In this document: piece by piece, positions 1-55,777 of the stretch
How positions within the stretch are numbered: the first letter of the stretch is position 1
Layout of the letters: each line of letters opens with the position of its first letter
Assembly: GCA_943354475.1 (NCBI GenBank)
Contig: CALRBT010000005.1
Coordinates: 1 to 55,777 of the forward strand
Reading direction: 5' to 3'
DNA length: 55,777 nucleotides
Source of the DNA: Parcubacteria group bacterium
GTDB taxonomy: Bacteria > Patescibacteriota > Minisyncoccia > Phycocordibacterales > CALRBT01
The notes under the pieces: generated by a model
The model's database searches: none
Told to the model about the DNA's origin: nothing
What the model saw: only the letters and a program-made list of their open reading frames with translations
Made by a program: the position numbers and the translations under genes

Positions 1-191
1 ACCCCCTATCCAACACAAAGACCTTATTTCTTCTTGGTCTTTTGTTAAAAGAGAATATTTACGACCTAAACAGGACTTCTTCCCTATTTCAAAGGGATGC
101 CGGTTGTCTACGGTGAACAAAAAGACTATAACACCTAGAGACCATCGAAGTCAAACTTTCAATTAAGTCACTGTGTGGTAGTTTACTTTGG

Positions 192-365
192 CTATTTTAC
201 AAAAAAACTGAAGACAAAAGCGGCCACTGACCCAACAGATCCAGTATTAGTTTCATCATAATATGAGTAAGCGCTCACGGAAACAACAAGAACGAAACTT
301 ATCAGTATGATTGCGACAAATCCTACAAGAAAACTGAAGAAAGATTTATTGAATAATTTAAACAT
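192..365 (-). CDS. small single-TM hypothetical protein (57 aa, MFKLFNKSFFSFLVGFVAIILISFVLVVSVSAYSYYDETNTGSVGSVAAFVFSFFVK)
   Basis: Read by hand on the minus strand; ATG to TAG; N-terminal hydrophobic segment; not in the ORF track (below length cut-off). Confidence 0.35.
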   Translation of the reverse strand: MFKLFNKSFFSFLVGFVAIILISFVLVVSVSAYSYYDETNTGSVGSVAAFVFSFFVK

Positions 366-508
366 AATTCCGTTTTCTTAGAAGTTTACAAAAAATTAGT
401 TAAAGTTTAAGTTTACAGACGATATAGTAAAACCTTATAGAGATATTGTAATACAGTATGCTGTGAAAAGCGATTAGGGCGATCTCGAGGACATCCTTAT
501 AAAAACAC

Positions 509-542
509 AAAAACCCCAATCTCTTTCGAGATTGGGGTTTTT
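509..542. terminator. hairpin terminator AAAAACCCCAATCTC-TTTC-GAGATTGGGGTTTTT
   Basis: 15-bp perfect stem with A/T flanks, just downstream of the minus-strand surface-protein gene. Confidence 0.85.
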
Positions 543-586
543 GCTAACCCTCCCTTAGCCTAAGCTAGTGGAGCACAAGTGGTCTA

Positions 587-3500
587 TTAGATGGTGACAG
601 AAAGGGTCTGAGAATCCGTTGGGAGTTCTTTTACCTTGTAGTCATTCAACCAGTCAGCTGTAGTTTCGCTATGGCTGTTAGCTGAACGATCTGACCATAC
701 AAATGAAGGTGTTTGTGTTCCTGCGGCACCAGCAATTACAGAATAGATATCTGGAGTTGCGATACTTGATGTAGGAGCTGCAACACTGACGCTTAGGTAG
801 GTAAGACCTGACCATGTTCCGCCAATAGTGCTCTTCAAGCTGTATGTCTCTGATGAAGAAACTTGCTGTTCAGAATCAGCTACGAAGCTAATGGTTCCAC
901 TCGTTAGAGTAGTTCCGAGAGCGTCGAGGCCTCCAGCCACAGAAGCTGTTGAAGTAGCGAATGTACCAGAAATCACGTTGTTATTGCTATCAACCAATTG
1001 CATAGTACTTGTCGCACCAACAGTAACTGCTGCTGTCTTTGTGATTGTGAACACTATTTTCTTCCATCCAATCTGGTTAGCGGCGTCGGCATCAACTTTA
1101 ACCTTCGCAAGAACCTTTCCAGATCCAGGTGAAAGAATGCTAGATGCCTGAGCAACCATGTTTACGGTAGGCTTACTCTTGACTACGTACATGTTGCTTG
1201 CTGCTTGGTCTGTGGCATATTCTGCCTCAGTTCCACCAGTCCATGGCTGATACTTGAAGCCTTCGAGTGTTACCTTAACATTTGCTGTTGAGGTAGCTGA
1301 ACCAGAAGAAACGGTGTTGAGGTCAAGATAGACATCAACCAATGCTCCTGCTGAATCGTTTGAAGGAATCTTCAAAGCTAGGCCTGTTGTAGTACCGGTA
1401 AATACTGAGTTGAAGGAACTAATTGTTCCAATTTCTGTACTACCATTCTTAAGTACTGCTCGTACGATGGCACCTGAAGAGTTTGCGTTCGTTACCTTAA
1501 GTGCAATATCAGTAACTTTGAAGTCCTGATTAACTGCAGTAAGTCTAAATGAAGCAACTTTCTTTCCTGTGTTTCCACCAACAAGTAATGTTGTTGCTAC
1601 TGATGAATCAGTAAGCGCGGTAGCTGCAACGCTTCCGGCAGCAGCGGTGATTGTCTGGCCTACAACTGCACCTGTTGATACAGATGAGTTACTTGCTGAC
1701 GTACCAGCGACTGTTAGAGAAGGAATTGTTGTGCTTCCAGTAAGGAAGGTTGAACTAAGTGTTCCGTACACTTCAAATGCCATAGTTGCACCTGCAGCCA
1801 AAGGCTCGCTGATGTTCCATGATTGTGAAGATGCACCTGTTGCTTTTACACTGGTTGTCTTTGTGCCGTATTTGACATAAAGATCAGTTGTAGAAGCAGC
1901 TACAGAATCTCCTCCAAGAGCGAGGGTGATTGTGTTGAGATTTACAGACTCAGCTGAGTTTGCAGTTACTCGGAAATCACCAATCTTGTAGGCGGTCTGA
2001 GGAACAACAACTGACTGACTACCGTATGCGCTGTACTTAGAACCAGTAACTGCTCCGACTGAAACTGTTCGAGTATTACCTGAAACAGCTGAGTTTGAGA
2101 AGTAAGTAAGGGCACTTGTTCGTTGTAAGTTACTTGATCCAGCAACGATTGTTGCGGTGATAGTATCACCAGAAACAATTGTGTGCTGAGTTACATCGTT
2201 GTCGTAGATATCAGCTTTTACTTCCAAAGTAACAGGTGTTCCTGGAGTTACTTTCAAAGCAGAACCTAGACTAAATGCAGTTCCGGCAATGGCACCAGAA
2301 ATGTTCTGGGTACTACCAACCTGTACTCCATTAGCAAAGAGTGTTCCGTTTCGGAGACTTACTGTCTGTCCTGCGACAGTTGTTTTTACAGTAAGAGTCT
2401 CTACCTTGATAGCTTCACCAGCTGCCTTAAGCTCAAATGTAGCAAGAACTACGTTTGAAGCATCAGGATTGATGTTACCTGAAGGTGAATCGGTCTTCTT
2501 TGTAATTGTAAGGGTTCCTGCGCTAATTGTCTGAACTCCTGATGTTTGTGCAGAGAATGTTCCGGCAGTTATCGTAGATAGAATTGGCTGTTTAAGTTCA
2601 CTATCAACAAGCATCACATCTGAAGCCTGTCGTAGAGAGAAGCTAAATGTTCGGGTAGAACCACCAACAATGTCAGCCATAAGCTTAATTGTTCGTGAAC
2701 CTGTAGCTAATCGTACCGGACTTGCGCTGAGATCGAATGATACGTATCCATTTGAATCAAGTGAAGCAACAGTGTTTCCAACCTTTACGCTATCGATAAA
2801 TAGCTCAAAGTTTTGAAGATCACTTGTTGTAACTGATCCAATTTGTCGGAAAGTAATGTTCTTAAGATCAAGAGCTCGTGTTCCCACGCTCAATTGTTCC
2901 TCCCATACTTTATAATCATCCTGAGGGTCAACATCCGCTGTTGTAGGAGCAAGTCCTGCAGTAACGAATACACCCGTAGCAAGTGTTGCAGCTGCAACAG
3001 ATTGAGTTCCTCCCATTATTGGGAATGTTCCTGATGCAGGAACACTTGACTCAACTGAAGTAAGCTGTACTCCAACAATCTGTCCAGCAGTTGAATCGAG
3101 GATGTCAGCTTTTACTGAAATCACAACAGAAGCTCCTGCAGGAACCATGAAGAGTCCTGATGGGTCATTGAAAGTAATAACTCCACTTGAAACTGTTGCA
3201 GAGTCAGCTGCTCGCTTTGAACCATTGAACAAGTTCACATTAACAAGTACTGAATCGTTTGAGATTCCAATTCGATTCAAGACAACTTTCGTTACCTTAG
3301 CCTCGGCACTTGTAGTGTTTGTGAAGGTGAAGTGTGCCAAGTCAGCAAGAGCTTGTCCTTGGATGATTGCACCGTTTGAAGGTGAATCAGGTGAAAGTGA
3401 AACCATAACTGTTGTTCCTGTTGGAACTACAGTTGTAGTACAAGGCTTTCCAGTAGTTGAGCTGTATGCAGCTCCTCCTGTACAACCTGTATCAACTACA

Positions 3501-3964
3501 GGTGTAACAACTACTACTCCGCCCATGGTGTTAAGCTTTGCTCTGGTAACTGGACCAACATAGCCCGCTACTGGAGAAATTCCGTGCTTTGACTGAAATT
3601 TCATAACAGCGGCCTTTGTGGCAGGACCAAAGTAACTTGTTTCATTACCAGGTGAGCCTGCTCCTGTTGAAGCAACCTTTGTATCAGCACTCATATTGAG
3701 TACTTTCTGAAGGTTCATTACATCAACCCCGGTTGAACCGACTGTAAGGTTCTTAGAGAAAGTGTAACTACTTGTTGAAGTCGTTGATGATGACCCCTGA
3801 AGCGCAGCTAGCTGCGTAGTCAGTTGTGCAATCTGTGCTTGTAGGTCAGATAACGCGTCAGCATGCGCAGGGGCCACTGAGGCTCCGAGAAACATGCTCA
3901 CTGCGAAAACAATTCCTACAAAACCAGCAACTACCTTCGTAGTGTTTGATTTTAATAACAACAT
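587..3964 (-). CDS. large secreted/surface protein with peptidoglycan-binding (PG_binding_1-like) domain
   Basis: Signal peptide MLLLKSNTTKVVAGFVGIVFAVSMFLGASVAPAHA, coiled coil, then VGSTGVDVMNLQKVLN...YFGPATKAAVMKFQSKHGI...GYVGPVTRAKLN; long Ser/Thr/Val-rich beta-type body. Start moved 48 codons in from the ORF start to the signal peptide Met. Confidence 0.8.
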   Translation of the reverse strand: MLLLKSNTTKVVAGFVGIVFAVSMFLGASVAPAHADALSDLQAQIAQLTTQLAALQGSSSTTSTSSYTFSKNLTVGSTGVDVMNLQKVLNMSADTKVASTGAGSPGNETSYFGPATKAAVMKFQSKHGISPVAGYVGPVTRAKLNTMGGVVVVTPVVDTGCTGGAAYSSTTGKPCTTTVVPTGTTVMVSLSPDSPSNGAIIQGQALADLAHFTFTNTTSAEAKVTKVVLNRIGISNDSVLVNVNLFNGSKRAADSATVSSGVITFNDPSGLFMVPAGASVVISVKADILDSTAGQIVGVQLTSVESSVPASGTFPIMGGTQSVAAATLATGVFVTAGLAPTTADVDPQDDYKVWEEQLSVGTRALDLKNITFRQIGSVTTSDLQNFELFIDSVKVGNTVASLDSNGYVSFDLSASPVRLATGSRTIKLMADIVGGSTRTFSFSLRQASDVMLVDSELKQPILSTITAGTFSAQTSGVQTISAGTLTITKKTDSPSGNINPDASNVVLATFELKAAGEAIKVETLTVKTTVAGQTVSLRNGTLFANGVQVGSTQNISGAIAGTAFSLGSALKVTPGTPVTLEVKADIYDNDVTQHTIVSGDTITATIVAGSSNLQRTSALTYFSNSAVSGNTRTVSVGAVTGSKYSAYGSQSVVVPQTAYKIGDFRVTANSAESVNLNTITLALGGDSVAASTTDLYVKYGTKTTSVKATGASSQSWNISEPLAAGATMAFEVYGTLSSTFLTGSTTIPSLTVAGTSASNSSVSTGAVVGQTITAAAGSVAATALTDSSVATTLLVGGNTGKKVASFRLTAVNQDFKVTDIALKVTNANSSGAIVRAVLKNGSTEIGTISSFNSVFTGTTTGLALKIPSNDSAGALVDVYLDLNTVSSGSATSTANVKVTLEGFKYQPWTGGTEAEYATDQAASNMYVVKSKPTVNMVAQASSILSPGSGKVLAKVKVDADAANQIGWKKIVFTITKTAAVTVGATSTMQLVDSNNNVISGTFATSTASVAGGLDALGTTLTSGTISFVADSEQQVSSSETYSLKSTIGGTWSGLTYLSVSVAAPTSSIATPDIYSVIAGAAGTQTPSFVWSDRSANSHSETTADWLNDYKVKELPTDSQTLSVTI

Positions 3965-4685
3965 AATTTGTTTTCTTTTTATAATTTGTCTTTCAAGTCC
4001 TCCCCTCTTTTTAAAGATGAGTTGGACCAAAAAACGGGAACTTGAAGTTATTATTTTTCGACTAAAAAAATAATAGTACCTCAAGGATAAACTACTAACA
4101 TGAAACAAAACATGATTCTTTTCTGTTTCAGATATTAAGAGACCATGCTTTGCATCCTCATACTATTCTTTATCACTCCTTATGATTTTCGACACAGGGT
4201 AATAAAGATAGTGGACAATGTTTTAGGGAAATTCTTTCATTAAACTTACCGCAACAGAAAAAGGAATGCTGAAATTTCCGCCTTAAATTCATTAAGCCGA
4301 AAATATTTTTTGGTGATCGTTTTAAGATCATTAAAGAAACTTTTTTCTATTCAATTTTCAAAGATCTTTCGTTCTTTTTCTCGTGTAGAGATTACTACAC
4401 TTTTCAGTCTCTCTGTCGATTTACAGTTACTTTAAATGTACATCGTTTTACGTACATTTATAATCTGTAAAGTAGATTATAGTATTTCGAAGAGAGGCCT
4501 GCAAAAAATAAATTGTGGATAACTAAAATAAGGGTTTTTTGGAACCTCTCATAGAGCACATCCACAAACCAAAAGTAACCTTTTTGGACAAAAAAGTCAA
4601 CTAAATCCACCCTCAGTAATAATATGGAAAAGTAGCAGGAAAAAGGTCGTTTGGGTCTTGAATTTTGAATGGTCTAAATATCTAT

Positions 4686-5531
4686 CTATTTATCTGTACG
4701 GAGCGAATATCGACTCCATCTACGCTCCCCTTCTTTCTTTAGGACATTCTCATCAACCATTGCTAAAAGCTCCCGTTGGAGCGTCTTCTCACTACAGTCC
4801 TTTATAAAGACTGATATGTCCTTTATAGAAACCTCCCCACTTTTTTGAATAGCGCTTATTATAAGATTTCTTCTATTTTTTTTATTAACTCCGCCAGAAG
4901 ATTCACCTCCAGTGAAAGTGGCTTTTTTCTCATTCCCAGCCCCTGATATATGTCCTTTATAAGAAATGTCTTTTATGCCACGGAGAGGTTTCTTGTCGCC
5001 AAGTACCTTATAGTAACTTCCCTTATCGTCGTTACTCCTGTTTATTAACTCCGAAAAAATTGAGTTTTGATTTAACTTATTAAGGAAAAAACCCTCGTCA
5101 AAATACTGACTTTTTTGTACTGAATCTGGCTTAGGAACAAGATCGAGTAGGGCTTCTATTTCAACCAAGAGAACCTTTTGGTTCATTGGTGAAAGCATCC
5201 CCGCAACAGAAAGAATTTCTAGTAGAGATTTTATATCAACAAATACCTTATTTAGTTCTAGAAGAAGTGTTTTTTGCTTTTCTGTAATTAGACTAAAGGA
5301 CAGCATCCCTGAGGTTCTTACAAGATCAATGGATAACGATCTGATACGCCATTTAACTGGTTCTTGTGAGTCGAATAAATTGGATACTAAGTGTATGGCA
5401 GCTGCTATTCTTTCTGTTTTTTTTAGAAAAAAATCTAGAAGATCCTGGTTTCCAAAAAAACCTTGTGTATCAAGGTTATTCCACGCCTTATCAATTAAAT
5501 TGTCCTTTATATTTCCAGCTTCCTCTTTCAT
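4686..5531 (-). CDS. DNA-binding protein: N-terminal helical bundle, motif-rich linker, C-terminal DeoR-like HTH
   Basis: C-terminus KKNRRNLIISAIQKSGEVSIKDISVFIKDCSEKTLQRELLAMVDENVLKKEGERRWSRYSL reads as a winged-HTH; N-terminus is predicted helical. Confidence 0.75.
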   Translation of the reverse strand: MKEEAGNIKDNLIDKAWNNLDTQGFFGNQDLLDFFLKKTERIAAAIHLVSNLFDSQEPVKWRIRSLSIDLVRTSGMLSFSLITEKQKTLLLELNKVFVDIKSLLEILSVAGMLSPMNQKVLLVEIEALLDLVPKPDSVQKSQYFDEGFFLNKLNQNSIFSELINRSNDDKGSYYKVLGDKKPLRGIKDISYKGHISGAGNEKKATFTGGESSGGVNKKNRRNLIISAIQKSGEVSIKDISVFIKDCSEKTLQRELLAMVDENVLKKEGERRWSRYSLRTDK

Positions 5532-5600
5532 TGTCTTTTATATTATATGTTGTGTCTTTTACTGAATTTTTATCAAATTTTGTCCATTATATAAAGGACT
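4797..5600. repeat. recurrent word TATAAAGGACA (TGTCCTTTATA on + strand) and near copies
   Basis: + strand: 4797-4806 gtcctttata, 4817-4827 tgtcctttata, 4951-4961 tgtcctttata, 4967-4977 tgtcttttatg, 5501-5511 tgtcctttata, 5532-5542 tgtcttttata, 5553-5563 tgtcttttact, 5581-5600 tgtccattatataaaggact (dyad); opposite orientation 5292-5302 actaaaggaca. Confidence 0.85.
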
Positions 5601-5627
5601 TGCTTTAAGGTAAAGCTCTTCTATATT
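5600..5627 (+). promoter_or_regulatory. candidate sigma70-type promoter TTGCTT-16 bp-TATATT
   Basis: -35 ttgctt 5600-5605, -10 tatatt 5622-5627; abuts the TATAAAGGAC dyad. Confidence 0.5.
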
Positions 5628-5631
5628 GGTC

Positions 5632-5723
5632 AGCCGTGAATACCTTGTCAGCGTGGCTAGCGAGGAATAGGCATAAAACCTGTTTTATTATCGGCGACTT
5701 TTCAAGCTTATCGCCCTTTTTTT
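5632..5723 (+). ncRNA. candidate small RNA, ~90 nt, ending in intrinsic terminator
   Basis: Promoter upstream, internal hairpin ATAAAAC-CT-GTTTTAT, terminal imperfect hairpin GGCGA...TCGCC followed by CTTTTTTT; no ORF. Confidence 0.45.
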
Positions 5724-5880
5724 GTTATCTATCAACACATTCACCTGATAGATTACGATAATTTTCTAAATCAAATCAATGACGTTGTTTTAGTACATAG
5801 CTACTTTAAAAACTTCTCAGCAACAATAAGGATATCTGCAGTATTCTATGTTAAAATGAATCTGAAATTTTTAAACAAAT

Positions 5881-8175
5881 ATGGCCAAAAAAGATTCTGA
5901 GGACTCAAAAGAGAAGGGTGATAAAAAAAAGAAATCCGCCAAAGAACCTGAGAGTAGTTTCTTAGGGAAATTACCCGAGAAAACTTTGCGTGGAGTTTTT
6001 GCGGTGCTCTTGTTCATCGTTGCGACATTCTTCATACTCTCTCCTTTTGGAATAGCAGGGCCTGCCGGAAATAAGTTATTCGAGCTCGTCACACTACTTC
6101 TGGGTTACGGTTACTATCTTCTACCGATCCTTAGTCTCATGCTCGCAGTTTCATTTTTACAGGAAAAGGAGCGGCACTTTGCTATAGTAAAAACGATTGG
6201 ATCAATTTTATTTTTCCTATCAGGGATTGGTATCATCACCTTAGCATTACCTGAACACGGAGGAATTGTTGGAGGAATTATCACCTCTCCTCTTATTGCA
6301 CTTTTTGACATCTACATACCATGGATCATATTGACCGGACTCCTTACTATTTCTTTCCTTGTTATGTTTGAAGCAGAACTAAAAATCGGAAACATCCTCT
6401 TCCCTATCCGCCTATACAAGCAATGGAAGGAACGTAAGAATGCTCTAAATACAGTACCAGTTATTGGAAACCCTTCTCAAACACTAACCACTCAGGAGGA
6501 GAAGAAAATGGATGAAAAAATAGAAGAGAGCGAGATCGCTTCAAAAGCCAAGGGGGATGGCGCAAAGGATTCTGGAGACAGGAGATCAGAAAAAGAAGTG
6601 GCGAAAGGAGGTGAAGCTGACGCAGGATTTTTAACCAACTTTGTTAGCTCTACCCCGTTTACCCCACCACCCCTATCTTTACTTGAGGGTGATCGTGGCA
6701 AGCCAGGAGTTGGCGATATCAAGGCAAATGCTAATCTCATTAAAAGAACATTTCAAAACTTTGGAATTGACGTTGAGATGGATGAGATCTCAATAGGTCC
6801 ATCAATTACCAGGTATTCATTGAAACCTGCTGAAGGAGTCAAGCTTTCCCGAATCGTTGCCCTTCAGAGCAACCTTGAGCTAGCCTTAGCTGCGCACCCC
6901 ATCCGTATCGAAGCCCCTATTCCAGGTAAATCATTGGTGGGTATTGAAATTCCCAATACCACCAAAACGACAGTTGGACTCGGCACACTACTTTCAAGTG
7001 AGGAGTACCAGAACTCACCGAAACCACTTCTTGTTTCTCTTGGTAAAGGAATTTCTGGAAAATCTTATTTTGCCGACATTGCAAAGATGCCACATCTCCT
7101 CATTGCAGGAGCAACAGGTTCTGGAAAATCAGTCACCGTACATGCAATTGTAAACTCTCTCCTCTATCGAAACTCACCGGAACAACTTCGCCTCATCATG
7201 ATTGACCCAAAACGTGTAGAGCTTACCCTCTATAATAAAATTCCGCACCTCTTAACTCCTGTTATTACCGATGCAAAAAAGACTATTATGGCCTTGAAAT
7301 GGGCAGCAAAAGAAATGGACCGACGATACAATATCCTTGAAGCTGAAGCTGTCCGGGATATCGACTCGTACCACAAAAACGTTGTTGTCCCTGCCTACAA
7401 TAAATCAAAGAAAGAACCTGGCAACGACGGCGCCCCCGCAACACTGCCAGAAGCAATGCCTTACATCGTGATCATTATCGATGAACTAGCGGATATTATG
7501 CAAGCGTACCCAAGAGAGCTCGAGAGTTCAATTGTTCGACTAGCTCAAATGAGTCGCGCAGTTGGAATTCACCTCATTCTATCAACACAGAGACCATCAG
7601 TTAATGTCATTACAGGTCTTATCAAAGCAAACGTGCCATCGAGAATTGCTCTCCAGGTTGCTTCCCAAATTGATTCCAGAACCATTCTCGATACTAGTGG
7701 GGCTGAGAAACTTCTTGGTGCTGGAGATATGCTCTATCTTTCAGGAGACATGTCTAAACCACAACGTATCCAGTCGGCATTTATTACAGAAACCGAGACC
7801 AAAAATGTGGTAAAATTCCTTGTTGACGCATACAAAGATGAGATTCCTCAAACAATTGAATTTGCTCAGAATAACGGAATTGAGATTGAAAAGAATAGCA
7901 TTTTCGACGCAATGGATAGCAGTGATGGAGACATGGATGAAGACGACCTTTACGAAGAAGCGCGGCAAATTGTTGTTGATTCAGGAATTGCTGCAACTTC
8001 ATACTTACAAAGAAAGCTTCGTGTTGGGTATGCCAGAGCAGCGAGACTTATGGATATTCTTGAAGAACGCGGCGTTATTGGACCAGCTGACGGTTCGAAA
8101 CGACGTGAAGTAATTGGTGCAAAACCAAAAGAGGATCCCCAGGAAGAGCTCTCTGGCACAGCCCCTACGTTTTAA
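5881..8175 (+). CDS. ftsK: DNA translocase FtsK/SpoIIIE
   Basis: N-terminal TM helices, Walker A GATGSGKS, VIIIDELADIM, C-terminal gamma winged-helix ATSYLQRKLRVGYARAARLMDILEERGVIGP. Confidence 0.95.
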   Translation: MAKKDSEDSKEKGDKKKKSAKEPESSFLGKLPEKTLRGVFAVLLFIVATFFILSPFGIAGPAGNKLFELVTLLLGYGYYLLPILSLMLAVSFLQEKERHFAIVKTIGSILFFLSGIGIITLALPEHGGIVGGIITSPLIALFDIYIPWIILTGLLTISFLVMFEAELKIGNILFPIRLYKQWKERKNALNTVPVIGNPSQTLTTQEEKKMDEKIEESEIASKAKGDGAKDSGDRRSEKEVAKGGEADAGFLTNFVSSTPFTPPPLSLLEGDRGKPGVGDIKANANLIKRTFQNFGIDVEMDEISIGPSITRYSLKPAEGVKLSRIVALQSNLELALAAHPIRIEAPIPGKSLVGIEIPNTTKTTVGLGTLLSSEEYQNSPKPLLVSLGKGISGKSYFADIAKMPHLLIAGATGSGKSVTVHAIVNSLLYRNSPEQLRLIMIDPKRVELTLYNKIPHLLTPVITDAKKTIMALKWAAKEMDRRYNILEAEAVRDIDSYHKNVVVPAYNKSKKEPGNDGAPATLPEAMPYIVIIIDELADIMQAYPRELESSIVRLAQMSRAVGIHLILSTQRPSVNVITGLIKANVPSRIALQVASQIDSRTILDTSGAEKLLGAGDMLYLSGDMSKPQRIQSAFITETETKNVVKFLVDAYKDEIPQTIEFAQNNGIEIEKNSIFDAMDSSDGDMDEDDLYEEARQIVVDSGIAATSYLQRKLRVGYARAARLMDILEERGVIGPADGSKRREVIGAKPKEDPQEELSGTAPTF

Positions 8176-8211
8176 AACAAGAGTGCGCTACAATACAAGA
8201 ATAAAATCTAC

Positions 8212-8643
8212 ATGACATCCGACATAAAACACTACATTACCTATATTTCACTTATTGTAATTTTCTTAACCATCGGAGGATATACATTGTTTCAATTTCG
8301 CCACATCATCGATGGTCCAAGTATTAGTATCAACAATCAAAAAGGTAGCCTTGTACACAGCGCAGTCTTCCCTCTTGAGGGGGAGGTACGTAATGTAAAA
8401 GAGATGCAAATTGATGGACGACACGCCTTCACTGATGAATCTGGTAAGTTTTATGACATTATACTCCTCTCAGAGGGTTACAACGTCATCACATTAATTG
8501 GTAAAGACAAATTCAACCGAAAAGTTGAGCAGAGAGTTGAGATCGTTTATAAAAAACCGGAATCTGAAACAGCAACCGCCACGAGCACCAAAAAGGTTGC
8601 GGCAACAAACAATAAAGCTGTCGAAAAAATGATAAATTATTAA
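8212..8643 (+). CDS. membrane-anchored Ig-like hypothetical protein
   Basis: 143 aa, N-terminal TM, beta-type domain FPLEGEVRNVKEMQIDGRHAFTDESGKFYDIILLSEGYNVITL. Confidence 0.65.
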   Translation: MTSDIKHYITYISLIVIFLTIGGYTLFQFRHIIDGPSISINNQKGSLVHSAVFPLEGEVRNVKEMQIDGRHAFTDESGKFYDIILLSEGYNVITLIGKDKFNRKVEQRVEIVYKKPESETATATSTKKVAATNNKAVEKMINY

Positions 8644-8658
8644 GATAACAACTACAGT

Positions 8659-9747
8659 ATGCAAAAAGGGAAAAAGGTGGAGAAAGAAAAGAAAGTGATA
8701 GGTGAGAAAGGAAGCAAGGAGGATAACAAGGCTGGTATTGAAGATACGCTACGGGCAATTCGAACAAAATTTGGGGAAGACTCCATCATGAAGCTTGGCG
8801 ATCAACCGAAGGTTGATATCAACGCAATCTCTACTGGATCAATTAGTCTAGACATGGCACTTGGTGTTGGTGGGCTCCCCCGTGGACGTATTGTTGAAAT
8901 ATTTGGACCAGAGTCTTCCGGCAAGACGACGTTAACCCTACATGTGATTGCAGAGGCTCAAAAAGCTGGTGGTATTGCGGCCTTTGTTGATGCTGAGCAT
9001 GCAATGGATCCTGAATACGCTAAGAAGCTTGGAGTAAACATTAATGAACTACTCATTTCTCAACCAGACACTGGTGAACAGGCTCTCGAGATTGTTGAAA
9101 GTCTTGTGCGCTCAGGAAAGATTGATGTTGTAGTCATCGACTCAGTGGCGGCACTTACCCCGAAGGATGAAATCGAGGGTGACATGGGGGCATATCATGT
9201 TGGAAAACAAGCGCGTCTAATGTCACAAGCCCTTCGAAAACTCACTGCCATTGTTGCTAAAAGCAAGACCATTGTGGTATTTATCAACCAAATCAGAATG
9301 CAGATTGGGGTGATGTTTGGAAACCCCGAGACAACACCAGGTGGTAAAGCATTAAAATTTTATACCTCCGTTCGTATCGATATTAGAAAAATCGCCCAAA
9401 TTAAAAAAGGAGAAGAGGTTATCGGCTTTAGAACAAGGGCAAAGGTGGTTAAGAACAAGGTTGCGGCACCTTTTAGAGCAGGTGAGTTTGACCTGATGTA
9501 CAATGAAGGAATTTCGAGAGAAGCAGAGCTTATCACCTTGGGTGAGAAAACAGGAGTAGTTACAAAAAGTGGTTCCTCGTATGCTTATGGAGACATTAAA
9601 ATGGGACGTGGCTATGATTCGACTCGCCTATTCCTACGAGAAAACAAGAGGGTTGCAAATGAAATTGAAAAAGTAATTAGAAAGAAAATTGAAGCAGGAG
9701 TTGTCTCTCTTGAGAGCAAGGGATCTGGAGATGATGCAGGAGAGTAA
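8659..9747 (+). CDS. recA: recombinase RecA
   Basis: [62 protein letters not shown]. Confidence 0.98.
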
Positions 9748-9765
9748 TTTCGATACATCAAAGTT

Positions 9766-9805
9766 ACAAACACCCGGGTTTGCGAAAGCAAACCCGGGTG
9801 TTTGT
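9766..9805. terminator. bidirectional hairpin, GAAA tetraloop
   Basis: ACAAACACCCGGGTTTGC-GAAA-GCAAACCCGGGTGTTTGT perfect stem between convergent recA and 9832 gene. Confidence 0.9.
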
Positions 9806-9831
9806 TTATACACTTACTCCCAAAAGAATCT

Positions 9832-10164
9832 TTAAAGGTTTTGTCCACTAAGTGTGGTTGTCCCAGCTACTATTTTTCTCATAACATCTCTCAAGAGCCA
9901 TAACGCAAGGAGCGCTAGACTTCCTATGAGGACCTTGACTCCGAGCTCGGTATTACTGAAAGCTGCGATATTAAATTGGTACCATGCACCAAAGTCGGTA
10001 ACGGTTGGCATGTTAGCTATTACATGCGAAATGGAGACTGAAGTTGAGAGTATGATAGTAAAAATAGCGGCGACATAAAGCTTGAGTGTCACTGGATTAA
10101 CTAGGGTATGCCAAATGTACACTGCATATACACGGCGCATGATTCTTTTGTTTAGTTGAGACAT
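9832..10164 (-). CDS. small membrane protein
   Basis: 110 aa with two hydrophobic segments; downstream of sigma factor gene on same strand. Confidence 0.65.
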   Translation of the reverse strand: MSQLNKRIMRRVYAVYIWHTLVNPVTLKLYVAAIFTIILSTSVSISHVIANMPTVTDFGAWYQFNIAAFSNTELGVKVLIGSLALLALWLLRDVMRKIVAGTTTLSGQNL

Positions 10165-10217
10165 GTATATTTTTGTTTAATTTTATTTTTGTTAAAACGT
10201 TAAAACAGTGGGTTTAT

Positions 10218-10805
10218 TTAAAATGGGCTGCTCGCCTTACGAAAGGCTTCCTTGCCTCTATGCACCCTTGTCTTTACTGCAGCGATTGTAATCCCCTCTT
10301 CATCGGCTATCTCTTTTTGACTGAGACCATCGATAAAGTGTCGTCTAAGCATACGCGCAAGATCGGTTGGAACTTTGGAAAGAATCCTAATGACGTAATC
10401 ACTTATCTCCTTTTCAGGCAACCCTTCAACTTTGGCGTCACGTAAAACATCTTCGAGTTCATCACTTAACGGGACTGTTGCAGCCTTATCTTTCTTTCGC
10501 TTTTGATAAAGAGTAATGGATGTATTAATGAGGATACGATATCCCCAGGATTTGAAACTAGCTCCCTCTACGGCTTGAAAACGTGGGGCGTAGTAATAAA
10601 TTTTAGTGAAAGTCTCTTGAACGACATCTTCAGCGTCTTCCTGATTGCGAAGAACACTAAGCGCCTTTCGAATAAACGCGTCCTCGTAACGGGTGATAAG
10701 AATGGAAAATAAGCTTGGATTCTTAATAGAGAGTGCCAAAATTTCTTCATCTTTTCGCTCGTCGAGCGTTATTTCCTTTTCTGTTTCTTCTAAAAATGAG
10801 CTCAT
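10218..10805 (-). CDS. RNA polymerase sigma factor, sigma-70/ECF type
   Basis: Region 2 RKALSVLRNQEDAEDVVQETFTKIYYYAPRF; region 4 RHFIDGLSQKEIADEEGITIAAVKTRVHRGKEAFRK. Confidence 0.9.
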   Translation of the reverse strand: MSSFLEETEKEITLDERKDEEILALSIKNPSLFSILITRYEDAFIRKALSVLRNQEDAEDVVQETFTKIYYYAPRFQAVEGASFKSWGYRILINTSITLYQKRKKDKAATVPLSDELEDVLRDAKVEGLPEKEISDYVIRILSKVPTDLARMLRRHFIDGLSQKEIADEEGITIAAVKTRVHRGKEAFRKASSPF

Positions 10806-11065
10806 AATGCCAGCTTACCTTAGAGTACCCAAGCGAGCAACGCTTGTAACATTAGAGTGGAGAGATTGTCGGCTTGATGACAAAAATTTGTATATCAATC
10901 GACAACCTCTCAGTTTGGCTAATAATTGTTTCGACCTTCTCTATTGGTAATAACGTCCTCGGGGCTAAAAAAGTTTCAGTCGCTCATGTGTCAAAAATCC
11001 AGAACTTCACATATTCCTTAAGTTACGTTAGAATAACCCTCGTTACTCACTTTTATACTGAATAT

Positions 11066-11638
11066 ATGTTGGAATATAATGAAATAACCCTACGAAAAGT
11101 AATTGTCCTCGATGGAGAACCTTGTGAAGTCCTCGCTTCACACGTTTTCCGTAAACAGATGCGAAAACCAGTCAATCAAACCAAGCTTAAAAACCTAATT
11201 TCAGGGAAGGTTATCGAGAAAGCTTTCCATGCAATGGAGAAGGCTGAGGAGGCCGATATTACTGAGCGAAATGTCAAATACCTCTACAGTGCTAAGGGTG
11301 ACGTGTGGTTTTGTGAAGAAAATGATCCTAGTAAGCGTTTCGCGATTAAAGAGGACGTCATCGGTGAGCAAATCCGCTGGATGAAAACTAATAGCATTAT
11401 TAAAGCAATTAGCTTTGATGAGAAGGTTATTAGCGTACGTATTCCCGTTAAAGTTGAGCTCAAAGTGACCGAAGCGATGGGGGCAGTTAAGGGAAATACG
11501 GTACAGGGTGGTAGCAAAGAGGTGACCCTTGAAAATGGAACGAGAATCCAAGTACCCATGTTTATTAACGAAGGCGACGTACTCCGTATCAATACCGAGA
11601 CGGGTGAGTATGTGGAACGAGCAGATAAACAAAAATAG
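11066..11638 (+). CDS. efp: elongation factor P
   Basis: MLEYNEITLRKVIVLDGEPCEVLASHVFRKQMRKPVNQTKLKNLISGKVIEKAFH...; start moved to internal ATG at 11066. Confidence 0.93.
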   Translation: MLEYNEITLRKVIVLDGEPCEVLASHVFRKQMRKPVNQTKLKNLISGKVIEKAFHAMEKAEEADITERNVKYLYSAKGDVWFCEENDPSKRFAIKEDVIGEQIRWMKTNSIIKAISFDEKVISVRIPVKVELKVTEAMGAVKGNTVQGGSKEVTLENGTRIQVPMFINEGDVLRINTETGEYVERADKQK

Positions 11639-11668
11639 GATTTAAAAAGTAGGAATTGGAAATTAAAA

Positions 11669-11699
11669 GAACCCCTGCAAACATAGCTTGCGGGGGTTC
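11669..11699. terminator. hairpin GAACCCCTGCAA-acatagc-TTGCGGGGGTTC
   Basis: 12-bp stem with one G.T wobble between convergent efp and 11719 gene. Confidence 0.8.
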
Positions 11700-11718
11700 A
11701 AAGTGTCTGAACTTAACC

Positions 11719-11979
11719 CTATTTGGGAGGACAAGGCCTCCATCCATCCCTACCTAAACCTTTATGGTAAACTACTTGTTCCCTTGTGCCGTCCGACTTT
11801 TCTCGCCAACCAATGATATCTGGGTACTCCGGAATCAAGGTGTCGTTATCACCATCCTCTTCTTCCCAAACCCAACGATTGATCTCTGTGCCGACAGATT
11901 GTAGGTAAACAACATCGAGCTTGATGACACCTCTTGCCAGTGCAGAGCGAAGCATCCACTTGGGTGAATCGTTGTGCAT
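11719..11979 (-). CDS. small orphan protein (starts MHNDSPKWMLRSALARG...)
   Basis: GGGGAG Shine-Dalgarno upstream of ATG at 11979; flanked on both sides by hairpins. Confidence 0.6.
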   Translation of the reverse strand: MHNDSPKWMLRSALARGVIKLDVVYLQSVGTEINRWVWEEEDGDNDTLIPEYPDIIGWREKSDGTREQVVYHKGLGRDGWRPCPPK

Positions 11980-12012
11980 AACATAATCTCCCCTCGTTGT
12001 ACTGGGACAACG

Positions 12013-12049
12013 TAAACCCCCTCGTAGAATCATCATACGAGGGGGTTTA
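12013..12049. promoter_or_regulatory. 14-bp perfect hairpin in leader of 11719 gene; possible terminator/attenuator
   Basis: TAAACCCCCTCGTA-gaatcatca-TACGAGGGGGTTTA. Confidence 0.8.
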
Positions 12050-12166
12050 TTTGATAAAAATTAGAAATAGAAATATCAACTCAATCCTCTTGCATGAGAT
12101 ATTGAGCTCATATGTGTATTTAAAGTAAAAGTAGGTTGATACATATTAGCTGGTACTATGTACGCA

Positions 12167-12194
12167 GAAATCTGGAGAGTGATCTCCAGATTTC
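12167..12194. terminator. hairpin GAAATCTGGAGA-GTGA-TCTCCAGATTTC
   Basis: 12-bp perfect stem, GNRA-type loop, just downstream of rpsR. Confidence 0.75.
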
Positions 12195-12219
12195 AAAGTG
12201 GGAACAATATTTGAAAATA

Positions 12220-12429
12220 TTATCTGGAAACGTATGGAAGGAGGCCCATGAATCGTGCTCGTTTGATAGCCTCTGAGAGTGCTCGCTGATGCTTGGCACT
12301 TACCCCTGTCTTCTTGGGTGAAAGAATTCGAGCGTGCGGATTGAGGAACTTCTTCAGCGTCTCGACATCCTTATAGTCGATATGTTTGATATTATTTTGG
12401 GTGAAATAGCACTGTTTTAGATTTTTCAT
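12220..12429 (-). CDS. rpsR: 30S ribosomal protein S18
   Basis: [63 protein letters not shown]. Confidence 0.95.
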
Positions 12430-12503
12430 AATGTGGGCTTCAGATTAGCAGAAAGTGGTAATTTTGACAAGTTCTGATTAACTAAAGTTCGTTAAGGGTT
12501 TGG

Positions 12504-12608
12504 ATAGGTGGATGCAATTCTAGGAGCAAGGAGGCTGATTTCTGTAGACGTACTAAACGTACGGCGGAGGAGATCAACGACGCAGCGACAAAGAAGTGCG
12601 CCTCCTAT
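12504..12608 (-). repeat. dispersed palindromic element family A, copy A1 (3' of ssb)
   Basis: Shares core with A2/A3; outer arms ATAGGTGG / CCTCCTAT (one mismatch). Confidence 0.8.
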
Positions 12609-12617
12609 ACGAGCCCT

Positions 12618-13106
12618 CTAAAAAGGGATATCGTCGGGGTTGATATCCTCTTCTGGATACTCAATAGTGTCCAATGCCGCCGACTCTTGAGGTGCAGGAG
12701 CCTTAGATTTGCTTCCTGAACTCGCTGAAGCTGGGGCAGATGAATCCTGTCCAAAGCTTCCACCAGTCCCTCCTGTGCTCGCTCTAGGGCCAAATTGGAG
12801 ACGGTCACAGATGATTTCAGTCCGGTACTTCTTGGTGCCATCTGGAGCATCCCAACTCCTTGTGCTCATCCTGCCTTGTACCAAGACAGAGCTTCCTTTC
12901 TTTAGATAAGAAGAGACCAGGTCAGCCTGTTTTCCAAACACAACAACATTGTGATACTCGACACTCTCCTGTTTAGCTCCTTTGGTATCCTTCCAGACAC
13001 GATTGGTAGCAAGTGAGAAACTGGCCACATTATTACCATTTGGCATCGCACGAATCTCAGGATCACGGGTCAAATTACCAAAAACAAAAGCAATGTTTAA
13101 ATACAT
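12618..13106 (-). CDS. ssb: single-stranded DNA-binding protein
   Basis: MYLNIAFVFGNLTRDPEIRAMPNGNNVASFSLATNRVWKD..., C-terminal acidic EEDINPDDIPF. Confidence 0.95.
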   Translation of the reverse strand: MYLNIAFVFGNLTRDPEIRAMPNGNNVASFSLATNRVWKDTKGAKQESVEYHNVVVFGKQADLVSSYLKKGSSVLVQGRMSTRSWDAPDGTKKYRTEIICDRLQFGPRASTGGTGGSFGQDSSAPASASSGSKSKAPAPQESAALDTIEYPEEDINPDDIPF

Positions 13107-13147
13107 TCAAATTTTAAATTAGCTATTAAAAACTTTGGAACGTTTTA

Positions 13148-13672
13148 TTAGGCAATAACCAAATCCTCAATAGTCTTATCAAGTTCAGCTTCAGTGATTA
13201 CTGGTTTGTCCACCACCTCTTCATCAACCGTCTTTGTGTCTTTGATGTCTCCTAATACCGGAATAGATTTAAGAACAACTGGTTTCTTAGCAGGCATCGT
13301 GCTCTCTCGAACGGTGTTAATAAGGAGAAATCGAACAAGGTGAGGAAATGCATCAAGGAATTTCTTTAGCTCTAGAGCCTTGCTTCGATCAAGATCAAAC
13401 TTTACCCAAGAGAAATGCGCCTGAGTAACACTCTGTTTCTTACCACCAAGGAGGTACGACATTGGGTAAGCAAGTGGGACCACTGCTACATCACCGGAAG
13501 CGATAAAGTTACCTCCAAATTCTGTAATTTTGGCCTTAATTTTTTCGATTTCACCAGCCACTTCAGAGGCAGGGACGGCAGGAGAAAGGTGGAAGCCAAG
13601 CTCATAAACCTTGCTTTCGCCTGGTTCTAGCTCTACTTCGACGACTTTCTTTGAGATTTTCTTCTTTTCCAT
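13148..13672 (-). CDS. rpsF: 30S ribosomal protein S6 with extended termini
   Basis: YELGFHLSPAVPASEVAGEIEKIKAKITEFGGNFIASGDVAVVPLAYPMSYLLGGKKQ...; rpsF-ssb-rpsR order. Confidence 0.85.
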   Translation of the reverse strand: MEKKKISKKVVEVELEPGESKVYELGFHLSPAVPASEVAGEIEKIKAKITEFGGNFIASGDVAVVPLAYPMSYLLGGKKQSVTQAHFSWVKFDLDRSKALELKKFLDAFPHLVRFLLINTVRESTMPAKKPVVLKSIPVLGDIKDTKTVDEEVVDKPVITEAELDKTIEDLVIA

Positions 13673-13726
13673 AGACTGCAATTTAACACAATGGGCAACC
13701 CCTTGCAACCTACTTACCCCGGACAA

Positions 13727-14536
13727 CTACCTTATATCAAAAACCCTCATGGCATTTGAAACCATGGCCATTTTAACCACCTCAACGTTGTCCCCTTTTA
13801 GTTGAGCAATCCGCTTTACCACCTCCTCAACATAGATTGACTCATTGCGCACTCCTCGGTGAGGTACGGGGGTTACGTAGGGACAGTCGGTCTCACTCAT
13901 AATCATCTCAAGTGGCACTGCCTTAATAACTTCATCATAATCTGAAGTAAAAGTAATCACCCCAGTAAAGGAGAGTGTAAAACCTAAGGTCAGGAACTGT
14001 TTGGCAATGTCGACATTACCAGCAAAGAAGTGGATGTTGCCACGGAGCTTAGATTTGTTGGTCTTACCATATGAAGTAAGAATTTCAAGAATATCCTCGT
14101 AGGCATCCATGGTTCGAGGAGAAGGTCTACCATGGATCATGAGCGGTTTGTCGAATTCAAGCGCAAGTTCAATTTGTTTTTTAAAGAGTGGAACTTGTCG
14201 TTCCTTTTCTTTAATTTTCATCTCAGCGTCCTTAATCCTAAAGTAGTCTATTCCACACTCCCCTACTGCCACCACCCGTTTATTAGATAAAAGAGCACGG
14301 TAAAAGTCAGCGTCAAATGCCTCCGCGCGATTGTCCGCTGGATGCTGTCCAATGCAAGCAAATACTTCCTCATAAAGTTCTGATGTATCGACTGCTTTTT
14401 GCGATGTTTCTCTGTCACAACCAACCGTTATCGTCCAGACATTCCTCTCTTTCATCCGAGCAATCACCTCCGCTCGGTCAGTGTCAAAACCTTCGAAACT
14501 TATGTGTGAATGTGCATCAAAGTATTCTGGTCTCAT
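13727..14536 (-). CDS. TatD family hydrolase
   Basis: DAHSHISFEGF, IGQHPAD, VAVGECGIDYF, MIHGRPS, SETDCPYVTP. Confidence 0.92.
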   Translation of the reverse strand: MRPEYFDAHSHISFEGFDTDRAEVIARMKERNVWTITVGCDRETSQKAVDTSELYEEVFACIGQHPADNRAEAFDADFYRALLSNKRVVAVGECGIDYFRIKDAEMKIKEKERQVPLFKKQIELALEFDKPLMIHGRPSPRTMDAYEDILEILTSYGKTNKSKLRGNIHFFAGNVDIAKQFLTLGFTLSFTGVITFTSDYDEVIKAVPLEMIMSETDCPYVTPVPHRGVRNESIYVEEVVKRIAQLKGDNVEVVKMAMVSNAMRVFDIR

Positions 14537-14584
14537 TGGATAGGCGTTAGGTTATAGCTTTTAGGTGATGGGGAGACCAAGATT

Positions 14585-16033
14585 TCAGTCCTTGCGAGGA
14601 AATAAATTTTCTGGTTTTTTGTTAATTCTAGTTGCGTTGATAATTAAATCGGCCGTTTCTGGCAAAAAAGGTTGGAGCATGCAACCAACGCGATATAGAT
14701 TTAATACAAGGTTTACAATAATTTCTTTAGCAGTCTCTGGGCTTTCTTTTAGTAAGGAGAATGGTCTCTTTTCCGTAATTTCTCTATCAAGATCTCCTAT
14801 CTTTGACCATATGTACTCCATGGCCATATTAATTTTATATTCACTCAGAGATTCGTCTATGTAGCCATCTTGAAATGTATACCCATAGTTATCGACCTTA
14901 ACAGGCTCATCGAGATTATCTTGGGCCATTTTCATAATGCGAGCAGAAAGATTACCTAAACCGTTGGCAAGATTTGCATTATAGACCTCTTTAAATTTCT
15001 CCATCGTAAAATCACCGTCGTCGAAGGGAGATATGTGGCGTGCCATATAGTAACGAAATGCGTCTGCACCATATTCGTCAATAACTACATTTGGATCAAT
15101 AACATTACCTATAGTCTTCGACATCTTCTGTCCACCGACGGTAATATAGCCATGAACAAATACTTTTGACGGCAACCTAACACCAGTAGAGAGAAGCATT
15201 GCGGGCCAATAAATCGTGTGGAAACGACTAATCCCCTTACCAATTACATGGACTCTCTCATTAGATTCCTTCCAAAACTTTTCATAATCAGCACCGTCAT
15301 CAGAATATCCAAGTGCGGTTATATAGTTTGAAAGCGCATCAAACCAAACATACATTGTTTGTGTCTCGTCATCAGGAACAGGAATTCCCCACCCCTTAGT
15401 TCTAGCTACGGAACGAGAGATGCTGAAGTCTTCGAGACCTGAGTTAATAAAGCTGAGCACTTCGTTCTTTCTGGTTTGTGGAATTATTTGTAACTCATCT
15501 GATTCAACAAGATTCTTTAGTTTACTTTGATAGTTTGATAGCTTGAAAAAATAATTTTCTTCTTCAACCTCCTCTAACTTTTTTCCTGGATGCTCTGGAC
15601 ACTCACCGTTTACCAAATCTGCTTCTGTCTTGAATTCTTCACAACCAAGACAATACATTCCCTTATAACTTTTTTTATAAATATCTTCTGGTTTACAAGC
15701 TCTCCATAGTTTTTGCGCACCGTCACGATGTCTGGGGTCTACAGAGGTTTGTATAAAATAATCATTTGAGATGTTTAATCTTTTTTCAAGGTCAATAAAC
15801 TCTTTCGCATGCTTATTAACATAATCAGCAACAGGAATCCCTGCCGATTCTGCCGCCTGAACATTTTTCTGGGCATTATCATCAGTGCCACTTAGAAAAA
15901 ACACTGTGTCATCCATCAAACGCCTGTAACGAGCAATGATGTCTGCTTCAATAAATTCCTGTGCATGCCCTAAGTGTGGCTCCGCATTAACATATGGAAT
16001 CGAGCTTGAGATAAAAAATTTTTTTTCTTTCAT
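14585..16033 (-). CDS. metG: methionyl-tRNA synthetase (without fused C-terminal tRNA-binding domain)
   Basis: ISSSIPYVNAEPHLGHAQEF, GQKMSKTIGNVIDP. Confidence 0.95.
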   Translation of the reverse strand: MKEKKFFISSSIPYVNAEPHLGHAQEFIEADIIARYRRLMDDTVFFLSGTDDNAQKNVQAAESAGIPVADYVNKHAKEFIDLEKRLNISNDYFIQTSVDPRHRDGAQKLWRACKPEDIYKKSYKGMYCLGCEEFKTEADLVNGECPEHPGKKLEEVEEENYFFKLSNYQSKLKNLVESDELQIIPQTRKNEVLSFINSGLEDFSISRSVARTKGWGIPVPDDETQTMYVWFDALSNYITALGYSDDGADYEKFWKESNERVHVIGKGISRFHTIYWPAMLLSTGVRLPSKVFVHGYITVGGQKMSKTIGNVIDPNVVIDEYGADAFRYYMARHISPFDDGDFTMEKFKEVYNANLANGLGNLSARIMKMAQDNLDEPVKVDNYGYTFQDGYIDESLSEYKINMAMEYIWSKIGDLDREITEKRPFSLLKESPETAKEIIVNLVLNLYRVGCMLQPFLPETADLIINATRINKKPENLFPRKD

Positions 16034-16043
16034 TGTTTCTTTA

Positions 16044-17108
16044 CTAACTGAGTAATCCTCCGAGACTTTGTCTGTGTTTTTTCACATCATCTACGAACTC
16101 CTGAATAGCAGCCGCGATTGGTACCGACAGAAGTATCCCCAGGAATCCTGCCAGCTTGGCACCAATAATAAGCGCAAGAATGACCAGAATTGCCGGAACC
16201 CCTACCACCTTCTTTACAACCAGCGGATAGAGGAGGTGGTTTTCAAACTGGTGAATGATGAGGTAGATTAATCCTACAATAACCCCAAGATGGACGCCAC
16301 CATCGGTGAGCCCTATGGCAACCCCTGGGATTGCTGCCAAAATCGGTCCAAAAAGTGGAATTAGCTCACAGAAGGCTGCGAAAATCGCCAAGAGAAATGC
16401 GTAGCGAATACCAAAAATCGTCAGCACTAGATAAAGAAAAATACCGACAATAAATCCAAGAAGTAATTGTCCTTGCATCCAAAGCCCTATTTTCATCTGA
16501 GAGCGTCTCCAAAGATCGAGCACATATTTTTGATGTTTCGGTGGAGTGATGAGCTCAAGAAAGTCATCTATTCCGGTTTCTTGCACCGCAAAATAAAAAG
16601 AAAGAACAAAAATCATAACGAAGCTAAAAATGCCACCAAAGACCACATTCACGGTATGCCAAAAACTTGACCCAAGACCAGTTAGTGCGTTTTGAAATTG
16701 TCCAACAGCCTCCCCAATCGGCAGACTGTTGGTTAAATTCTGAATAGTCTGCTCAGAAACCGGCAAGATACTGACCGTTTGGATTGTCTCACTGTTAAGG
16801 TATTGGGGAAGGAGTGCGAGGAAACCTGAAACTTCCTCAAGGAGGGGTGGGACGAAGAAGTACAGGATACCAACGAGTGAAGAAACGATTACTGAATATA
16901 TCAGGATAACTGATGGCACCCTTGGGATTTTATAGACTGCCAGCTTTTTGATAGCAGGCTCAATTGATGAAGCGATAACCACTGCAGTGAGCACAATAAG
17001 CACAATGTCTCGGATATAGTAGAGGACGCCCAAGAGAAGCACAAAAAGAATAGTTTTTATGATCGTACCCGAAGTAATCTCAATGGTAGTATGGGTACCG
17101 ACAGTCAT
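16044..17108 (-). CDS. AI-2E family transporter / permease
   Basis: Multiple TMs; ELIPLFGPILAAIPGVAIGL; NHLLYPLVVKKVVGVPAILVILALIIGAKLAGFLGILLSVPIAA. Confidence 0.9.
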   Translation of the reverse strand: MTVGTHTTIEITSGTIIKTILFVLLLGVLYYIRDIVLIVLTAVVIASSIEPAIKKLAVYKIPRVPSVILIYSVIVSSLVGILYFFVPPLLEEVSGFLALLPQYLNSETIQTVSILPVSEQTIQNLTNSLPIGEAVGQFQNALTGLGSSFWHTVNVVFGGIFSFVMIFVLSFYFAVQETGIDDFLELITPPKHQKYVLDLWRRSQMKIGLWMQGQLLLGFIVGIFLYLVLTIFGIRYAFLLAIFAAFCELIPLFGPILAAIPGVAIGLTDGGVHLGVIVGLIYLIIHQFENHLLYPLVVKKVVGVPAILVILALIIGAKLAGFLGILLSVPIAAAIQEFVDDVKKHRQSLGGLLS

Positions 17109-17148
17109 AGAGGCATCATAGCATCAAACCTAGGCAGACCAAAGAGAG

Positions 17149-18489
17149 TTACTTGATGGAAGATTTGATATGGTCAACTAATTCAGAAACAGGCATCCGC
17201 TTCTGCTCTCCACTGTCACGATCGCGGATAGTCACCGTGTCTTTCATTTCTAGATTCTCACCAAGGGTGTCGAAGTCAATGGTGATACAAAATGGTGTAC
17301 CAATTTCATCTTGTCTTCGGTAGCGTTTACCAATATTTCCATTGTCATCAAAAACAACTTGAGGAATTTCTTTTTTGATCAGCTTGTAGACTTCCCGTGC
17401 TTTGGCGACAAGTTCTGGTTTGTTTTTAAGGAGTGGAAAAATGGCTGCCTTAACTGGAGCAATGCTTGCTGGTAATGCGAGGTACGTCCGCGTCTCGCCA
17501 CCCATTTCATCTTCACGGAAAGCAGAGACTAGCACTGCAAGCAATGTTCTGCCGTGACCAAAAGTTGGCTCAATAACGTGAGGAATAAATTTCTCTTTAG
17601 ATTTTTCATCAAAATAAGATAAGTCTACGCCAGAGCTAGCTGAATGATTCTTTAAGTCATGGTCAGTGCGGTAGGCTAAACCATAGAGCTCTTTCCTTCC
17701 AAAAGGATAATCGAACTCAAAGTCAACGGTGCGCTTGGAGTAATGCGCTCTATCCTCAGGGGCAACCTCCAGTTCGTGAACCATATCTCGTTTAATACCA
17801 ACACGCTCAATCCATCTCCACATTTCCTCTTTCCACATTTGGAAATACTTCTCCCAATCTTCCTCACGGATAAAATATTCGAATTCCATCAGATCAAATT
17901 CCCGAACTCTAAAAAGAAAATCTCTTGGAGCAATCTCATTTCTATATGCCTTACCAATCTGTGCTAAACCAAATGGTAGCTCTGGATGCATCGTATCGAG
18001 AATATTTTTAAAATTAACAAACATTCCTTGAGCAATTTCCCCTCTCAAGTAAGCGATGTCTGTACTACTACTTCCCATACCAACAGGAAACATCAGGTTG
18101 AATGTTTTTTCTTCGCCAAGCTCGCCTCCACAATCTGGACAACTATTTTTCTTTTTGTTTTCTTCGGCAAGGTGGTCAGCCCTAAAACGATGATGGCACT
18201 TTTTGCATTCAATCACTGGGTCCGTAAAACCAGAAAGATGTCCGCTCGCTTTCCACACCGCCTCTGACATAATTGTCGCACTTGAGATACCGAAAATATT
18301 TTCCTGTTCGGAAATAAAATGCTTCCACCATAACTCTTTGATGTTATGAGCGAGTTCTGATCCGTAAGGTCCATAGTCCCACGTACCAGCGAGGCCTCCG
18401 TAAATTTCAGAGCCCTGAAACACAAATCCACGCCTCTTACAGAGTGAGACTATTTTTTCCATTACATTTTCTTTGTTTTCTTTTTCCAT
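17149..18489 (-). CDS. glyS: glycyl-tRNA synthetase (alpha2 type)
   Basis: LCKRRGFVFQGSEIYGGLAGTWDYGPYG; LMFPVGMGSSSTDIAYLRGEIAQGMFVNFKN; VIEPTFGHGRTL. Confidence 0.96.
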   Translation of the reverse strand: MEKENKENVMEKIVSLCKRRGFVFQGSEIYGGLAGTWDYGPYGSELAHNIKELWWKHFISEQENIFGISSATIMSEAVWKASGHLSGFTDPVIECKKCHHRFRADHLAEENKKKNSCPDCGGELGEEKTFNLMFPVGMGSSSTDIAYLRGEIAQGMFVNFKNILDTMHPELPFGLAQIGKAYRNEIAPRDFLFRVREFDLMEFEYFIREEDWEKYFQMWKEEMWRWIERVGIKRDMVHELEVAPEDRAHYSKRTVDFEFDYPFGRKELYGLAYRTDHDLKNHSASSGVDLSYFDEKSKEKFIPHVIEPTFGHGRTLLAVLVSAFREDEMGGETRTYLALPASIAPVKAAIFPLLKNKPELVAKAREVYKLIKKEIPQVVFDDNGNIGKRYRRQDEIGTPFCITIDFDTLGENLEMKDTVTIRDRDSGEQKRMPVSELVDHIKSSIK

Positions 18490-18510
18490 ATTGGTCTTGA
18501 GTTGAGTTTG

Positions 18511-20445
18511 TTAAGGGGTTACGTTTCCGTCAAATGTCTGTGCACCAACGTCTCCTGTGGTAGTAGTTAGTGTCTGTCCAAAGCCTTGAAGTTTTATCTT
18601 AGTAAACTGGTCTTCTCCAGTTACGACAGGATTCTTGATTACTTCAGGGGAACTCCCAATCTGACTAACACTTGGCAATATGGAAACCTGGAAAGCTGCC
18701 ACCCTCCCAACACTTCCCGTTTGCCTTAAGTCTCCGATATTCCACGTAACTGTTTTTGAATTCTGATCAAACGAGATGTCTTCACCTGCTGGATTTTTAA
18801 CCCCGAGCCATTTCACATAGTTTGGGAGTTGTGCTTCCACCCTAGTGCCTCGCACTATATTTGATGAATTGAGAACTGTAAAGTACACCGTGTACGTTGT
18901 CTCTTTTTCCGCCTTTGGAGGTATCGGACCGGTGTTGGTAAACGGTACGTTGAGGTGAGAAATCCTGGTGTTAAGCAAGAGCTGTGAAGAGAATTTGACT
19001 GTCTTTGAAGCGGTAGCGTTAATTTCCTCCGGTGCGTTCGTATCTCCTACTCGTCTTCCTTTGGCGCTAAGCGCAAGGGAAATTGAGGCATTCTTTAGTC
19101 CAGAAGAGCTCAGTGTCTGTATCGGAAGTGTTGCAAAGTTGAATGTCGCCCTTCCACTCTCTCCTGGTTCAATACGGGCAAGATTTGGAATATTGCTCTT
19201 GTCCCAAATGATTGAGTTACTGAGAGATTGATAGAAACCTTGGTTTGCCTCAACAGAGGCCTTATCAAGAGATGCTCCTGAAAAAGCGACTTGGATGGAT
19301 GCATCCAGAATTGGAGTTGGAAGATTATTACTCCAAGTGATTTCTCCGCGAATCATTTTACCAAAACTAGAAGCGTGTTCTGCCGCACCGTCGCCATCGA
19401 TAGTTAGGTCAACACCAAGAAAAGGTTTTTTAATGATAATTGATCTAGAAAGAGCAGTGAAGGTAGTTTCTAAATTCTTTTCGTTATCTTGACTTTGGAG
19501 TCCAGAAGAGAATTTGAAAATCCTCTCTTCTTCATCCTGGCCTTGGAGCGTCCCCACGAGGCGAATCGTCTTTGTCGTCCCTGGAGCAATGTCTCCAAGT
19601 GTCCAAATATTGTTATCAAAAGCTGGTTTTGGCGTCGCCTCCTTAAACTGGAAACCAAATGGATACTCTGCTTTAAGCAAAACGTTTTGCACAACAGATG
19701 TTGAGTTTGAGGTGATCGTAAAAGTAAAATCAAAAATCTGTCCTGCTGAAATTTCTGTAATAGAGTCGACTGCCACCCGTATCGGTGAAGCATTCATCAG
19801 AATGTCGTAATTAGCGGATTTTGAAAATGTTGCATTTGATCCACTCACTCGGTACTCAAGAAGAAGTCGTATCGTCCTCTTGTCGTTCTCTTCACCAAAA
19901 AGGACCGCTTTTTCGGTTCGTTGGATAATCGCCCCTGATGCCAAGTCACCAATCGTCTCAATACTGCGAGGAAGTGGTGTGGCAAGATTGGTGACACTAC
20001 GTGTGCCGTCTGGATATTCAACAGTCAGCTTTGCACCAAGGAGCGGTATACTATTTTTATTACGAAGCGTTACCGTGAAAGAGAGTGGTTCCCCTCCTCC
20101 AATTGAAATAGGTCCAGTAACACCAAGTTCGATTTTTTCGGCAGAAATTGTGTTTCCTTTTCCATAAAAAAGAAATCCTGAAAAGCCAAGTGCACCAACA
20201 AAAAAAATAACTGAAACAAATAGTAATTTTTGCATAAAGGTAAAGCGAGATGTCGTTGAGGGTTTCTCTGGTAATACCAGTTCCTCACGTCGCCATTCTT
20301 CGGCAACTCCATAACTCTTCTCGTGTAATTCTTCCGCATCAAATCTATCTCTCTCTACCCCTTTCTGTGAGTAGAGTCGTTTTTTCAGCTCTTCAATACG
20401 GCTTTTATCCTCATTTTGATTGGTGCGTCCAGGATTAGGTTCCAT
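18511..20445 (-). CDS. single-TM protein with tandem beta-sandwich (DUF11-like) domains
   Basis: TM near LLFVSVIFFVGALGFSGFLFYG; extracellular repeats such as FTVTLRNKNSIPLLGAKLTVEYP. Confidence 0.7.
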   Translation of the reverse strand: MEPNPGRTNQNEDKSRIEELKKRLYSQKGVERDRFDAEELHEKSYGVAEEWRREELVLPEKPSTTSRFTFMQKLLFVSVIFFVGALGFSGFLFYGKGNTISAEKIELGVTGPISIGGGEPLSFTVTLRNKNSIPLLGAKLTVEYPDGTRSVTNLATPLPRSIETIGDLASGAIIQRTEKAVLFGEENDKRTIRLLLEYRVSGSNATFSKSANYDILMNASPIRVAVDSITEISAGQIFDFTFTITSNSTSVVQNVLLKAEYPFGFQFKEATPKPAFDNNIWTLGDIAPGTTKTIRLVGTLQGQDEEERIFKFSSGLQSQDNEKNLETTFTALSRSIIIKKPFLGVDLTIDGDGAAEHASSFGKMIRGEITWSNNLPTPILDASIQVAFSGASLDKASVEANQGFYQSLSNSIIWDKSNIPNLARIEPGESGRATFNFATLPIQTLSSSGLKNASISLALSAKGRRVGDTNAPEEINATASKTVKFSSQLLLNTRISHLNVPFTNTGPIPPKAEKETTYTVYFTVLNSSNIVRGTRVEAQLPNYVKWLGVKNPAGEDISFDQNSKTVTWNIGDLRQTGSVGRVAAFQVSILPSVSQIGSSPEVIKNPVVTGEDQFTKIKLQGFGQTLTTTTGDVGAQTFDGNVTP

Positions 20446-20573
20446 GGAGAAAAGTATACCACAGGAGACAGAGGTTTTAGGGGATAGGTTATGGATATTA
20501 GAGCAAAGCCCAAAGGTAAACCACGTTTTAGTATTTTGGTTTTTGGTTCCAAACCTATACCCTATAGCCTAAT

Positions 20574-21167
20574 TTACAGATGACTCTCACGTAATGACTG
20601 ATTGATTTCAAAAAGCGCCTTCTCGTGACAAGTATTCATTTCATCAATAAGTATCCGATTAAAATGAGTAGCCTGTACGAATCGATCTAGCTCATTATTT
20701 GGCGCAAAGTAACCTAGATGATACAGAATCTTCATAATCATAATGTATTCAAAATTTCGCAATTCATCTTTTGAAAACATCTCTAGACTTAAAAAATCCA
20801 AACTACTTTCAAGGAGTGCGTACAGTTCAATCTGAGGTTCTTCTCCGTGAAGTAAACGTCGGAGTAGCGTAAAAAAGCGAACGATGAGCAGCCGCTCCTC
20901 TCGCCTTGTCTCAAAATTCTTCCAGACACTATCTGGATTACCTGCATTAATTAAGCGCCAGATTTCCTTGCCTCGGACCAATGAGACATCACTCTGACAA
21001 TAGTCCTGCAGAGAAAATCTCAGTTTTGATTTCAGATGTCTCGCTCCGGTCGCTTGGGCACTAAGAAGGCCGAACTCTTTGGTAAAGATGGTGAGAAAAC
21101 GATTTGCTTCGCCGGAGTTGGTTCCTGAGAGGATAAATGCCTTGGTATGGTAAATATGCCTGGACAT
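20574..21167 (-). CDS. recO: DNA repair protein RecO
   Basis: HTKAFILSGTNSGEANRFLTIFTKEFGLLSAQATGARHLKSKLRFSLQDY; overlaps ileS stop. Confidence 0.85.
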   Translation of the reverse strand: MSRHIYHTKAFILSGTNSGEANRFLTIFTKEFGLLSAQATGARHLKSKLRFSLQDYCQSDVSLVRGKEIWRLINAGNPDSVWKNFETRREERLLIVRFFTLLRRLLHGEEPQIELYALLESSLDFLSLEMFSKDELRNFEYIMIMKILYHLGYFAPNNELDRFVQATHFNRILIDEMNTCHEKALFEINQSLRESHL

Positions 21168-24100
21168 TACATCAATGTAACTTTGAACACGAAATCTCCA
21201 ACAAGAATTTCCCCACCGTCATTATCCCCATACTCAACAGCACTTGCTAATACCGTCCTTTTAATCTGTTCTTCAAATTTTTTCAACAATAATTGTCCCT
21301 CTTCTGTAGTGACAATTAACAACTTAACTTTATCATTTGGATTTAATCCTTTCTGCTTTCGCAATTCCTGAATTCCTCGAGTGAATTCACGGACATCTCC
21401 TTCCTCTTTAAGCTCTGGGGTAATTGTTACATCTAAGAAAACTGTGCGGTCTAATCCCTCACCACCAAAGGAAATATGTTTAACATTTAACTCATCTTTT
21501 ATTAACTCTAGCAATGCTTCATTTCCTTTTAGCGCTTGATTGTAGATCGTTAATTCCCCGAGTGGCTGCCTGACAACAATCTTTGCTCGCGATCTCGCCT
21601 CAAGTCCCAGTGTTACTAACTCTCTGACTTGCTTCATTTCATCAACAATATCAATCTTAAGATTTAATTTTGACTCTGGCCAACTAGCTAAGTGCACACT
21701 CTCGACCTCATCTTCAGTCTTAAGCTCAAGATAAAGATACTCAGCAAAGAATGGCATAGACGGTGCCATCAATTTTGCATACTCCTTGAGCACAAATTGT
21801 AGCGTACTCAAGGCTTTCTGTTTGTCCGCCAAATCATCGCCCTTGAGTCGATCCCTTGATCTGCGCAAATACCACACCGAAAGATCATCAACGAAAGCCA
21901 TCAGTGGTCTTGTCGCCCTATCTAGTTCATAAACCTCCATACCAGAGGTGACTTCGAGAATGAGTTGGTTGAGTCTTACTAATATCCAACGATCAAGGAC
22001 ATTATCTGATGTGTCTGAGGCGTCAACTGAAGCATCTTTGTAGAGCTTGTAAAACGAGAGAACGTTATCGAGCTTGCCAATAACCTTGTTAGCGGCTTCG
22101 GCAACCCCCTTCTCAAAGAAGTTAAGGTCTTCTGATTTCATCAATTGAGACGAGAGAAGATAATACCTCATCGCGTCAACTCCATATTTATCAAAAAGAA
22201 GTTGTGGATCAGGAAAATTATTTTTAGACTTAGACATTTTCTGACCATCTTCAGCAAGAATTGTTCCTGTAGTTACCACATTCTTAAACGACACCTTATC
22301 GAAAAGTAGTACAGAGAGGGTGTGTAGGTAATAGAACCACGTGCGTGTTTGTGCTATATACTCCGCGATAAAGTCAGCTGGGAAGTTATCATGGAACCAT
22401 TCCTTCCTCTCGAACGGATAATGATTGGCGGCAAATGGCATTGCACCCGACTCAAACCAACAATCAAAGACTTCTGGAGTTCTCGTCATGTCGCCTCCAC
22501 AGTCACAGCTAAGTGATACCTCATCGATATAAGGTCGGTGAAGATCTAGCTCATAATTTCCATTGTGTGGACGCACAGTAAATGACAGCAGTTGAATTTC
22601 ACCATTCTTGATAAAGTCACCATCTTTGCCCCACAACTCTATTGCCTTTTGAGCATCAAGTGCAGCTGCAACAGCCTGTATAAGCCAGCCAACGTATTCG
22701 TGTCCAACAATTAAAATATTTTTGTTTTTGTACTTTGTGTCTATTTCATAAAGAAATTCTCCGAGTCGCTTTTTCATTTGGAGAAGATTCTCTCCTCCTT
22801 CTGGTACTTTTGTAAATCGCTCCTCGTAATCTTTGAAGAAATTATGGTACTCGTCAACTGACTTTCCATCAAACTCACCGGTATTGATTTCACTCAAACG
22901 ACTATCGGTAACGACAGAGTCAGTCTCCAGACCTAATTCTCTTGCAACAATTTCTGCCGTCTCTTGGGTGCGCAAAAACGGAGAGACAAAAACCATATCA
23001 ATCTTTTTCTCTTTGAGAAGAGCGCTTGATTCGAGCACTTGTTCCTTCCCTTTTTCTGTAAGATGAGCGACTCCGGGAGTTTTTGAATCAACGACTTTTT
23101 TTACATTACTTTCAGCTTCGCCATGTCGCATTACAAAATATTGATTACCAGTCTTCCTAGTCAGGTCTCCGAGTTCATCAACAGAGGCGACGAATATTTG
23201 TTTGTGACAGGATGCACACCTCCAAATTGGTAATGGGGATGCCCAATAACGATTTCTTGAAATATTCCAGTCAGGTGCTCCTTGAACAATATTTTTAAAA
23301 CGCCCCTCCTTTAGATGTCCTGGTACCCAGTTTATCTTTTCATTAAGTCCTACTATGTTTTCCTTCTTCTTATTTACAGCCACAAACCATGCTGGAATTG
23401 CATAGTAATAAAGCGGTGTCTCACACCTAAAACAGTGTGGATATGAGTGAATGATCTTTTCTTTTGCAAAAAGATATCCTCGATGCGCAAGACTTTTTAT
23501 TATCTCAATATCAGTTCTCTGATGATCATCCTTGGGTTTAATCAGTAATCCTTTAAAATCAACAACTTCGTCTTTGAAACGTCCATCGTCCCCGACATGC
23601 CAAACAATGGGAATGTTTTTTTCCTTTGCAAGTTCCATATCTTCTTCCCCGTATGCTGGAGCTAGGTGCACAATTCCTGTCCCACTATCATCTGCAACAT
23701 ACGGAGCACTGTACACCTTCCAGGCATTTTCTTTATTTGGAAAGTTCTTGTCTAGAAAATAATCAAAAACTGGCTTGTACGATTTTCCTACGATCTCTTT
23801 ACCCTTGAATGTACTGACAATATTTGCGCCGTCAGGAAACACTTTATCAAGTAGTTTCTTACCAACAATGTACATTCCACCATCAGCTGAGACTTTCACA
23901 TATTCAATTTCTTCACCAACAGCGGCCGCCATATTTCCTGGAAGTGTCCACGGAGTAGTCGTCCACGCCAAGAGATAGGTTCCTGGTTCATCAACCAATT
24001 CAAATTTAACGGTTACTGAAATATCTGTAATATCCTTATAACTATTATCCATAGCAATTTCAGAATTTGCTATAGGTGTTTCGCAACGAGGGCAGTATGG

Positions 24101-24652
24101 CAATACTCTTGTTCCTTCATAGACTAGTCCTTTTTTGTTTAGCTCGCCAAGAGCATACCAAACTGACTCTATATACGAGTTATCCATTGTTTTGTATGAG
24201 CCATCAAAATCAACCCATCTACCCATTCTGTCAACGGTTTTTTTCCAATCGTGAACAAAGGTTAACACCTTACTTCGAGCGTAATCATTAAACTTTCCAA
24301 TGCCATAAGCTTCAATTTCTTTTTTCCCAGAAATTTTTAAATCTTTCTCAACAATATTTTCTATAGGTAGCCCGTGGCAATCCCATCCCCAACGACGTTC
24401 GACATATTTACCTCGCATTGTTTGATAACGTGGAACGGCATCTTTAATAGTACTGGCCAGAATGTGTCCATAGTGAGGCAACCCTGTAGCGAATGGTGGA
24501 CCATCATAAAAAACGTAAGAATTCTGAGGATCATTTTTCTTAAGCGACTTTTCAAAAATCTTGTTATCATCCCAAAATTTCAAAATCTCCTCCTCCCGCA
24601 GAGCGCCAGCGCTTTTCTCCACTTTTTCTGTTTGGTCTTTATTTTGAGCCAT
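21167..24652 (-). CDS. ileS: isoleucyl-tRNA synthetase with inserted histidine-phosphatase (PGAM-like) domain
   Basis: GLPHYGHILASTIKD and KMSKSKNNFPDP signatures; insert at ~22546-23146 with VMRHGEAESN, SPFLRTQETAEIV, NILIVGHEY. Confidence 0.95.
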   Translation of the reverse strand: MAQNKDQTEKVEKSAGALREEEILKFWDDNKIFEKSLKKNDPQNSYVFYDGPPFATGLPHYGHILASTIKDAVPRYQTMRGKYVERRWGWDCHGLPIENIVEKDLKISGKKEIEAYGIGKFNDYARSKVLTFVHDWKKTVDRMGRWVDFDGSYKTMDNSYIESVWYALGELNKKGLVYEGTRVLPYCPRCETPIANSEIAMDNSYKDITDISVTVKFELVDEPGTYLLAWTTTPWTLPGNMAAAVGEEIEYVKVSADGGMYIVGKKLLDKVFPDGANIVSTFKGKEIVGKSYKPVFDYFLDKNFPNKENAWKVYSAPYVADDSGTGIVHLAPAYGEEDMELAKEKNIPIVWHVGDDGRFKDEVVDFKGLLIKPKDDHQRTDIEIIKSLAHRGYLFAKEKIIHSYPHCFRCETPLYYYAIPAWFVAVNKKKENIVGLNEKINWVPGHLKEGRFKNIVQGAPDWNISRNRYWASPLPIWRCASCHKQIFVASVDELGDLTRKTGNQYFVMRHGEAESNVKKVVDSKTPGVAHLTEKGKEQVLESSALLKEKKIDMVFVSPFLRTQETAEIVARELGLETDSVVTDSRLSEINTGEFDGKSVDEYHNFFKDYEERFTKVPEGGENLLQMKKRLGEFLYEIDTKYKNKNILIVGHEYVGWLIQAVAAALDAQKAIELWGKDGDFIKNGEIQLLSFTVRPHNGNYELDLHRPYIDEVSLSCDCGGDMTRTPEVFDCWFESGAMPFAANHYPFERKEWFHDNFPADFIAEYIAQTRTWFYYLHTLSVLLFDKVSFKNVVTTGTILAEDGQKMSKSKNNFPDPQLLFDKYGVDAMRYYLLSSQLMKSEDLNFFEKGVAEAANKVIGKLDNVLSFYKLYKDASVDASDTSDNVLDRWILVRLNQLILEVTSGMEVYELDRATRPLMAFVDDLSVWYLRRSRDRLKGDDLADKQKALSTLQFVLKEYAKLMAPSMPFFAEYLYLELKTEDEVESVHLASWPESKLNLKIDIVDEMKQVRELVTLGLEARSRAKIVVRQPLGELTIYNQALKGNEALLELIKDELNVKHISFGGEGLDRTVFLDVTITPELKEEGDVREFTRGIQELRKQKGLNPNDKVKLLIVTTEEGQLLLKKFEEQIKRTVLASAVEYGDNDGGEILVGDFVFKVTLM

Positions 24653-24694
24653 AAGTAATCCTCATACTATCACTTTTGTCCTTACACGCAAAAA

Positions 24695-24714
24695 GATCGC
24701 CCTCACGGGCGATC
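24695..24714. terminator. hairpin GATCGCCC-TCAC-GGGCGATC
   Basis: 8-bp perfect stem between ileS and the 24703 ORF. Confidence 0.65.
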
Positions 24715-24993
24715 CCCCACAAAAAAATCCGTGGTTACCGAAAGACTTCCTGTATGGCTAGCTTCCAGGAGTACTTCAAGTTCGGCCAGTATAGGGTCTC
24801 CTTCAACAAGAGGGTTCCGAATAGTCACCGGCTCTGTGTTTAGAGCACAATCTGCCCAAACCAAGACTGGAAGTCTCCTCGGGGATAAGAATCCGTCCAA
24901 ACGACCTATTGCCTCAATAAGTCCGGTGATTGAAGTAACGGGGCGATATAAGACGTCTACCCTTTTACCATTTGGCACGATGTAACCCTCCAT
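24703..24993 (-). CDS. small orphan protein
   Basis: Strong SD GGAGGG; the ORF ATG overlaps it, so the true start may be GTG at ~24978. Confidence 0.55.
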   Translation of the reverse strand: MEGYIVPNGKRVDVLYRPVTSITGLIEAIGRLDGFLSPRRLPVLVWADCALNTEPVTIRNPLVEGDPILAELEVLLEASHTGSLSVTTDFFVGDRP

Positions 24994-25046
24994 TCACGGT
25001 GATCAATTTTACCTGTTCCCCATATTACTTATTTTTAAAATATTTA

Positions 25047-25475
25047 CTACTTCCCCGAACTTCCAAATCCTCGCTCACCACGAACACTCTCTTCAAGTTC
25101 CAAGACTTCTACAATCTCTACTTCTTCAGATTTTTGAATAATCATTTGTGCCACCTTTTCTCCTTTTTTGAATGTATGGGTAACTTTTGAAAGATTAATA
25201 ATCCCTACCAACACCTCACCTCGATATCCGGAATCAACCACACCCCCAAGCGTCTTTAGTCCATTCTTGATTGCAAGTCCGCTCTTATCCCAAATAAGTC
25301 CCACATATCCAAAGGGAACTTCCACCGCCAAACCGGTGGCAATCCCCTTGCGCTCGCCTGGCTCTATGACCACATCTTCACGACTTAGCAAATCAAATGC
25401 GGCATCTCCTATATAAGCATAGGTCGGTAGTGGCAACTCTTTATCTAACCTTTTTATTTTTAAAACCAGATTCAT
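25047..25475 (-). CDS. dut: dUTP diphosphatase
   Basis: PTYAYIGDAAFDLLSREDVVIEPGER, DKSGLAIKNGLKTLGGVVDSGYRGEVLV, RGERGFGSSGK. Confidence 0.95.
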   Translation of the reverse strand: MNLVLKIKRLDKELPLPTYAYIGDAAFDLLSREDVVIEPGERKGIATGLAVEVPFGYVGLIWDKSGLAIKNGLKTLGGVVDSGYRGEVLVGIINLSKVTHTFKKGEKVAQMIIQKSEEVEIVEVLELEESVRGERGFGSSGK

Positions 25476-26665
25476 TATTTTTTCTTACTCATTTCTTTTC
25501 GCAAAATCACGTCAATCTTCTCCGCAATCTTTTTCATATCCTTTTCTTTCTTCCCACGAGTTGTCTCAGCAGGAGTTCCAATTCTGATTCCTGAAGGATC
25601 CATCGGGCTACGGGTATCAAAGGGAATCGTGTTTTTATTGACAATAATGTCGTTTTTCTCTAACACATCCGTTGCGTCCTTACCGCCAATCCCCTTTCCA
25701 TCCATCCAAGTATCAACCAAGATCAAGTGACTGTCCGTCCCCCCTGAGACAATACGCCAGCCGAGTCCTGCCAAGCTCGCTGACAGTTCTTTGGCATTGG
25801 CAATAATCTGCTTTGCATAAATCTTAAATGCTGGAGTTGCTGCTTCTCCGAGCGCGACTGCGACCGCTGCAATCTGATTTAAATGTGGACCACCCTGCAT
25901 ACCAGGGAAAATTGCTTTATCAATCAAGATATCGATATTCCTTGAATCTTTCTTTGAGAAAATTAGGGCACTGCGTGGACCGCGCAATGTCTTGTGTACG
26001 GTAGTCATCACCACATCAGCGTATGGAAACGGCGATGGATAAACACCACCTGCAACCAAACCACCCAAGTGCGACATATCAACGAGTAGGTATGCTCCCA
26101 CTGAATCTGCAATTTCTCTAAATTTTTTAAAATCAATCTTGCGTGGATAGGCAGTAAATCCTGCGACAATGATATCTGGTTTATGCTCAAGAGCTATTTT
26201 CGAAATCTCCTCGTAATTAATTACTTCTGTTTTTTTATCGACACCGTAAGGAACCTGCTTCCAGAATTTACCCGTTATTGAAACCTTGTGTCCGTGCGTA
26301 AGATGCCCGCCGTGATCGAGACTCATTCCCATAATCTTGCCGCCAGTCGGCACGAGTGCGAGATAAACTGCGACGTTTGCAGGAGAGCCAGAGAGTGCTT
26401 GTACGTTAACCGCCCAACTGTTCGGAGAGAGCTTAAAGAGTTTCAGAGCTCTCGCCTTTGCCAAGTCCTCCACTTTGTCCGTCACGGAGTTGCCCGCATA
26501 GTAACGTTTGTGCGGATAGCCTTCAGCATATTTGTTGGTAAGCTCGGAGCCAAGAGCTTGAAGTACATCTCTCGAGACGTAATTCTCTGACGCAATGAGA
26601 TTAATCACCTTCTTTGAGCGAGCTGATTCTTCTTTGATTAATTTTTCGATTTGTTTGTCTTTCAT
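25475..26665 (-). CDS. glyA: serine hydroxymethyltransferase
   Basis: KVINLIASENYVSRDVLQALGSELTNKYAEGYPHKRYYAG; VVMTTVHKTLRGPRSALIFSKK. Confidence 0.97.
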   Translation of the reverse strand: MKDKQIEKLIKEESARSKKVINLIASENYVSRDVLQALGSELTNKYAEGYPHKRYYAGNSVTDKVEDLAKARALKLFKLSPNSWAVNVQALSGSPANVAVYLALVPTGGKIMGMSLDHGGHLTHGHKVSITGKFWKQVPYGVDKKTEVINYEEISKIALEHKPDIIVAGFTAYPRKIDFKKFREIADSVGAYLLVDMSHLGGLVAGGVYPSPFPYADVVMTTVHKTLRGPRSALIFSKKDSRNIDILIDKAIFPGMQGGPHLNQIAAVAVALGEAATPAFKIYAKQIIANAKELSASLAGLGWRIVSGGTDSHLILVDTWMDGKGIGGKDATDVLEKNDIIVNKNTIPFDTRSPMDPSGIRIGTPAETTRGKKEKDMKKIAEKIDVILRKEMSKKK

Positions 26666-26766
26666 GGGAAATTTCGTTAGCCTTGATTGGCTAGATAATA
26701 CCATAAAATTGGAAAAGCCCGGCGAAAGCTAGGCTTTCCCGGACCTTTTATGTATTTTGACTAAAA

Positions 26767-27183
26767 CTAGGTTGTTGTTTCAGAATCCAGTCCGAGGTCT
26801 TTTTCGAGTGCGATGAGCTCGGATACGGTCTCTGCCAAACGATCATTCAGATTAGCTGCTTCGGCTTCAAGTTCTGACTTTTGTCTTAGTAGTTCCATAT
26901 GTCTGTTCAACTTAACCGTGCGTTCTTTGCGCAAATTACGACTAGCTCCTCGTAGAGCCTTAATCCAATCTGATGCGAGACCGTCAGGAGGACACTCCCG
27001 CAAAAGATCTTCCGCCGATAAAGTGTTTTCTTCTGTTTTTGGAACTTCGTCGCAAGCATCCATTGCGAACTCGACGCACTCATTACAAATAAAGACCGTC
27101 GGCCCAGCGATGAGTTTACTCACTTTTTCCCCGGACTTGTCACAGAATGAGCAATGCAGTGTATCCTTGGCGAAGTGTGCCAT
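26767..27183 (-). CDS. stand-alone ClpX-type C4 zinc-finger protein with coiled-coil tail (no AAA+ domain)
   Basis: [38 protein letters not shown]; strong SD GGAGGA. Confidence 0.85.
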
Positions 27184-27292
27184 TTCTTAGTCCTCCATTC
27201 CCATGATTGGCATTCTAATTCACAGAATGGTGTAAAATAGCGAGTCTGTCAAGCCTACGATTCCTCTCTAAAAAACGGTATAGTTTACTCAA

Positions 27293-28195
27293 ATGAAGCA
27301 CGACCTCAAACTCAAAAATGTCCTCTCAATGAAAGAGTTGGAAAAAAGTATGCGTAATATTGTGTTTCGAGGACTCTATAACAAAGCGGGTGAGAAAATA
27401 AAGCCCTATGAAAACGCTACATTTAGTCTAGCCAAAGTCCACCCACCCAAAGCCATCGGTATACCTGCCGAGGTACGCATTGGTTCAAAGCGAGAGTTTC
27501 TCTTTACCCCACAGCCGACGGTCTATCAAAACCAAATCGAAATAATGGAGACTGTTGACGATTTTCTTAAAACAAAAGGGATGACGCTCACCAACCTTAA
27601 AGGAGCGGTTGAATATTCATGGGAGGGACGAGGAGATTTTCACATCCTTCCACCAATCATTGAAAAACATACTTACGATCTCAAGGAAGGCTTTATTAAC
27701 CTTGAGAAGCTCTCTTCTCGTTTTGGCGGAATGTACGTTCGTGATGCACGAGGAAACATGCACCATCTCTCGGACAGGGAGTTACATGGATTCTATATTG
27801 ATGAAGTAAGCAACCTCAGCTCACTTGAGGTATTTAACTCCAACGCACCACTCATCAACTACGGACTGCCTTATAGCGGAGAACATGACTTCTATATCAT
27901 TTGTGATGGAACACACCGCATTGACTACGCACTTGAGAAGTTAAACAAACCAATCACCGTCATCTTGGTTGAACCAAAAGTAAAATCAAAGCCTCTCATC
28001 CCCTACTACGCGTTCCCCGTACCCCTTCGTCCCACCATCAGACTCTCGAGTAAAAAAGCAGAGAAAATGTTTTACCGACTTGAACGGGACAAAATCCATT
28101 TACTCAACGATTACATTAAAAAGACACTTCACTATGATTGGGAAATTGTAGGGTTACAGGTTAGTAAGTTACGAAGCAATGTCGAAATTTTTTAA
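27293..28195 (+). CDS. hypothetical protein with ParB/sulfiredoxin-like motif
   Basis: DFYIICDGTHRIDYALEKLNKPITVILVE resembles the DGxHRxxA signature; otherwise unassigned. Confidence 0.55.
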   Translation: MKHDLKLKNVLSMKELEKSMRNIVFRGLYNKAGEKIKPYENATFSLAKVHPPKAIGIPAEVRIGSKREFLFTPQPTVYQNQIEIMETVDDFLKTKGMTLTNLKGAVEYSWEGRGDFHILPPIIEKHTYDLKEGFINLEKLSSRFGGMYVRDARGNMHHLSDRELHGFYIDEVSNLSSLEVFNSNAPLINYGLPYSGEHDFYIICDGTHRIDYALEKLNKPITVILVEPKVKSKPLIPYYAFPVPLRPTIRLSSKKAEKMFYRLERDKIHLLNDYIKKTLHYDWEIVGLQVSKLRSNVEIF

Positions 28196-28216
28196 ATTCG
28201 TACATTTGGCGCATTT

Positions 28217-28356
28217 CTTTCAGCAGAAAGACCTCATTGAGCACAATGACCTACTGGGTACTTGGTCGTGTCGCTTCACTCATTTGCTCCCGCAGAGTAG
28301 ATTCACCTACACTTTGGTCGCAAGCTTCGTTCACTCCTCTTTTAGCAAAAAGACCT
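28217..28356. repeat. three 18-nt hairpin units NNNNN-AGCA-N'N'N'N'N'-ACCT
   Basis: 28217-28234 CTTTCAGCAGAAAGACCT, 28235-28252 CATTGAGCACAATGACCT, 28339-28356 CTTTTAGCAAAAAGACCT. Confidence 0.75.
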
Positions 28357-28377
28357 ACCCGGTAGAACTGCATCCAA

Positions 28378-29268
28378 ATGAACAAATTTAATGAACAAAT
28401 TTTGCAGAAATTACAAAAAGGTTTGTCTCTTTCTGTAGTTAAAAAAGCAAACGCTCAAAATAACAGCGTTTCAATTGCAATCTCTACATCAGGTAAATCG
28501 TACCTCGGAGGTAAGATTGAATCAGACACCAACCTTCTCGACATTAGTTCGGAACATTCTGCTTTAGCACTGGCTCTAGCCCATCGTGATTATAAGATTG
28601 AACAAGTAATCACCTTGGTCGAAAATGATAGCGTTATCATTTCTCCTCTCATACTGAAGATACTCGTGGACTTTGGTATCCGAACCAAAAAACCTGTACG
28701 ATATATCGTACAAAATAAAAGCGGGCAAATTTTATTTAAGACAAATGATTCGCAAAAAGAAATTCCTTTTTATAAACCAGTCAAACAGATACTAACACTG
28801 TCCAACAAAAAGCTTGTTCATAATTTTAAACAAATTGATCCAAAACTTAGTAAAAAAATACTAGTCGATGAGTTAAGGAAGTTAGCTCTCGTAGGACTCG
28901 AAAGCGCCTTCACCACTAAAGATGGTTCCAGTCGCTACGGCGTCGCCGTAGCGACTGGAAGTGGCAAGGTCTATTTTGCCGGACAATACTCTTCACCTGA
29001 TAAAAGACTTGGACTCCATGGTGAGGTTTCTGCCACACTCACCGCCCTAATGAAGGGTGAGCGAGCAATTACCCATATTGCAATTGTTTCTGACAAGTTT
29101 CCAGACACACCAGCATTGATATGTGGTTGTTGCAGACAATGGCTCAGTGAATTAGCTCTGAAATTCAAATGGAATCTCCATATAATTTGTTTTGCAAAAA
29201 TGAACTCTAGTTATACTATGGATACTATAGAATCATTGCTCCCAAGGGCATGGTCAAGTAAAACATAG
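28378..29268 (+). CDS. tandem cytidine-deaminase-fold protein (degenerate N-terminal domain, intact C-terminal domain)
   Basis: N: LDISSEHSALALALAH without PCxxC; C: GLHGEVSATLTALM...PALICGCCRQWLSELA. Confidence 0.8.
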   Translation: MNKFNEQILQKLQKGLSLSVVKKANAQNNSVSIAISTSGKSYLGGKIESDTNLLDISSEHSALALALAHRDYKIEQVITLVENDSVIISPLILKILVDFGIRTKKPVRYIVQNKSGQILFKTNDSQKEIPFYKPVKQILTLSNKKLVHNFKQIDPKLSKKILVDELRKLALVGLESAFTTKDGSSRYGVAVATGSGKVYFAGQYSSPDKRLGLHGEVSATLTALMKGERAITHIAIVSDKFPDTPALICGCCRQWLSELALKFKWNLHIICFAKMNSSYTMDTIESLLPRAWSSKT

Positions 29269-31701
29269 ATGCCAAATAACACACTTCCATTTCCAATCGT
29301 CGACGCTCTCCTTCTGACTCCAAAAGAGGCCGATTCTGGAGCACTTGGTATCTGTACTAATACTTCAGCACCTGGACAAGTCTACAATGAGATCGAAGAA
29401 GAACAACGACCTTTTGTCTCGGTCATTGGTTCACTGATCGTTAGCCGCGATGGAACCGAGCGTATGATCTTAAACACACTAGCTCACCCATCGGTGCGCT
29501 ATATCATCCTCTTCTCCGAAGAGTCCCTCACTTTCTCACCAAGTACCAACCTCCTGTTAGCTCTCCAAAATGGTGTCAATTTCGAAGCTTCCGGAAACTA
29601 CATCAAAGACGGTAAGGCTGCCTCAGCACATTATCCAAATCTTTCGGCAAAAATCATTGATGCGTTTCGCGAGAATATTACCGTCATTCCACTCTTTATG
29701 TATCGAAATGATTATTCAAGACCTGTTGTACTTGAGTACTTAGAGTGGTTACGGCCAAAAATTAATGACGAGATTTACGAATTCCTCAAAGAAACCACGA
29801 CCAAAAAATCAATCTACTATGATAGTTTGAATGCACTAATTGCGCTCCTTAGTAAACTACCAAAAAAAGATAAGCCTTTTATCGACCTCGACCCCAAAGA
29901 ATTCCAGCATCTACAACCACCAAAAATAGAACTGTCAGCGGAAGATTTGACGGTGTCTGTACCATTTAAAGTTTCAAAAGAAAAAGAATTAATCCGTCTT
30001 GATATCGCTATCGAAGACAAAACATACTATCTCAAAGGTAAAAGTGAGTTCTTGATGGAATACTCTTTAATGAAATTTATTGGTGATGATAAAAAATTTA
30101 TCTCCCCACTCGAGCAACTACTTCTCGGCGCCGAACTTGCACGAGTCGATACCGAAATCAAAAACAAGATAGAAATAAAAACAAGGGTCCATTATGCTGA
30201 TATAACTGGGGCAATTGAAATTCCTCTTGAATCAAACACATCACTGATTACCGACAAACGCTTTTACTATAAAGTTAGTGTGCGGGAGCAAGATATCTCT
30301 GTTATGTGTTTAGCCTTTGATGTCTGCGAGGAGGTATTTGAATTACGCTCTCCAACAAACGGCGCGATATTCAACTGGCTCGCGGAGAAAAATCGGTTTG
30401 AGGAGTATGAAATGGATATACTCCATAGAATGGACGTTGGTGGGCAAATAGGAAGGGCTGGGATTGCAGCCAAACTTGGCTTTGCCTTTATTCAAGATTT
30501 TTCGAGTATCTTCAGGATTAACACCGAGGAGCTTCCCTTACTCATATCACAAGGTGATAGTTTTCTTGAAATACATAAAAATATTTTGATGAAAATTTAT
30601 ACCGAAGGACTGACCGAAGAACATGGGGATAAGCAGAAAGGGTTGGCACGAACTGGTATCGCTCTTGCTATCTATCGAGATTCGAAAAATGCGCTCGCTT
30701 CACTACCCGCCTTCTACAAACAAGGTGATCAAAGTACTGAAGAGATGCGCCTTAATTACAAAAAACAGCTCCTTCGTTTTGATCACGATGGTGACTACAG
30801 TTATGGACAACGTACCCGGGCACATTTTGGATTCGACCAACTACCAAAGACAATTGAAATACTAAAGAGTAATCCTAACCACGCTACCGTTATTCAACGA
30901 TTTGATCCAACCGTTGATATGGGAAGTCATATTGTTCCAGAGACTGGTAAACTCAAATATACCCATGACCCATGCCTCACTCATGATATTTTTATTGTCC
31001 ATGGTGGGAAACTTCATTCGTTCCATATTGCCCGTGCACACAATACCGTCAACGCCTATCCTGAAAATATTTTTGGCCTCTTCGATGCTTATGTTACAAC
31101 CATTCGAGAAGAGTTGGGTGTAAAGAGTGGAGATATGTATATGCTTTCAAACCGTGCCAACATCCTCCTTCTAACTGAAGAGCAACGCACCAAGAAAATA
31201 CTAACCGAGCCATCAAAGCCTTCGGATGATATGGATACCGCAAGTGGTCCGTATGAGGTAGGAGAGGATCTGGAGAAAGTTGACGTTGAAGGAGTTGTCG
31301 CCTACAGATTTATAGAGTTACAAGAGAGGCTTGAGAAACCAACAAGCGAATCAGGAAAAAAGATTATTAGTCGATTAGAAAATTTTGAAGGGATAGATAC
31401 AATTGAGCGTGCTGTTAGCTACTACGAGAGTAAGGGAGTGATGCATAACAATCCAGTACTCACCGAATACCAAGCAGGACAACATAGTACTCAGAATAAT
31501 CCCCAAGCTGATCAACTAATCTTTTTCCAAGCAAACACTATGGGAGGAAAACTTCACGCAACTGCAGTATTCGCAAACCGTTCACTAAAAAACATAAATG
31601 ACGATACCGAAACAATAAACTACCTCTCTACCCTCTTTAGTAAACGCCTGAAAGTACCTCTTGGGCACCTATCTCTATTCTACGTAGGCTATACTAAGTA
31701 A
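29269..31701 (+). CDS. fusion: N-terminal MtrA/DUF4346-like domain, C-terminal thymidylate-synthase-like domain
   Basis: N: TERMILNTLAHPSVRYIILFSEESLTFSPSTNLLLALQNGVN; C: DPCLTHDIFIVHGGKLHSFHIARAHNTVNAYPENIFGLFDAYVTTIREELGVKSGDMYMLSNRANILL. Confidence 0.65.
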   Translation: MPNNTLPFPIVDALLLTPKEADSGALGICTNTSAPGQVYNEIEEEQRPFVSVIGSLIVSRDGTERMILNTLAHPSVRYIILFSEESLTFSPSTNLLLALQNGVNFEASGNYIKDGKAASAHYPNLSAKIIDAFRENITVIPLFMYRNDYSRPVVLEYLEWLRPKINDEIYEFLKETTTKKSIYYDSLNALIALLSKLPKKDKPFIDLDPKEFQHLQPPKIELSAEDLTVSVPFKVSKEKELIRLDIAIEDKTYYLKGKSEFLMEYSLMKFIGDDKKFISPLEQLLLGAELARVDTEIKNKIEIKTRVHYADITGAIEIPLESNTSLITDKRFYYKVSVREQDISVMCLAFDVCEEVFELRSPTNGAIFNWLAEKNRFEEYEMDILHRMDVGGQIGRAGIAAKLGFAFIQDFSSIFRINTEELPLLISQGDSFLEIHKNILMKIYTEGLTEEHGDKQKGLARTGIALAIYRDSKNALASLPAFYKQGDQSTEEMRLNYKKQLLRFDHDGDYSYGQRTRAHFGFDQLPKTIEILKSNPNHATVIQRFDPTVDMGSHIVPETGKLKYTHDPCLTHDIFIVHGGKLHSFHIARAHNTVNAYPENIFGLFDAYVTTIREELGVKSGDMYMLSNRANILLLTEEQRTKKILTEPSKPSDDMDTASGPYEVGEDLEKVDVEGVVAYRFIELQERLEKPTSESGKKIISRLENFEGIDTIERAVSYYESKGVMHNNPVLTEYQAGQHSTQNNPQADQLIFFQANTMGGKLHATAVFANRSLKNINDDTETINYLSTLFSKRLKVPLGHLSLFYVGYTK

Positions 31702-31702
31702 T

Positions 31703-32359
31703 ATGTTTGATTTTACGGAAATTAAAGTCATCGGGTTTGATCTCGATCAAACCCTCTACGAGAAGTCGCACGAAGTGGATGCTGAAATTCAAAGCTATAT
31801 CTATGAGAAAATTTCCACACAAAAAAAATGTTCTCTTGAAGAGGCTGAGCTTCTTTTCTCTGGTTTATATAAAAACGGTCGTGGTTTAAGTGGTAGCAAA
31901 ACTCTAGAAACCTTGGGAGTTCCAAACGCAGGTGAGGTAGTGCAAGAAGCCCTCGAATTTGCAAACATTGCTTCAGTTTTAGTTCCAAATAAGGCAACGA
32001 TTTCTCTGCTAAAAAATATAAAAGAAACCTATAAAAATATTGACCTGCTTACTGGTTCAAATGACTCAAATGCATCTATAAAACTTGCGAAGCTAAATAT
32101 TGGTAAAGAAATCTTTGGTACAATCTTTACCGCAGACAATGCTTCAAAATCAGATGGTTCGATGTATAAACTTTGGTTGGATACCTATGATTTTCCAGCA
32201 GAGAAATTCCTCTATATTGGTGACCGTCCAATGAGTGACTATGAGATTCCAAAAAAATACGGGATTAAAAGTATTTTAGTAAATGTTAAGGAGCAAGACC
32301 CTTCGATTGATTGTTTACAGTTAAAAAATCTATCTGACTTAAATCAGTATCTCCTCTAA
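31703..32359 (+). CDS. HAD-family hydrolase (nucleotidase-like)
   Basis: VIGFDLDQTLYE, LLTGSNDSNA, FLYIGDRPMSDYEIPKKYGIKSILV; 2 nt after previous ORF. Confidence 0.88.
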   Translation: MFDFTEIKVIGFDLDQTLYEKSHEVDAEIQSYIYEKISTQKKCSLEEAELLFSGLYKNGRGLSGSKTLETLGVPNAGEVVQEALEFANIASVLVPNKATISLLKNIKETYKNIDLLTGSNDSNASIKLAKLNIGKEIFGTIFTADNASKSDGSMYKLWLDTYDFPAEKFLYIGDRPMSDYEIPKKYGIKSILVNVKEQDPSIDCLQLKNLSDLNQYLL

Positions 32360-32366
32360 AACACCT

Positions 32367-32394
32367 ACGGCCGAACCTTACTTGGTTCGGCCGT
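32367..32394. terminator. hairpin ACGGCCGAACC-TTACTT-GGTTCGGCCGT
   Basis: 11-bp perfect stem after the HAD gene. Confidence 0.85.
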
Positions 32395-32399
32395 TACTA

Positions 32400-32789
32400 C
32401 TACCCCTCTGCAGTCATCCGAGATGGAGTTGCCCACACAAAGTGGCGAGCAACGCAGTTTTCTTTTTGGAAATAACAAGGTAAACAAGTCTCTGCTGGTA
32501 AAACAACCTCGAAATCATAGTGGTCACGAACGAGATGAAGATAAGTTCGTTCACCAATAAGTACACCCTTTAAAACAGCTTTTTCAACTATACAAAGTGG
32601 CAAATTATATTCTTCACAAAGTCTTGTAAGAGCCTCATTTCGCATCTCCCCTTCCTGAAGATGTGTCTCTAACGAAGAGACGCCTTTGTATGGCTGGGAA
32701 CCTTGGGGGTTAGTTGGCAGACCTTCCAAATACTGCCATAGAATCCCCGTAGTATCTCTTTTGTAGATAAATAAGCGGAGTATCGACAT
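32400..32789 (-). CDS. small orphan protein, C-terminal Cys-rich segment
   Basis: Strong SD (CTGGAGGATGTCATG); CLPCYFQKENCVARH. Confidence 0.6.
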   Translation of the reverse strand: MSILRLFIYKRDTTGILWQYLEGLPTNPQGSQPYKGVSSLETHLQEGEMRNEALTRLCEEYNLPLCIVEKAVLKGVLIGERTYLHLVRDHYDFEVVLPAETCLPCYFQKENCVARHFVWATPSRMTAEG

Positions 32790-32850
32790 GACATCCTCCA
32801 GTTTCTTTATTTGTTCATTACTGATGCAAGTGTATACCTTACTGTACTAA

Positions 32851-32885
32851 TAACAACACCCCCACCTTTGGTGGGGGTGTTGTTA
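32851..32885. terminator. hairpin TAACAACACCCCCACC-TTT-GGTGGGGGTGTTGTTA
   Basis: 16-bp perfect stem downstream of rplK. Confidence 0.9.
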
Positions 32886-32910
32886 ACTCTAAGTAGTTTT
32901 CGATTGAATA

Positions 32911-33336
32911 CTATCCCTTTACTTCAACACCCATTGAACGCGCGGTTCCGGCAATGATATTCATCGCTGCATCAATATCATTTGCATTGAGGTCAACCAT
33001 CTTTTTTTCTGCAATCTCTTTGAGCTGTGCTTTACTGATTGAACCAATCTTGGCAGTAGTATTTTTTCCTGACCCCTTCTCTTTGTTCATAGATTTAAGA
33101 ATGAGGCGAGATGCTGGAGGAGTCTTGAGTTCAAAGGTAAAACTCCTGTCTTCGTAAACAGTAATGATTACGGGAATAATATCCCCCATCATGGTGGCGG
33201 TTGCGGCATTAAACTTGGAAACAAAGTCACCGATGTTAACCCCTGCCTGACCGAGTGCGGGACCCACAGGAGGTGCTGGATTAGCCTTTCCACCAGGAAT
33301 CTGTAATTTAAGTTTTTTGGTAATTTTCTTTGCCAT
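32911..33336 (-). CDS. rplK: 50S ribosomal protein L11
   Basis: [37 protein letters not shown]. Confidence 0.97.
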
Positions 33337-33393
33337 ATAAGTTAGGTTAGAATACTGGATTATGTATAAAAGTCAATCGTACGCTTCCTTTGA

Positions 33394-33939
33394 CTAAGCT
33401 CTGCGAATTTGCAAGAAGTCGAGCTCAACAGGTGTTTCGCGACCGAACATTGAGACCAAGACCTTCACCTTACCGCGACTCTCGTCAACTTCACTCACCC
33501 GCCCCTCAAGATCCTTGAACGGACCGTCACTGATAATAATCAGGTCATCAGTTTGAAGGTCGATTGCATGCTTCGGTGTATCTGCTTTCATTCGCTTAAA
33601 GAGCGTTTCAATCTCTTTGTCATCGAGAGGTACTGGCTGAACACCGGAGCCGACGAAGCCTGTAACACGAGGCGTGTTACGTACCACGTACCATGAGTCG
33701 TCATTAACCACCATGTCAACGAGCACGTATCCTGGGTAGATTTTCTCCTCTTCTTCAATTCGTTTGCCGGCCTTGATCTTGATTTTCTTCTCAGTTGGAA
33801 CAATCACATTAAAGATACGATCCCCCATACCGAGTGATTCAATACGTTGTTTGAGATTTCGCACAACCGCATTCTCGTATCCGGCATAGGTATGTATTGC
33901 GTACCAATTACGTTCACCACTTATTTGCTGTTTAGACAT
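33394..33939 (-). CDS. nusG: transcription termination/antitermination factor NusG
   Basis: NWYAIHTYAGYENAVVRNLKQRIES; GPFKDLEGRVSEVDESRGKVKVLVSMFGRETPVELDF. Confidence 0.97.
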   Translation of the reverse strand: MSKQQISGERNWYAIHTYAGYENAVVRNLKQRIESLGMGDRIFNVIVPTEKKIKIKAGKRIEEEEKIYPGYVLVDMVVNDDSWYVVRNTPRVTGFVGSGVQPVPLDDKEIETLFKRMKADTPKHAIDLQTDDLIIISDGPFKDLEGRVSEVDESRGKVKVLVSMFGRETPVELDFLQIRRA

Positions 33940-33953
33940 ACAGATATGTTATG

Positions 33954-34136
33954 TTAACGAATAAAAGTAGCTAGACCCTTAAGAAACAGAAAATCAAACA
34001 GACCGAGAAAAAAGGCGACCCCAAGTGAAATTAAAATCACCACGATAGTAAAAACCACTGTTTGTTGCTTTGTTGGCCAACGAACATGTTTCAATTCTCC
34101 TTTTGTTTCCTTTAAGTATTCGATGAATGATGACAT
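33954..34136 (-). CDS. secE: preprotein translocase subunit SecE
   Basis: 60 aa, EYLKETKGELKHVRWPTKQQTVVFTIVVIL; upstream of nusG. Confidence 0.93.
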   Translation of the reverse strand: MSSFIEYLKETKGELKHVRWPTKQQTVVFTIVVILISLGVAFFLGLFDFLFLKGLATFIR

Positions 34137-34344
34137 AAATTTAGGTTATAGTGATTAGGTTTATAGTCTTGCTTCGCGACATAAGTGTTCACCTTGTTCC
34201 CTTAGGTGTTAGGTTAGAACCAAGAACACAGAAACCAGTGAATAAATAATATTTGAAAAAAACGCTATCTTAAATTAAACTCCCCGATATTAAAAAACAC
34301 CCCGCGGGGCTCTAATACATACTACTTTGTTTACTAAAAAAGTC

Positions 34345-34392
34345 AATACCAACACGTAAACCTCCGTTTCCGGAGGTTTACGTGTTGGTATT
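34345..34392. terminator. 22-bp perfect hairpin AATACCAACACGTAAACCTCCG-TTTC-CGGAGGTTTACGTGTTGGTATT
   Basis: Read directly; between secE region and SIMPL-domain gene. Confidence 0.85.
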
Positions 34393-34419
34393 TCGACCAC
34401 TTCACTTATTTCACTACTT

Positions 34420-35214
34420 CTACCTAATCTCGTAGACAATACTTACGTTCGACACAATCTTATTTTCTCCAACTGGAACAGATGGTGCCACTGCCGCAGC
34501 TTGCATCATAACGTCTCCCCCCATCCCCTTACCATAATACATTTGATTACCATTATTTTCAGAGTAACTAACGATGCGTACCAAGCGAACACCGAGATCA
34601 CTTGCCAATTGTTTTGCTTTCTCTTTTGCTTTCGTAATTGCCTGTTCACGTGCCTGTCGGTTAATCTCATCTGGATTATCAACAGTGAAATTGAGGCTAC
34701 TTATATTTGATGCGCCAGTTGATCCAACTAAACTAAGGAGCTCTCCTGCTTTTTCAAGGTCGCGAACCTTAATCTCAATACTCTGACTGACCTCATAGCC
34801 AATTATTCGCTGAGCACCTCCAACAGGACAATATGCTGCGGTACAGACAATCCGCTCATATTCATATTTTGGGTAAACATTATATCCGGTAGTTTTGATA
34901 TCCTTTTCAGCAACACCGGCTTTTTTTAGAGCGTCAATACCAGCATTTGTTTTTGTTGTTGCTGATTTTTGAGCTTCGCCAACTGTCTTTGCACTTTCAG
35001 TTACCGAAAAAGAGAATGTTGCTAAGTCTGGCTTGATATATGCTTCACCTTCACCTGAGACTGAAATAACGTTTGAGGCAGGTGCTGGGGCAATCGTGCC
35101 ATAGGTTTTTATCTCATTGGCAGTTAGTGCCAATAGATATAGAGATAAAATAACCCCAAGAAAAGTGGCGATCATCCACGCCCGTCGTTTTTGTACTACT
35201 ATTTGTTCATCCAT
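34420..35214 (-). CDS. SIMPL (DUF541) domain protein
   Basis: ISVSGEGEAYIKPDLATFSFSVTESAKTVGEAQKSATTKTNAGIDALKKAGVAEKDIKTTGYNVYPKY. Confidence 0.9.
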   Translation of the reverse strand: MDEQIVVQKRRAWMIATFLGVILSLYLLALTANEIKTYGTIAPAPASNVISVSGEGEAYIKPDLATFSFSVTESAKTVGEAQKSATTKTNAGIDALKKAGVAEKDIKTTGYNVYPKYEYERIVCTAAYCPVGGAQRIIGYEVSQSIEIKVRDLEKAGELLSLVGSTGASNISSLNFTVDNPDEINRQAREQAITKAKEKAKQLASDLGVRLVRIVSYSENNGNQMYYGKGMGGDVMMQAAAVAPSVPVGENKIVSNVSIVYEIR

Positions 35215-35268
35215 ACTTTAATTTTGATTAATTAACAAAAACACCCAATAAGTAGTCATTATATCACA

Positions 35269-35745
35269 CTAGTCCACAGCACCTTGTGAATGCACCCTCC
35301 TCCAAATCTGACCACCCCCTTTTGATTCTTCACTAAGGGTGAGTGTTGTACTGCTTATCGCAAGGATGTTATAAGAGAAACTAAGTCCTGGCACCCCTTC
35401 ATCTGGGCAGTAAATGCTAACCGAATTCTTCTCAAGATTCCATGAACAGCTTACGTGATTTGGTTGGCTGTGTAAGAACGAGCTAAATACACGCACCCCA
35501 TCGGCAACAACAAAGTCAATTTCCTCACTATCGTTAGGAAAACAGACCTCATCAGGTTGTGCTTTTTTGCACCCTGGATCGTTTGGGTTTGAAAGATCAA
35601 ATGTCCATGCGCCAATAATATCTTTTTCACTGAAGGTGGCGACGTTCTCTCGATCCTCAGGAGCAGAGAGAGTGCCCGCATAAAATATCGCACCAACAAC
35701 AATTACTACCGCTATCACTAATCCTATTATAATTTTGGTGCGCAT
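35269..35745 (-). CDS. membrane-anchored hypothetical protein
   Basis: N-terminal TM; DIIGAWTFDLSN... compact beta domain. Confidence 0.6.
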   Translation of the reverse strand: MRTKIIIGLVIAVVIVVGAIFYAGTLSAPEDRENVATFSEKDIIGAWTFDLSNPNDPGCKKAQPDEVCFPNDSEEIDFVVADGVRVFSSFLHSQPNHVSCSWNLEKNSVSIYCPDEGVPGLSFSYNILAISSTTLTLSEESKGGGQIWRRVHSQGAVD

Positions 35746-35872
35746 ATTATTTTTTATTAAACACAGCGAAGTTTATAATTTAAGGCACCGGAACTAATGA
35801 ATGGTTGTATTTTAGCATAAAGAAAGGCGTGTTATTATTCATATACTTTATAGACATTAAAATAATAACTAA

Positions 35873-37057
35873 ATGGAACCAACCACCATCTTTCAGAATG
35901 TGCGCCGACACAAATCAATCGTCATTGATATCTCAGTTCTTTTGATAACACTTGCGACTATTGGAGGGTTATTATTCTTTTTCTCTTCAAAAAAATCTTC
36001 CATAGAAACAAACCTCCTTGGTGCATGGGCAAAGACTGCCGTTACATACAATGACCACCGAGAAGTAGTGCCTCAAGAAGAAACTGAATATTGGGGTTTT
36101 GTAAAAGAACCCATGGATAAAGGGTTCCGTGAATACTACGGGACCAGCACCCAATCCTTAGGTTCTCTCGGATCGTGGAAGGTGCGCACTGTTGGCGGTA
36201 CCAAAATACTTGATTCTTTTTTTTACGGAGACACTTCAAAGAGTGATTCTTACAAAATACAAACCTTAACGAAAGATACTTTAGTACTTGCAAGATTGGG
36301 TGAAAATGATATTCCTGATAACTATACACTGGAGTTTGTACGTGTCCGAACTCCAGAGGAGGAGTCTGCCATTGTCTTGAGTACCACAGGCGAAGAGAGC
36401 GTTACTATTTGTAACAAGCTAAGTAAGGAAGAAAATGTTGATGGACAAGTTATCCTCCCCATAACCTGCACTAGAGAAATTGGGAAAGAAGAGCGTGCTG
36501 ACTTTACCTACAAACCAGACGGCTCACTTATTGTAAGTAGAGAAGGAAAAACTATTTTTGCACTTGAAGCTGACAATGGAGAAGAAGGTGGTAACTTTGT
36601 CTCCCTTACCAACGGTATAGGCCCGTTTCTTTGGAGTGGTTCACTTTCTCTAAAGGATATAACTTTTGATGGCTATAGCGACCTACAAGTACTGGTTTAT
36701 GCTGGAGCATACAATTACTCCTATAGTTTTTACAGATACAATCCTCAAACACACACCTTTGATAAAGAGCCTCTGCTAAAGGATGTCGTCAATCCAGACA
36801 TCGACCTCAAGACAAAAACTATTTCTTACTTTAACAAAGGTCGTGGGCTCGGTGATCTCCACACATTTGGAACATATCGTTTTGAAAATGGAAGATATAT
36901 TCTTGTTCACGAAGAAAATCAGGATATCGCTCCTGGATCGGAGTTTGACAGCGATGACATGAAATATATTCGTACCGTGCGCGAGCTCCAGAATGGAGTG
37001 ATGATGGTAACAAAAACAGAAACTCTGACAAGAAAAGAGGTCTTTGGAGAAAACTAG
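35873..37057 (+). CDS. membrane-anchored protein with XAC2610/VCBS-like C-terminal region
   Basis: N-terminal TM; LSLKDITFDGYSDLQVLVYAGAYNYSYSFYRYNPQTHTF. Confidence 0.6.
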   Translation: MEPTTIFQNVRRHKSIVIDISVLLITLATIGGLLFFFSSKKSSIETNLLGAWAKTAVTYNDHREVVPQEETEYWGFVKEPMDKGFREYYGTSTQSLGSLGSWKVRTVGGTKILDSFFYGDTSKSDSYKIQTLTKDTLVLARLGENDIPDNYTLEFVRVRTPEEESAIVLSTTGEESVTICNKLSKEENVDGQVILPITCTREIGKEERADFTYKPDGSLIVSREGKTIFALEADNGEEGGNFVSLTNGIGPFLWSGSLSLKDITFDGYSDLQVLVYAGAYNYSYSFYRYNPQTHTFDKEPLLKDVVNPDIDLKTKTISYFNKGRGLGDLHTFGTYRFENGRYILVHEENQDIAPGSEFDSDDMKYIRTVRELQNGVMMVTKTETLTRKEVFGEN

Positions 37058-37944
37058 AAAGCACTCCAGCGTGCAAAAATTCCACAAGGAAGTAGTCTCC
37101 CTCCTTCACTTGATTCTCTTAAAGTTAATTCTCCCGACTCCAAAACCCCATTAAACTTTTGAACCAAAGGTTTTAAGTTATTCTCATAAGCGATAGATGA
37201 GTATCCTGCTGAGTAGCCATTCAGTATAAAGAATAGTGGTTTGTCACTAAGTAGTTTCATCGCTGTCTCAATAAGAGGAGTTAGATCTTCCTCTATTTTC
37301 CAAAGCTCTCCTTTTGCGCCGTGTCCAAACGCAGGAGGATCCATGATAATTGCGTCATACTTGTTTCCACGCCTAATTTCACGATCTACAAACTTCTTTG
37401 CGTCATCAATAATCCATCGAACAGGCTTATCTGAAAGTTTTGATAATGTGGCGTTTTCCTTTGCTAGAGCAATAGCAGTCTTTGAGCCATCAACATGAAC
37501 AACCTGAGCTCCAGCAGAAAGGGCTGCGAGTGTAGCCCCTCCGGTATATCCAAAAAGGTTGAGTACTGAAGTTGGTCGATCTGTTGCCTTAATTTTATCA
37601 ATAATCCATTGCCAGTTGGCGTACTGTTCTGGAAAAAGCCCGATATGTTTAAATGGTGCGAGCACTATCTTAAAGACGAGTCCGAGTTCGGTAAAAGTAA
37701 TCTGCCAACTTTTTGGTACTCCCATAGACACTTTCCAGGAACCACTCTTACCTCCTTCGCCTGGCTTAAAGATTACATTGGCATCCTGCCACCTTTTTTT
37801 ATCTAAGTGCTTTAACCAAAGCGCCTGAGGATCAGGTCGAGCAAGTATCACCTTACCCAACCGTTCAAGCTTTTCCCCATCCCCACTATCAAGAAGCTCG
37901 TAGTCAGAGGAGGTTTCGGTAATGAGTATACTGCGATGTTCCAT
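37054..37944 (-). CDS. class I SAM-dependent methyltransferase (COG1092/RlmI-like)
   Basis: VLNLFGYTGGATLAALSAGAQVVHVDGSKTAIALAKEN, YDAIIMDPPAFGHG. Confidence 0.88.
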   Translation of the reverse strand: MEHRSILITETSSDYELLDSGDGEKLERLGKVILARPDPQALWLKHLDKKRWQDANVIFKPGEGGKSGSWKVSMGVPKSWQITFTELGLVFKIVLAPFKHIGLFPEQYANWQWIIDKIKATDRPTSVLNLFGYTGGATLAALSAGAQVVHVDGSKTAIALAKENATLSKLSDKPVRWIIDDAKKFVDREIRRGNKYDAIIMDPPAFGHGAKGELWKIEEDLTPLIETAMKLLSDKPLFFILNGYSAGYSSIAYENNLKPLVQKFNGVLESGELTLRESSEGGRLLPCGIFARWSAF

Positions 37945-37961
37945 GGAAGAATTTTTTACAA

Positions 37962-38462
37962 TTATTTCTTTAACTTTCCGATGTCTGAAGCGAGCTGGGC
38001 AAGATTTGCTTGGATCTTCTCAAGAGTTATCTGTTCGTTTTTTTCTTCTTCAACTTCCAACTTGTCTTCTTCAGTAATCTCGTCGACATCTTCTTGGATT
38101 TCATCGATATCCTTTTGGATCTCGTCGACGTCTTCTTGAATCTCGACAACATCTTCCGCAATTTCATCAATTCCCTCTTCAATTTCATCAAGATTTTCTT
38201 CAACGTCACGCAAACTTTCTGTGTTTCGATTCACCGACATTTGAATAAAAATTGAAAGATATATAGCTTCGAGGGAAACGATAGTTGTGAGCACGAGAAG
38301 AACTCTATCCCAAGGAACTCCTGCTATACCAAGAATGAAGGCGGAAGCAAAAAATAGTGTATGGACCACAAGTGAAGCGGGAGATCCAATCCATTTAGTA
38401 AAGGTTGCTCCTATCCCCCTCTCTTCAATTTTTATTTTTTTCTGAGTATTATTTTTTTCCAT
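37962..38462 (-). CDS. two-TM (DUF1003-like) protein with acidic heptad coiled-coil
   Basis: SLEAIYLSIFIQMSVNRNTESLRDVEENLDEIEEGIDEIAEDVVEIQEDVDEIQKDIDEIQEDVDEI. Confidence 0.65.
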   Translation of the reverse strand: MEKNNTQKKIKIEERGIGATFTKWIGSPASLVVHTLFFASAFILGIAGVPWDRVLLVLTTIVSLEAIYLSIFIQMSVNRNTESLRDVEENLDEIEEGIDEIAEDVVEIQEDVDEIQKDIDEIQEDVDEITEEDKLEVEEEKNEQITLEKIQANLAQLASDIGKLKK

Positions 38463-38486
38463 GATAACTACTGTTACATACCAGTT

Positions 38487-39461
38487 CTACCTTGCTCTTT
38501 TTGAAGAGAGGTATGAGAAGAAAATAAAAATAAGGCCAATCAAACCAGTAATAACTTCTGGAACATGGACAACGAGCCCAACAAACATTGAAGCGGCAAG
38601 ACCAAAAATTGCCCAGTGAGCGCCGTGCTCTAAATAAATCAATGTATCGAGCGTTTTTTTACGAACAAAATGAAGTGTCAGTGTTCGAACAAAAAGTGCA
38701 CCGATACCGAGCCCAACTGCAATAATCAGAATTGAGGATGTTAAAGCAAACGCGCCGACAACACCATCGAGCGAGAATGCTGAGTCAATCACATTGAGAT
38801 ACAGGAATAACGCCAAACCACCAGACGCAATGTTCTTTATACCGCGATTAAAGGAGTTGGCAACACCTTCAACAAGTACGAAGAGTACAATTCCAATAAT
38901 TCCTGCAATAAGAATTGATGACGCAATAGCTGGTAGTACGAAACTAAATATCAACAGAACGATGAGAGCGAGGGCTATTTCTAGTGCCTCAATTCTTCCC
39001 AATCTTGAGAGATATTTCTCAATAACCTCAATCCAATGAACATCCTTTGCTTCATTAAAAAAATATTTTAGTGAAACCATCAACAAAAAACTTCCTCCGA
39101 AAGCACTGATTGCTGGATGAACTGATTCAAGAAGATGTCCGTACTCTGCGGCGTTATAAATCGCCAAGTGTGCTATAAAAAACGGCGATGTCCACAGAGC
39201 AACACTCACAATCACAACAGGAAGAACGACTCTTGTCCCAAAAACTGCAATCAATATACCCCAAGTTAAAAATCGTTTTTGCCAAACCTTATCCATCTTA
39301 GCAAGAATTTTTGCGTTGATGACCGCATTATCAAACGAAAGTGTTACTTCCAAAACACAGAGAATCATTGTAAGGAACAGTGCGGCAACACCACTCCATA
39401 AATAAACAGCAGTGAGTGCGACTATAGAAATAATAAATGGTGGAATAAATGCTCTATTCAT
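38487..39461 (-). CDS. DUF475/TerC-like integral membrane protein
   Basis: CVLEVTLSFDNAVINAKILAKMDKVWQKRFLTWGILIAVFGTRVVLP; start set to internal Met. Confidence 0.82.
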   Translation of the reverse strand: MNRAFIPPFIISIVALTAVYLWSGVAALFLTMILCVLEVTLSFDNAVINAKILAKMDKVWQKRFLTWGILIAVFGTRVVLPVVIVSVALWTSPFFIAHLAIYNAAEYGHLLESVHPAISAFGGSFLLMVSLKYFFNEAKDVHWIEVIEKYLSRLGRIEALEIALALIVLLIFSFVLPAIASSILIAGIIGIVLFVLVEGVANSFNRGIKNIASGGLALFLYLNVIDSAFSLDGVVGAFALTSSILIIAVGLGIGALFVRTLTLHFVRKKTLDTLIYLEHGAHWAIFGLAASMFVGLVVHVPEVITGLIGLIFIFFSYLSSKRAR

Positions 39462-39530
39462 AATAATGACCTTACGGTGGCAAGCACCTCTTTTAATAGC
39501 ACACGATGAAACCAAACTAACGAAAAAAAC

Positions 39531-41183
39531 CTACATTGTCGAGTGATGTGACATTAAACGTTTTATATCCTCCCGAGTCCCTCCTACTTTTTTGCCAGGA
39601 TTTAAAACATTCAAAGGATCAAAGATATGCTTCACTTCCGTGAATAAATCGCAGACTTCTTTCCCATACATCATTTCAAGATATGGTGTACGGATAATAC
39701 CATCATTATGCTCACCTGTAATTGATCCGTGGTACTTGGCAATCAATATATACACCTTTTCAGAAAGTTCAAGGATAATGTTTCTTGATTTTTCTGAAGA
39801 GAGGTCCATGAGTGGGATAATATGAAAATTGCCATTTCCAATGTGTCCTGCAATTGTATAGATGATATCGTACTGACCAAGAAGCGCATTGAGTTCCGGT
39901 AAAAATTTTGGGTACACATCTGGATCAACAACAAAGTCATCTATGAATGCTGAGGCATAAAGCCCACGGGAACTTTTGCGTAGAAGGGAAAAACTTTCTC
40001 GCCTAACGATCCAATACTTATTCGCTTCCCTTTCGTTCTTAGCGATCCGAGTCTTAAGATTCATGTCCTTCAGTGATTCCTCCGCAAGCTTACAAACTCG
40101 CAAAGCTTCCCCACTTGTATCCTCCGCAAATTCTGCCATTAAGATTAGTTTTGGAACACCACCAGTCATGACCATTGAAACTTCTGGTAAAAACGAAAGC
40201 CCTAAAGAAACCGCTCCAGTGACACCTAGTTTACTAATCATTTGTGGTAAGAATCGAACGGCGAGTTTGAAGGTGTGGTCATCGTAAGACTCAAATGATT
40301 CTGGGTTAAATCTAAGAACCCTGCGCACTATCTCTGGCAGTGTATCAAGATTCTTGAGAAAAATAATGAGCATTGCTCGATGTTCTTTTGGTGTCACCAG
40401 AGAAATCTTGGCGGAAGTCATCAGCGCTAAAGTCCCCTGTGCTCCCGTTAATAACTTTGCAAGATTAAATGTCCCCTTTTCTTCATCAACAACACTCCAC
40501 AGTGCGTATCCTGCTGAGTTCTTAGAAACTTTTGGCTTAGCATTCGCGATAAGCTCCTTATTGTGAGAAATAAGCTCTGATATTTTACGATAAATATCCC
40601 CCTCAAGGGTTTGTTCAATTTTTTTCTTTTCTAACTCCTCATTGTTTAACTCTTTAAAGTTAGCGATGCTGCCGTCCGATAGAACTGCGTTTATTTCTTC
40701 AACATACTTTTCTGTCTTTCCGTAGCGAAGTGAACGCTCACCGCCTGAGTTGTTGTTCACTATTCCGCCCATCGCAGCAAGTCCACGAGAAGCTGGGTAG
40801 CTGGGCAACAGCAGGTTCCTTTTTAACGTCTCTTTTTCAAAATCACGGTAGTACATTCCTGGTTCGACCAAGGCGTCCTTATCTGTGAGTTCGAGGAGCT
40901 GATTCATATGCTTCGTAAAACCCATAGCAATAGATGAGGTGAGGGGGCCACCACTCATACAAGTGCCAGCTGATCGTGCTGTAACGGATACATTAGTCCC
41001 CTTTTCCCGCTCACCGTGAACATAAGAAAGGACTGCTGAAACGTCTGCCACATTTTTCGGAAAAATGACGAGTGTTGGCCTCTCTTCAAAAACCGAAGTG
41101 TCACGACTAAACTCTGTTAACGTTTTTGAATCAGTGACAATCTCTCCTTGTATTATTTTTTGTAGTTCTTCTTTTTGAGACAT
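39531..41183 (-). CDS. FAD-binding oxidase (GlcD / D-lactate dehydrogenase type)
   Basis: VTARSAGTCMSGGPLTSSIAMGFTKHMNQLLEL, GLAAMGGIVNNNSGGERSLRYGKTEKYV, GHIGNGNFHIIPLMD, GSITGEHNDGIIRTPYLEMMYG. Confidence 0.92.
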   Translation of the reverse strand: MSQKEELQKIIQGEIVTDSKTLTEFSRDTSVFEERPTLVIFPKNVADVSAVLSYVHGEREKGTNVSVTARSAGTCMSGGPLTSSIAMGFTKHMNQLLELTDKDALVEPGMYYRDFEKETLKRNLLLPSYPASRGLAAMGGIVNNNSGGERSLRYGKTEKYVEEINAVLSDGSIANFKELNNEELEKKKIEQTLEGDIYRKISELISHNKELIANAKPKVSKNSAGYALWSVVDEEKGTFNLAKLLTGAQGTLALMTSAKISLVTPKEHRAMLIIFLKNLDTLPEIVRRVLRFNPESFESYDDHTFKLAVRFLPQMISKLGVTGAVSLGLSFLPEVSMVMTGGVPKLILMAEFAEDTSGEALRVCKLAEESLKDMNLKTRIAKNEREANKYWIVRRESFSLLRKSSRGLYASAFIDDFVVDPDVYPKFLPELNALLGQYDIIYTIAGHIGNGNFHIIPLMDLSSEKSRNIILELSEKVYILIAKYHGSITGEHNDGIIRTPYLEMMYGKEVCDLFTEVKHIFDPLNVLNPGKKVGGTREDIKRLMSHHSTM

Positions 41184-41184
41184 T

Positions 41185-41892
41185 TTATTTCTTTTCCAAC
41201 AGTTTTCGGATATGGTGCATCGAGCTGTTACGGTGGACCAGCTCATCATTTCTGATTGAGAGGAAAAGTTCGTATTCATTTCTCACATGTCGTCCATAAA
41301 AGTCGAGATATTCACTCGAGACAGGTTTTTTCTTCAACTTATCTCCCTGTTGTTTAAGAAAAAGATCATACTCACGAAAAGCGTGGTCTTCAAAAAGATA
41401 GTTGAGTTCGAGTGCTCGACGTGGACTAAAGAAATAGAGTATAAAGACTGCCCAAAAATAAAAGAGTGAGAAAAGAACGGGAATAAGTGTGTGCATAAAA
41501 AAATTGGCGCCATGTTCCTTTTGGACAATGTGACTGATAACTACCACATGCATCGTCTCATTATCTTGCGCCATACGACTAAAGGCTGAAGTCTTTGCAA
41601 GTTCAATGGCTTTTTTTTCGTTACCATGGAAGGCTGACAGAAAGACGTAGCTTGCCACTTCCCACGACTGGTACGGAATACGAGCAATCACTTCTATCGC
41701 CTTGAATTTCTGATAGCTTGGCTTTTTTCCATAAAACAGGGTACCGAGGGAAACGAGAATATTTCCAAGTACTCGAGAAGTGAAAGAAACCTTACAATTA
41801 TCACACTCCTCTTTGTACGCACGAAAGGAGTCTTCGTCACAAAGTTTCTCTGCCAAGAGTTCATGCTCTGCCTTATCAAGTTCTGGAACCAT
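41185..41892 (-). CDS. alternative-oxidase-like di-iron membrane protein
   Basis: DNETMHVVVISH (NExMH), LFEDHAFREYDLFL, IRNDELVHRNSSMHHI (ExxH), two hydrophobic segments; just upstream of the FAD oxidase. Confidence 0.7.
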   Translation of the reverse strand: MVPELDKAEHELLAEKLCDEDSFRAYKEECDNCKVSFTSRVLGNILVSLGTLFYGKKPSYQKFKAIEVIARIPYQSWEVASYVFLSAFHGNEKKAIELAKTSAFSRMAQDNETMHVVVISHIVQKEHGANFFMHTLIPVLFSLFYFWAVFILYFFSPRRALELNYLFEDHAFREYDLFLKQQGDKLKKKPVSSEYLDFYGRHVRNEYELFLSIRNDELVHRNSSMHHIRKLLEKK

Positions 41893-41956
41893 GCCTTTAT
41901 TTTACCCTATCGTGAGATTATTCAGAAGGGCTTAAATTAAATTCGTGCTGATATTT

Positions 41957-42400
41957 CTATCCAATATATCTAACCTCATCTGAAAGAATCGTTCCAGCTT
42001 TAAGATCAGTTTGAATCGGCTGAGGTAAAATATTTACCTCATCATCTTTATCTACCCATTTTATATCAAAGAGTTCGTGCTTATGTGTCCCTTCAAATTT
42101 TGAAATATCTAAATAATCTATTGGATTTGTGACCTCAAAAAAGAATTCAACTGTTTGGACCTCTTCTTTTTCTGTAACTGCCTTCATGTTGTGAACGTAC
42201 AGCAACCTTCCAATCTCTGGTTTAATACCAAGCTCTTCAATAATTTCCCGAACTAAACATTCTTTTATTCCTTCTCCCCACTCTAAATGTCCCCCAGGAA
42301 GTGCAAAGCCTGCTGAGGTCGGCCTATGCTGTACCACGAGCAACTTACCTTCGTGGTAAATAATCGCTCGACACCTGATGGTTAATTTTTTCTCTGACAT
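41957..42400 (-). CDS. NUDIX hydrolase
   Basis: GGHLEWGEGIKECLVREIIEELGIKPEIG. Confidence 0.94.
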   Translation of the reverse strand: MSEKKLTIRCRAIIYHEGKLLVVQHRPTSAGFALPGGHLEWGEGIKECLVREIIEELGIKPEIGRLLYVHNMKAVTEKEEVQTVEFFFEVTNPIDYLDISKFEGTHKHELFDIKWVDKDDEVNILPQPIQTDLKAGTILSDEVRYIG

Positions 42401-42403
42401 ACT

Positions 42404-43321
42404 CTACACTGATGTTAAAAAATCTAAATATTTTTCTTCTTCCCCATGCATCACTCGCCAATGAATTTCTTTGATTCGCTTAGTGATTGGACCAATCTTA
42501 CCATCCCCTATCATACGCGCATCAACTTCTTTGATTGGTGCAATGAATGCGGATGTACCTGATGCAAAAATTTCATCAGCAACATAGAGCTCGGTGAGGT
42601 CAATCCCCCGTTCCTGTACCTGAATCCCCATATCGCGGGCAACCTCTAGCACCGTACGTCGGTTGATACCCTCAAGAAGGTCACTGGTAGTGTCGGGAGT
42701 TATCAACACATTGTCTCTGACCATAAAAATGTTGGCGGCGGAGAGTTCACAAACGTGTCCATGAACATCAAGGAAAATGCAGTCGTCATACCCACTATCA
42801 ATGGCGTCCTGTTTACCAAGTACCGAGTTGACGTAGGCGCCATTTACTTTGGCACGAGATGGAATCGAGAAATCAGGAACGCGACGCCAAACACTCGTTT
42901 TTAGTCGCGCACCATCTTGAGGAACGATTGGTTTTGCTTCGTAGATAAACATACTCACCGTGTTTGAGAGTCCACGGGAGCGTGTTCCAGCGACCAGATC
43001 TGGAACGTGGACGGTGGCACGGACGAACACATCTTCGATAGGAGTATTTGCAGAGACAAGTTCTTTGACTGCACCGACAAATTTCTCATAATTCCACTCC
43101 TTTTCAAAGGTATCCATCCCAATAATTCGAGCTGAATTAATTAACCTCCGGTAGTGTAGGAGTAAACGAAACGCCATGAGTCCATTCTTTGTCACTGATA
43201 CTTGAAACACAGTGTAAACACTAAGTCCATACAATACAGAAGAACTCGCAACACTGAGGTGTGCGTCGGCAATCGGAACAATCTTATCGCCAAAGTATGC
43301 TTTTTCATATATTCGAGCCAT
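42404..43321 (-). CDS. ilvE: branched-chain amino-acid aminotransferase family (PLP fold IV)
   Basis: ADAHLSVASSSVLYGLSVY, KVNGAYVNSVLGKQDAIDSGYDDCIFLDVHGHVCELSAANIFMVRDNVLITP. Confidence 0.9.
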   Translation of the reverse strand: MARIYEKAYFGDKIVPIADAHLSVASSSVLYGLSVYTVFQVSVTKNGLMAFRLLLHYRRLINSARIIGMDTFEKEWNYEKFVGAVKELVSANTPIEDVFVRATVHVPDLVAGTRSRGLSNTVSMFIYEAKPIVPQDGARLKTSVWRRVPDFSIPSRAKVNGAYVNSVLGKQDAIDSGYDDCIFLDVHGHVCELSAANIFMVRDNVLITPDTTSDLLEGINRRTVLEVARDMGIQVQERGIDLTELYVADEIFASGTSAFIAPIKEVDARMIGDGKIGPITKRIKEIHWRVMHGEEEKYLDFLTSV

Positions 43322-43681
43322 CACTTACAGTATACCGCCATTTTTATAAAATGTTGCTACGGCTTCTCTGATAAGTAGTACCAACTCCCTAACAAAATCT
43401 ATCAATATAAAACAAAAAAAACAGCTTTCGCTGATTTACTTAGGTTACTATAAAAAAGAAGAAGGGCAACTGGATACGGGGAATCGTACCAGCTGCCTTT
43501 CCGATAGTCCGCGGGGCCAACGCGGGGAGAGCAGCAAGGGTCAGTTGCAGGTGACCCATACCTAAGATAAAGCTATCATGGGAGCAAAATAAAGTCAAGG
43601 GGTAGTCGGTGAGTGGCTGCAACCCCACTCACCGACCCCGGCAGACTGCTACCTCACAGCCCTACCGATGCAACATCAGGT

Positions 43682-43807
43682 CTACTTCCGGTCGAGACAT
43701 CGACCGGATGACGAGCACCAATTGTCGCATTTCTCGGCGTAGGCTGGTTTGGCAAGTGCGAGGCAAAGCCCCACAACTGCCATGAGGCACAGTACTGTGT
43801 GTCGCAT
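43682..43807 (-). CDS. secreted Cys-containing microprotein MRHTVLCLMAVVGLCLALAKPAYA|EKCDNWCSSSGRCLDRK
   Basis: Hand-translated; not in ORF track; signal peptide with AYA cleavage motif; GAAGGG SD-like upstream; possible TTGACC/TAGGGT promoter further upstream. Confidence 0.5.
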   Translation of the reverse strand: MRHTVLCLMAVVGLCLALAKPAYAEKCDNWCSSSGRCLDRK

Positions 43808-43969
43808 GAAATTTCCCTTCACGCAGACCTTGGGAACTACTCCGCCCCCCACCTCTCTCCCGATAGGTGTACAAAGAACGGATTAGACCCAGAAGCACCC
43901 TACTACCTCTGAGTGGATAGGTCAAGACATGAGTGTCCAAGAACCCTCATTAAGATTAATTTACACAGC

Positions 43970-44524
43970 TCATCCATTAGAATTACTTCGTTGATAAATT
44001 TGAATATCGTACCCCTTTGTTTCTTCATCACTTCTCGACAGCCCCAATAATTCAAGTTTAGTAAAGAGTTCTTCCTTCACCTCTTCTGGACTAACATCAT
44101 CATCTACTAATCTTTCAAGTTCAACAAAGGTGCCAAGTTGCTCTACCTGGTCTAAACAAATCTCACATTCTCCAAGTTTACCCTTTCTTCGTATTTTTTT
44201 AACCTCAAGTACAGGCGACCACCCAAGAGTGGTGAGTATCAAATGGGTTGCTTTTGGATCCACAACTTCTGTTTCGTACTCTATGTTATCCATCTCTCCA
44301 GAGCGTTGTTTTTTAAGGTTGAGTTGGGCAGTGTTTTTCAAATAACGTATGCGTATAAATACATCACCTTCTTTGGAGTTAGCCAACCCTTTGGTACTAC
44401 CTCCCAAAGAATAGATAACATCTCGTTGACTTATTGGTTCAGAGAGAACACAACTCTTCTCCTTAAGACGAGTCTCGAGCTCTTCGAAATTATTCACCTT
44501 TAATTTTACTTCTATTTCGCGCAT
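43970..44524 (-). CDS. CYTH domain protein (class IV adenylate cyclase / thiamine triphosphatase fold)
   Basis: MREIEVKLKVNNFEELETRLKEK...; DVFIRIRYLKNTAQLNLKKQRSG. Confidence 0.85.
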   Translation of the reverse strand: MREIEVKLKVNNFEELETRLKEKSCVLSEPISQRDVIYSLGGSTKGLANSKEGDVFIRIRYLKNTAQLNLKKQRSGEMDNIEYETEVVDPKATHLILTTLGWSPVLEVKKIRRKGKLGECEICLDQVEQLGTFVELERLVDDDVSPEEVKEELFTKLELLGLSRSDEETKGYDIQIYQRSNSNG

Positions 44525-44531
44525 ATATCGT

Positions 44532-44665
44532 GGATAGCTAGAGAGAATCGGGGTCAAGTTTCTAAGTTCGCAAGCTCACTAAGAACTTCCTCCCCGGACT
44601 CGCCGACAAGCACTCACTTTGTTCGTCTTGTATACCGGCTCCGTCTTTCAATACTCTCTAGCTCA
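44532..44665 (-). repeat. tRNA-3'-end-mimic palindromic element (tRNA-His-like arms)
   Basis: Direct copy ggatagctagagagaatcg 44532-44550 vs tRNA-His ggtggctagagagaatcg; inverted copy ctctctagct 44656-44665; core GAAAGACGGAGCCGGTATACAAGACGA... shared with the 51226 element. Confidence 0.75.
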
Positions 44666-44807
44666 CGCCAAAAATATAATCGCTAAACGCTCCGCTTTTT
44701 TCTCATTATTTTTGGGTGCCGTAGTCGAGGACGTTAGAACTGTGTTTGAGCGATTGGATGATGCGAGCATCTACATTCCTGACCTACATCCAGTGGGGTT
44801 GGTGTAG

Positions 44808-45326
44808 TCATTGATGCACAACGGACTGCGGCTTGTTGGGTTTACTTAATTCTTCCGTTGCAATATCAATAAATACTTTGTGAATGGCGCGGAATTCAGT
44901 TGTCATCTCGTTGTATGACTGAGATATAACTTTCTTTTCTCCTGACAGCATCGTTACGGAAATCTTAGCAGAACTTTCATCTGGAAGTCCCTTGATAGCT
45001 ATGTTTTTTATGTCCTCAAATTTGTTTTCGCTGAGAGAACGCACCAATCTTTCAAAGTTCGCCTGATTTCCCTTTTCTTCATAGGAAATTGTTCCCTGAA
45101 ATATTTTTCTTACGGATGTATCGCCAGCAGAATTAACCGAAACCTCATAACCTCCGTATAGACCACTCACATCAGACATTTCAATTTGCGCAATATCCTG
45201 ACCCAAACTCCCTGTGGTTGGTGTAGATTTGATTTGCGTTGCCTGTTTTTGAGATATCCCAAAATAATATCCAAGCAAAAGTAACACAGCGACGACCCCG
45301 ACGATATAGATTACTTTGTTCTTCAT
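44808..45326 (-). CDS. membrane-anchored hypothetical protein
   Basis: MKNKVIYIVGVVAVLLLLGYYFGISQKQ... Confidence 0.65.
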   Translation of the reverse strand: MKNKVIYIVGVVAVLLLLGYYFGISQKQATQIKSTPTTGSLGQDIAQIEMSDVSGLYGGYEVSVNSAGDTSVRKIFQGTISYEEKGNQANFERLVRSLSENKFEDIKNIAIKGLPDESSAKISVTMLSGEKKVISQSYNEMTTEFRAIHKVFIDIATEELSKPNKPQSVVHQ

Positions 45327-45398
45327 CCCAAAAGTATACCAAGTTCGAACTGATTTTACAACCTTGTTGGTGCGTATTATCTCTTCAATTCCCGTTAG

Positions 45399-45470
45399 GG
45401 TGGCTAGAGAGAATCGAACTCTCGATACCAGTTCCACAAACTGGAGTTTTACCACTAAACTATAGCCACC
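45399..45470 (-). tRNA. tRNA-His(GTG)
   Basis: GGTGGCTATAGTTTAGTGGTAAAACTCCAGTTTGTGGAACTGGTATCGAGAGTTCGATTCTCTCTAGCCACC; GTG anticodon in loop. Confidence 0.95.
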
Positions 45471-45562
45471 ATATAAACCAGAGGTGTTAGGTTATAGGAA
45501 ATAGGTTTTGGTAAAACCTACATTGATCTAAAACCTAACATCTATCACCAAACCTGTTTCCG

Positions 45563-45688
45563 GTAGGTCGCCTGTAGTGGATACAATTCGAGGCGCGAGG
45601 AAGTCGATTTCTGCAGACGTACTTAAACGTACGACGAAAGAAATCGACAACGAAGCAACAAAGAAGTGTACCGCTACAGGCGACCTAC
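45563..45688 (-). repeat. dispersed palindromic element family A, copy A2
   Basis: Perfect 15-bp outer arms GTAGGTCGCCTGTAG / CTACAGGCGACCTAC; shared core. Confidence 0.9.
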
Positions 45689-46263
45689 TTATAGTCAGGT
45701 GACTGCTCTGTTATACCAGATTTATGGTTAGAAAGTCGAGCAAGTGCATATAGGATGCTCGAGAGTCGATTGAGGTAAGCCAAAGTAAAAGCTCCTACTT
45801 TTATATTCCCCTCCTCTGAAACTGCAACCACGCGACGCTCTGCTCGACGTGCCAAGGTGCGCGCGAAGTCAAAATATGATGAGAGTTCGCCTCCTCCCGA
45901 TATAAAGAATGAGTGAATCGGTGGCAACTCTTTTTCAATTTCTGCGATTACCTTTTCAACCTCACGAACCTTTTCTTCTTCTACTGTCATTGGTGTCCCC
46001 GCAAGCTCTGCTTGAATAATAAAAAGTGTTTTTTGGATATCGTGAACTAGGTCAGAAAACAAAACGCCCTCAGTACCGACCCTGAAACCAGCATCCTTTG
46101 ATTTAAGTTTTGCAAAACCTAAAAATGAATTAACTTCGTCCATGGAACCCAACGCCTCTGATATTACTGAGCTCTTCGAGATACGTTGATTACAACCAAA
46201 TAATCCAGTATCCCCCTTGTCCCCTTTTCCTGTGTAGAGCATATTTTTGTTAATTATTTCCAA
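45685..46263 (-). CDS. cob(I)alamin adenosyltransferase (PduO type)
   Basis: LYTGKGDKGDTGLFGCNQRISKSS, GSMDEVNSFLGFAK, FDFARTLARRAERRVV, YLNRLSSILYALAR. Confidence 0.92.
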   Translation of the reverse strand: MEIINKNMLYTGKGDKGDTGLFGCNQRISKSSVISEALGSMDEVNSFLGFAKLKSKDAGFRVGTEGVLFSDLVHDIQKTLFIIQAELAGTPMTVEEEKVREVEKVIAEIEKELPPIHSFFISGGGELSSYFDFARTLARRAERRVVAVSEEGNIKVGAFTLAYLNRLSSILYALARLSNHKSGITEQSPDYK

Positions 46264-46577
46264 ACTCGTTTTTTATTTTCTTCTTCCTTTTCTCTAAACG
46301 CCTTCTCCAAATCAATGTCATAGTGATTGCAAATGTCGAGGAGATATATAAAAACATCAGAAGCTTCTTTACCAACATCAAAACTATCTGAACCAATATC
46401 CACCTTCATCTTTGAAGCCTTCCTGCCAGCTTTTGCCAATTCCCCACACTCCTCCAAAAATAGCATGAATATTTCCGAAATCTGCCCTCCTTCAAACCCA
46501 CGCTCAACTATCATCTCTTTGATGTACTGCTGATAATCAGCAAGGGTTGGATTTTGTTTTAAGTGCAAGTTGCTCAC
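46254..46577 (-). CDS. MazG-like nucleotide pyrophosphohydrolase
   Basis: FLEECGELAKAGRK...DVGKEASDVFIYLLDICNHYDIDLEKAFREKEEENKKR. Confidence 0.85.
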   Translation of the reverse strand: MSNLHLKQNPTLADYQQYIKEMIVERGFEGGQISEIFMLFLEECGELAKAGRKASKMKVDIGSDSFDVGKEASDVFIYLLDICNHYDIDLEKAFREKEEENKKRVWK

Positions 46578-46597
46578 CGTTTATTTGTTAAGTGTAC

Positions 46598-47428
46598 TTA
46601 TAAGTTGTGGGTTAAGTCACCGATTGGAGCAAGGCTCATTCGATCAAGTTTTGGAGCGAGTTGTTTCAAAAAACCTTTCAAATTTTCTATTTCCTGCTCG
46701 AGCTTTTTAGCTCCAGTAATCGATTTTTCACTAAAAATAAAAAGCTTTTGATTAACAAGTTCTAAATCGTGCTCCCAACTATTATTTAGCAGGTGTGAGA
46801 GAATATCTGGAGTAAAAATCTCAAATACCTCAATCTCATACTCTTTGGGTACATAAAGCTTAAACATTTTTTCAAATTCAGTAGGTAGTGAAATATTTGG
46901 TAGAAAAAACTGTTTGATGCCGGATAGGTTTTTGTTATGAATATTGTTCAAATATAAATGTGGGAAACTTCCCAAGAAAGTAGTCTCAAACACGGTATAA
47001 AAATGACTTCGAGAGTTTTTACCTGTACCGGTAATGTAGGAGTATTCAAAGATACGAAAATTGTGGTTATCGAGCTTTCCACTCATTCCATGTCCAACGG
47101 TACCAGCACTACCTTCTCGGAACATTAGGGCGGATTTTTCAATTGAAAAGTTGTGTGTGTATTGATAACCAAATTTTTGTGCAATTTCCCGCCAGAGTAG
47201 CTCCTTAAGTTTTGCGGCACGCTTGACGAAAAGGACGATTTGGAATACCCCCAGAAAACTAATCGTAAGGATTCCAACAAAAAGCAAAAGATATGGAGCA
47301 TCTCCTTTTCCATATACATACCAAAGGGATACCAGAGATATAATCACAATTTCAACCCCAGCAACACCGATCATAAGGAACCGGATCTGCTCTAGTGCTT
47401 TTTTACTTTTCTCTTCCATTGAGTTCAT
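46598..47428 (-). CDS. DUF3137-like membrane protein
   Basis: Two TM helices near the N-terminus followed by a soluble domain. Confidence 0.6.
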   Translation of the reverse strand: MNSMEEKSKKALEQIRFLMIGVAGVEIVIISLVSLWYVYGKGDAPYLLLFVGILTISFLGVFQIVLFVKRAAKLKELLWREIAQKFGYQYTHNFSIEKSALMFREGSAGTVGHGMSGKLDNHNFRIFEYSYITGTGKNSRSHFYTVFETTFLGSFPHLYLNNIHNKNLSGIKQFFLPNISLPTEFEKMFKLYVPKEYEIEVFEIFTPDILSHLLNNSWEHDLELVNQKLFIFSEKSITGAKKLEQEIENLKGFLKQLAPKLDRMSLAPIGDLTHNL

Positions 47429-47506
47429 TTTAAATTTATGGAAAGGTCTTTCATGCGAGCAGAGAATTTGCTCGCATTGGACATCCTCAATTCACTTCAT
47501 TCATTT

Positions 47507-47593
47507 TGGTGCCCGAGAGAGGACTTGAACCTCCACACCCGTAAGGGCACATCCACCTCAAGGATGCTTGTCTACCAATTTCAACACCCGGGC
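47507..47593 (-). tRNA. tRNA-Leu(GAG), CCA encoded
   Basis: GCCCGGGTGTTGAAATTGGTAGACAAGCATCCTTGAGGTGGATGTGCCCTTACGGGTGTGGAGGTTCAAGTCCTCTCTCGGGCACCA; long variable arm. Confidence 0.95.
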
Positions 47594-47657
47594 AATCACA
47601 CAGCGTTACTATACCAAACCTCATAAAAAACAAAAGAGGACTTTCGTCCCCTTTTGT

Positions 47658-48110
47658 TTACTCTTCTGTTTTTTCAACCACCTCCTCTGGAGCTTCTTCT
47701 GGCTCTACGGCCTCAACAACATTGTTTGCTTTGCGTGAGTGCTTCATATGCTTTTTAACCTCTTTGGCCGCTTTATCGCGGATGTAGTAGAGCTTTGAGC
47801 GACGAACTTGTGCGGTACGAACAATCTCAATCTTATCAATCATTGGGGAATAGAGTGGAAAGATCTTCTCAACACCGACACCGCTGGCAATCTTGCGAAC
47901 TGTAAAGGTTCCGCCTGCTTCACTGCCGTGTTTACAAGCAAGAACAAGTCCTTCAAAGGCCTGGAGGCGTACCTTTTCCTTCTTTTCCTTATCTTTCATA
48001 TCTCGCTCAACAATCCGCTGGGTAACACGCACGGTGTCCCCCGCTTTAATGCCAAGTTTCTTGCGACTTTCCATATTAACTGGAGATGTTTTGATGGTAG
48101 TTGTATTCAT
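47658..48110 (-). CDS. rplS: 50S ribosomal protein L19 with extended C-terminus
   Basis: [93 protein letters not shown]. Confidence 0.96.
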
Positions 48111-48144
48111 ATCTTGTAGACGATAATCTAACACACCGTGCCTA

Positions 48145-48876
48145 TTACTGCAAATTATTGAACTCCTCTAGTGCTGCTAGAAAATCTGGCGGGTACGGAG
48201 CCTCCACTGTAGTTGGTTTACCTGCAACATTCAGGAAAGTAATCTCCCTAGCGTGGAGTGCTGTCCGCTCAAAACCAAGCATCTTCGGCTGATTTTCAGC
48301 ATAGAGTTTGTCGCAGATAACTGGATGATGAATTGCCTTAAAATGGACCCTGATCTGGTGAGTACGCCCTGTCTTTGGCTCTACTTCAACAAAGGTTAGC
48401 CCCTTAGTCCGTCCAAGGACACGATAGAGCGTCTGTGCTTCACGAAGCTCTCCTCTTGCGCCCGGTTGAGCTGACCAGCGTCTAAAATCCTTGCTACTCT
48501 TCCCTATTGGTCGGTTAATTTCACCTTCGTCGTCTTTGAGGTTGCCATAGACAAATGTGTGGTACTTTTTTCCCACCACCCTATCTTGAAATTGTTGTTT
48601 GAGGTGAAGGAATGCGTTTTGATTCTTTGCCAAAATAAGGACACCCGATGTCTCCCGATCAAGCCGGTGAACAATACCGGGGCGAGTAATAGCCTCACCA
48701 TTTGCCAATACCAACGGCTCTCCAACCTCCTTCATCTCTGGATGCTTTACCAACACCCAAGAAGCTACTGACTCCTCTATAGTGCGTCCATCTGCATGTA
48801 CCACAAGTCCTGCAGGCTTATTAATGACGATATAATCGCCGTCTTCAAAAAGAATGGGAATTTCTAAACTACTCAT
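48145..48876 (-). CDS. RluA family pseudouridine synthase
   Basis: [56 protein letters not shown]. Confidence 0.94.
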
Positions 48877-48915
48877 CCGCCTAGTATACAAAGAAAACGA
48901 GATTTCACTAACATG

Positions 48916-49036
48916 GCACCTGCAAATTTGGATGAAGTTCGAGGCGCGAGGAAACTGATTTCTGCAGACGTACTCAAGGTACGACGGAAGAAATCGGCGA
49001 CGAAGCAACGAAGAAATTCGCCAAATTTGCAGGTGC
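48916..49036 (-). repeat. dispersed palindromic element family A, copy A3
   Basis: Perfect 16-bp outer arms GCACCTGCAAATTTGG / CCAAATTTGCAGGTGC; shared core. Confidence 0.9.
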
Positions 49037-49722
49037 TACTTTCCGTGTCGTCGGTCGCGTTCACTATATTCTTCCAAAATTTTTAAAAATTCTTCTTTGC
49101 TAAAATCTGGCCAAAGAGTGTCACAGAAGAAAAGTTCACTATAAGCGATTTGCCACAGAAGAAAGTTTGAGAGTCGTTTCTCTCCGCCCGTTCGAATTAC
49201 CAAGTCAGGGTCAGGAACTCCTGCGGTCCAAAGAAACTGTCCGAAGTTACCTTCATCTACACCCTCCTGAACCTCTTTTGGTGCTTGCGCAAAGCGTTTT
49301 GCCGCTTCAACGATTTCAGCACGTCCTCCATAGGAAATAGCAATGACCAGTAAGAAACCGTCTCGCTCTTTTGTCTCCTCTTCAACTTCTTTCAAGTAAC
49401 CTTGAAGGTCTTCGGGTAGTCGCTCGATTTGCCCAGCGAATTTAATTTTTATATTTTCATCCTTCCAAAAATCTTTTTCTTGATGGAAAGCGATGCGAAT
49501 CAGGTCAAAAAGATAGCTCACCTCTTCTTCGGCTCGTTTCCAATTTTCTGTTGAAAAAACGTACACTACGGCTGATTTCACACCAGCTTCTTTAGCCCAA
49601 AGGACACAGTCCTTGAGCCTATCCTTGCCAGCCTTATGACCCTCAATTGAAGAAAGTCCTTTGCCCTTTGCCCATCTACGATTACCATCGATAATTACTC
49701 CGATCGAATTTGGAACTTTCAT
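49036..49722 (-). CDS. uppS: undecaprenyl diphosphate synthase (isoprenyl transferase)
   Basis: GVIIDGNRRWAKGKGLSSIEGHKAG; PDLVIRTGGEKRLSNFLLWQIAYSELFFCDTLWPDF. Confidence 0.95.
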   Translation of the reverse strand: MKVPNSIGVIIDGNRRWAKGKGLSSIEGHKAGKDRLKDCVLWAKEAGVKSAVVYVFSTENWKRAEEEVSYLFDLIRIAFHQEKDFWKDENIKIKFAGQIERLPEDLQGYLKEVEEETKERDGFLLVIAISYGGRAEIVEAAKRFAQAPKEVQEGVDEGNFGQFLWTAGVPDPDLVIRTGGEKRLSNFLLWQIAYSELFFCDTLWPDFSKEEFLKILEEYSERDRRHGK

Positions 49723-49731
49723 TTCTTTAAA

Positions 49732-50007
49732 TTAATAGACAATATTAAAGCCAGTAAAGCTGAGATTTGGATTATCCCACGTAACTTCCACATTTTCAAC
49801 AGAAGACAAAAGAGATCCTCGGTGGAGATAACTGATTAGTTGCACAAGAAGTTCCTTCTCTCCTTGAGCAACAACCCACACGGATCCGTCAACAAGATTC
49901 TTTACTGTACCGACAAGCCCCAATTTTCGTGCTCGTCGCTTTACAAAATCTCGATACATAACCATCTGGACACGGCCACTGACCCTTACCTCTATTTGAG
50001 CGTTCAT
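49732..50007 (-). CDS. acylphosphatase
   Basis: EVRVSGRVQMVMYRDFVKRRARKLGLVGTVKNLVDGSVWVVAQG. Confidence 0.9.
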   Translation of the reverse strand: MNAQIEVRVSGRVQMVMYRDFVKRRARKLGLVGTVKNLVDGSVWVVAQGEKELLVQLISYLHRGSLLSSVENVEVTWDNPNLSFTGFNIVY

Positions 50008-50123
50008 TAAAAAATTTTAACATAAACCCACAAAAACGAGCAGCGCAACAAATTGTCAGGCGTCGATTAACATATTGCGTAAATATCGATATACTTTAGA
50101 AACTAGCATTAACTCATTACATC

Positions 50124-51068
50124 ATGGATTTCCTTCGTCGAATTGGGCTTTCGCTTACCACTGGTTATATTTTTTTCTTTTTTGGTGAACGTATTTTTTG
50201 GTCACTTCCTAACAATCCCGAACTGAACACACCGATTGACCTCATGGCAACATGGCTTGTTTACTCATTTTTTGCCTACCTCTGCTTCATCATAATCAAG
50301 CAGTGCCGTGTCCGTTCGGTGTGGGCAGTGTTTTTAGTTGCCGCACTTTATGGTTGGCTTATTGAAGGGGTCTTCTCTTTAACCACCTTTGGTATTGGCA
50401 GTATGCCGTTCCCTTATTCAATTGTTTGGACAGCTCTGGCGTGGCACGCGCTCTGTGTTATGGGTGGCTGGTATTGGATGCTACAACTACTACAAACTTC
50501 AACAAAAAAAGTACTGATAGGTTCCATGCTCCTTGGTATCTTTTGGGGAGTTTGGTCACTCTACTGGCCAACTACTGGTTTGGTGTCGACACCTGTAAAC
50601 TATCTTGTGTATACACTTTTCTGGACAGCTCTCTATATCCTTGCACTTCATAGTTACCACTGGCTAAGCAGTGAGATATTTTCTGCAACAAAAACAGAGA
50701 AGGTAATATTAGGACTTATCACTCTTGCTTGGTACTGCGGTTTTACGGTGACACAAGGAGGCTTCTTACTTCCCCTTACTGTACTTCCCATCCTCTTTGG
50801 AATAATTTATTTTGCTTTACAAAAAAACAAACGGAAAGAGACCTCGCCTGACGTCCTCACTTCTATCAATAAAAGAATCTCTTTCAAACGATCCGTCTTT
50901 ATTCTCCTCGCCCCTCTTCTTGCCACAGCCATCTTTAGCTCTGGATTTTATTTTCCGACCAACATTCCTTACCTAGTGACACTGAGCACTCTCGGCATAG
51001 GAATGTTTGTAGTGAGTTTGTATAACGTATTTAGAACCAAGAAGTCTTCCCAGGGAATTGATAAATAA
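50124..51068 (+). CDS. polytopic membrane hypothetical protein
   Basis: 314 aa with many hydrophobic helices. Confidence 0.7.
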   Translation: MDFLRRIGLSLTTGYIFFFFGERIFWSLPNNPELNTPIDLMATWLVYSFFAYLCFIIIKQCRVRSVWAVFLVAALYGWLIEGVFSLTTFGIGSMPFPYSIVWTALAWHALCVMGGWYWMLQLLQTSTKKVLIGSMLLGIFWGVWSLYWPTTGLVSTPVNYLVYTLFWTALYILALHSYHWLSSEIFSATKTEKVILGLITLAWYCGFTVTQGGFLLPLTVLPILFGIIYFALQKNKRKETSPDVLTSINKRISFKRSVFILLAPLLATAIFSSGFYFPTNIPYLVTLSTLGIGMFVVSLYNVFRTKKSSQGIDK

Positions 51069-51101
51069 TCCATTTTAGTTATACTGTATCCGTCCTTAAA
51101 A

Positions 51102-51174
51102 GGGCGATTAGCTCAGTTGGTAGAGCAACTCATTTACACTGAGAAGGTCGGGGGTTCAAGTCCCTCATCGCCCA
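51102..51174 (+). tRNA. tRNA-Val(TAC)
   Basis: GGGCGATTAGCTCAGTTGGTAGAGCAACTCATTTACACTGAGAAGGTCGGGGGTTCAAGTCCCTCATCGCCCA. Confidence 0.95.
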
Positions 51175-51225
51175 CTAAACAAAAGAGACAATGTATCACA
51201 TTGGTGATTATTGTTTATGAGGCAA

Positions 51226-51347
51226 GATGAGGGACTTGAAAGACGGAGGCGATATACAAGACGAGCTTTGCGAGGACTTGTCGCCGAGTCGGGGTCGAGA
51301 AAATTTTGTTTACAAAATTATTCGTGACCAAGTCCCTCATCGCCCAC
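51226..51347 (+). repeat. tRNA-3'-end-mimic palindromic element (tRNA-Val)
   Basis: Inverted copy gatgagggacttg 51226-51238; direct copy caagtccctcatcgcccac 51329-51347, identical to 51157-51175 of tRNA-Val. Confidence 0.88.
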
Positions 51348-51400
51348 AAAAACTTAAAAACCCTAAGTGAGCTTAGGGTTTTTAAGTTTTTGTGGGCGAT
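51339..51400. terminator. 29-bp perfect hairpin ATCGCCCACAAAAACTTAAAAACCCTAAG-TGAG-CTTAGGGTTTTTAAGTTTTTGTGGGCGAT
   Basis: Read directly; incorporates the duplicated tRNA-Val 3' end. Confidence 0.85.
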
Positions 51401-51427
51401 AGTAAGCAACCTGCCTTGCTTACGTGA

Positions 51428-51537
51428 AGGACTTGAAGAGTTTGAACGTATCGCGCGCAACGCAGTGAGCACGATATGTAAGGGAACACTTATACTCTTG
51501 AGTAAAAACCGTACAGAATCTGTAAGATTCAAGTCCT
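51428..51537 (+). repeat. tRNA-3'-end-mimic palindromic element (source tRNA not in window)
   Basis: Arms AGGACTTGAA / TTCAAGTCCT; core TATCGCGCGCAACGCAGTGAGCACGATATG. Confidence 0.65.
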
Positions 51538-51751
51538 ACTGACTTGAAAAGGTTCTCCCACATTTTTGAGGATATGTGTATCCGAAAAAATGGGAAACCT
51601 GAACTGAACCTGTAAGGTTCTAGTCCCAAATGTTTTACTCGAGGTTTACCCCCCCCAGTAAAACAGTAAAACAGGAGTCTCCCCCAACGGGGGCGGGTAT
51701 CTTTCTCGTTTTGCTTCGCAAAACATAGAAGGGTCTTTCGAGACCTACACA

Positions 51752-51839
51752 GTAGGAATCTTTCCCTACGGGAACGGTACAGGCTTCATATCGTACTCGC
51801 TTTGCTCCGTGCGATATATTCAGCCTTTTCGATTCCTAC
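51752..51839 (-). repeat. tRNA-3'-end-mimic palindromic element (tRNA-Arg)
   Basis: gtaggaatc 51752-51760 and inverted gattcctac 51831-51839; tRNA-Arg carries gtaggaatcgaac at 51897; core TATCGCACGGAGCAAAGCGAGTACGATATG on minus strand. Confidence 0.8.
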
Positions 51840-51888
51840 ACGCTCGTGCATTGGCACGAGCTCGGGGGGACACTCACTACGTTCGTTG

Positions 51889-51960
51889 TCCCCCCGGTAG
51901 GAATCGAACCTACATCAAGAGCTTAGAAGTCTCTTGTTCTATCCATTGAACTACGGGGAG
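51889..51960 (-). tRNA. tRNA-Arg(TCT)
   Basis: CTCCCCGTAGTTCAATGGATAGAACAAGAGACTTCTAAGCTCTTGATGTAGGTTCGATTCCTACCGGGGGG. Confidence 0.93.
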
Positions 51961-52089
51961 AAAAACTAGTTGTTAGGTTATAACTTACAGATACTAGCTT
52001 GGACACAAAAACCTAAAACAATATAGGCACACTAGCACAAAAGTAAGGTCAGATAAAGCCTGTTTTTTGTTCTTAGTTCTTGATTCTTA

Positions 52090-52422
52090 TTAGATGCCGG
52101 GGTCAGCGATTTCAGGTTCACTTATTCGGTACATCTCGAAAGTTCGAGCTCTATTTTGAAAAAATGAAAGTGTCTCTTCGAGGGCTTTGTTGTCAAGTGC
52201 TATAACTGACTTAGTAGCACTTATTACCCTTGGTTCAGAGATGCCACGATTAACTTGAAGAAATAAATATCCATCAAGTGCCAACACCAGCAACACAGTC
52301 AATATCAAAAAACTGACGTTAATCTTCCAGTCTCGATTACGATGATGTTCCAGTGTCGAGACTTTGCTACGAACGAAATATTTTTTAAATTTTAACAAAA
52401 CAGGCCTAAGTGAAATGTTCAT
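52090..52422 (-). CDS. single-TM protein at the end of the pilMNO operon
   Basis: MNISLRPVLLKFKKYF...VSFLILTVLLVLALDGYLFLQ. Confidence 0.6.
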   Translation of the reverse strand: MNISLRPVLLKFKKYFVRSKVSTLEHHRNRDWKINVSFLILTVLLVLALDGYLFLQVNRGISEPRVISATKSVIALDNKALEETLSFFQNRARTFEMYRISEPEIADPGI

Positions 52423-52427
52423 AAGAA

Positions 52428-53051
52428 TTATTTGTTTTTTAACACATTGAGTGAAAATACCCCACTCCAACGTCTCACCTTACCTTTAAGGTCAGTATCT
52501 GGAACCACAGTAAGGTTTGCTTGAGTAAAATTGACTTGGTACGGCATCGTTTCAACTAACGCAATAAACTGCATGACATCAGCCCACCTCCCATCAACCC
52601 TAACTTGCAAATGAAGTATTTCCCACTTACTTAAATCAGATGGTTGTATTGCTTCATTTTTAAGAACAACAGGATCTTTTGATTTCGTTTCTGTGGTCGA
52701 TTTTGTTTTTCCCAAAAGAGGTGTGAAACTTGGGGTTTGAATTTCAAGAGTAAGATTATTGGTACTTGCGAGTTTCTCAAGTGAGACAAGAAATGCAACC
52801 GTATTCTCATCCTTTTGCCCGAGAAAATATGAGTTCAGAGTGTCTCTCTTTGTTGAAGTTTCATTAAACAACGTTTTATTCTCACTAAGGTGTTTTACTT
52901 TCTCCGCTTCATTTGCGATATCTTGGGCAAGTAAAGAAACTTCCATCTCTTTCTGTAAAATACTCCAGTATAGAAAGCTGTGTAGCGCTATTGCTACAAG
53001 GACCACTCCTGTCAGCATAGCGACAATTATTTTGGTTGGTAATGATTTCAT
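52428..53051 (-). CDS. PilO-like type IV pilus assembly protein
   Basis: N-terminal TM + coiled coil; position after PilM/PilN-like genes. Confidence 0.65.
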   Translation of the reverse strand: MKSLPTKIIVAMLTGVVLVAIALHSFLYWSILQKEMEVSLLAQDIANEAEKVKHLSENKTLFNETSTKRDTLNSYFLGQKDENTVAFLVSLEKLASTNNLTLEIQTPSFTPLLGKTKSTTETKSKDPVVLKNEAIQPSDLSKWEILHLQVRVDGRWADVMQFIALVETMPYQVNFTQANLTVVPDTDLKGKVRRWSGVFSLNVLKNK

Positions 53052-53053
53052 AT

Positions 53054-53590
53054 CTAAAAATTCCCTTTAATACTGAGCGTAAAATCTAAATTCTCAGCTT
53101 TTATTAAATCAGCGATGGAATGCTTAATTTCCGTGAATGATTTTTCATTCTGGAGGCTATTCTTAAAGTTAATGAGTGCATCTCTTGTTGTAGCGTGGCC
53201 GGTGAGTACTAAGGAGTTGCTACCTCCCGTAGTTGTGTAATCGATACTCTCAAGTTTGACTCCAGGTACCATTTGGTTAGTAATTTTGGTAACCATCGCG
53301 ATAAGGGTTGTATCGTCTCGTTCCTGGCGGAGTACGGAAATCTTATTGGTTATGTCTCCAAGGGCAGTAATATAATCCTCACCTTGAGTTGCTTTGATTG
53401 TACTAATCATTTCTTCTTTTATTTTCGTACGATCATCATGTTCAACTTTCAGTAAAACATATGTTGGTATAAGAAAAGCCAACCCAATGAGGAGTGCTGT
53501 TAGAGTGAAAACAAGGATGATTGAAGCTATGCGTAATCGATACTCCACCCTGATTTTCTTTTTACTATACTCTGGTAGTAGGTTTGGCAT
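53054..53590 (-). CDS. PilN-like type IV pilus assembly protein
   Basis: MPNLLPEYSKKKIRVEYRLRIASIILVFTLTALLIGLAFLIPTYVLLKVE; directly after pilM. Confidence 0.7.
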   Translation of the reverse strand: MPNLLPEYSKKKIRVEYRLRIASIILVFTLTALLIGLAFLIPTYVLLKVEHDDRTKIKEEMISTIKATQGEDYITALGDITNKISVLRQERDDTTLIAMVTKITNQMVPGVKLESIDYTTTGGSNSLVLTGHATTRDALINFKNSLQNEKSFTEIKHSIADLIKAENLDFTLSIKGNF

Positions 53591-53600
53591 TGTTTTTATT

Positions 53601-54722
53601 TTATGAAGTTCGAAGTGCCAAACCGACCGTCGTTGCGTAACGAAGGGAGTCAGCAAAATCAATTGGTGGAATGGTTTTTTCAAAATCAAGAACATTCGTC
53701 CAGACATTTCCCAACTCAACCGACATACGTAAACTACTAGAGAGATAGTCAACGAGACCAATCAAGTTGGCGTCCCCTCCGCAGAGAATGATTTTCTGAA
53801 TTTGGTCAGGAACCCTACCCTCTCGGTCTTTTGAGTTATGCCAGTAGATATAATGACGACTAATTTCATCACGAAGTACTGAAACCGGAGTCAGGAGTGC
53901 ATTGAACACTTCTTTATTTTCAAAGTTTTTTGAAAGTCCTTTTTCTTTCTTTATTTTTTCCGCCTCCTCTTCCCCTATTGAGAATATTTTCTGGAGTGCT
54001 GTACATAGTAGATTTCCACCAATATCAAGTGTTGAGGTATATCTAACTACTCCTTCACTCTTTATCGAAATACCACTTCTTGTTTTACCAAAATCGACAA
54101 TCATATACGTTCCCAAATCTCCAAATGGTACGAGTGAACGGGCTATCGCTTGTGCCTCAATTTCAAAAGAGAGGGGTATCAATCCGGAAGTTTCAACCAA
54201 TTCCGTATAGCTCTGCACAATAATCCCCGGCATGACGGATACGCTCACCTCTATATTTGTCGACTGTGCTTCATTTGCCTTTATGGGGTCAAAATCAAAA
54301 ATAACTTCAGCGGGAGAAAGGGGGACATTGTCCTCAAGACCAAATTCGATACTGCTTCGCATTTCTTCTTCACTCCCCCGAGGAATTGATGTTTTGAAGA
54401 GGTACACCTTTTCTTCAGGGAGTGAGACTCTAACGAAACGAAAACCAAACTTTTTTTTGAGATCCTTTAAGATTTCCCGAAGAACTTCTGGTTTTACTAA
54501 TTCTCCTGAAACCACAACTCCGTTGGGTATATCGAGATTACCAAATCTTCCGATTGTAAAACCCTCTTTTTTTGGAAGGAGTTCAAGAAACCGAACGGAT
54601 TGATATGATATATCAAGTCCGACCGATTGCATTTCCAAAAACTTTGGCACAGGAAACATTCGTAAAAATAAATCGTGATCGTGTTGATTCGCAATTGTCT
54701 TATTTATCAAAGTCGCTTTCAT
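53601..54722 (-). CDS. pilM: type IV pilus assembly protein PilM (start may be 54659)
   Basis: SVGLDISYQSVRFLELLPKK, EEEMRSSIEFGLEDNVPLSPAEVIFDF, TYMIVDFGKTRSGISI. Confidence 0.9.
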   Translation of the reverse strand: MKATLINKTIANQHDHDLFLRMFPVPKFLEMQSVGLDISYQSVRFLELLPKKEGFTIGRFGNLDIPNGVVVSGELVKPEVLREILKDLKKKFGFRFVRVSLPEEKVYLFKTSIPRGSEEEMRSSIEFGLEDNVPLSPAEVIFDFDPIKANEAQSTNIEVSVSVMPGIIVQSYTELVETSGLIPLSFEIEAQAIARSLVPFGDLGTYMIVDFGKTRSGISIKSEGVVRYTSTLDIGGNLLCTALQKIFSIGEEEAEKIKKEKGLSKNFENKEVFNALLTPVSVLRDEISRHYIYWHNSKDREGRVPDQIQKIILCGGDANLIGLVDYLSSSLRMSVELGNVWTNVLDFEKTIPPIDFADSLRYATTVGLALRTS

Positions 54723-54849
54723 AATAACTAAATTATAGTGCGCAAACTTATTCGCATTACTATTAGTATATCGTGGACGAGATAAACAAAGAAGTGACTT
54801 GTTGACGAGGCTCGATGGTGATGAGTTATTTAAACTTAAAAACTAAATA

Positions 54850-55179
54850 TTATCGTACCTCACTACCTGCCGGCATAGTTGAAGAAACTTCCATTAGAGA
54901 AAAGTCATCTTTTTCGGATGAAGCGGCCATAATCATACCGTTACTTTCAAGCCCTTTTATAATCCTTGGTTCGAGGTTTGTAATAAACGGACAGAGCTTA
55001 CCAACCAATGTTTGAATGTCTTCAAAGTGAAGTGCAATACCTGAGATAATTTGCCTTGGTTTTTCTTCCCCAAAATCAACTTCAAGGCGTAGCAGTTTAT
55101 CAGTATCGGGAACCTTCTCGACACTGAGAATTTTACCAATCTTTATTTCTAATTTTTTAAAATCATCTATGGTTGCCAT
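54850..55179 (-). CDS. stand-alone tRNA-binding (EMAPII/Trbp111-like, MetRS C-terminal) domain protein
   Basis: FKKLEIKIGKILSVEKVPDTDKLLRLEVDFGEEKPRQIISGIA...NLEPRIIKGLESNGMIMAAS. Confidence 0.92.
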   Translation of the reverse strand: MATIDDFKKLEIKIGKILSVEKVPDTDKLLRLEVDFGEEKPRQIISGIALHFEDIQTLVGKLCPFITNLEPRIIKGLESNGMIMAASSEKDDFSLMEVSSTMPAGSEVR

Positions 55180-55183
55180 ATTT

Positions 55184-55576
55184 TTATTTGTTTTTAAACT
55201 TTTGTTTATCTAGATAGCTTTGTAAAATAATTGCAGCAGCAGAGGCGTCAAGCATATCGTTTTTACCTTGGATCATCTCAGCCTGCTGAGACGACATAAA
55301 CTCTGGTTCCAAGTGAATAGTGAGCTGCGTTATTTCCTCGAGTTCTCTTTTAAACTGATGCACCTGCTCCATAATACTATTCTCCCTCTGCTCGTAATCT
55401 CTCGATTCCCCAAGAACAATCTCTTCGACTCCTTCATCCAGACAAATCTTGGTTAGGGTTTCAATAAGATGGGTGTTGTTCTGCAAGACCATTTTCGGAA
55501 AAGCCATAGTCCCCATCTCATCTGAGAGCGCAACCCCTACTCTTTTACTACCATAGTCAATTCCCAAATAACGCAT
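55184..55576 (-). CDS. ruvX: Holliday junction resolvase RuvX/YqgF
   Basis: MRYLGIDYGSKRVGVALSDEMGTMAFP; DMLDASAAAIILQSYL. Confidence 0.93.
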   Translation of the reverse strand: MRYLGIDYGSKRVGVALSDEMGTMAFPKMVLQNNTHLIETLTKICLDEGVEEIVLGESRDYEQRENSIMEQVHQFKRELEEITQLTIHLEPEFMSSQQAEMIQGKNDMLDASAAAIILQSYLDKQKFKNK

Positions 55577-55678
55577 AGCGTCCAGTTTACCCCAAAACTA
55601 ATCAAAATCACATAACCCCATACAGTCTATTTGCTTGAGAAAAAATTAAAAATGGATATACTGGCTTAGTTACAGTAA

Positions 55679-55763
55679 GGAGGGGTCGCATAGTGGTTTA
55701 GTGCACCGGTCTTGAAAACCGGAGTACCGCAAGGTACCGAGAGTTCGAATCTCTCCCCCTCCG
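55679..55763 (+). tRNA. tRNA-Ser(TGA)
   Basis: GGAGGGGTCGCATAGTGGTTTAGTGCACCGGTCTTGAAAACCGGAGTACCGCAAGGTACCGAGAGTTCGAATCTCTCCCCCTCCG; long variable arm. Confidence 0.95.
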
Positions 55764-55777
55764 CAAATTGAAACTTC

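Follow-up and report, generated by a model that had tools for sequence, protein, structure and literature searches.

A DNA word kept by selection within and before a winged-helix gene points to a self-controlling, replication-linked regulator in one order of Paceibacteria

Here we describe a short DNA word, TATAAAGGACA, that recurs inside and directly upstream of an uncharacterised gene encoding a putative regulator in Paceibacteria, and we show that the word is kept by selection on DNA and not by conservation of the peptide or the RNA. The explanation that we favour, and that we hold to be probable without being certain of it, is that the gene product is an autoregulator that binds its own gene and a second, origin-proximal site carrying DnaA boxes, where it acts together with DnaA. 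Binding, autorepression, oligomerisation and the partnership with DnaA are all inferred.

The word in the regulator gene and its homologues

The following features are found in and around the gene in the window, by which we mean the whole stretch of 55,777 nucleotides that was analysed.

4686 to 5531, minus strand: regulator gene (open reading frame), 281 aa, uncharacterised
4796 to 4806, minus strand: word with one mismatch (TATAAAGGACT), read as FIKDC in the frame ATA AAG GAC (word search)
4817 to 4827, minus strand: exact word, read as SIKDI in the frame ATA AAG GAC (word search)
4951 to 4961, minus strand: exact word, read as YKGHI in the other frame, TAT AAA GGA CAT (word search)
4967 to 4977, minus strand: core word TAAAAGACA (within CATAAAAGACA), a two-base variant of the 11-mer, read as GIKDI in the frame ATA AAA GAC
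5294 to 5302, plus strand: antisense core word TAAAGGACA inside the regulator gene (word search)
5501 to 5511, minus strand: exact word near the N terminus, read as NIKDN in the frame ATA AAG GAC (word search)
5532 to 5542, minus strand: word variant TATAAAAGACA with one mismatch, directly 5' of the ATG (word search)
5553 to 5563, minus strand: core word TAAAAGACA in the leader (within AGTAAAAGACA), a three-base variant of the 11-mer
5581 to 5591, minus strand: TATAATGGACA, a putative -10 box fused to the word, one mismatch (word search and homologue comparison)
5590 to 5600, plus strand: opposed word TATAAAGGACT, second arm of the dyad, one mismatch (word search)
5881 to 8175, plus strand: divergent neighbour ftsK (open reading frame list and locus comparison)

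With up to one mismatch, the 11-mer TATAAAGGACA has eight matches in the window against 1.4 expected from dinucleotide shuffles, a number reached by none of 100 shuffles, and seven of the eight fall within 4796-5600. The source genome (786,119 bp on 16 contigs) contains only four exact copies, three of which lie inside the regulator gene, all on the minus strand, which is sense for this gene. The coding sequence (CDS) carries these three exact copies, one near copy and two copies of the family core, TAAARGACA (longer form, TATAAARGACA), one sense and one antisense; a further four words are located in the 70 bp upstream. When the window gene alone is shuffled synonymously, the three exact copies have a P value of 0.0014 (mean 0.29) and the four copies with up to one mismatch a P value of 0.02. 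The preliminary description had listed clustered copies at these positions, and they are indeed there, except that the first one starts at 4796 and not at 4797; the antisense core word at 5294-5302 was absent from its list. Of those it had given as inexact copies or one-base variants, the copies at 4796-4806 and 5532-5542 deserve the name, whereas that at 4967-4977 differs by two bases and that at 5553-5563 by three, both having the core TAAARGACA. The dyad it had placed at 5581-5600, TGTCCATTATATAAAGGACT, is made by the two one-mismatch words at 5581-5591 (minus) and 5590-5600 (plus), and the reading of the word in two frames of the CDS, as IKD and as YKGH, is as it had been given; a third sense frame is impossible because TAA would be read as a stop codon.

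Whether the word is selected as DNA can be judged from the homologues, which comprise a set of 29 (excluding the window gene) and 64 further independent ones, making 94 together with the window gene. Synonymous codon permutation leaves every gene with its protein sequence and its codon usage unchanged. In the set of 29, exact sense copies number 16 versus 2.6 after permutation; allowing one mismatch, there are 57 versus 16 sense and 19 versus 2 antisense copies, and the 150 bp upstream of the genes contain 40 words against 0.2 expected. The 64 further homologues contain the core TAAARGACA 100 times in sense (mean 18 and maximum 29 in 200 synonymous shuffles) and 14 times in antisense orientation (mean 1.6, maximum 5). 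Core density at these 64 loci is 2.23 per kb in the CDS and 6.31 per kb in the 200 bp upstream, against 0.28 per kb in the 400 bp downstream and 0.02 per kb in other flanking DNA. The heptamer AAGGACA also emerged unprompted among the most over-represented 7-mers, with 389 copies in 93 of the 94 homologues where 82 are expected. Across homologues the core stands at unaligned positions, in both possible sense frames, on both strands, and in promoters as well as CDSs; 60 of the 100 sense core words fall in the region encoding the linker of the protein (see below), and at one locus (L051, genome G003) more antisense words lie past the stop codon of the regulator gene, at +925 to +1237 from the gene start. 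The word-to-word spacings are irregular (11-24 bp and more), and a strictly helically phased array was rejected on account of this breadth.

Since the permuted genes still encode the same proteins with the same codons, peptide conservation cannot explain the excess of words. It might still be argued that the IKD and KGH peptides are conserved, or that the copies arose by chance, and that the DNA word merely follows, for the winged-helix IKD is indeed conserved at the protein level; this is contradicted by the synonymous shuffles and by the antisense and non-coding copies, which refute it for the regulator family as a whole, and we attach practically no weight to it. An RNA-level or sequence-tag function, which had been proposed as an alternative, did not survive either: a tag acting as RNA or peptide is excluded as the main cause, since copies also exist in antisense, in non-coding promoters upstream and between two genes that meet 3'-3'. 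A DNA uptake sequence, which has hundreds of copies genome-wide, was rejected in view of the four exact copies in 786 kb. The main inference drawn beforehand, selection on a DNA word with an autoregulator as its likeliest cause, is thus supported both by the nucleotides that the homologues retain beyond the needs of the peptide, as judged by the synonymous shuffles, and by the rarity of the word in the rest of the genome and in neighbouring DNA.

The protein and its own promoter

Homologues of the regulator are present in 172 of the 197 genomes of the order, under the names Taylor-, Zambryski-, Nomura-, Kaiser- and Yonathbacteria; full-length relatives are nearly confined to the order, and what is found outside it consists mostly of weak winged-helix matches. 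The window protein matches no Pfam or NCBIfam family above cut-off, while HTH_DeoR is matched by 18 of 23 aligned members (best E 8.6e-7). Three regions can be distinguished.

5139 to 5447, minus strand: N-terminal four-helix bundle, residues 29-131, S23/23S-rRNA-IVP/Avd-like (AlphaFold2, Foldseek)
4890 to 5117, minus strand: low-confidence linker, about residues 139-214, with the YKGH and GIKDI words (pLDDT, alignment)
4701 to 4892, minus strand: C-terminal winged helix, residues 214-277 (alignment A1, AlphaFold2, fold matches)

The bundle is predicted by AlphaFold2 with a block pLDDT mostly above 90, and its top Foldseek match is 2gsc (TM by target 0.82, rmsd 1.3, E 5.9e-3), followed in the PDB by the S23-type protein 2rld and the Avd protein 4dwl. 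Its predicted fold is that of the S23/23S rRNA intervening-sequence proteins and of Avd (bAvd), which differ from the regulator in being single-domain, whereas its bundle is linked to a winged helix. Pentamers have been described for this type of four-helix bundle, and the chains A-E shown in the 2gsc and 2rld entries are in line with them. The linker has a pLDDT below 50 at residues 139-142, 151-160 and 164-214 and poorly conserved columns in alignment A1; judged from the model, it is probably disordered. The idea that the IKD and KGH segments would lie in a disordered linker holds for YKGH, which is in the low-confidence linker, but fails for SIKDI and FIKDC, which AlphaFold places in the winged helix. 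The latter domain (pLDDT about 89-95 per block) has a nearly invariant CSEKTxQREL helix and GERRWSxY wing in alignment A1, and its Foldseek matches include BlaI/MecI, ArsR-type, AspA and TubR domains, among many others. Near-invariance of the recognition helix CSEKTxQREL is what would be expected if the target DNA is constant.

That the regulator itself binds the word is inferred from the location of the copies, the invariant helix and co-loss, and there are no binding data. The co-loss concerns two families, f25 (three genomes) and f86 (two genomes), in which no protein matches the regulator profile; no word pair is present in the four of these genomes that were searched, and all five have only scattered, unclustered single words. 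This is no more than suggestive of binding by the regulator. Against it, four genomes (G022, G117, G135 and G096) keep word pairs without a detectable regulator, perhaps because of assembly gaps or because another protein binds there. Over all genomes, the presence of the regulator is only weakly associated with that of the word, because several fragmented genomes without a detectable gene keep words, and the association is clean only for f25 and f86.

Operator-like sites overlap the regulator's own promoter, and this is conserved (6.3 words per kb in the upstream 200 bp). A putative -10 box, TATAAT, is fused to GGACA of the word in 44 of the 94 homologues, and a TTGC/TTTAC block precedes the fused hexamer by about 22 bp, so binding at the hexamer should block RNA polymerase; the dyad is not present in every homologue. 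An FtsK match also adjoins the regulator gene at nine of the loci compared. The autorepressors of the BlaI/MecI, DeoR and ArsR types are alike in having a winged helix and an operator over their own promoter, although the operator of the regulator is only putative, and they differ in the oligomerising domain. We know of no member of these types with clustered operators inside its own gene. Our literature searches found no description of an origin or of such a regulator for this bacterial group, and none of the papers found to contain the word concerned bacterial regulation.

DnaA boxes and the xth-cca-yraN locus

A DnaA box accompanies the regulator gene.

4514 to 4522, minus strand: DnaA box TTATCCACA, 163 bp 3' of the regulator gene (box search)

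In 77 of 91 homologues the 600 bp 3' of the regulator include an exact TTATCCACA, always in the same orientation, which gives a density of 1.42 DnaA boxes per kb compared to 0-0.07 per kb elsewhere in the same loci. Downstream of the regulator gene lies a gene for a large secreted protein with a peptidoglycan-binding-like N terminus (587-4108, minus strand). The box sits in the gap between the two genes, and neighbours resembling the secreted-protein gene are found again at homologous loci. The box may belong to this downstream surface-protein gene.

Tandem pairs of the core word were found in 116 of 148 genomes, with only five hits in all for a reversed-pattern control, and inverted pairs in 46 of 148. 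Two loci hold most of the words: the regulator gene and xth-cca-yraN. Where xth and cca converge (3'-3'), the DNA between them contains a tandem pair, as a rule with a spacing of 11 bp (TAAAAGACATGTAAAGGACA), and behind it a DnaA box; a strict pattern finds this arrangement at 24 of 39 loci. Upstream (5') of yraN there are three packed DnaA-like boxes, the last of which overlaps a word (TGTGGATAACTCTGTGTATATGTGTATAAARGACA); the block is present at up to 18 of 39 loci by strict pattern, a count that includes two xth-side elements (L093 and L106), and the source genome has its own copy. The distance from word to DnaA box on the yraN side is constant at 26 bp. Among the 27 exact DnaA boxes in 842 kb of sequence picked for skew and not for words, three are no more than 100 bp away from a word (0.26 expected), the distance being exactly 26 bp each time. 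The xth-cca-yraN locus is, therefore, a conserved DnaA-box cluster outside oriC with word sites beside it.

Minor word loci, in a few genomes each, include the ValRS/surface-protein region, DNA polymerase III delta and comF, the last in the source genome and in G018. It should be noted that these regulon loci derive from word-pair searches, that each was seen in few genomes only, and that ribonucleotide reductase, ValRS and comF were named by sequence and similarity to the source-genome gene and not by family search. The comF CDS in these two genomes has four words or close variants on both strands (L058:4882-4974 and L338:2597-2676). A near-palindrome in the source-genome comF, TGTCCTTTATCGTATTAAGGACA, overlaps a conserved ComF motif and may in part reflect constraint on the protein. 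In five genomes (L328, L356, L357, L358 and L327), words are found inside or immediately 5' of a DUF192 gene, which itself directly precedes an apparent ribonucleotide reductase gene. The gene for the CCA-adding enzyme has a conserved intragenic word pair about 24 bp apart (KGQLVDLYKGQ; L057:5998-6030 and homologues).

These loci bear on whether the protein is no more than an ordinary autorepressor with a small regulon. The word would then be purely transcriptional, its intragenic copies would be roadblock or looping operators, and DnaA would act there as an independent transcription factor. Such a reading would suit the putative -10 fusion and the words before or in the ribonucleotide reductase, ValRS, surface-protein and comF loci, but it sits poorly with the confinement of most words to two loci and with a word pair and a DnaA box in the xth/cca 3'-3' gap, where no promoter is expected. 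We regard it as possible but doubtful.

In six genomes, a distance of 28-51 kb separates cca from dnaA, and the raw skew pointed to cca as the origin in G002 and G118. When third-position skew was fitted with a change point and gene direction was taken as a covariate, the strand-corrected flip came to lie no more than about 3 kb from dnaA in G015, G050, G036, G002 and G088, and at cca in G086 alone; another three genomes remained unresolved. The cca locus as replication origin was rejected, as the corrected flip is at dnaA in five of the six resolved genomes; xth-cca-yraN is origin-proximal and not the origin itself. In G105, a single contig that is 99% complete, the regulator is present, yet the search gave no hit for either DnaA (PF00308) or the CCA-adding enzyme; masked stretches are a possible cause.

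A replication-control element of the datA/DARS or crtS/iteron type, formed by the regulator and DnaA at the cca locus, with the array in the regulator's own gene titrating the protein, can be entertained tentatively. It would be supported by the packed DnaA boxes overlapping a word at yraN, in the source genome too, and by the distance of cca from dnaA. The DARS core of Escherichia coli combines three DnaA boxes with sites for IHF/Fis (PMC4245941), and datA, DARS1 and DARS2 share with the word locus non-coding DnaA-box clusters next to sites of a second protein, away from oriC; they differ in having IHF/Fis as partner and in box layout, and a DARS-like activity of the word locus is conjectural. 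RctB and plasmid Rep iteron systems combine short direct repeats at 10-12 bp spacing, a nearby DnaA box and an autorepressing DNA-binding protein (PMC6090056), a spacing that the tandem words 11 bp apart resemble. The likeness, which extends to crtS, lies in the short direct repeats, the nearby DnaA box and a putative autorepressor; the difference is that the regulator has no Rep or RctB initiator homology in its Pfam, NCBIfam and PDB matches, and that the cca locus is not an origin. What speaks against such an element is that functional data are lacking and that the locus is not oriC, the flip being at cca in one genome only.

The word clusters are origin-proximal and often inside genes, which would also fit centromere-like partition, the regulator being a ParB analogue and the clusters parS-like sites: parS sites occupy the ori domain (PMC7022226) and are likewise partly intragenic, and the winged helix resembles those of the centromere-binding proteins AspA and TubR, though also many others. 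The word, however, is also found on a -10 box and before metabolic genes, the ParB fold is unrelated, and no ParB-family match was obtained for the regulator in Pfam or NCBIfam, and we consider partition improbable.

A possible mechanism and its implications

According to the autoregulator model that we prefer, the winged helix would recognise TATAAARGACA (core TAAARGACA), and the S23-like bundle would form oligomers, as expected from its relatives. Long flexible linkers on an oligomeric core could enable several winged helices to grip sites that are irregularly spaced and of mixed orientation. The regulator would bind its own promoter at the -10 box together with the array inside its own gene and so repress itself, the CDS array perhaps adding a roadblock, looping or titration, and selection would retain words in the CDS while their exact position and frame drift. 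Its other targets would be chiefly xth-cca-yraN, beside the DnaA boxes, and further the DUF192-ribonucleotide reductase, ValRS/surface-protein and comF loci, with the regulator acting together with DnaA in replication-linked control. Whether the pairing of word and DnaA box, the most interesting part of the finding, reflects a DARS/datA-like replication-control element or joint transcriptional control with DnaA remains open. One may speculate, and we put it no higher than that, that the protein is a multivalent, perhaps pentameric, partner of DnaA specific to this lineage, that it times replication in Paceibacteria, and that it is titrated and autorepressed by the operator array in its own CDS.

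In summary, this would be an unusual case in which the putative binding sites of a protein are maintained inside its own gene, in an array that persists across the order while the individual copies shift in position and frame. How the reduced genomes of Patescibacteria control replication and expression is almost entirely unknown. A protein that is nearly universal in the order, with a recognisable DNA site, a few candidate targets and a recurring link to DnaA boxes, makes the question directly testable. With binding inferred, the results point to an unrecognised self-controlling, replication-linked regulator in one order of Paceibacteria (Parcubacteria group).

Follow-up and report, generated by a model that had tools for sequence, protein, structure and literature searches.

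A histidine phosphatase domain inserted in the CP3 zinc hairpin of isoleucyl-tRNA synthetase in Patescibacteria

Aminoacyl-tRNA synthetases with appended domains are already known. In mycobacterial MutT1, a Nudix domain is joined to a second domain that is a histidine phosphatase (HP). The Nudix domain of that protein is treated in PMC11784022, and a fusion of ATP sulfurylase with an HP is described for one Sulfolobus genome (PMC11237513). The trans-editing factors YbaK and ProXp are found either fused or free-standing (reviewed in PMC7373986). In yeast isoleucyl-tRNA synthetase (IleRS), CP3 comprises residues 459-526 and the CP2–CP3 linker is ARDWNVSRNRYWG (PMC7955072); the CP3 boundaries used here are taken from this source.

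The insert and its host synthetase

In the window (the whole 55,777-nucleotide stretch of DNA that was analysed), ileS is a single uninterrupted frame on the minus strand (21167..24652, 1161 aa) that contains the whole interval flagged earlier, and profile searches, AlphaFold2 and Foldseek identify its product as a type-2-like IleRS with an inserted HP. The protein scores 855.7 bits against the NCBIfam ileS model TIGR00392 (cutoff 621.4), and Pfam places tRNA-synt_1 stretches on both sides of a His_Phos_1 match, followed by Anticodon_1. The original prediction had located an HP domain of about 200 aa within IleRS at 22546-23146 and proposed a domain search, which confirmed it: His_Phos_1 matches aa 506-668 with 101.6 bits (cutoff 21.7, E=5.7e-29). 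The insert, a branch 1 HP with its C-terminal linker, spans aa 503-702 (22547..23146, minus strand), an assignment made from Pfam, AlphaFold2 and Foldseek.

These 200 residues lie within the CP3 zinc knuckle, between the two pairs of zinc ligands. A CxxC (C479 and C482; 23207..23218, minus strand) forms the first half of the zinc site upstream of the insert, and a CxC (C716 and C718; 22499..22507, minus strand) forms the second half downstream. All four ligands are retained, in columns that are nearly invariant in the IleRS alignment, and KMSKS is conserved; the window counterpart of the yeast CP2–CP3 linker is APDWNISRNRYWAS. Because this is the sole ileS of the genome (about 786 kb, 98% complete), the enzyme must presumably charge tRNA-Ile. 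GC content is 0.398 in the insert, compared with 0.396 and 0.411 in the ileS flanks. Misassembly, named at the outset as a possible source of error, is excluded, since dozens of independently obtained assemblies carry an insert at this site. Elsewhere in the window, a gene between glyS and recO (18511-20445, minus strand) encodes 644 aa that include DUF11 repeats and a hydrophobic segment; its product is likely a surface protein.

AlphaFold2 modeling of the full protein from an alignment of 42 IleRS gave a mean pLDDT of 90.6 and a pTM of 0.83, with pLDDT values of about 90 or more across most of the insert. Structure prediction had been suggested for the HP domain in particular, which on its own folded confidently (pLDDT 94.4, pTM 0.91). 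In Foldseek searches, the synthetase body matched IleRS2 8c8u from Priestia and yeast IleRS 8wnd best (E 5e-88, TM 0.73/0.82), supporting the earlier assignment of a type-2 host in the form of a type-2-like enzyme. The HP domain matched CobC, phosphoserine phosphatase 1, PhoE, glucosyl-3-phosphoglycerate phosphatase and a riboflavin-pathway phosphatase with a probability of 1.00, at 19-26% identity and TM values of about 0.76-0.82. None of the NCBIfam equivalogs was reached at its cutoff (CobC, 70.5 vs 162.9; PspA, 58.3 vs 350; dPGM_arch, 79.8 vs 225; SixA also far under). With no curated functional subfamily reached, what can be read from the fold is the chemistry, hydrolysis of a phosphomonoester via a phosphohistidine, but not the substrate.

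The appearance of dPGM_arch among the closest NCBIfam models, and the fact that the window's own genome has an enolase and lacks an iPGM-type metalloenzyme, would fit an IleRS-borne HP that supplies a missing phosphoglycerate mutase or other glycolytic step. However, the dPGM_arch score falls well below its cutoff, enolase is absent from 10 of 25 insert-bearing near-complete genomes, and one genome (G132) has a genuine dPGM–pyruvate kinase fusion beside enolase as well as the IleRS-borne HP, so that we regard this role as extremely improbable. That fusion, a dPGM-type HP joined to a pyruvate kinase-like part, lies directly upstream of enolase (L187, G132:C2, 2728-4182). The enolase of the window's own genome is divergent (G000:C10:18648-19436), and lower glycolysis there looks incomplete or unusual. 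In tests of ALTERNATIVES, phosphoglycerate mutase, replacement of pyrophosphatase and reversal of HipA action were all disfavoured as general explanations. A substitute for soluble pyrophosphatase was rejected: the window's own genome encodes the family I enzyme (PF00719), as do 19 of the 32 genomes tested, and its occurrence shows no clear relation to that of the insert.

Conservation of the catalytic residues

The RHG motif, second arginine and GHE motif noted in the original prediction were confirmed as R509, H510, R561 and H651. On the minus strand, R509 and H510 (23123..23128) are the phosphate-pocket arginine and the phosphoryl-accepting histidine, R561 in SPFLR (22970..22972) is the second phosphate-pocket arginine, E588 (22889..22891) is the putative general acid, and H651 (22700..22702) is the second catalytic histidine. 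All five positions are invariant in 42 inserts that share 31-51% identity with that of the window. A wider set of 109 synthetase-associated HPs gave a similar picture: the R-H pair is invariant in every copy with the stretch present, R561 is invariant, E588 is glutamate in 97%, and H651 is histidine in 99%. The full catalytic set is found in 107 of these 109 copies, the two exceptions being one masked sequence and one ValRS copy with E->D and H->S changes.

By entropy, the five catalytic columns rank 1, 2, 4, 7 and 11 of 180 in the alignment of 109 HPs; across all columns, the median identity is about 37%. As judged from these alignments, such top-ranked catalytic columns in a divergent domain are the signature of selection for activity. 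The earlier suggestion that the phosphatase may be active can accordingly be strengthened, with loss of the catalytic residues confined to so few homologues: the inserted domain is probably an active phosphomonoesterase. In the proposed mechanism, R509, R561 and H651 would form a pocket in which a phosphomonoester transfers its phosphoryl group to H510; the leaving group would be protonated by E588, and water would then free the phosphate.

A purely structural role, in which a permissive loop was expanded by a degenerate domain, could draw on the CP3 HP of one IleRS (L046, G373), which has no clear match over its N-terminal part, and on a ValRS copy that has lost the second histidine (L044). 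Set against the finding that the catalytic columns are the best conserved within otherwise divergent domains, this explanation is scarcely credible. The same L046 IleRS also has an insertion of about 190 aa in the CP1 editing region (around aa 257-467), with no Pfam match.

Editing hydrolyses an aminoacyl ester and removes no phosphate, whereas enzymes of the HP family act on phosphomonoesters. Classical proofreading, which had been raised as a possible role, is therefore chemically unlikely.

Distribution, further sites and a free-standing counterpart

A survey of the phylogenetic distribution had also been proposed, and 380 Patescibacteria genomes were searched with a 264-aa probe that covers the insert plus the adjoining synthetase sequence on both sides. 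At the loci retrieved, frames and inserts were then verified. Among the matches listed, insert-bearing IleRS was found in at least 58 of the 380 genomes, comprising at least 16 of 17 in the same order, at least 9 of 15 in the rest of the class and at least 33 of 348 elsewhere. In the best 80 loci from a scan of GTDB contigs, inserts occur in Nomurabacteria, Wolfebacteria, Yanofskybacteria, Paceibacterota, Peregrinibacteria and Peribacteria, and 62 IleRS frames without insert come mostly from Clostridia and other phyla, with a few from Patescibacteria. These 80 best loci suggest that the insert is absent outside Patescibacteria. Two Clostridia loci (L105 and L120) looked full length in tblastn and were rejected as carriers, being ordinary insert-less IleRS. 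The insert is present in a locus labelled Spirochaetia (L074), a label that is doubtful because the locus is on a short contig of a 400-kb assembly. In the tree of IleRS bodies, an insert-less IleRS from a Micrarchaeota archaeon MAG (L118, JAOAKR010000014.1) was placed among those of Patescibacteria, which suggests gene transfer or a binning error.

Peregrinibacteria-type IleRS mostly have two tandem HPs at the CP3 site. The L034 enzyme has three HPs: one in CP3, a second just past the WFESG...HYPF stretch, and a third where the anticodon-binding region begins. This third position also bears an HP in L047 and L039. In the 1422-aa L039 enzyme (G046), the second position, after the WFESG region, is occupied by a GNAT acetyltransferase (aa 637-735), with the HP further on. 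The insertion sites seem to accept different catalytic domains.

One reading of this exchange is detoxification, with the HP, or the GNAT in some homologues, disarming, at the target itself, synthetase inhibitors that are phosphorylated or resemble adenylates. In its favour, a GNAT stands at site 2 of L039, where L034 has an HP, and NCBIfam includes a model for IleRS with a GNAT domain; moreover, acetyltransferases and HIT hydrolases are reported to confer resistance to microcin-C type inhibitors (PMC3817062, PMC7157772). Phylum-wide conservation nevertheless fits a housekeeping function better than a resistance trait, and PADLOC returned no match, by which a defence system was rejected as well. 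No inhibitor is known to require phosphomonoester hydrolysis at IleRS or ValRS, and we consider detoxification highly improbable.

ValRS is the closest paralogue of IleRS, and LeuRS shares the same editing chemistry. HPs were found in eight ValRS with equivalog scores above cutoff and, by similarity, in one more (L186), at the CP3 equivalent or at the second position, with two in tandem in L040. They are rare, occurring in 3 of 153 genomes in one sample. Among the matches listed, no such insert was seen in LeuRS, MetRS or other large enzymes, apart from a 486-aa dPGM–pyruvate kinase fusion.

In four genomes (G274, G349, G433 and G412), a lone HP gene lies directly upstream of an insert-less ileS on the same strand. 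The loci are L069 (HP 1289-1918, ileS 1923-4820), L153 (HP 3958-4530, ileS 4545-7445), L181 (HP 3755-4309, ileS 4306-7110, with an ATGA overlap) and L182 (HP 3840-4406, ileS 4400-7288); the reading frames overlap by ATGA in G433 and by 7 bp in G412. If genes were placed at random, the estimated chance of finding an HP gene in this position and orientation would be on the order of one in a thousand per genome. The adjacent HPs are 184-209 aa long and score 191-210 bits with the HMM, whereas other lone HPs among the loci examined score at most 128 bits, except L154 (170 bits) and L155 (160 bits). L154 is away from ileS and adjoins a helicase gene. In L155 (G332:C1, 3926-8000), a row of genes encodes ArgRS, the lone HP, a small protein, an HD-domain-like protein that looks similar to ppGpp hydrolases, and IleRS, the HP being about 0.9 kb from ileS.

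The hosts of the four adjacent genes occupy four separate places in the IleRS body tree, on whose well-supported branches the insert must have been gained or lost at least nine times. A quick HP tree nested two of the adjacent genes among site-1 inserts, and site-1 HPs together with the adjacent genes are compatible with one clade (AU test, p-AU 0.81). Several independent origins of site-1 HPs are unsupported, as one clade fits at least as well. Swapping of HP domains between IleRS bodies (L016/L077 vs the window) was suggested by identities and the quick tree and is unsupported by the AU test (p 0.535).

Of 55 class genomes, 21 have no His_Phos_1 match other than the IleRS-borne HP. This counts in favour of the partnership proposed below, and it also makes a general-purpose phosphatase the strongest rival to a function in tRNA charging: the HP would be a cytosolic nutrient or salvage enzyme carried on an abundant essential protein, and its nearest folds, PhoE, CobC and PSP1, are broad or metabolic phosphatases. 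Yet it is specifically in IleRS and ValRS that inserts recur, often more than one per enzyme and at sites that correspond between the two, and free-standing copies stay beside ileS; in G412 and G433 the ileS-adjacent gene is itself the only His_Phos_1 match. In addition, G132, G025, G406, G413 and G441 keep the IleRS-borne HP despite having other lone HPs. On balance, a general phosphatase unrelated to tRNA charging appears unlikely. The only other histidine phosphatase of the window's own genome (L001, G000:C2:26904-27482) may be anchored in the membrane, as its N-terminal part contains a hydrophobic stretch.

Functional interpretation and comparison with known systems

We favour, with moderate confidence, a bifunctional enzyme in which a working type-2-like IleRS bears, in its CP3 zinc hairpin, a live phosphomonoesterase of the PhoE/CobC/phosphoserine-phosphatase-1 kind that cooperates functionally with the synthetase. 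In most Paceibacteria this partnership would be covalent, through the insert, and in others it would run through an ileS-coupled gene. A functional link is unusually likely because insertion into the Ile and Val enzymes is repeated, reaches up to three copies, and involves the same domain as the neighbouring gene. Carried on IleRS, and elsewhere on ValRS, the HP would stay close to branched-chain aminoacylation or at a fixed ratio to it. To judge from the repeated pairing, in cis or through overlapping genes, its substrate presumably forms close to this reaction or must be kept away from it. The most likely task would be clearing a small phosphorylated, nucleotide-like ligand or by-product; we infer such a substrate from the structural relatives, all of them small-molecule phosphatases, and from the ATP, AMP and adenylates that IleRS and ValRS handle. 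Several observations weigh against a partnership: some close relatives (G257, G205 and G282) have neither insert nor adjacent HP, the related lone HP of L154 is not linked to ileS, LeuRS has no insert among the matches listed, and linked transcription with fixed stoichiometry could be the sole benefit.

The HP might instead strip phosphate from the synthetase (phospho-His or phospho-Ser) or from a tRNA end, restoring charging capacity. HipA_C kinases phosphorylate a synthetase in E. coli; they were found in none of the 32 genomes tested, on which basis HipA-type kinase reversal was rejected. Branch-1 HPs can act on proteins, as in the case of SixA, which dephosphorylates a phosphohistidine of Ndk (PMC12934123), and the CP2–CP3 linker beside the insert lines the pocket in which reveromycin A partially mimics bound tRNA (PMC7955072). 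The nearest solved relatives are, however, small-molecule phosphatases, and there is no reason for tRNA repair in the Ile and Val enzymes only, leaving regulation or repair improbable.

More broadly, a Patescibacteria phosphatase step dedicated to Ile/Val tRNA charging, provided in cis by up to three HPs or in trans by the ileS-coupled gene, and serving quality control or by-product clearing with no described counterpart, is a possibility that we advance tentatively. The HP is retained in genomes that shed most else, and the pairing points to an undescribed partnership of tRNA charging and phosphate chemistry in many tiny Patescibacteria. One domain, one catalytic mutation and one in vitro assay offer a concrete handle on their poorly understood physiology. 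A full-text search of open-licence papers found no report of a phosphatase inside a synthetase, although one may exist elsewhere, and the word phosphatase is absent from a 2020 synthetase review (PMC7373986).

Compared with the known type-2 IleRS of Priestia megaterium (8c8u) and yeast (8wnd), the window enzyme has the whole body, zinc ligands, KMSKS and CP1 editing region in common, and it alone has a 200-aa CP3 phosphatase. The HP shares its fold and full catalytic set with CobC alpha-ribazole phosphatase, PhoE and phosphoserine phosphatase 1, but it is embedded in a synthetase and scores below the equivalog cutoffs. The enzymes of NCBIfam NF040702, IleRS with an N-acetyltransferase domain, likewise combine IleRS with an extra catalytic domain; theirs is a GNAT rather than a phosphatase, and the window protein scores 274 against a cutoff of 1999. 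YbaK and ProXp resemble the present system in providing a helper activity that accompanies a synthetase in cis or in trans, with the difference that they remove amino acids from tRNA, whereas the HP removes phosphate. MutT1 and the Sulfolobus ATP sulfurylase fusion also join an HP to a nucleotide- or adenylate-handling enzyme, but these fusions are terminal or sporadic. What appears to be new in Patescibacteria is a phosphatase insert that is recurrent within synthetases, predicted to be active, sometimes multiple, and matched by a counterpart in trans.

What the first reader, a model, noticed from the sequence alone, without database searches (positions are those of the whole stretch)
51752..51913. 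Same architecture beside tRNA-Arg on the opposite strand
tRNA-Arg T-arm on + strand reads gtaggaatcgaacctac (51897-51913). Downstream of it on the minus strand come an inverted copy gattcctac (51831-51839) and a direct copy gtaggaatc (51752-51760). The arm sequence differs from the tRNA-Val element but matches the local tRNA, so the arms follow the host tRNA. This argues against random palindromes.
Basis: seen in the sequence. Interest (0 to 1): 0.72.

Follow-up and report, generated by a model that had tools for sequence, protein, structure and literature searches.

The report
tRNA-shadowing palindromic mobile elements
Downstream of many tRNA genes in one order of ultra-small (Patescibacteria) bacteria sit short non-coding repeat units that hop between tRNA genes and carry one backward and one forward copy of the end of whichever tRNA they sit next to; no described element that I know of or could find does this.

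Summary
In tRNA sense, each unit reads: tRNA 3' end (A1), hairpin, inverted T-arm copy (A', 12 nt), conserved ~70-nt core, direct copy of the tRNA 3' end (A2). The home genome has 19 confident units; 85 of 148 genomes of the order have them, and none of those sampled outside it. 84 of 92 units lie directly 3' of a tRNA. A' matches the local T-arm at 10.9/12 positions against 8.5 when shuffled. Cores cluster by genome, not by tRNA. Where similar cores sit at different tRNAs, A' follows its own tRNA 505 times and the partner's 32 times. In one relative, three near-identical long elements each carry arms fitting their own tRNA. A2 runs from T-loop position 57 to about the tRNA 3' end, like a target duplication. 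Reverse transcriptase, Y1 transposase, IS110 transposase, LAGLIDADG nuclease and any dedicated integrase are each missing from several high-copy genomes. Best reading: a mobile, non-coding, tRNA-specific element whose flanks are rewritten from each new host tRNA, probably by replication template switching at the T-arm palindrome. Mobility and tracking are well supported; the copying mechanism is inferred.

The parts
51888..51960 (-). host tRNA-Arg(UCU); positions 54-65 of its T-arm (A1) are 51897-51908, acceptor 3' strand to 51888
   Evidence: ARAGORN, Rfam RF00005
51864..51871 (-). acceptor': inverted copy (GTCCCCCC) of the tRNA acceptor 3' strand
51840..51863 (-). hp1: GC-rich hairpin GAGC..GCGT between acceptor' and T-arm'
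51828..51839 (-). A': 12-nt perfect inverted copy of T-arm positions 54-65
51781..51826 (-). P1 arm of the conserved core (AGGCT..AGCCT) with inner stem
   Evidence: covarying stem
51762..51780 (-). GTAC plus P3 hairpin (TTCCC-GTA-GGGAA) of the core
   Evidence: covarying stem
51752..51760 (-). A2: direct copy of T-arm positions 57-65
51752..51839 (-). whole unit core A'-body-A2 as matched by covariance model R1 (E 2e-21; the model was built with this sequence)
51671..51748 (-). second, diverged unit (type III body) behind the first, weak model match E 0.1
51102..51175 (+). convergent tRNA-Val(UAC), host of the units on the other strand; T-arm A1 51155-51166
51224..51347 (+). tRNA-Val unit 1 (type II body): A' 51224-51240, A2 51329-51347 (19-nt exact direct copy)
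51392..51539 (+). tRNA-Val unit 2 (type I): acceptor' 51392-51402, hp1 51401-51425, A' 51426-51437, P3 51516-51530, A2 51531-51539
51537..51629 (+). tRNA-Val unit 3 (type I, diverged arms): A' 51537-51548, P3 51606-51620, A2 51621-51629

Best explanation
A family of short, non-coding, palindromic mobile elements that live only just 3' of tRNA genes. Each unit has a covarying core of about 70 nt (P1 arm, GTACNG, P3 hairpin), preceded by an inverted copy (A') and followed by a direct copy (A2) of the 3' half of the neighbouring tRNA's T-arm; A2 often runs on to the tRNA 3' end. Shown by computation: the core spreads between different tRNA genes of one genome; at each new tRNA the flanks carry that tRNA's sequence; units accumulate as tandem arrays and nest in each other. 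Inferred: core insertion goes together with copying the local T-arm once backwards and once forwards, through replication or repair template switching at the T-arm palindrome. The T-loop motif TTCRANTCC, shared by all tRNAs, would supply the homology, and the same fold-back copying would later keep the arms matched. The tRNA stays intact because its own 3' end is never replaced. No dedicated enzyme seems needed. A' could compete for the T-arm in read-through transcripts, but a regulatory role is not shown.
For: 19 confident units in the home genome, all next to tRNAs except two near the ends of contig C2. 84 of 92 units have a same-strand tRNA upstream, median 60 nt away. Arm tracking: 10.94 vs 8.47 of 12. 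Cores cluster by genome: nearest neighbour in the same genome 32, other genome same isoacceptor 0, other 25; a 26-nt core insertion is shared by Pro, Leu, Val and Cys units of the home genome only. For core pairs >=80% identical at different tRNAs, A' follows its own tRNA 505, the partner's 32, neither 47. Three near-identical long elements in G101 have inverted arms fitting Arg-GCG (17 nt exact), Arg-UCU (18 nt exact) and Gly-UCC (one base missing), and direct repeats of 31, 52 and 19 nt; nested insertions show filled and empty sites. A2 starts at position 57 and is >=16 nt in 41 of 70 units. Two species of one genus carry units at mostly different tRNAs; in a conserved synteny block other genomes have units at Leu-GAG, Val or Ser instead. 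Template switching is known to create and perfect hairpin arms (PMC8794818).
Against: No insertion was watched; the empty sites come from relatives or from nested copies. Stem covariation (94% of cells paired, covariation score 0.66 against 0.18 shuffled) could equally mean selection for an RNA. In the long elements A' is a discrete T-arm complement without acceptor', which a single fold-back from downstream does not predict. Several quite different cores share the architecture, which hints at a specific machinery. Some recent copies have imperfect A'.
Confidence: 0.5

Rival explanations
1. A mobile element moved by an unidentified, base-pairing-guided enzyme: A' (and the 5' strand of P3) act as guides that pair with the target T-arm, giving the fixed left edge and the 17-31 nt target duplication.
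For: A' is a discrete 12-18 nt complement of the target followed by a structured scaffold; the direct repeat has a sharp left edge (57, or 60 in long elements) and a looser right edge; in three nested insertions the P3 5' strand is complementary to the right flank (read from the alignment).
Against: A guide must fit the target before insertion, yet near-identical elements carry different, locally fitting arms. In high-copy genomes RVT_1 is absent in G003, G014, G022, G101, G039 and G010; Y1_Tnp in G000, G003, G010, G031 and G077; IS110 in 13 of 15; dedicated tyrosine integrases are absent. Other enzyme families were not tested.
Confidence: 0.2
2. A functional RNA: the unit is co-transcribed with the tRNA and A' switches between pairing with the tRNA T-arm (A1) and with A2, tuning maturation of that tRNA. 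Arms match because selection keeps them matched.
For: Strong covariation of P1, P3 and A'/A2; in read-through folds A' takes the tRNA T-strand in 44 of 65 cases, and the median cost of keeping the native T-stem is only 2.6 kcal/mol; GAA, which pairs only with tRNA 54-56, is kept in 63 of 66 units.
Against: Sister species use different tRNAs; 63 of 148 genomes gave no model match; where A1 and A2 differ, A' follows A2 in only 3 of 43 positions, so no compensation between A' and A2. No transcript data.
Confidence: 0.17
3. Ordinary site-specific integration: tyrosine-recombinase elements at the tRNA T-loop leave att direct repeats, with the core as a minimal integrated element.
For: Direct repeats from T-loop to tRNA 3' end resemble att cores in tRNA genes (general knowledge; 41 of 70 are >=16 nt).
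Against: One small element family cannot bring matching att sites for dozens of different tRNAs; it does not explain the inverted copy; high-copy genomes have one, at most two, Phage_integrase genes, like the zero-copy ones.
Confidence: 0.05
4. Elements mobilised by LAGLIDADG homing endonucleases that cut tRNA genes.
For: Stand-alone LAGLIDADG_3 genes lie next to tRNA genes (16 of 20 loci); weak co-occurrence with units (odds ratio 2.6, p 0.007).
Against: 10 of 18 high-copy genomes have none; of 30 endonuclease loci only one carries a strong unit; no tRNA direct repeat follows the endonuclease gene itself.
Confidence: 0.05
5. Random palindromes, transcription terminators or assembly artefacts.
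For: Hairpin-rich DNA beside tRNAs often includes terminators.
Against: Shuffled control 1 of 136, sister orders 1 of 47; same core in many genomes, including separately published ones (L080, L082, L086, L091); after hp1 comes GT-A' and after P3 comes A2, not a T-run.
Confidence: 0.02

Closest known systems
REP/REPIN palindromic repeats with RAYT (Y1) transposases (e.g. PMC3733652)
   Same: short non-coding palindromes, many copies per genome, intergenic, likely non-autonomous
   Different: here only 3' of tRNA genes, with arms that copy the host tRNA; no GTAG/CGTC tag; Y1_Tnp absent from several high-copy genomes
MITEs and small mobile repeats of bacteria (e.g. PMC2229807)
   Same: small, non-coding, dispersed, long direct repeats like target duplications
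   Different: no fixed terminal inverted repeats; an internal inverted copy of the target; no parent transposon found
Integrative elements at tRNA genes (T-loop att sites, tRNA gene fragments; PMC9897764)
   Same: direct duplication of the tRNA 3' end from the T-loop on
   Different: ~110-250 bp units with no gene, many different tRNAs, an extra inverted arm, no dedicated integrase
Template-switch hairpins (PMC8794818)
   Same: reverse-complement copies made beside a template; arms kept matched
   Different: there single events; here a recurrent element with a conserved core tied to tRNA T-arms
Guide-carrying mobile elements (IS110 bridge RNA, group II intron EBS/IBS, IscB/TnpB omega RNA)
   Same: a segment complementary to the target next to a structured scaffold
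   Different: the guide-like arm is rewritten at each target; matching enzymes absent from high-copy genomes; no Rfam match; TnpB/IscB not tested

Membership tests
REP/RAYT | GTAG- or CGTC-tagged 20-40 nt palindrome | tested here: not met
   conserved parts are the T-arm motif, P1, GTACNG and P3; no constant tag outside the arms
REP/RAYT | Y1 (RAYT) transposase in the genome | tested here: not met
   no PF01797 in G000, G003, G010, G031, G077, which carry 17-29 units
MITE | terminal inverted repeats shared by copies | tested here: not met
   terminal and internal arms follow the host tRNA instead of being constant
MITE | target-site duplication | tested here: met
   direct repeat from position 57 (60 in long elements) to about the tRNA 3' end, >=16 nt in 41 of 70 units
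tRNA-integrating element | dedicated integrase gene | tested here: not met
   a single Phage_integrase gene in most genomes, high- or zero-copy
Group I / group II intron or other known RNA family | match to an Rfam covariance model | tested here: not met
   only the tRNAs reach gathering scores; sub-threshold hits are unrelated or hairpin-only
Retroelement / retron | reverse transcriptase in the genome | tested here: not met
   no RVT_1 in G003, G014, G022, G101, G039, G010
IS110 bridge-RNA element | DEDD transposase | tested here: not met
   over the cut-off in 2 of 30 genomes only
Casposon / Cas1-mediated insertion | Cas1 integrase and terminal inverted repeats | not tested
   Cas1 was not searched; I saw no terminal inverted repeats when reading units
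cis-regulatory RNA of tRNA genes | transcript spanning tRNA and unit, effect on tRNA level | not testable with these tools
   no RNA-seq available

The most novel reading that the evidence does not exclude
A class of mobile genetic element whose targeting arms are written from the target at each insertion: one backward and one forward copy of the host tRNA's T-arm are made at every new tRNA gene, several unrelated cores use the same slot, and no known transposition enzyme is involved.
Probability: 0.45. Interest if true: 0.9.

Novelty: categorically new. Interest (0 to 1): 0.78.

Why it matters
tRNA genes are classic landing sites for mobile DNA, but each known element that I am aware of fits one or a few tRNAs. 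Here one family of non-coding units has spread over many different tRNA genes in an order of bacteria, each copy carrying inverted and direct arms that fit its own host tRNA. That points either to a new way of moving (arms copied from the target) or to an intense, lineage-specific replication error process at tRNA T-arms. Both can be tested. The units also place an antisense T-arm next to essential genes in bacteria with very small genomes, with possible effects on tRNA maturation, and they may help break assemblies at tRNA clusters.

Tried and rejected
Rfam at gathering and permissive thresholds: nothing beyond the tRNAs. Terminators: no T-run after the hairpins. LAGLIDADG endonuclease as mobiliser: absent from many high-copy genomes, no direct repeat behind it. 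Reverse transcriptase, Y1 transposase, IS110 and dedicated tyrosine integrase: absent from high-copy genomes or not different between high- and zero-copy genomes. G-U content of stems as an RNA-versus-DNA test: 1-4% against about 4% in tRNA stems; suggestive for P3 only, not decisive. Compensation between A' and A2: none; that test is biased towards A1, because A1 is fixed by tRNA function and A' was placed by its best match to A1. IMG/VR pattern scans: one chance match without unit or tRNA, and none. The non-Patescibacteria control from GTDB contigs had only 5 tRNAs and was replaced by sister orders. Literature searches found no description of these units in the open library; subscription papers were not searched.

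Full report
WHAT IS IN THE WINDOW. The window is contig C5 of a 786-kb genome. Its nearest named relatives by one marker (UppS) are Kaiserbacteria, Zambryskibacteria and Lloydbacteria, i.e. Patescibacteria of the Paceibacteria group (group placement from general knowledge). tRNA-Arg(UCU) lies at 51888-51960 on the minus strand and tRNA-Val(UAC) at 51102-51175 on the plus strand. In tRNA sense the order behind tRNA-Arg is: T-arm and acceptor (A1), inverted acceptor 51864-51871, GC hairpin 51840-51863, inverted T-arm A' 51828-51839 (12 nt, perfect complement of positions 54-65), P1 arm 51781-51826, GTAC plus P3 hairpin 51762-51780, direct copy A2 51752-51760. tRNA plus unit folds at -88 kcal/mol, z -8.1; the Val region gives z -7.8. 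Much of the 712 bp between the two tRNAs is made of five such units, three behind Val and two behind Arg.

A FAMILY, NOT A CASE. I rebuilt the whole genome from fetched stretches and found the architecture behind about 16 of 39 tRNAs. A covariance model (R1) built from 15 units finds 19 confident units in the home genome; all lie next to a tRNA except two near the ends of contig C2. R1 was trained on home-genome sequences, so those matches are partly by construction, but matches in other genomes are not: 85 of 148 genomes of the order match, up to 29 units each. In a phylum-wide draw of 287 genomes the only five with matches belong to the same order. Named carriers are a Zambryskibacteria MAG (L082), a Lloydbacteria MAG (L080), RYN_382 (L091) and UBA910 (L086). 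Stems covary strongly: 94% of cells paired, 358 cells with both sides changed, covariation score 0.66 against 0.18 shuffled and at most 0.18 for slid partners (the alignment was fitted to the model, which inflates this).

THE ARMS TRACK THE tRNA. Of 92 units from the home genome and about 28 others, 84 have a same-strand tRNA upstream, typically 60 nt away. A' fits the local arm at 10.94 of 12 positions; 5000 permutations gave a mean of 8.47 and a maximum of 8.87. Controls: 57 of 136 tRNAs in four genomes of the order have the inverted arm, 1 of 136 after shuffling the downstream DNA, 1 of 47 in sister orders. Where A1 and A2 differ, A' fits A1 in 38 positions, A2 in 3 and neither in 2 (partly expected, because A1 is fixed by tRNA function and A' was placed by its best match to A1). 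A2 starts at position 57; identity reaches back over TTC in 27 of 70 units, and A2 is at least 16 nt long in 41 of 70, ending near the tRNA 3' end. Lengths of 36-73 nt reflect tandem units. In the Val-GAC array, unit 2 fits the changed A2 of unit 1 rather than the tRNA (read).

IT MOVES BETWEEN tRNAs. G101 and G023 are species of one genus: 20 and 9 of 38 tRNAs scored as occupied, mostly different ones (the 10/12 threshold over 450 nt admits a few false calls). In the conserved block around uppS the home genome has units at Val and Arg-UCU, the Zambryskibacteria MAG at Leu-GAG and Val, the Lloydbacteria MAG at Leu-GAG, RYN_382 at Ser-UGA. Cores cluster by genome and not by isoacceptor (nearest neighbour: same genome 32, other genome same isoacceptor 0, other genome other tRNA 25); a 26-nt insertion is shared only by Pro, Leu, Val and Cys units of the home genome. 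Pairs of units with cores at least 80% identical but different T-arms: at differing positions A' follows its own tRNA 505 times, the partner's 32 times, neither 47 times (pairs are not independent). The clearest case is a long element type in G101. Copies at Arg-GCG, Arg-UCU and Gly-UCC share blocks of up to 100% identity, yet their inverted arms fit Arg-GCG over 17 nt and Arg-UCU over 18 nt exactly, and Gly-UCC with one base missing; their direct repeats are 31, 52 and 19 nt and start at T60. Inside the two larger copies sit additional ~77-nt modules related to the ordinary unit, with the empty sites visible in the smallest copy; in these nested insertions the 5' strand of P3 is complementary to the right flank. 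This argues that the arms are written at or near insertion and not by slow adaptation. Some other recent copies (Tyr in G101, Gly-GCC in G003) have imperfect A', so arm writing is not always perfect, or arms are partly carried over.

HOW IT MOST LIKELY WORKS. Shown: location, architecture, tracking, spread, target-like duplication. Inferred: the copying process. The T-arm is itself a palindrome whose centre is position 57, exactly where A2 begins, and its TTCRANTCC core is common to tRNAs. Template switching during replication makes reverse-complement copies and perfects hairpin arms (PMC8794818). A switch at the T-arm that also picks up a core from another unit would yield T, T', core, T in one or a few steps, without an enzyme. 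In line with this, reverse transcriptase, Y1 transposase, IS110 transposase and LAGLIDADG_3 endonuclease are each absent from several high-copy genomes, and tyrosine recombinase is present as a single gene in nearly all. Against it: in the long elements A' is a discrete T-arm complement without acceptor copy, which looks more like a guide. An unidentified guided enzyme therefore remains a serious rival, as does a functional RNA in which A' alternates between the tRNA and A2; the fold energies of the two states are close (median cost of keeping the native T-stem 2.6 kcal/mol).

COMPARISON WITH THE KNOWN. No Rfam family matches. The units work somewhat like REP or MITE repeats and resemble att duplications in tRNA genes, but fail defining tests of each: no constant terminal repeats, no GTAG tag, no resident Y1 transposase in several high-copy genomes, no dedicated integrase (membership table). 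I found no description in the searchable literature, which covers open-access papers only. I therefore rate it categorically new in architecture, with about even confidence in the mechanism proposed.

Noticed in passing
L285-L304; home genome C1:24923-25429 and C9:18388-18591: Stand-alone LAGLIDADG_3 homing endonuclease genes of this order sit next to tRNA genes (16 of 20 loci), especially behind tRNA-Leu-CAA and tRNA-Met and just in front of tRNA-Tyr and tRNA-Ser; they look like free-standing homing genes aimed at tRNA loci.
   Followed up: partly
L229:1085-1420, L234:14600-15090, L234:880-1130 (minus strand): A long element type of one relative (core GGGAAGGGGTCGGG...GAGATAGCGAAGCG) with nested ~77-nt modules whose P3 5' strand is complementary to the right flank of the insertion; possibly a second or parental family.
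   Followed up: partly
window 51224-51347; home genome C1:24552-24692: Type II body (GACGGAGGCGATAT...GTCGCCGAGTCGGGGTCG...GTGACC) behind tRNA-Val, with a similar one behind tRNA-Met(CAU) at C1:24477: same arm architecture, different core, not covered by model R1.
   Followed up: no
home genome C2:35976-36050 and downstream: tRNA-Phe is followed by a very long near-perfect hairpin that includes its acceptor strand (GCACAAACACAAAGAAAGCGCGCAAC...), without a unit core; possibly an early or stripped state.
   Followed up: no
home genome C1:34455-34527: tRNA-Gln-CUG has a 32-nt exact direct copy of its 3' end 37 nt downstream without an inverted arm; tRNA-Gln-UUG (C9:31991) is followed by similar sequence.
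   Followed up: no
home genome C9, behind tRNA-Leu-UAG (minus strand, below 1643): A reading frame resembling a large serine recombinase (CVLYARKSTEEDDQQIMSIEAQLFELREYAS) starts shortly behind a tRNA cluster; judged by eye only.
   Followed up: no
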